The notes under the pieces were generated by a model. It ran no database searches and was not told where the DNA came from. It saw only the letters and a program-made list of their open reading frames with translations. A DNA stretch of 14,444 bases from Candidatus Rifleibacteriota bacterium (lineage in GTDB: Bacteria; Riflebacteria; Ozemobacteria; Ozemobacterales; Ozemobacteraceae): positions 1 through 14,444 of the forward strand of contig JAKQKW010000218.1 of NCBI GenBank assembly GCA_029560455.1, in the 5' to 3' direction. The position numbers and the translations under genes are program-made. Position 1 is the first letter of the stretch. Each line of letters opens with the position of its first letter. Of the stretch, positions 1 to 14,444 are shown in pieces.

Positions 1-1181
1 ATGCGTTTGCGGCCTTTTTCGACCAGGGCTTCGAGCATGGCAGGAGCTTCTTTGAAGCGGCTGGTGAGAATCATGGCAGCGATCATGTAGGGCTTGTAGC
101 CGGCTTCTTTGTAGGTTTCGATGCGATAGCGATCGAAAACGCTGGCGGCAACTTCGCCGGCTTTGCATGATACGTCGGTGATGTCGGCGGGCAGGCAGTG
201 CATGTAGAGAGCTTTACCTTTTTTGGTGAGCTTCATCATGTCTTCAGTGCATTCCCAGTTCTTGAATTTGGCGTTGTTGGCCAGGCATTCTTTTTCGAGG
301 GCCTTGAGGCCATCGTGATCGTTCTTGCGCAGCAGCTGAGTGCGCTTGCCCATAACGGCATACGGGGCCCAGCTCTTCGGATAAACGATATCGGCGCCCT
401 TGAAGGCTTCTTCCATGCTGTTGCTGACTTCGAACTTGCCGCCGCTTTCCTTGGCGTTCTTTTTGGCAACTTCCATGACATCGGGAATCAGGTTGTAGCC
501 TTCGGGGTGAGCGAGCGATACTTCCATGCCGAAGCGGGTCATCAGGCCGATAATGCCCTGGGGTACGGAAAGGGGCTTGCCGTAGCTCGGTGAATATGCC
601 CAGGTCATTGCGATCTTCTTGCCTTTGAGCTTGTCGAGGCCACCGAAATGCTCTTTCAGCCAGCCGAGGTCGGCCATTGCCTGGGTCGGGTGGTCTACGT
701 CGCACTGCAGGTTGACAACTGCCGGTCTCTGGGGCAGAACGCCCTGTTTGACGCCGTCGTCGAGGGCTTCGCCGACTTCGCGCATATAGGTGTTGCCGGC
801 GCCGAGATACATATCGTCGCGGATACCGATAACTTCAGACAGGAAAGAAATCATATTGGCGGTTTCGCGAACGGTTTCGCCGTGGGCAATCTGTGATTTG
901 CCTTCGTCGAGATCCTGAACGGCGAGGCCGAGCAAATTACAGGCTGAAGCAAAAGAAAATCTGGTGCGGGTTGAATTATCGCGGAAAAGCGATACGGCCA
1001 GACCGCTGTCGAATACTTTGGCAGAAATATTTTTTTCGCGCATCATTTTGAGCAGGTCGGCGATGGCGAGAATCTGTTTCAGTTCGTCGGTGGTTTTTTC
1101 CCAGGTGAGCAGGAAGTCTTTACCGTGCAGTTTGGTTTTGTAACCCTTGATTTCTTTCAGCAGAGCATTCAATTCTTTCAT
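1..1181 (-). CDS. ygeW: Knotted carbamoyltransferase YgeW (3' end cut by window edge)
   Basis: This is a carbamoyltransferase-fold protein of the YgeW branch, a relative of ornithine and aspartate carbamoyltransferases. Reading from the ATG at 1181 gives 393 codons with no stop, against about 396 for E. coli YgeW (recalled), so only the last few residues are missing. Visible signatures are the carbamoyl-phosphate loop S70-T-R-T-R74 within FRDNSTRTRFSF, HPTQ at 164-167, and HCLP at 328-331. The start is backed by AAAGGA eight bases upstream. It lies 96 bp downstream of ygeY on the same strand, the usual pairing. In known clusters these genes accompany diaminopropionate ammonia-lyase and purine or selenium-dependent hydroxylase genes, but the physiological substrate of YgeW is not firmly established. 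Family assignment is strong; the pathway is inferred from context. Confidence 0.92.
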   Translation of the reverse strand, partial: MKELNALLKEIKGYKTKLHGKDFLLTWEKTTDELKQILAIADLLKMMREKNISAKVFDSGLAVSLFRDNSTRTRFSFASACNLLGLAVQDLDEGKSQIAHGETVRETANMISFLSEVIGIRDDMYLGAGNTYMREVGEALDDGVKQGVLPQRPAVVNLQCDVDHPTQAMADLGWLKEHFGGLDKLKGKKIAMTWAYSPSYGKPLSVPQGIIGLMTRFGMEVSLAHPEGYNLIPDVMEVAKKNAKESGGKFEVSNSMEEAFKGADIVYPKSWAPYAVMGKRTQLLRKNDHDGLKALEKECLANNAKFKNWECTEDMMKLTKKGKALYMHCLPADITDVSCKAGEVAASVFDRYRIETYKEAGYKPYMIAAMILTSRFKEAPAMLEALVEKGRKR

Positions 1182-1231
1182 TTCTTGTTTCCTTTTTTGA
1201 ATTATTGCAAAACCCTACAGACAAAAGAGAA

Positions 1232-1268
1232 CCGTTGAACAGCGCTTTTATCAAACGCTGCTCAACGG
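1232..1268 (-). terminator. Strong hairpin between ygeY and ygeW
   Basis: Arms at 1232-1244 and 1256-1268 pair over 13 bp, with one G-U pair in the minus-strand transcript. Three further A-T pairs can form inside the 11-nt loop. It begins 10 bases after the ygeY stop, and on the minus strand the stem is followed by TTCTCTTTTG, a U-rich but imperfect tail. This fits a leaky intrinsic terminator or an mRNA-stabilising or processing hairpin that sets ygeW below ygeY. I see no separate strong promoter for ygeW in the remaining gap. Confidence 0.6.
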
Positions 1269-1277
1269 ATTATTACG

Positions 1278-2480
1278 TTAGATATTGTAGGCGAACTGAG
1301 CGTAGAAAGCGGCAGCTTTTACGAGATCGTCAACCGGAATCTTTTCGTTCGGGGCGTGAGCATAAACTTCGTTGCCCGGGCCGAAACCGATCATCGGAAT
1401 CTTGTAGTAACCGTTAATGGTGACGCCGTTGGTTGAGAATGTCCATTTGTCGACCTTCGGGTCTTTGTTGAACAGTTCTTTGAACGATTTTACGCCAGTC
1501 TGAACGACGTGTTCGGTTTCGGGGATCTTCCAGGTCGGGAAATATTTTTCCATGCCATATTTGAGGCCGGTGTAAGCGACTTCTTCATAGTGCAGAACTT
1601 CGACCTTGGCTTCGTCGCCAAGTTTGAGACCGATAGCCTTGATGACGTCCTCGACTTCTTTCACTGCTGATTCTTTGGTTTCGCCCCAGGTAAGGCGGCG
1701 ATCGAGGTGAATATGCACAGAGTCGGCGACGGCGCACAGAGACGGGCTGCCTGACTTGAATTCAGAGATGGTAACAGTGCCTTTGCCGAGGAATTCGTCA
1801 TGTTTCAGGCGCTCATTGAGCTTTTCGACTTCGAGGGCGAATTTGGCTGCCATGTAAACGGCGTTTTTGCCGCGTTCGGGGGCTGAGCCGTGGCATGAAA
1901 TACCGCGGAAATCGACACCGATTTCCATGCGGCCGCGGTGACCGCGGTAGATGTTGAGGTTGGTCGGTTCGGTGCTGATGACGAAGTGAGGTTTGATTTT
2001 TTCTTCTTCGACGATGTATTTCCAGCAGAGACCGTCGCAGTCTTCTTCCATGACCGAGCTGACAACATAAAAGGTGATGTCGCGGTCAAAAGCCATGTCT
2101 TTGAGAATACGGCCGGCGGTGATGGCAGAGGCGATGCCGCCTTCCTGATCGATGGTGCCGCGGCCCCAGACATAACCGTCTTTAACATCGCCCGAGAACG
2201 GGTCAAATTCCCAGTTGGCGCGATTGCCGACGCCGACCGTATCGACATGACCGTCGATGGCGATGATGGTTTTACCGTTGCCGATGCGGCCGATAACGTT
2301 GCCGAGACCGTCGGTGCGAACTTCATCGAAACCGGCTTCTTTCATCTGACGTGCGACTTCAGCCTGCACGTCTTTTTCCTTCATGCTTTCAGAAGGGATC
2401 TTAACCATTTTGCCAAGGTTCTTGGCGGTATAATCGCGATACTTCTCAGCCAGTTCCATGATTTTCTTTGCGTTGCTCAT
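1278..2480 (-). CDS. ygeY: YgeY-family M20 metallohydrolase
   Basis: A 400-residue M20 (ArgE/DapE/carboxypeptidase G2-like) amidohydrolase of the YgeY type, often named selenium metabolism-linked hydrolase. Expected two-metal residues are visible: H78 and D80 in GHVDTVG, D111 in GRGTIDQEGG, the catalytic/metal pair E145-E146 in VMEED, E171 in STEP, and H375 near the C-terminus in YAHAPNE. H197 in the CHGSAPERG stretch belongs to the lid/dimerisation domain. Length is normal for the family. GGAG sits six bases before the ATG, and a well-formed promoter lies about 65 bp upstream. It heads a unit with ygeW. By family knowledge it would deacylate or hydrolyse a small amino-acid-like amide in the cytoplasm; the true substrate is not evident from sequence. 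Confidence 0.93.
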   Translation of the reverse strand: MSNAKKIMELAEKYRDYTAKNLGKMVKIPSESMKEKDVQAEVARQMKEAGFDEVRTDGLGNVIGRIGNGKTIIAIDGHVDTVGVGNRANWEFDPFSGDVKDGYVWGRGTIDQEGGIASAITAGRILKDMAFDRDITFYVVSSVMEEDCDGLCWKYIVEEEKIKPHFVISTEPTNLNIYRGHRGRMEIGVDFRGISCHGSAPERGKNAVYMAAKFALEVEKLNERLKHDEFLGKGTVTISEFKSGSPSLCAVADSVHIHLDRRLTWGETKESAVKEVEDVIKAIGLKLGDEAKVEVLHYEEVAYTGLKYGMEKYFPTWKIPETEHVVQTGVKSFKELFNKDPKVDKWTFSTNGVTINGYYKIPMIGFGPGNEVYAHAPNEKIPVDDLVKAAAFYAQFAYNI

Positions 2481-2544
2481 TCCAATCTCCAGTTTTCTAT
2501 AGTGGTGCAGACCGAAGTAATATATCGACCGTCCGCGTCGCCAA

Positions 2545-2573
2545 ATTATACCCGACAGTTAACTTTTTAACAA
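2545..2573 (-). promoter_or_regulatory. Sigma70-type promoter of ygeY
   Basis: On the minus strand a TTGTTA -35 box (2573-2568) and a perfect TATAAT -10 box (2550-2545) are separated by exactly 17 bp. The expected start near 2538 gives a leader of about 58 nt before the ygeY ATG. Confidence 0.75.
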
Positions 2574-2641
2574 TATCCAAGTCACTTAATGATAAGCGAA
2601 AAAACAAAAATTGCTGACCGGGCATGTTCTTGATAAATAAT

Positions 2642-2671
2642 TTGAGCCCGGGCCTGAACCGGGAGTATCAT
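2642..2671 (+). promoter_or_regulatory. Probable promoter of the 27-codon ORF and the exported protein
   Basis: TTGAGC (2642-2647) and TATCAT (2666-2671) are 18 bp apart, matching consensus at 4/6 and 5/6. The predicted start near 2679 would leave a leader of about 28 nt before the ATG at 2707. A weaker alternative is TTGCTG (2611-2616) with TAAATA (2634-2639). Confidence 0.42.
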
Positions 2672-2706
2672 AGACAAACAGCGACAAATCGACGGGAGGA
2701 AACCGC

Positions 2707-2790
2707 ATGCGCCACAAAAACGTTCACCGGCTTGTGCTGGCTGACCAGGTTCCTCGAATCGATTTCACCGGGAGGAAAAAAAATAAATGA
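2707..2790 (+). CDS. Small ORF (27 aa) overlapping the next gene by ATGA
   Basis: A 27-codon ORF starts at the ATG at 2707, six bases after a near-ideal GGGAGGA Shine-Dalgarno sequence (2694-2700). It stops at TGA 2788-2790, so its stop overlaps the start of the next gene in ATGA. The peptide begins MRHKNVHRLVLADQ, ends in a lysine/arginine-rich tail (GRKKNK), and has no membrane segment or signal. It could be a genuine small protein or a leader peptide whose translation opens the downstream start; the downstream gene also has its own GGGAGG, carried inside this ORF. No homologue is recognised. The combination of ideal RBS and four-base stop/start overlap is the argument that it is translated. 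Confidence 0.55.
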   Translation: MRHKNVHRLVLADQVPRIDFTGRKKNK

Positions 2791-3410
2791 ACAGAACCGG
2801 AATGATTTTTTCGGCAATGAGAGCGCTTGCCATTGGCGGTATTCTCGCTGCAGGCATGGTGCATACACCTTTATTTGCGCAAAACATGCAGGCCCAGAAC
2901 AGGCAAATGCGCCCTCAGGGCGGAAGTATGCAGATGGGCAAACTTTTTTCGCAGCAACAGGCCAGACTGCAGGAATTTCTTGCAGAAGAAGCGGCAGAAG
3001 GCAAGGAATTCATGAATTCAATGCAGGGAAAACCGAAATCTGAGCTGATTCAGGCCCTGAAAGAATTCAAGACCCGCCAGTATGAGAAGAATTCCGCATT
3101 TCGCCAGCAGATGCATGAAGAACGGATCGCAGCCTTCGATAATGCCATGGCAGAAAGACCCGGAGCACGGCCTGAAATGAGAGAACACGCCCTGGCCAGG
3201 TTTACGAAGTCTTACGAAGAATTCAAAGCCTTTTTTGCCGGCAAACACCAGGAAAACATGGACTTTCTCGATAAAGTCGGCGCTGACTCAAGTCTTGAGG
3301 GGCAGGCACTGAACGAAAAACTGCAGGCTTTTTTCCAGGCCCAGAAAGAATCGGCAAAAGCTTTCATGGACCAGAAAAAAGGCCAGCGTCAGAATCAGGG
3401 CCAGCCTTAA
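2787..3410 (+). CDS. Exported helical protein of unknown function
   Basis: This is a 207-residue protein with a Sec signal peptide: basic N-terminus (MNR), hydrophobic core at about 12-24, and likely cleavage after A31 in PLFA-QN. The mature chain is almost entirely charged and glutamine-rich helix with few aromatic residues apart from Phe. It begins with a Met/Gln-rich low-complexity stretch (33-55), and several helical segments carry a spaced F-x(2-3)-K/E pattern. It has no cysteine in the mature chain and no catalytic motif. This composition resembles small periplasmic chaperone-like or extracytoplasmic coiled proteins such as the Spy/CpxP type, but the LTxxQ motif of that family is not seen, so no family is claimed. 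GGGAGG (2770-2775) is 11 bases before the ATG, which overlaps the stop of the 27-codon ORF. Confidence 0.8.
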   Translation: MNRTGMIFSAMRALAIGGILAAGMVHTPLFAQNMQAQNRQMRPQGGSMQMGKLFSQQQARLQEFLAEEAAEGKEFMNSMQGKPKSELIQALKEFKTRQYEKNSAFRQQMHEERIAAFDNAMAERPGARPEMREHALARFTKSYEEFKAFFAGKHQENMDFLDKVGADSSLEGQALNEKLQAFFQAQKESAKAFMDQKKGQRQNQGQP

Positions 3411-3460
3411 GGGCATAAACAATAAAGGCATTCAGGCACAAAAAGCCCACCTGCCAAAAC

Positions 3461-3868
3461 TCAGCCCGCAGCCGGAAAACGCCTGACCCTGAGTTTCAGA
3501 TGTTCTTCGAGGGCGTCGAAATCGCGGTCGTTATGAATCAATGCCATATTATTTCTGATGCAAAAGGTTGCAATAAGCATATCCATGGTTTTGCGAATAG
3601 TGATTCCCTTTTTTCGCAGCTTACGGTAATTCGATGCCGCCTCGATGGCAACTTCCCTGCCAACCATGTCGCGATATTCAAGACAGGCTAGAAGACGTCT
3701 GGCAGACTGAAAGTCTTTGTCGGTTTTGAATCCCTGCAGGAGTTCGGCAATTATCAGGTCACCGGTGACAATTCTTGAATGCTGCAGATCAAAGTCGAGC
3801 ACGCGGGTGTGCGGAGCTTCAACACCGTTGAAGTAGTCGATCCATGCGGAAGTATCAACCACTATCAT
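3461..3868 (-). CDS. vapC: VapC-type PIN-domain ribonuclease toxin
   Basis: A 135-residue PIN-domain protein. The acidic metal-binding set is complete: D5 in VVDTSAWI, E42 in IIAELLQGF, D96 in KTMDMLIA, and D114/D116 in HNDRDFD. In family terms it is a Mg-dependent endoribonuclease that cuts tRNA or rRNA when free of antitoxin. The start overlaps the stop of the antitoxin gene by four bases (ATGA), the standard coupled arrangement. It converges with the exported-protein gene (2787-3410), leaving 50 bp between them and no convincing terminator. Length and motif spacing are normal, so it should be active. Confidence 0.93.
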   Translation of the reverse strand: MIVVDTSAWIDYFNGVEAPHTRVLDFDLQHSRIVTGDLIIAELLQGFKTDKDFQSARRLLACLEYRDMVGREVAIEAASNYRKLRKKGITIRKTMDMLIATFCIRNNMALIHNDRDFDALEEHLKLRVRRFPAAG

Positions 3869-4059
3869 GAGTCTGAGCGCATTTTATCGAGATCACCGGC
3901 CCAGGGAAGTCTGCCGCGGAATTTTCTGACAGTTTCCTGTTTTTTCATGACAATCAGTAGTCTGAGAGCTTCTTCGACAGTTTCCCTTTTAGTTTTTAAA
4001 CCTGAAAGAACAAGTGCCTCTGACATCAGATCATCGTCAATTACAATATTTGTGCGCAT
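3865..4059 (-). CDS. vapB: VapB-type antitoxin
   Basis: A 64-residue antitoxin. Residues 1-40 (MRTNIVIDDDLMSEAL and on) form a ribbon-helix-helix-like DNA-binding region of the VapB type. The C-terminal tail RKFRGRLPWAGDLDKMR is the toxin-binding segment typical of this subfamily. The open frame extends upstream to an ATG at 4101, but I choose 4059 because GGAG lies five bases before it, and because the upstream residues are hydrophobic, unlike the family, and would overlap the -10 box. It is expected to neutralise the adjacent VapC and repress its own promoter. Confidence 0.92.
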   Translation of the reverse strand: MRTNIVIDDDLMSEALVLSGLKTKRETVEEALRLLIVMKKQETVRKFRGRLPWAGDLDKMRSDS

Positions 4060-4072
4060 ATCCGCTCCATAA

Positions 4073-4119
4073 ATACACATTATTTTTAATATTATACACA
4101 ATCAAATTTTACATTTCAT
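4073..4119 (-). promoter_or_regulatory. vapBC promoter with paired direct repeats
   Basis: On the minus strand TATAAT (4096-4091) is preceded at 17 bp by ATGAAA (4119-4114). Two copies of ATACACA (plus-strand reading, 4073-4079 and 4094-4100) are exactly 21 bp apart, two helical turns, and one overlaps the -10 box. They are good candidates for VapB operator half-sites. The -35 box overlaps the stop of the upstream NlpC-like gene. Confidence 0.55.
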
Positions 4120-5396
4120 CATTTTTCAGACTTGATGATGGCGAGCAGTGATTTGCCGCGGTAGTCGCCGTTGATGGCCTTGAGAGTCAGGCAAACCCGG
4201 TTCAGTGTTTCTTCGTCGGTTTCAAGCCCGTAGAGCTGGCGCAGTGCCGTAATCAGGCTGCGGGCGTATTCGTTGTCGAAGAACCAGATCTCTTTCGCGA
4301 TTTTATCGCCATTGGCGTAAGGGCTCGAAAAATAATTGTCTTCGATCGAGATAAAAATCTGGTCTCTGACGCTCTCAAGTTCGGTATAGAGAAGGCGGCC
4401 GGCGGCATCGGTCTTCATCGATTCGCTGAGTTTAGTTGCCAGTTCCTCGCTGAGAATTTCGCTCCAGTAGCCCATGACCTTGCCGAGGCTCCAGGCCGGC
4501 GCGGTTTTCATGGCGGTGGTTTTCATGAGGCTGATGAACGGGTATTCAGGTCTGGTCATGACCGCGTCGTTCCAGGCCTGCAGCGGTGTTGCCCCGCGAC
4601 GGAAACCCTGGATTCTGCTGATTTTCGTATCGCCGGGCTTAGAATATGGCCCGCAGTAATTCGGCCCCGGAACCCATTCGCCCGGGTCAGCATGAAAAAC
4701 TTCAAGCCGGTTCGGCATGCGGAAGTAATATTCCTTGTGCAGGTCTTTCTTATGGAACACCCGGTCGCCACCGAGGTAAACGGCCGCATGATCGGAAGAA
4801 TTATAGAGCAGCACATCGCCCGGCAAAGCTTTTTCAGATGCAACTTCGTGATAAAGCAGCCCCATACGGGCCTTGAATTCATTCAGGGAAACATGCCGCG
4901 TTTCCTGGCGATCGATGCCGTCTGTGGCGGCGAGAGCGGTGTTGAAGCAGTTCGGCCCGCCGAAATCGAGTTTGCGGTTGAAGCGTTCCTGCACGGCCGG
5001 CGGCAGGAAAGCATTGATCACCAGCAGCTGCAGTTCAGGAAACATTGCAACCAGATCTTCTTCATATTTGTTCTGTGGCACGACCGGTTCAGGTTTAATT
5101 CTGGCGTTCTTTCTGCTGCCAAACATATCGCGCAGGCAGCTGGCGACAGCTTCGGCGCCGGCGTCTTTCTCGATGGCAACCAGGATCTGCCGGCCTTTTC
5201 CCGCTTCGGGCATGATTACCTGCAGCTCACCGAAACTGGTGAGGAAAAAGCCGCGCAGCTTCGTTTCGGGTGCGATGGTATGAGTAAGCCCGCGCGCCAG
5301 CAGAGAACCGGCGACAAACAGCATGCCGAAGAACAGAATCAGCCCTGGCAGATACTTACGCTTAATATTAAAGCCGGTCATTTTACGGTTCATCAT
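4119..5396 (-). CDS. Membrane-anchored NlpC/P60-like cysteine hydrolase
   Basis: A 425-residue protein with a basic N-terminus and one hydrophobic segment (about 15-34) acting as signal anchor or uncleaved signal. The central region looks like an NlpC/P60-type papain fold: nucleophile candidate C150 in GGPNCFNTAL, then LPGDVLLY (191-198), H203 in SSDHAAVYLGG and H215 in VFHKKD. The GDVLL-to-HAAVYLG spacing is typical of peptidoglycan amidases/endopeptidases. The roughly 130 N-terminal and 200 C-terminal residues match nothing I recognise. The start could be either codon of the ATGATG pair; GGGGA lies seven bases upstream of the first. It lies 52 bp downstream of the kinase gene on the same strand. 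Likely substrate is cell wall or an extracytoplasmic peptide; the assignment is motif-based only. Confidence 0.7.
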   Translation of the reverse strand: MMNRKMTGFNIKRKYLPGLILFFGMLFVAGSLLARGLTHTIAPETKLRGFFLTSFGELQVIMPEAGKGRQILVAIEKDAGAEAVASCLRDMFGSRKNARIKPEPVVPQNKYEEDLVAMFPELQLLVINAFLPPAVQERFNRKLDFGGPNCFNTALAATDGIDRQETRHVSLNEFKARMGLLYHEVASEKALPGDVLLYNSSDHAAVYLGGDRVFHKKDLHKEYYFRMPNRLEVFHADPGEWVPGPNYCGPYSKPGDTKISRIQGFRRGATPLQAWNDAVMTRPEYPFISLMKTTAMKTAPAWSLGKVMGYWSEILSEELATKLSESMKTDAAGRLLYTELESVRDQIFISIEDNYFSSPYANGDKIAKEIWFFDNEYARSLITALRQLYGLETDEETLNRVCLTLKAINGDYRGKSLLAIIKSEK

Positions 5397-5448
5397 CGGT
5401 GTTTCCCCGGAATCAATTGAATTATCGCATTATTCTAACACAAAATGT

Positions 5449-6051
5449 CTACACGCCTGCAAATGAACATATCCGGGCGGCGAATGTTTCCCAGGCCATG
5501 GAAGAAGTGTCTATTTCAATGTATGGCAGGCGCGTTCTGCAGAGGCATTCGAGTCGTCGCTGCTGTGAAGCCATGAAAGCCTCAATGACGCCTGATTCAC
5601 TGCCGTAGAGTTCGATCATGCCGGAGGCCCACTGGTTCGGGTCGCGATCTTGTCTGTAGAGTGACCGCCTTCCCAGTTCCTGTTCCGGAAGCCTGAGTAG
5701 AACCAGCCCGAACCCCAGTTCAGCCAGACGGGCATCGATCTGGTCATAGAGCTGCCATTCAGGCAGGAGCGCGTAATATGTCGGATGAAACCGCTCTATC
5801 ACCCAGTAAGGCTGGTGCTCGCTGCCGGCCTCTTCGATCTTCTGCATTACGGCATCCAGGCGCCAGCATTTTTCTTTGCCTGTCAGGTCGTTACGGGGCA
5901 GTTCCTCGCCCATGAATTCTCCGAGAGTTTCTTCCTCGTATATGAAGTTTCCCGGCAAAACCGGCTCCAACATTGCTTTCAATGCGGCAAGGGTCTGGCT
6001 CTTGCCGGCACCCGAAACCCCATCGATAATCAGACGACGCGGCGCATTCAT
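5449..6051 (-). CDS. P-loop nucleoside/nucleotide kinase-like protein
   Basis: A 200-residue cytosolic protein with Walker A G11-V-S-G-A-G-K-S18 directly after the first beta strand, a VIERFHPTYY segment resembling the substrate or Walker-B strand of deoxynucleoside and thymidylate kinases, and an arginine-rich lid-like stretch (LGRRSLYRQDRD). Overall size suits that superfamily. An open frame extends to an ATG at 6150, but I choose 6051 because Walker A then lies at the usual distance from the start and GGAG is 11 bases upstream; the 6150 start has no ribosome site. The exact substrate cannot be read from sequence. It sits between two genes for exported hydrolases, with gaps of 108 and 52 bp, so an operon is possible but a functional link is not obvious. 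Confidence 0.75.
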   Translation of the reverse strand: MNAPRRLIIDGVSGAGKSQTLAALKAMLEPVLPGNFIYEEETLGEFMGEELPRNDLTGKEKCWRLDAVMQKIEEAGSEHQPYWVIERFHPTYYALLPEWQLYDQIDARLAELGFGLVLLRLPEQELGRRSLYRQDRDPNQWASGMIELYGSESGVIEAFMASQQRRLECLCRTRLPYIEIDTSSMAWETFAARICSFAGV

Positions 6052-6077
6052 ATCCTGAGCTTCTCCATTTTTTACAG

Positions 6078-6086
6078 AGCATAACA
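6078..6086 (-). promoter_or_regulatory. Weak extended -10 site before the kinase gene
   Basis: On the minus strand TGT-TATGCT forms an extended -10 element in the gap between the lipoprotein and kinase genes. No good -35 box is visible (nearest CTCTTA at 18 bp). It may give the kinase and NlpC-like genes an independent start. Confidence 0.28.
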
Positions 6087-6159
6087 CAATTACGGGTGGA
6101 ATAAGAGAGTTTACCTGGCGCGTTTCCGGCGATGATGGTTTACCATACAAACACGTTTT

Positions 6160-8637
6160 TCAAGGCAGGCGCATCATGTTGATTTCTATGCCCTGTCCCT
6201 CGGTCGATTGAATTCTGAATCTGTATTCGGAAACCGAGATGGTCGAAGGCTGCCTGATCGCGTAAAATGCGGTCGCGCCAGGCTGCACACTGGCAAAAGC
6301 AGATGGATACACCGCATCTAACTGCACGGCTTTGTGAACGGTTATATTCATTGTGGTCGTGTAGCGGTATTTTGCATCGAGGCTGTTAAAGGCGATAACA
6401 CTGCGCAAACCTTCATTAATAACTGCGAATTCCCAGTTTTTAACAATGGTTGCAAAACTGCCGGCACCGAAAACATTGTTAAAGTTGGTAACACCCGTGT
6501 TCGTTGTCTGAACAAGAGATTTGATCTTGTCGGCGCCATACTGTTCAAAGAGATAAAAATTGAACAGGCCTTTCTGGCCATAGTGCTCAAAAGCATTTGT
6601 CGCGTAGCCGAAGCTATCTACTTTAACAGTGTGAGGGTTTTGAGCCCAGTAAGCAAACCGGGCATCATTGGCGGCTGCGTCAGTTATCGTCTGCGAATTG
6701 TAATAAGTGGTTTTACCGGCGGCGCCGCGAACAGCTCTGTATCTGGCTTCGACGCCGACCGACAGGCTTTCATCAAGCCACATTTCTTCAAGCAGACTGT
6801 CATAATTGCTGATTCCGGTGCGAACAACACCGTTCGGATAAACCTTTGCACTGTAGTTAACAGCGTGCTGCATCTCATGGGCAATAGTCTCCCGGGTTGC
6901 TGCACGCCAGTATTCACCCGACCACTTGGCACTGCTCGGGCTCCAGACGCCGATCAGGTCACGCTGGTTGCTGTTAGTTGTCGCGCCCGGGGTCATATCG
7001 ATCGAGTTGAACAGGCCGGCAAAGCCAATTTTGGCATAGACCGGCGAAATCAGAATCGATGACCTGCCATCGCTGTCGATGTCATAAACTTGCCCATAAC
7101 TATCATTGAGAAGAGGGTAAATGAAGGTTTCAAACTCTTCGGCAAAATGATCGAGGTCGGCGCTGGTCACGGCATAACTGCCGGTAACAGCACTAAGACC
7201 TTCAAAACTGTCCTGATCAACGAAAATTTTGCAGTAGGCGGTCAGGCGCTCAAGTTTGCAGTTTCTTGTGGTGTAAGACAAACCCATCCCGTCTGAAACA
7301 ACCGAAATTGAGTATATACCACCAAGCACTTCACTGCTGTGATCAGATGCCCGCACAGAGCCTCTTAGATTGCCACCACTCCGGCGCATGACGCTGATTG
7401 TATCCTGGCGAAGTTTCTCTTCCAGGCGGCCCTTAACCGCCATCATCCTCATCAATCCGGCATCTTCTGCAACGGGCATCGAGGCATGCAGACTCGCTTC
7501 GGGGCGATTAGAACCGCTGAGCAAGGTTTCCGGAAACAGCTGAACTGTCTGGGCTGTTGAACCGCTGTTGGTAATGGTGAGAAGGTAGTTAACCGTGGTA
7601 CCGCTCTGCACCGGAAGCTTTACCGAAATATTTTCCGCCGTATTGCTGTAGCTGTAAACCTGTTGGGTTGTCGCAAGTGCGCCAACCGAGTCTGGCGCCT
7701 CCACACCGTTGGGGGCCCACCGGGCAAACAGATTCAAATCTTCAGTTCCGAGCTTGATTGTGCTTCCGGCTTCGTAATTTGTTCCTGTGCCATCGGCCAG
7801 AGAGTTCCAGCCAGCGAAAGAAAAACCTGCACGGGCGAGGTTTCCAGAATTTGCTGCCAGCACAACAAACGCGCCGGCTTCATAATAATTGCTGTCAAAT
7901 GGCACAGAACCAGCATCATTGCCATTCCCAAAATAGGAGATTTTTACCAGACCGGTCGAAATTTTAATGGTGAGGTTGACGTAACTGGCAAACATTGAAA
8001 CGGCATCAGTGTAGGCGGATTCCCCGCTCCTGTTCAGGCCGGAAATAGCCTGCACGACCTGAGAAGTCAGCCCGGGCAAAGCTTTGCCGAAGAGAATCGG
8101 TGTTTGAACGATCTGTTCAATAACGTGCGCAACAAAATCAGTCTGCAGCCGTGAGCCTTTTGGGGTGACGTAAAGAGTGTTTGGCACACCGGCAATAAGA
8201 TCGGCGGCACCGTGAAAATCATTGAAACCAGCGATGTTTCCACCCTCGATGTGTATATCGCCGACACAGGTTCCGGCAGGAATACTGTTGAATGTAACTT
8301 CAGCCGTGCCATCCGCAGCTGCTTTAACAGTTTTAACAACTATCGAAGCTGGGTTTCCGGCGTTACCGATATTTACCAGGGTGAGCTTGAAAGTCACATC
8401 CGGCAAAGTTGAACTTTCGGCCCTTACGGCCCCAACAGCTGACCCGACTGTATCAAATACCGAATTGTTCTGCTCGGGCAAAAGAATTCTGAAAGAGACC
8501 GGCCCGGCTGTTTCTGGCTTTGTTAAGCTTTCTACTGGTGCAACAGGATTGGTTTCACTCTGACCGCACCCTGTAAAAATGCAGGCCAGAACACAAATGA
8601 CAAAGAATATCCCCAGGCTGGTTTTCAATTTTCTCAT
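6160..8637 (-). CDS. Large lipoprotein with InlB-type repeat and HExxH metallopeptidase domain
   Basis: An 825-residue surface or periplasmic lipoprotein. The signal is MRKLKTSLG, a hydrophobic core and lipobox FTGC with lipidated C24. I start at 8637 (an upstream in-frame ATG at 8688 exists) because GGGGG lies six bases before it and the signal peptide then has normal length. Residues about 231-307 form one Listeria-Bacteroides (InlB B/Flg_new) repeat, ending FAGWN...LFARW. The C-terminal half carries H587-E-M-Q-H591 with a downstream glutamate in WLDES (E623), the gluzincin zinc pattern, most like M30 hyicolysin-type peptidases. A short Ser/Gly region near 390-440 separates the halves. Expected role is zinc-dependent proteolysis outside the cytoplasm, with the repeat aiding adhesion or surface display. 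Catalytic residues look intact. Confidence 0.85.
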   Translation of the reverse strand: MRKLKTSLGIFFVICVLACIFTGCGQSETNPVAPVESLTKPETAGPVSFRILLPEQNNSVFDTVGSAVGAVRAESSTLPDVTFKLTLVNIGNAGNPASIVVKTVKAAADGTAEVTFNSIPAGTCVGDIHIEGGNIAGFNDFHGAADLIAGVPNTLYVTPKGSRLQTDFVAHVIEQIVQTPILFGKALPGLTSQVVQAISGLNRSGESAYTDAVSMFASYVNLTIKISTGLVKISYFGNGNDAGSVPFDSNYYEAGAFVVLAANSGNLARAGFSFAGWNSLADGTGTNYEAGSTIKLGTEDLNLFARWAPNGVEAPDSVGALATTQQVYSYSNTAENISVKLPVQSGTTVNYLLTITNSGSTAQTVQLFPETLLSGSNRPEASLHASMPVAEDAGLMRMMAVKGRLEEKLRQDTISVMRRSGGNLRGSVRASDHSSEVLGGIYSISVVSDGMGLSYTTRNCKLERLTAYCKIFVDQDSFEGLSAVTGSYAVTSADLDHFAEEFETFIYPLLNDSYGQVYDIDSDGRSSILISPVYAKIGFAGLFNSIDMTPGATTNSNQRDLIGVWSPSSAKWSGEYWRAATRETIAHEMQHAVNYSAKVYPNGVVRTGISNYDSLLEEMWLDESLSVGVEARYRAVRGAAGKTTYYNSQTITDAAANDARFAYWAQNPHTVKVDSFGYATNAFEHYGQKGLFNFYLFEQYGADKIKSLVQTTNTGVTNFNNVFGAGSFATIVKNWEFAVINEGLRSVIAFNSLDAKYRYTTTMNITVHKAVQLDAVYPSAFASVQPGATAFYAIRQPSTISVSEYRFRIQSTEGQGIEINMMRLP

Positions 8638-8659
8638 CACGTACCCCCGTTTTACGGCA

Positions 8660-8688
8660 ATTTTATTACAACCAGGGATCTGTTTCAA
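8660..8688 (-). promoter_or_regulatory. Promoter of the lipoprotein gene
   Basis: On the minus strand TTGAAA (8688-8683) and TAAAAT (8665-8660) are 17 bp apart. The expected start near 8653 leaves about 15 nt of leader containing the GGGGG ribosome site. Confidence 0.65.
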
Positions 8689-8735
8689 ATGAAAAACTAC
8701 CAGATGACTTCAAATTTCTGGCCGTAAAAATGAAC

Positions 8736-8758
8736 AGCCGAAAAATTTATTTTCGGCT
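8736..8758 (-). terminator. Hairpin insulating the lipoprotein promoter
   Basis: A perfect 9-bp stem (8736-8744 with 8750-8758) has a 5-nt AT loop. On the minus strand it is followed by GTTCATTTTTA. It lies between the Rpn remnant and the lipoprotein promoter, so it would stop leftward read-through. The U-run starts a few bases late, so this is an imperfect intrinsic terminator. Confidence 0.5.
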
Positions 8759-8878
8759 TCAAGCGGGAGATTTGAGCGGACAAAACTTCTCGCGACTTAT
8801 GAGAAAAGCGCCTGCCTCAGGAAAACTGAGAATGAGCGGTAAGTATTAAAACCGGCGCTGACTGATACGTCGAAAAAG

Positions 8879-9262
8879 TCATGGCCGGGAGAAGAGTTTT
8901 TGTAGTTCGGCGGGGGTAAAGCCGGTTAAATCGCTGATTTCCTGATCAGACAGGCCGGCGGCGTGCATTCTCAATGCTACCTCAGCCTTGCCTTCGATCT
9001 TGCCCTCGATTTTGCCTTTTTTGTGGCCTCTTTTATGGCCACGGGTGAAGGAATCGCCTTTGATGATTTTCAGGGCGTCGCGGTTTTTCTCGCGGGCTTC
9101 CATCAACTGGCGCTTTTCGGCGTCGGCGTTGATTTTTTTCAATTCGCTGACCACATCAGAGACTCCTTCTTCGGTTTGCAACTCTTCATCGAGTTCGGTT
9201 TCCATTTTACCATACAGATGCCCAAATTTTAAGACATGCAGCCATTTTTCAAACCGGGTGCG
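8879..9262 (-). pseudogene. Rpn/PDDEXK-family transposase remnant, N-terminus missing
   Basis: This is the C-terminal part of a recombination-promoting nuclease (Rpn)/PD-(D/E)XK transposase-family protein. From the ATG at 9205 it encodes 108 residues, but the same frame stays open further upstream and reads RTRFEKWLHVLKFGHLYGK, which fits the middle of the family (a W-L-x-F/V-L-K segment followed by an acidic helix). That ATG is therefore probably internal and not a real start; it has no ribosome site. The remainder has the usual features: a lysine/glycine RGHKRGHKKGKIEGK linker and the terminal helix-turn-helix-like HAAGLSDQEISDLTGFTPAEL. The catalytic nuclease domain, normally about 180 residues, is absent, and its place is taken by the divergent fic gene and its promoter. 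The 9262 boundary is my estimate of where homology fades. Confidence 0.75.
8881..8965 (+). repeat. 85-bp direct repeat, left copy (Rpn tail)
   Basis: By eye about 77 of 85 bases match 12875-12959 in the same orientation. The repeat corresponds to the last 28 codons of the Rpn reading frame; similarity stops abruptly at the upstream side of the HAAGLS codons. Confidence 0.85.
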
Positions 9263-9277
9263 GCAGTTGCCGGGTTC

Positions 9278-9308
9278 TTGATAGTGCTGCCTTATTTTCT
9301 GGTATAAT
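9278..9308 (+). promoter_or_regulatory. fic promoter with extended -10, placing the start at the ATG
   Basis: TGG-TATAAT (9300-9308) is a perfect extended -10 element. The nearest -35-like box is TTGATA (9278-9283) at a long 19-bp spacing. The fic ATG at 9315 begins six bases after the -10 box, so transcription should begin at or next to the A of ATG. A CGGCA-GT-TGCCG inverted repeat (9261-9272) just upstream could bind a regulator. Confidence 0.72.
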
Positions 9309-9314
9309 GCCTGT

Positions 9315-10325
9315 ATGCGATATGAACCACCATTTAAAATTACGGCGGCAATTATTTCGCTGATCGCTGCGATCAGCGAAGCGGTCGGCCGACTGGAGGC
9401 CGGCGCGAATGCCGGCCTTCTTCACCTGCGGCGAATCAATCAGATTCGCACCGTTCAAGGTTCGCTGGCAATTGAAGGCAACACTCTCAGCATCGAACAG
9501 ATCACTGCAATAATCGATGGAAAACGCGTCATTGCGCCGCCCCGCGAAATACTCGAAGTGCGCAATGCCCTCAAAATTTACGAAATGCTTGATCAATTGC
9601 AGCCAGACTCTCTGTCTGACCTGCTGCTGGCACATAAAATTCTGATGAGCAACCTGACTGACGATGCCGGCGCTTTTCGCAAAAAGGGTGTAGGCGTTAT
9701 GGCCGGCGAAAGGGTCGTTCACATGGCGCCGCCGGCGCAGCGTGTTCCCGGGCTTATCAACGAACTGCTGGCCTGGCTGCAGAGAACTGATCAGCACCCG
9801 CTGATAGCCAGTTCTGTATTTCATTATGAATTCGAATTCATTCACCCCTTTTCTGACGGAAACGGGCGCATGGGTCGCCTCTGGCAGACTCTGATTCTCT
9901 GCCGCAAACAGTCGCTGTACTCTGCCATCCCGGTCGAAAGCATGATTTATGAACGACAACAGCAATATTATGATGCTTTGAAAAAAAGCACTGAAAATTC
10001 TGACTCTTCTTATTTCATTGAATTCATGCTTGAAACCATTCTGGCAACGATAAGAACAGTCTTCAACCCCGAAGTCACCCCCGAAGTCATCCCCGAAGTC
10101 AAAAGAATGCTCGAGCTACTCAATAGCTCCCGCAACGCCATGTCACGTCGCGAAATACAGCAAAAGCTCGGCCTCAGTGACGAGAAGCATTTCCGGGAAT
10201 TTTACCTGCAGCCGTCGATTGCTGGCGGTCTGATAGAAATGACGGTTCCGGAACGCCCCACCAGCCGCCTGCAAAAATACCGCCTCACCCGAAAGGGCAG
10301 CCAGCTCTTATTCCCCAAAAGGTAA
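9315..10325 (+). CDS. Fic-domain adenylyltransferase, class II, with C-terminal winged helix
   Basis: A 336-residue Fic protein. Residues 1-85 are the Fic_N region carrying the inhibitory helix motif S50-L-A-I-E54-G, the (S/T)xxxE(G/N) signature whose glutamate blocks ATP positioning in autoinhibited Fic enzymes. The catalytic loop HPFSDGNGRMGR (177-188) is complete, with H177 as base and R188 for phosphate binding, so it should transfer AMP (or another NMP) to a protein hydroxyl. A linker with the repeated P-E-V unit (252-262) leads to a winged-helix domain (about 263-336). The start is fixed by the typical N-terminus MRYEPPFKI; no Shine-Dalgarno sequence exists and the -10 box is only six bases away. 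It lies divergent to the Rpn remnant and 43 bp upstream of the TPR-gluzincin gene. Confidence 0.93.
   Translation: MRYEPPFKITAAIISLIAAISEAVGRLEAGANAGLLHLRRINQIRTVQGSLAIEGNTLSIEQITAIIDGKRVIAPPREILEVRNALKIYEMLDQLQPDSLSDLLLAHKILMSNLTDDAGAFRKKGVGVMAGERVVHMAPPAQRVPGLINELLAWLQRTDQHPLIASSVFHYEFEFIHPFSDGNGRMGRLWQTLILCRKQSLYSAIPVESMIYERQQQYYDALKKSTENSDSSYFIEFMLETILATIRTVFNPEVTPEVIPEVKRMLELLNSSRNAMSRREIQQKLGLSDEKHFREFYLQPSIAGGLIEMTVPERPTSRLQKYRLTRKGSQLLFPKR
9356..9418 (+). repeat. Three consecutive inverted repeats inside the fic 5' coding region
   Basis: Seen directly: an 11-bp perfect hairpin (9356-9366/9370-9380, 3-nt loop), the 10-bp palindrome GTCGGCCGAC (9384-9393), and an 8-bp GC-rich hairpin (9397-9404/9411-9418, 6-nt loop). 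All fall in codons 14-35, at nucleotides 42-104 of the mRNA. They could fold the start of a leaderless message. Confidence 0.75.
10067..10100 (+). repeat. 12-bp tandem repeat in the fic linker
   Basis: CCCCGAAGTC recurs at 10067, 10079 and 10091 with a 12-bp period, encoding Pro-Glu-Val units four residues apart. Gain or loss of a unit keeps frame and changes only linker length between the Fic core and the winged helix. Confidence 0.85.
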
Positions 10326-10368
10326 CGAGTACCCGGAACCCTGTATGAAGAAAAAGTGAGAACTGCCT

Positions 10369-11904
10369 GTGAGTTTTTCAGCCAGAAAACACCCTTTGAT
10401 CAGCCTGATTCTGCTTGGAATTATCGCATACTGCATCAGCGAGATTCCAAATTACCAGATCAACCAGAATCGCATCAAACTCAGGAATCTTTTCCTTGCC
10501 GGCAAATATAAGGAGCTCCGGCATTTCTCGAATGAGCTTGCCGGACAATCAGTGTATAAAAATGATATCCTTGACTGGGAAGGCAGGCTGCTCCTTGAAG
10601 AAAAGCGCTATACCGAAGCTGTCAAGATTTTTGAGGAACTTGCAAAACAATATCCAGACCGGTATCCATGGTGGATTGGCTACAACCGCATTGCTCTTGC
10701 CCGCGCCTATTTCGGTGCCGGAAGAAAGGATGATGCCAGAAAGGAACTGGATGCCGCCATGCTCATGACCGAGGTGCCTCAAGTTGTCTATTATGCCCGG
10801 GCCAGTGCGTTTGAAATGGGTTTTTTGCAAACCTCCGGCACCAGATCGTCAGAAGATGATTCGCCCGCGCCAGACATCATTCCAGCCGAGTTATGGACCC
10901 TGTATAAGGAAGACCGGCTTTCTCAACTTAACGACCGTGCACAGATGCTTCAAAGCCAACCCCAGTTCAGCGATGCAATCAACCATCTGCGCGGGAGAAT
11001 TCTGGTTGAAAATTGGGAATTTTCCAGGGCTGTTCCCTATCTTGAACCTTTGGCTTCTGAAACAGTTCGATCAGATTGGCTGCGTGGATATTCCGGATTA
11101 TTTCTGGCGCGGGCTCTCTTTTGTTCAAATAGACGAGAAGAGGCCAGAAAAGCTCTCGAAAGCGTACTCAAAATTACCTCGCTTCCTGGTTTAACAAAAG
11201 AAGCCAGAAACCTGATGGTTCGATCGGGTTTTTCGCCAGAGTTCCAAACATGGTTCAATATTGAGTCACAGAATCTGGTATGTCATTTTTCTCCAGCTTT
11301 TACAGAATCCGAAAGAACCAGATTTGTGGCAGACCACGAACAGGCTTTTTCTGAGATTCAAAAGGTTTTTATCGCCAGTATGCCGAGAAAACTGGACATT
11401 TACGTTTGGGACACCCGTGAAGAAGCGGCCTTGATGGGGCTGCCTCTTCTTTCGTTTGCCAGAGGAGATCTCTGTTCCGTCTACCTTCATCGCCATGCCT
11501 CGATTGGTCACGAAATGACGCACGTTATCTGTCGGTACGGGCCCAAATCATTGGCACGCAATCATTTTCTCATGGAGGGAACCGCGGTCTGCTTTGATTT
11601 CACCGGCGAAAATAAGCTTGAATACGCAGCTGCGAACATTCTCAAAAAGGGCATGCCAGTTCCAACAGTTGAGCAGTTATGGCGTTCGATGCAAGGAACC
11701 AGCGACCTGGTTTCTTACCCGTTTGCAGGCTGTTTTATTCGTCGACTCATCGACAGCTTTGGCATTGCACGTTTTCGAGAATTATTCCAGACCACCGGAA
11801 ACTGGGAAGAAGCCGAGCGTTTGTATGGCCCCGGTCTGCTTTCGTTAATAAATGACTTTCAGCTCGATCTTGCCGGAGAGATTGCCCGGCAGAAGGCTGA
11901 ATAA
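10369..11904 (+). CDS. Membrane-anchored TPR protein with gluzincin (peptidase-MA-like) domain
   Basis: A 511-residue protein starting at GTG; an in-frame TGA at 10357 excludes anything longer, and no in-frame ATG lies near. Residues 9-24 form a signal anchor. Helical TPR-like repeats occupy about 33-150 and 175-280 (patterns such as YTEAVKIFEELAKQYP and RREEARKALESVL). The C-terminal domain carries H381-E-M-T-H385 with a downstream E403 in FLMEGTAV, the gluzincin zinc-site spacing seen in peptidase-MA-like proteins, followed by YPFAGCFIRRLIDSFG, typical of that fold. A zinc protease facing outside the cytoplasm is expected. Shine-Dalgarno support is weak (TGAG about 8 bases before), so translation may depend on coupling to fic, which ends 43 bp upstream. 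Function beyond proteolysis is unknown. Confidence 0.8.
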   Translation: MSFSARKHPLISLILLGIIAYCISEIPNYQINQNRIKLRNLFLAGKYKELRHFSNELAGQSVYKNDILDWEGRLLLEEKRYTEAVKIFEELAKQYPDRYPWWIGYNRIALARAYFGAGRKDDARKELDAAMLMTEVPQVVYYARASAFEMGFLQTSGTRSSEDDSPAPDIIPAELWTLYKEDRLSQLNDRAQMLQSQPQFSDAINHLRGRILVENWEFSRAVPYLEPLASETVRSDWLRGYSGLFLARALFCSNRREEARKALESVLKITSLPGLTKEARNLMVRSGFSPEFQTWFNIESQNLVCHFSPAFTESERTRFVADHEQAFSEIQKVFIASMPRKLDIYVWDTREEAALMGLPLLSFARGDLCSVYLHRHASIGHEMTHVICRYGPKSLARNHFLMEGTAVCFDFTGENKLEYAAANILKKGMPVPTVEQLWRSMQGTSDLVSYPFAGCFIRRLIDSFGIARFRELFQTTGNWEEAERLYGPGLLSLINDFQLDLAGEIARQKAE

Positions 11905-11930
11905 GGGGTCACGAATCCAGATTTTGAAGA

Positions 11931-12659
11931 TCAGCCAAAAATGGATTTCAGAATTTGAATTATCTCAGGGCCAATTTTTCCGATTGTTATAAGTACCGCA
12001 ATATATACAATGCCTGCCAGAACTTCCAACAGGGACGTTTTGGTCAAATCAAGCCAGGAACACTCAAATAAATTGAAGCTGAACTTTTCCCCGGTTCTTT
12101 TTACGACAGCATGGCATCCCGGAAGTCCATCTACATATTCAGCGCCGGTGATGGCAGAAATTTTTCTGGCGATTCTTTTCTGCATCTCAAAATCTTCCCG
12201 GGTTTCATCGCTTAAACAGATAATCTGGCCGGTGTTTAAAACACACTGAACCCGGTAGGTGTAATAATCATCATACCTGTTGCCATGGCGTCTGCCGGTG
12301 GTTGTAACCGCGTGAATATCCTCGAAACTGGCGATACATTCTACTCTTTTGTAGAAGAAAATTTTGCAGTGATAAAATATTTTTTTGTTTACCAGATTGA
12401 AAATGTAAAAATTATCAGTGTTGAAATATAAACTGGCAGAGAGAACCAGACAGGCTCCTGCAACGACAATTACTCCCTGCCATTGCAGGTCAAATTTCGG
12501 TCCGGAGTTTAAAACAATGGCGATGCCAATGGCAGCAGCACTCAAAACAATCAGCCACCAGAATGCGTTCTCGAGGGGTGTTTTTAGATCAACCTTAATC
12601 TCGGTGAACTTATCAATGGTGAAATCGGCTGCAACTGAAATGTCATTAAGATTATCCAT
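11931..12659 (-). CDS. Three-helix membrane protein with a soluble beta-rich domain, function unknown
   Basis: A 242-residue protein with two N-terminal membrane helices (about 33-50 and 62-79) and one near the C-terminus (about 210-228). Between them, residues 83-200 form a soluble, beta-strand-rich domain with alternating hydrophobic residues (NFYIFNLVNKKIFYHCKIFF), reminiscent of bacterial PH-like domains in YdbT/DUF304-type membrane proteins, though I cannot confirm the family. A tyrosine/arginine-rich loop RRHGNRYDDYYTYR lies at 123-136. The ATG at 12659 lacks a well-spaced ribosome site (GAGG is 16 bases away). It is convergent with the TPR-gluzincin gene, with 26 bp between stops. Confidence 0.68.
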   Translation of the reverse strand: MDNLNDISVAADFTIDKFTEIKVDLKTPLENAFWWLIVLSAAAIGIAIVLNSGPKFDLQWQGVIVVAGACLVLSASLYFNTDNFYIFNLVNKKIFYHCKIFFYKRVECIASFEDIHAVTTTGRRHGNRYDDYYTYRVQCVLNTGQIICLSDETREDFEMQKRIARKISAITGAEYVDGLPGCHAVVKRTGEKFSFNLFECSWLDLTKTSLLEVLAGIVYIAVLITIGKIGPEIIQILKSIFG

Positions 12660-12808
12660 GCTATTATGGATTCTACCTCAGAGTGCTTATGAAAGCCACC
12701 GGTTGCAAACCGGCAGGATATGAAGAATGTTGGCGGCCAAACCAGAAGTTACCAGGTTAAGCAGTTCATAGCCCTTATTAAGAAATATAACCTGCAAATG
12801 AAGGATTA

Positions 12809-12855
12809 GAATGCACCCGAAACGCCGCAGGTAATTTAGACGATGCGGCGCATTC
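12809..12855. repeat. Compound inverted repeat
   Basis: Outer arms GAATGC/GCATTC (12809-12814/12850-12855) enclose inner arms CGCCGCA/TGCGGCG (12823-12829/12844-12850), with an asymmetric 8-nt side loop and a 14-nt apical loop; the arms share one base. It sits 18 bp beyond the stop of the Rpn tail. It lacks a U-run on either strand, so it is not a standard intrinsic terminator. Confidence 0.6.
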
Positions 12856-12872
12856 ATATTGTTAAACAGCAG

Positions 12873-12989
12873 TTATGGCCGACAGAAGAGTTTTTGCAGT
12901 TCGGCGGGGGTAAAGCCGGTGAAATCGCTGATTTCCTGGTTAGACAGGCCGGCAGCATGAAATGACTGACGGATAAAATCAAATTGCAT
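12873..12989 (-). pseudogene. Second Rpn-family tail fragment
   Basis: This is a 38-codon frame from an ATG at 12989. The last 28 residues, HAAGLSNQEISDFTGFTPAE and on, differ from the tail of the 8879-9262 remnant at only three residues (N/D, F/L, C/S) and end at the equivalent stop. The first 10 residues (MQFDFIRQSF) are unrelated to the family, so the fragment is joined to foreign sequence at about 12960. No ribosome site is present. It is a scar and not a functional gene. Confidence 0.82.
12875..12959 (+). repeat. 85-bp direct repeat, right copy (Rpn tail)
   Basis: Same orientation as 8881-8965, with about eight mismatches over 85 bp. The two copies bracket 3.9 kb that contains fic, the TPR-gluzincin gene and the three-helix membrane protein. 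Confidence 0.85.
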
Positions 12990-13002
12990 ATTTTGCGGCG
13001 AA

Positions 13003-13031
13003 TTGTTATTGTTAAGTTATAACTATATAAA
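13003..13031 (+). promoter_or_regulatory. Promoter of the nucleotidyltransferase pair with palindrome in the spacer
   Basis: TTGTTA (13003-13008) and TATAAA (13026-13031) are separated by 17 bp. The spacer holds the perfect 10-bp palindrome AGTTATAACT (13015-13024), well placed for a repressor such as the winged-helix partner. The local sequence is much more AT-rich than the surroundings. Confidence 0.65.
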
Positions 13032-13049
13032 ACATAGGAATTACTTAAT

Positions 13050-13634
13050 TTGAAAAAACTAAATCAAGAGAATCTTGATTCTATACTGATTCAACTCAAT
13101 GACCTGCTAGGTCTTGAGACTGCGAACTGTTTCGAACTGATAATCTGCGGCGGCTCTGCTTTGATTGCCCTTGGACTGGTAAACAGAACTACCAAAGATA
13201 TTGATGTCGTTGCCAGAATTGCGCATGGCGAGATAATTGACCCTGCTCCCCTGCCTGAAGAACTGGTAAAAACGGCAACCAAACTAGCCAGATTTTCCGG
13301 TTTGCCGGCAGACTGGTTGAATACCGGGCCCGCAGACCTTTACCGGATGGGTTTGCCAGAGGGTTTTGCGCAAAGACTGGTAACCCGTGTTATTGGAGCG
13401 AACCTCATCTTCCATTACATCAGTCGCTTTGATCAGATTCATTTTAAACTTTACGCAGCTGTTGATCGTGGCGGCTATCACATAACCGACCTGCTCGCTC
13501 TTGCGCCGACAGACGAAGAGATCAGACAGGCAGCGAAATGGGCTATGACCCACGATGTCTCTTCCGGTTTCAGAGAAATGCTTGAATTTCTGCTCAAGGA
13601 GCTTGGTTATGAACGCATCATTGCAAAACTTTAA
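13050..13634 (+). CDS. DUF6036/AbiEii-like nucleotidyltransferase
   Basis: A 194-residue nucleotidyltransferase-fold protein. Signatures in order: G34-G-S-A-L38, then R46-TTK-D50-I-D52 giving the two metal-binding aspartates, then FDQIHFKLYAAVDRG with K133 and R140, and HITDLLAL (D147), an order shared with MenT/AbiEii-type and DUF6036 proteins. The tail TDEEIRQAAKWAMTHD is typical of DUF6036. Such enzymes modify tRNA 3' ends or other targets with NTP in characterised toxin systems; that role here is inferred. The start is a TTG, with AGGA 10 bases upstream. The last 26 bp overlap the next gene, whose strong ribosome site lies inside this one, so the two are translated together. Confidence 0.78.
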   Translation: MKKLNQENLDSILIQLNDLLGLETANCFELIICGGSALIALGLVNRTTKDIDVVARIAHGEIIDPAPLPEELVKTATKLARFSGLPADWLNTGPADLYRMGLPEGFAQRLVTRVIGANLIFHYISRFDQIHFKLYAAVDRGGYHITDLLALAPTDEEIRQAAKWAMTHDVSSGFREMLEFLLKELGYERIIAKL

Positions 13635-14444
13635 GAACAGTCTGCAGGAACAGATGTTGCGGATTCTCTGGTCAGGCTGGTCTCAGCTTGGCGTTTCCGG
13701 CTACGCTTCTGAAGACTGGAACACTGTAATAGATGTTGAAGCACTGATTTTGACAACCTGCTTCTGGGGAAGATACGATCAGCGACTTTTTGATGAAATG
13801 ATTTCATGGCTGTTTGCCAACGAAAGGTTCGTTAATATTCAAAGACTGCAAAGCATGATCAAAAAAGAAAGCTTTCAGGAATACAGGCTTATGGGGCCTG
13901 TTTGCCGCAAGCTTGCCAGAAAAAAGCTGACGCCAAAATGGCGTGGCATTGAAAACAAACTCCAGAAATTAGCTTCTGAAAGCAATACCGGTCTTTTTCT
14001 TATGCCAGACAGCGATCCTTTGCCCATTATCGGCAAAACCGATGACGACTTTGCCGCTTTCGGATTTTTGCGGCTTCCCTTTATCGACCGTGGCCTGGCT
14101 TCAAGCTTTCAGGCGGGCAGGCCAGCAACGCTGCAGCTGCAGCTCAGGGCTTTTTTCGGCGTATGTTCCAGGGCTGAAATAATGCTGGCGCTGATAATGA
14201 ACAATCGTGCAAGCATAAGTCAGATTGCCACGACCTCTTTTTATTCATGGAAATCGATCCAGGATGCTCTTTTTGAAATGGCCCTTTCGGGTCTGGTAAC
14301 TCACCCTCTCGCCAAAAAAGAACGGCGCTACAGCCTTGTTGAAGGGAACTGGGCCAACCTTTTTCTCAACCGGCCGCCAGGACCTGTCGAGCCCATCAAC
14401 TGGTGCAAATTATTCAGTGCAATTGAAATTCTCTGGAAAAAACT
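13609..14444 (+). CDS. Winged-helix partner of the nucleotidyltransferase (3' end cut by window edge)
   Basis: An open frame from the ATG at 13609 runs to the window edge with 278 codons and no stop. AGGAG lies seven bases upstream, inside the nucleotidyltransferase gene, and the genes overlap by 26 bp. The N-terminal 120 residues are helical and tryptophan-rich (LWSGWSQLGVSGY, then IDVEALILTTCFWGRYDQRLFDEMISWL). Residues about 196-246 form a winged helix (ISQIATTSFYSWKSIQDALFEMALSGLV followed by a wing strand RRYSLV). I recall similar proteins beside DUF6036 nucleotidyltransferases, but they have no established name. It is plausibly the antitoxin and/or autorepressor of the pair. No catalytic motif is visible. 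Confidence 0.72.
   Translation, partial: MNASLQNFKNSLQEQMLRILWSGWSQLGVSGYASEDWNTVIDVEALILTTCFWGRYDQRLFDEMISWLFANERFVNIQRLQSMIKKESFQEYRLMGPVCRKLARKKLTPKWRGIENKLQKLASESNTGLFLMPDSDPLPIIGKTDDDFAAFGFLRLPFIDRGLASSFQAGRPATLQLQLRAFFGVCSRAEIMLALIMNNRASISQIATTSFYSWKSIQDALFEMALSGLVTHPLAKKERRYSLVEGNWANLFLNRPPGPVEPINWCKLFSAIEILWKK

Follow-up and report, generated by a model that had tools for sequence, protein, structure and literature searches.

AbiE, a type IV toxin-antitoxin (TA) system that acts by abortive infection, combines an hGG...DhD nucleotidyltransferase, AbiEii, with a winged-helix partner and an inverted repeat at the promoter, and motifs I-II of AbiEii are defined as hG[G/S], a spacing of about 15 residues and DhD, plus an Arg (excerpts of PMC3985639). 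Enzymes of the MenT type have a Ser or Thr at the second position ahead of the DxD motif's first Asp (excerpts of PMC11375011). Extra defence genes can also reside inside hsd operons, as do the toxins PrrC (EcoprrI) and DarTG2 (an hsd operon of E. coli) and the restriction pair TgvAB of Vibrio VPI-2 (passages of PMC12707154, PMC12255303 and PMC11411939). Here we analyse a two-gene unit at the end of a 14,444-nt stretch of DNA from a Candidatus Rifleibacteriota bacterium (hereafter, the window). The unit looks like an undescribed bacterial TA module that in some relatives lies inside a restriction operon. Our preferred reading, to which we assign a probability of about 0.68, is that of a TA-like module in which the enzyme would be the toxin and its large partner a repressor-antitoxin, recruited into defence, with the window carrying a stand-alone copy.

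The features of the locus are collected in Table 1. An initial sequence-only reading of the window had given the enzyme a TTG start and the two genes a 26-bp overlap, and both are confirmed by the ORFs as read from the sequence. The strong ribosome site that it described for the partner is present in the window as AAGGAG, but AGGAG is not general among relatives, and in most of these the enzyme start codon is ATG (mechanically picked starts). Its argument that a weak TTG and a strong AGGAG would favour excess partner is not supported, since these signals are absent from most relatives. The single promoter can be found as TTGTTA-17-TATAAA, but the call is weak because a consensus promoter scan does not report it; the scan found one other site, with 1.0 expected. 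Likewise, the palindrome AGTTATAACT at 13015-13024, between TTGTTA and TATAAA, exists, but a longer inverted repeat that includes it is the better reading.

Table 1 Features of the enzyme-partner locus in the window
Feature	Position	Strand	Remarks
Enzyme gene, TTG start, 194 aa, proposed toxin	13050..13634	+	DUF6036 nucleotidyltransferase by PF19502
AGGAA, possible enzyme ribosome site	13036..13040	+	9 nt ahead of TTG start
Partner gene, ATG start, proposed antitoxin and repressor	13609..14442, cut by window end	+	278 aa visible
AAGGAG, partner ribosome site, within enzyme gene	13596..13601	+	7 nt ahead of ATG
Enzyme/partner gene overlap, 26 bp	13609..13634	+	Relative frame same in 79/79 relatives
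Promoter-like TTGTTA (13003-13008), 17 nt, TATAAA (13026-13031)	13003..13031	+	Sequence reading; weak
Imperfect inverted repeat, candidate operator	13012..13048	.	15-nt arms 13012-13026 and 13034-13048; contains palindrome 13015-13024
Enzyme motifs I-II: C33 G34 G35 S36 ... R46 x T48 x D50 x D52	13146..13205	+	104-row conservation
Enzyme motif III-like F132 K133 L134 x A136 ... R140, D147 (altered motif IV)	13443..13490	+	104-row conservation
Partner N-terminal part, mostly helical	13609..14118	+	98-row conservation; model pLDDT 93.3
Partner winged helix-turn-helix, residues ~184-258	14158..14382	+	Profile and fold matches

Elsewhere in the window, a PIN-domain protein (PF01850) is encoded at 3461-4101 on the minus strand. 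The ORF directly ahead of it, of 78 aa, resembles a VapB antitoxin, and the two are probably a VapBC pair. A Fic-domain protein, with a Fic-like C-terminal domain, lies at 9315-10325 on the plus strand. A similar C-terminal tail (...LTGFTPAELQKLF...) occurs in two copies on the minus strand, at 8879-9205 and at 12878-12990; the latter copy, which lies just before the enzyme-partner pair, is apparently a remnant. The two tails resemble those of Rpn-family nucleases; a Pfam scan of the 8879-9205 product gave no match.

The enzyme scores above the Pfam gathering cut-off for DUF6036 (PF19502; 29 bits against 23.6), described in Pfam as a 'nucleotidyltransferase of unknown function', and below that for AbiEii/DUF1814 (PF08843; 15.1 bits against 22.5). 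PADLOC returned weak AbiEii matches alone (E 0.04), and an NCBIfam scan of the enzyme gave zero matches. At this score the AbiEii type first suggested is not borne out, but a nucleotidyltransferase with a conserved DxD is: in addition to the DUF6036 match, D50 is kept in 103 and D52 in all 104 rows of the enzyme alignment. Motifs I-II are present in their AbiEii/DUF1814 form, as C33 G34 G35 x14 D50 x D52 with R46, the G, R46 and D being kept in 103-104 of 104 rows. T48, two residues before D50, is found in 104/104 rows and occupies the Ser/Thr position of MenT-type enzymes. At motif III, tested as KLxAaxxR (the COG4849 form), K133 is conserved in 104, L134 in 96, A136 in 104 and R140 in 70 of 104 rows; the window's protein reads KLYAAVDR, which lacks the aromatic of that form. 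Motif IV, tested as +DxxD, is altered, with H144 in place of the first Asp (103/104 rows) and the last, D147, kept (104/104). Judged from this alignment, the predicted catalytic residues are near-invariant and intact.

The structure model of the enzyme (pLDDT 96.4) has a predicted MenT-like fold by model comparison, in which MenT1 and ANT(2'')-Ia come out level. In Foldseek searches with the enzyme and the partner models, no match reached E 0.001. A match to a de novo designed protein (E 8e-5, C-terminal helices) was rejected as a helical artefact; no stretch passes alone. A protein search yielded at least 2060 relatives of the enzyme at E 0.001 or better; among the best 120 of these, the closest named homologue (P0006, 82% identity) comes from a Candidatus Rifleibacteriota MAG. 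The closest genome locus among the best 80 of 236 relatives (L001, 59%) is from Candidatus Riflebacteria.

The partner is visible up to residue 278. Its full length of ~342 aa is taken from P0121 (342 aa, 100% identical over the 278 visible residues), in line with the original view that it is larger than AbiEi. Pfam, PADLOC and NCBIfam scans of the partner gave zero matches, and a protein search found 31 relatives among the matches listed. Profile matches to ArsR/MarR-type regulators, together with fold matches spanning residues 166-258, place a winged helix at ~184-258 of ~342 aa, centrally rather than at the C-terminus as had been proposed. The conserved, tryptophan-bearing N-terminal part was correctly recognised: W21, W24 and W67 are invariant in 98/98 rows, as are G28, D42, R59 and R79.

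When 84,980 species genomes were searched with an alignment of the enzyme, 236 relatives were found, the best 80 of which were analysed. An ORF matching the partner profile lies directly downstream of the enzyme in 79 of these 80 loci, the exception, L072, being a contig that stops 25 bp past the enzyme. In all 79 evaluable loci the enzyme comes first and the relative frame of the partner is identical; two of the outcomes that the sequence-only reading named as refuting it, genes not kept together and DxD aspartates not kept, were checked, and both checks came out in its favour. With start codons picked mechanically, the overlap is 26 bp in 41 of the 79 loci, 20 bp in 28 and of other lengths in 9; it is absent in one, L028, because the enzyme frame there ends early. 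This overlap is far beyond chance. Distances between enzymes correlate with those between partners (r 0.76, 73 pairs), and 0 of 1000 permutations gave a value as high. Record titles of the best 80 of 236 relatives name Riflebacteria, Spirochaetes, Verrucomicrobia, Lentisphaerae, Kiritimatiellae, Fibrobacter, several deltaproteobacterial groups, Nitrospirae, Planctomycetes, Acidobacteria, Conexibacter and others, and divergent pairs were found in a Riflebacteria sample (G278), a Spirochaete sample (G683) and a sample around a Syntrophaceae genome (G320). We conclude that the two-gene unit is real and, as judged from these genome comparisons, is kept as a unit across many phyla.

Single-sequence scans of viral contigs with the enzyme or the partner found nothing, and alignment scans found one IMG/VR contig with both genes (L081/L082). 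The ORF lengths and scores of this pair equal those of the Lentisphaeria locus L012, and the contig could represent host DNA or a provirus. By tblastn, the enzyme was not found in plasmids or phages, nor the partner in plasmids. No paper containing the word DUF6036 was found among open-licence PMC full texts (preprints lie outside this scope), and no paper describing this enzyme-partner pair was recognised from titles and abstract openings. A preprint by Payne et al. reportedly deals with embedded defences and could overlap with the findings that follow.

In 15 of the best 80 of 236 loci, the enzyme gene has hsdM ahead of it in the same orientation (L005, L010, L031, L034, L042, L047, L049, L050, L053, L056, L061, L064, L066, L070 and L080). 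Fourteen of them have hsdS after the partner, the exception, L080, ending before hsdS; in L010 a short ORF lies between partner and hsdS. Since hsdM lies before the pair and hsdS after it, we conclude that, by gene position, the pair is embedded in type I restriction-modification (RM) operons in a minority of relatives, which is a new finding. Among 137 immediate neighbours of the pair (mechanically picked ORFs shorter than 3600 bp), N6_Mtase is matched by 15 and the type I specificity domain by 13, and PADLOC agrees. L031, L053 and L066 also have hsdR further on, whereas no tested ORF of L034, L047 or L056 was recognised as hsdR. On a quick tree of 72 loci plus the window, the embedding label requires 7 changes, with embedded rows in three parts of the tree (Thermodesulfobacteriota-Nitrospirota, Verrucomicrobiota and Spirochaetota-Spartobacteria). 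hsdM also lies upstream in G025 and G297, with the enzyme damaged in both, and further embedded cases are G846, G874 (two copies) and G808. In L154/L200 (G901) and L058, hsdM is directly downstream of the pair, not upstream. No hsd gene was found upstream of the pair within the window, and the downstream side lies beyond it; the window's pair is probably a stand-alone copy, not visibly inside an RM operon.

The spacing within the embedded loci bears on what the pair might do there. In 8/15 embedded loci 0-3 nt separate hsdM from the enzyme gene, and in 10/14 the gap between partner and hsdS is -1 to 3 nt (hsdS starts mechanically picked), as would suit a non-toxic RM accessory whose enzyme would modify an Hsd subunit or DNA and whose partner would regulate the operon. 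We consider this unlikely, given that 65 of the 80 loci (best 80 of 236, short contigs included) were not seen embedded and that the stand-alone pair is equally conserved. A TA module inside an anti-phage restriction operon would instead be a candidate built-in shutdown switch, and the pair between hsdM and hsdS would form a second, abortive anti-phage line. We also put forward, quite tentatively, a more specific possibility, that the partner monitors HsdM/HsdS or methylation and frees the enzyme when a phage disables restriction, whereupon tRNA capping would lead to shutdown; such a restriction guard would be PrrC-like with an unrelated enzyme, and the stand-alone copies would be its autonomous ancestral or released form.

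The leader of the window and that of L001 were compared column by column. The inverted repeat in the window leader has 15-nt arms that are 80% complementary, and its counterpart in L001 is perfect over 13-15 nt. The two leaders are identical in 38/50 columns, with 0/500 shuffles as good, and ATTACTTAAT, directly before the start codon, is exact in both and forms one repeat arm in L001. We propose this conserved inverted repeat in the Riflebacteria leader as a new candidate operator. The short palindrome alone, considered earlier as an operator, was replaced by the longer repeat; an exact-arm test of the window's own leader (5 nt, p 0.98) was not significant and gives the repeat no support there. 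Across loci, exact arms of ≥9 nt occur in 12/63 stand-alone leaders versus 0/15 RM-embedded leaders and 22/337 neighbour genes (p 0.003 for stand-alone leaders versus neighbour genes, some of which lie within operons, lowering the control rate). These counts make autoregulation plausible for pairs with a promoter of their own; for pairs transcribed by read-through from hsdM, it would not be expected. In the stand-alone copies, the partner would repress the shared promoter through the inverted repeat at the start codon.

The two genes are not lost symmetrically. Both profiles were searched in five samples of 240, 39, 247, 228 and 225 genomes, the first and last of which share some genomes, with phylum names inferred from the named locus of each. 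Intact pairs were found at 12, 2, 8, 2 and 35 further loci, respectively (divergent pairs included, as well as G776 contig 173 despite a flagged stop near the enzyme end). A full-length partner with a broken, truncated or absent enzyme was found at 6, 0, 4, 0 and 4 loci, 14 in total: G025, G111, G232, G200, G177 and G214 in the 240-genome sample, G441, G297, G318 and G355 contig 438 in the 247-genome sample, and G879, G776 contig 377, G948 and G897 contig 83 in the 225-genome sample. Note that the enzyme was scored absent only where upstream sequence is present. The reverse case, an intact enzyme with a cut partner, was found at one locus, L107 (G249), where the partner frame stops after ~25 recognisable residues. 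The sequence that follows looks, from a motif, like part of a glycosidase, and the cut partner reflects either a deletion or a chimeric contig. Undecidable loci, with contig ends or with partner remnants lacking an enzyme, were excluded (G107, G148, G466, G818, G949 contigs 307, 181 and 30, G867, G911 and G957 contig 169).

The imbalance of 14 to 1 has a p of 0.001. A stricter count of loci with an enzyme remnant, that is, all partner-only loci except G177, G214, G318 and G355 contig 438, and with a weak remnant in G200 (E 0.005), gives 10 versus 1 (two-sided p ~0.012, by hand); in both counts some loci are related and hence not independent, and reading frames in MAGs may contain errors. Such errors, if random, should strike the partner more often because its gene is longer, yet the opposite is observed. 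Since partner-only loci outnumber enzyme-only loci, the pattern is the one left by a toxin whose retention requires the antitoxin. This one-sided decay, a new finding, is as expected if the enzyme is a toxin.

In HEPN-MNT pairs the nucleotidyltransferase is the antitoxin, the partner bearing a conserved RX4-6H signature, and some small nucleotidyltransferases are antitoxins. A reverse polarity of this kind, with the nucleotidyltransferase modifying a toxic partner, would be in keeping with the strong conservation of the partner's N-terminal part. It is nevertheless improbable: decay runs the other way, the partner carries a winged helix, and zero His columns reach ≥50% of the 98 partner rows, so that a conserved RX4-6H is missing. 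It is very improbable that the enzyme modifies a drug or metabolite and is paired with its own regulator, along the lines of the ANT(2'')-Ia that ties with MenT1 in fold, since such enzymes do not show obligate pairing with gene overlap, embedding in RM operons or decay of one gene only.

Separately, L212, L213 and L215 (Akkermansiaceae) have enzyme-like ORFs of 174-180 aa without the GG and DxD motifs and without a partner, two of them in similar surroundings; they are possibly a domesticated, inactive form. Seven Akkermansiaceae genomes have weak enzyme-like matches and no partner; the matches in three of these were read and lack the motifs, and a fourth begins alike.

What stands of the TA or defence reading given initially is the nucleotidyltransferase, of DUF6036 type, the joint conservation in this gene order and the large DNA-binding partner with its tryptophan-bearing N-terminal part, to which type I RM embedding and one-sided decay are added; the AbiEii profile, the C-terminal winged helix and the expression argument have fallen away. 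As a TA-like module, the pair would work as follows. The enzyme, as toxin, would most likely transfer nucleotides to an RNA and so halt translation; the acceptor would, by analogy, be the 3' end of tRNA, to which MenT-type toxins add nucleotides, stopping growth. The partner would bind and silence the enzyme, perhaps via the invariant T48, a position that is auto-phosphorylated in MenT1. If correct, this would provide a function for DUF6036 and for a conserved partner family unnamed in the libraries used. It would also bring one more independent example of a suicide-type module built into type I restriction operons, and connect anti-restriction with the shutdown of translation in a way that can be tested directly.

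The pair differs from each of its closest counterparts. Distant DUF6036 enzymes of a Verrucomicrobiota sample belong to the same superfamily and are also paired, but with another small protein, whose gene may lie before or after that of the enzyme, in 7 of 9 loci examined (L144, L145, L146, L148, L149, L150 and L152). This neighbour, of ~124-142 aa (a longer ORF in L146), is a possible second partner class. The nine loci, which cover 9 of 14 genomes with weak enzyme matches alone, encode DUF6036 proteins that look catalytic and are treated as another subfamily; the present partner was not found at them.

As in MenAT/TglT-TakA, a small nucleotidyltransferase of similar predicted fold is encoded in overlap with a partner gene, and T39, D41, D43, K137 and probably D152 of MenT1 match T48, D50, D52, K133 and D147 of the enzyme (MenT1 residues from excerpts of PMC10435456 and PMC11375011). 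However, the enzyme here is DUF6036 by profile, whereas theirs are DUF1814, motif IV of the pentad is altered, the enzyme gene comes first, and the partner is of ~342 aa with a central winged helix. With AbiE the pair shares an hGG...DhD nucleotidyltransferase, a winged-helix DNA-binding partner and an inverted repeat at the promoter. Gene order is reversed, the regulator lying upstream in AbiE and the partner downstream here (79/79), and the enzyme does not pass the AbiEii profile. The winged helix of AbiEi is N-terminal, whereas that of the much larger partner, which has no named-family match, lies at 184-258. Like PrrC, DarTG2 and TgvAB, the pair is in a minority of relatives packed within hsd operons, as putative extra defence genes, but its proteins are others and its tie to hsd is one of gene position; DarTG2 lies between hsdS and hsdR, and the pair described here between hsdM and hsdS.
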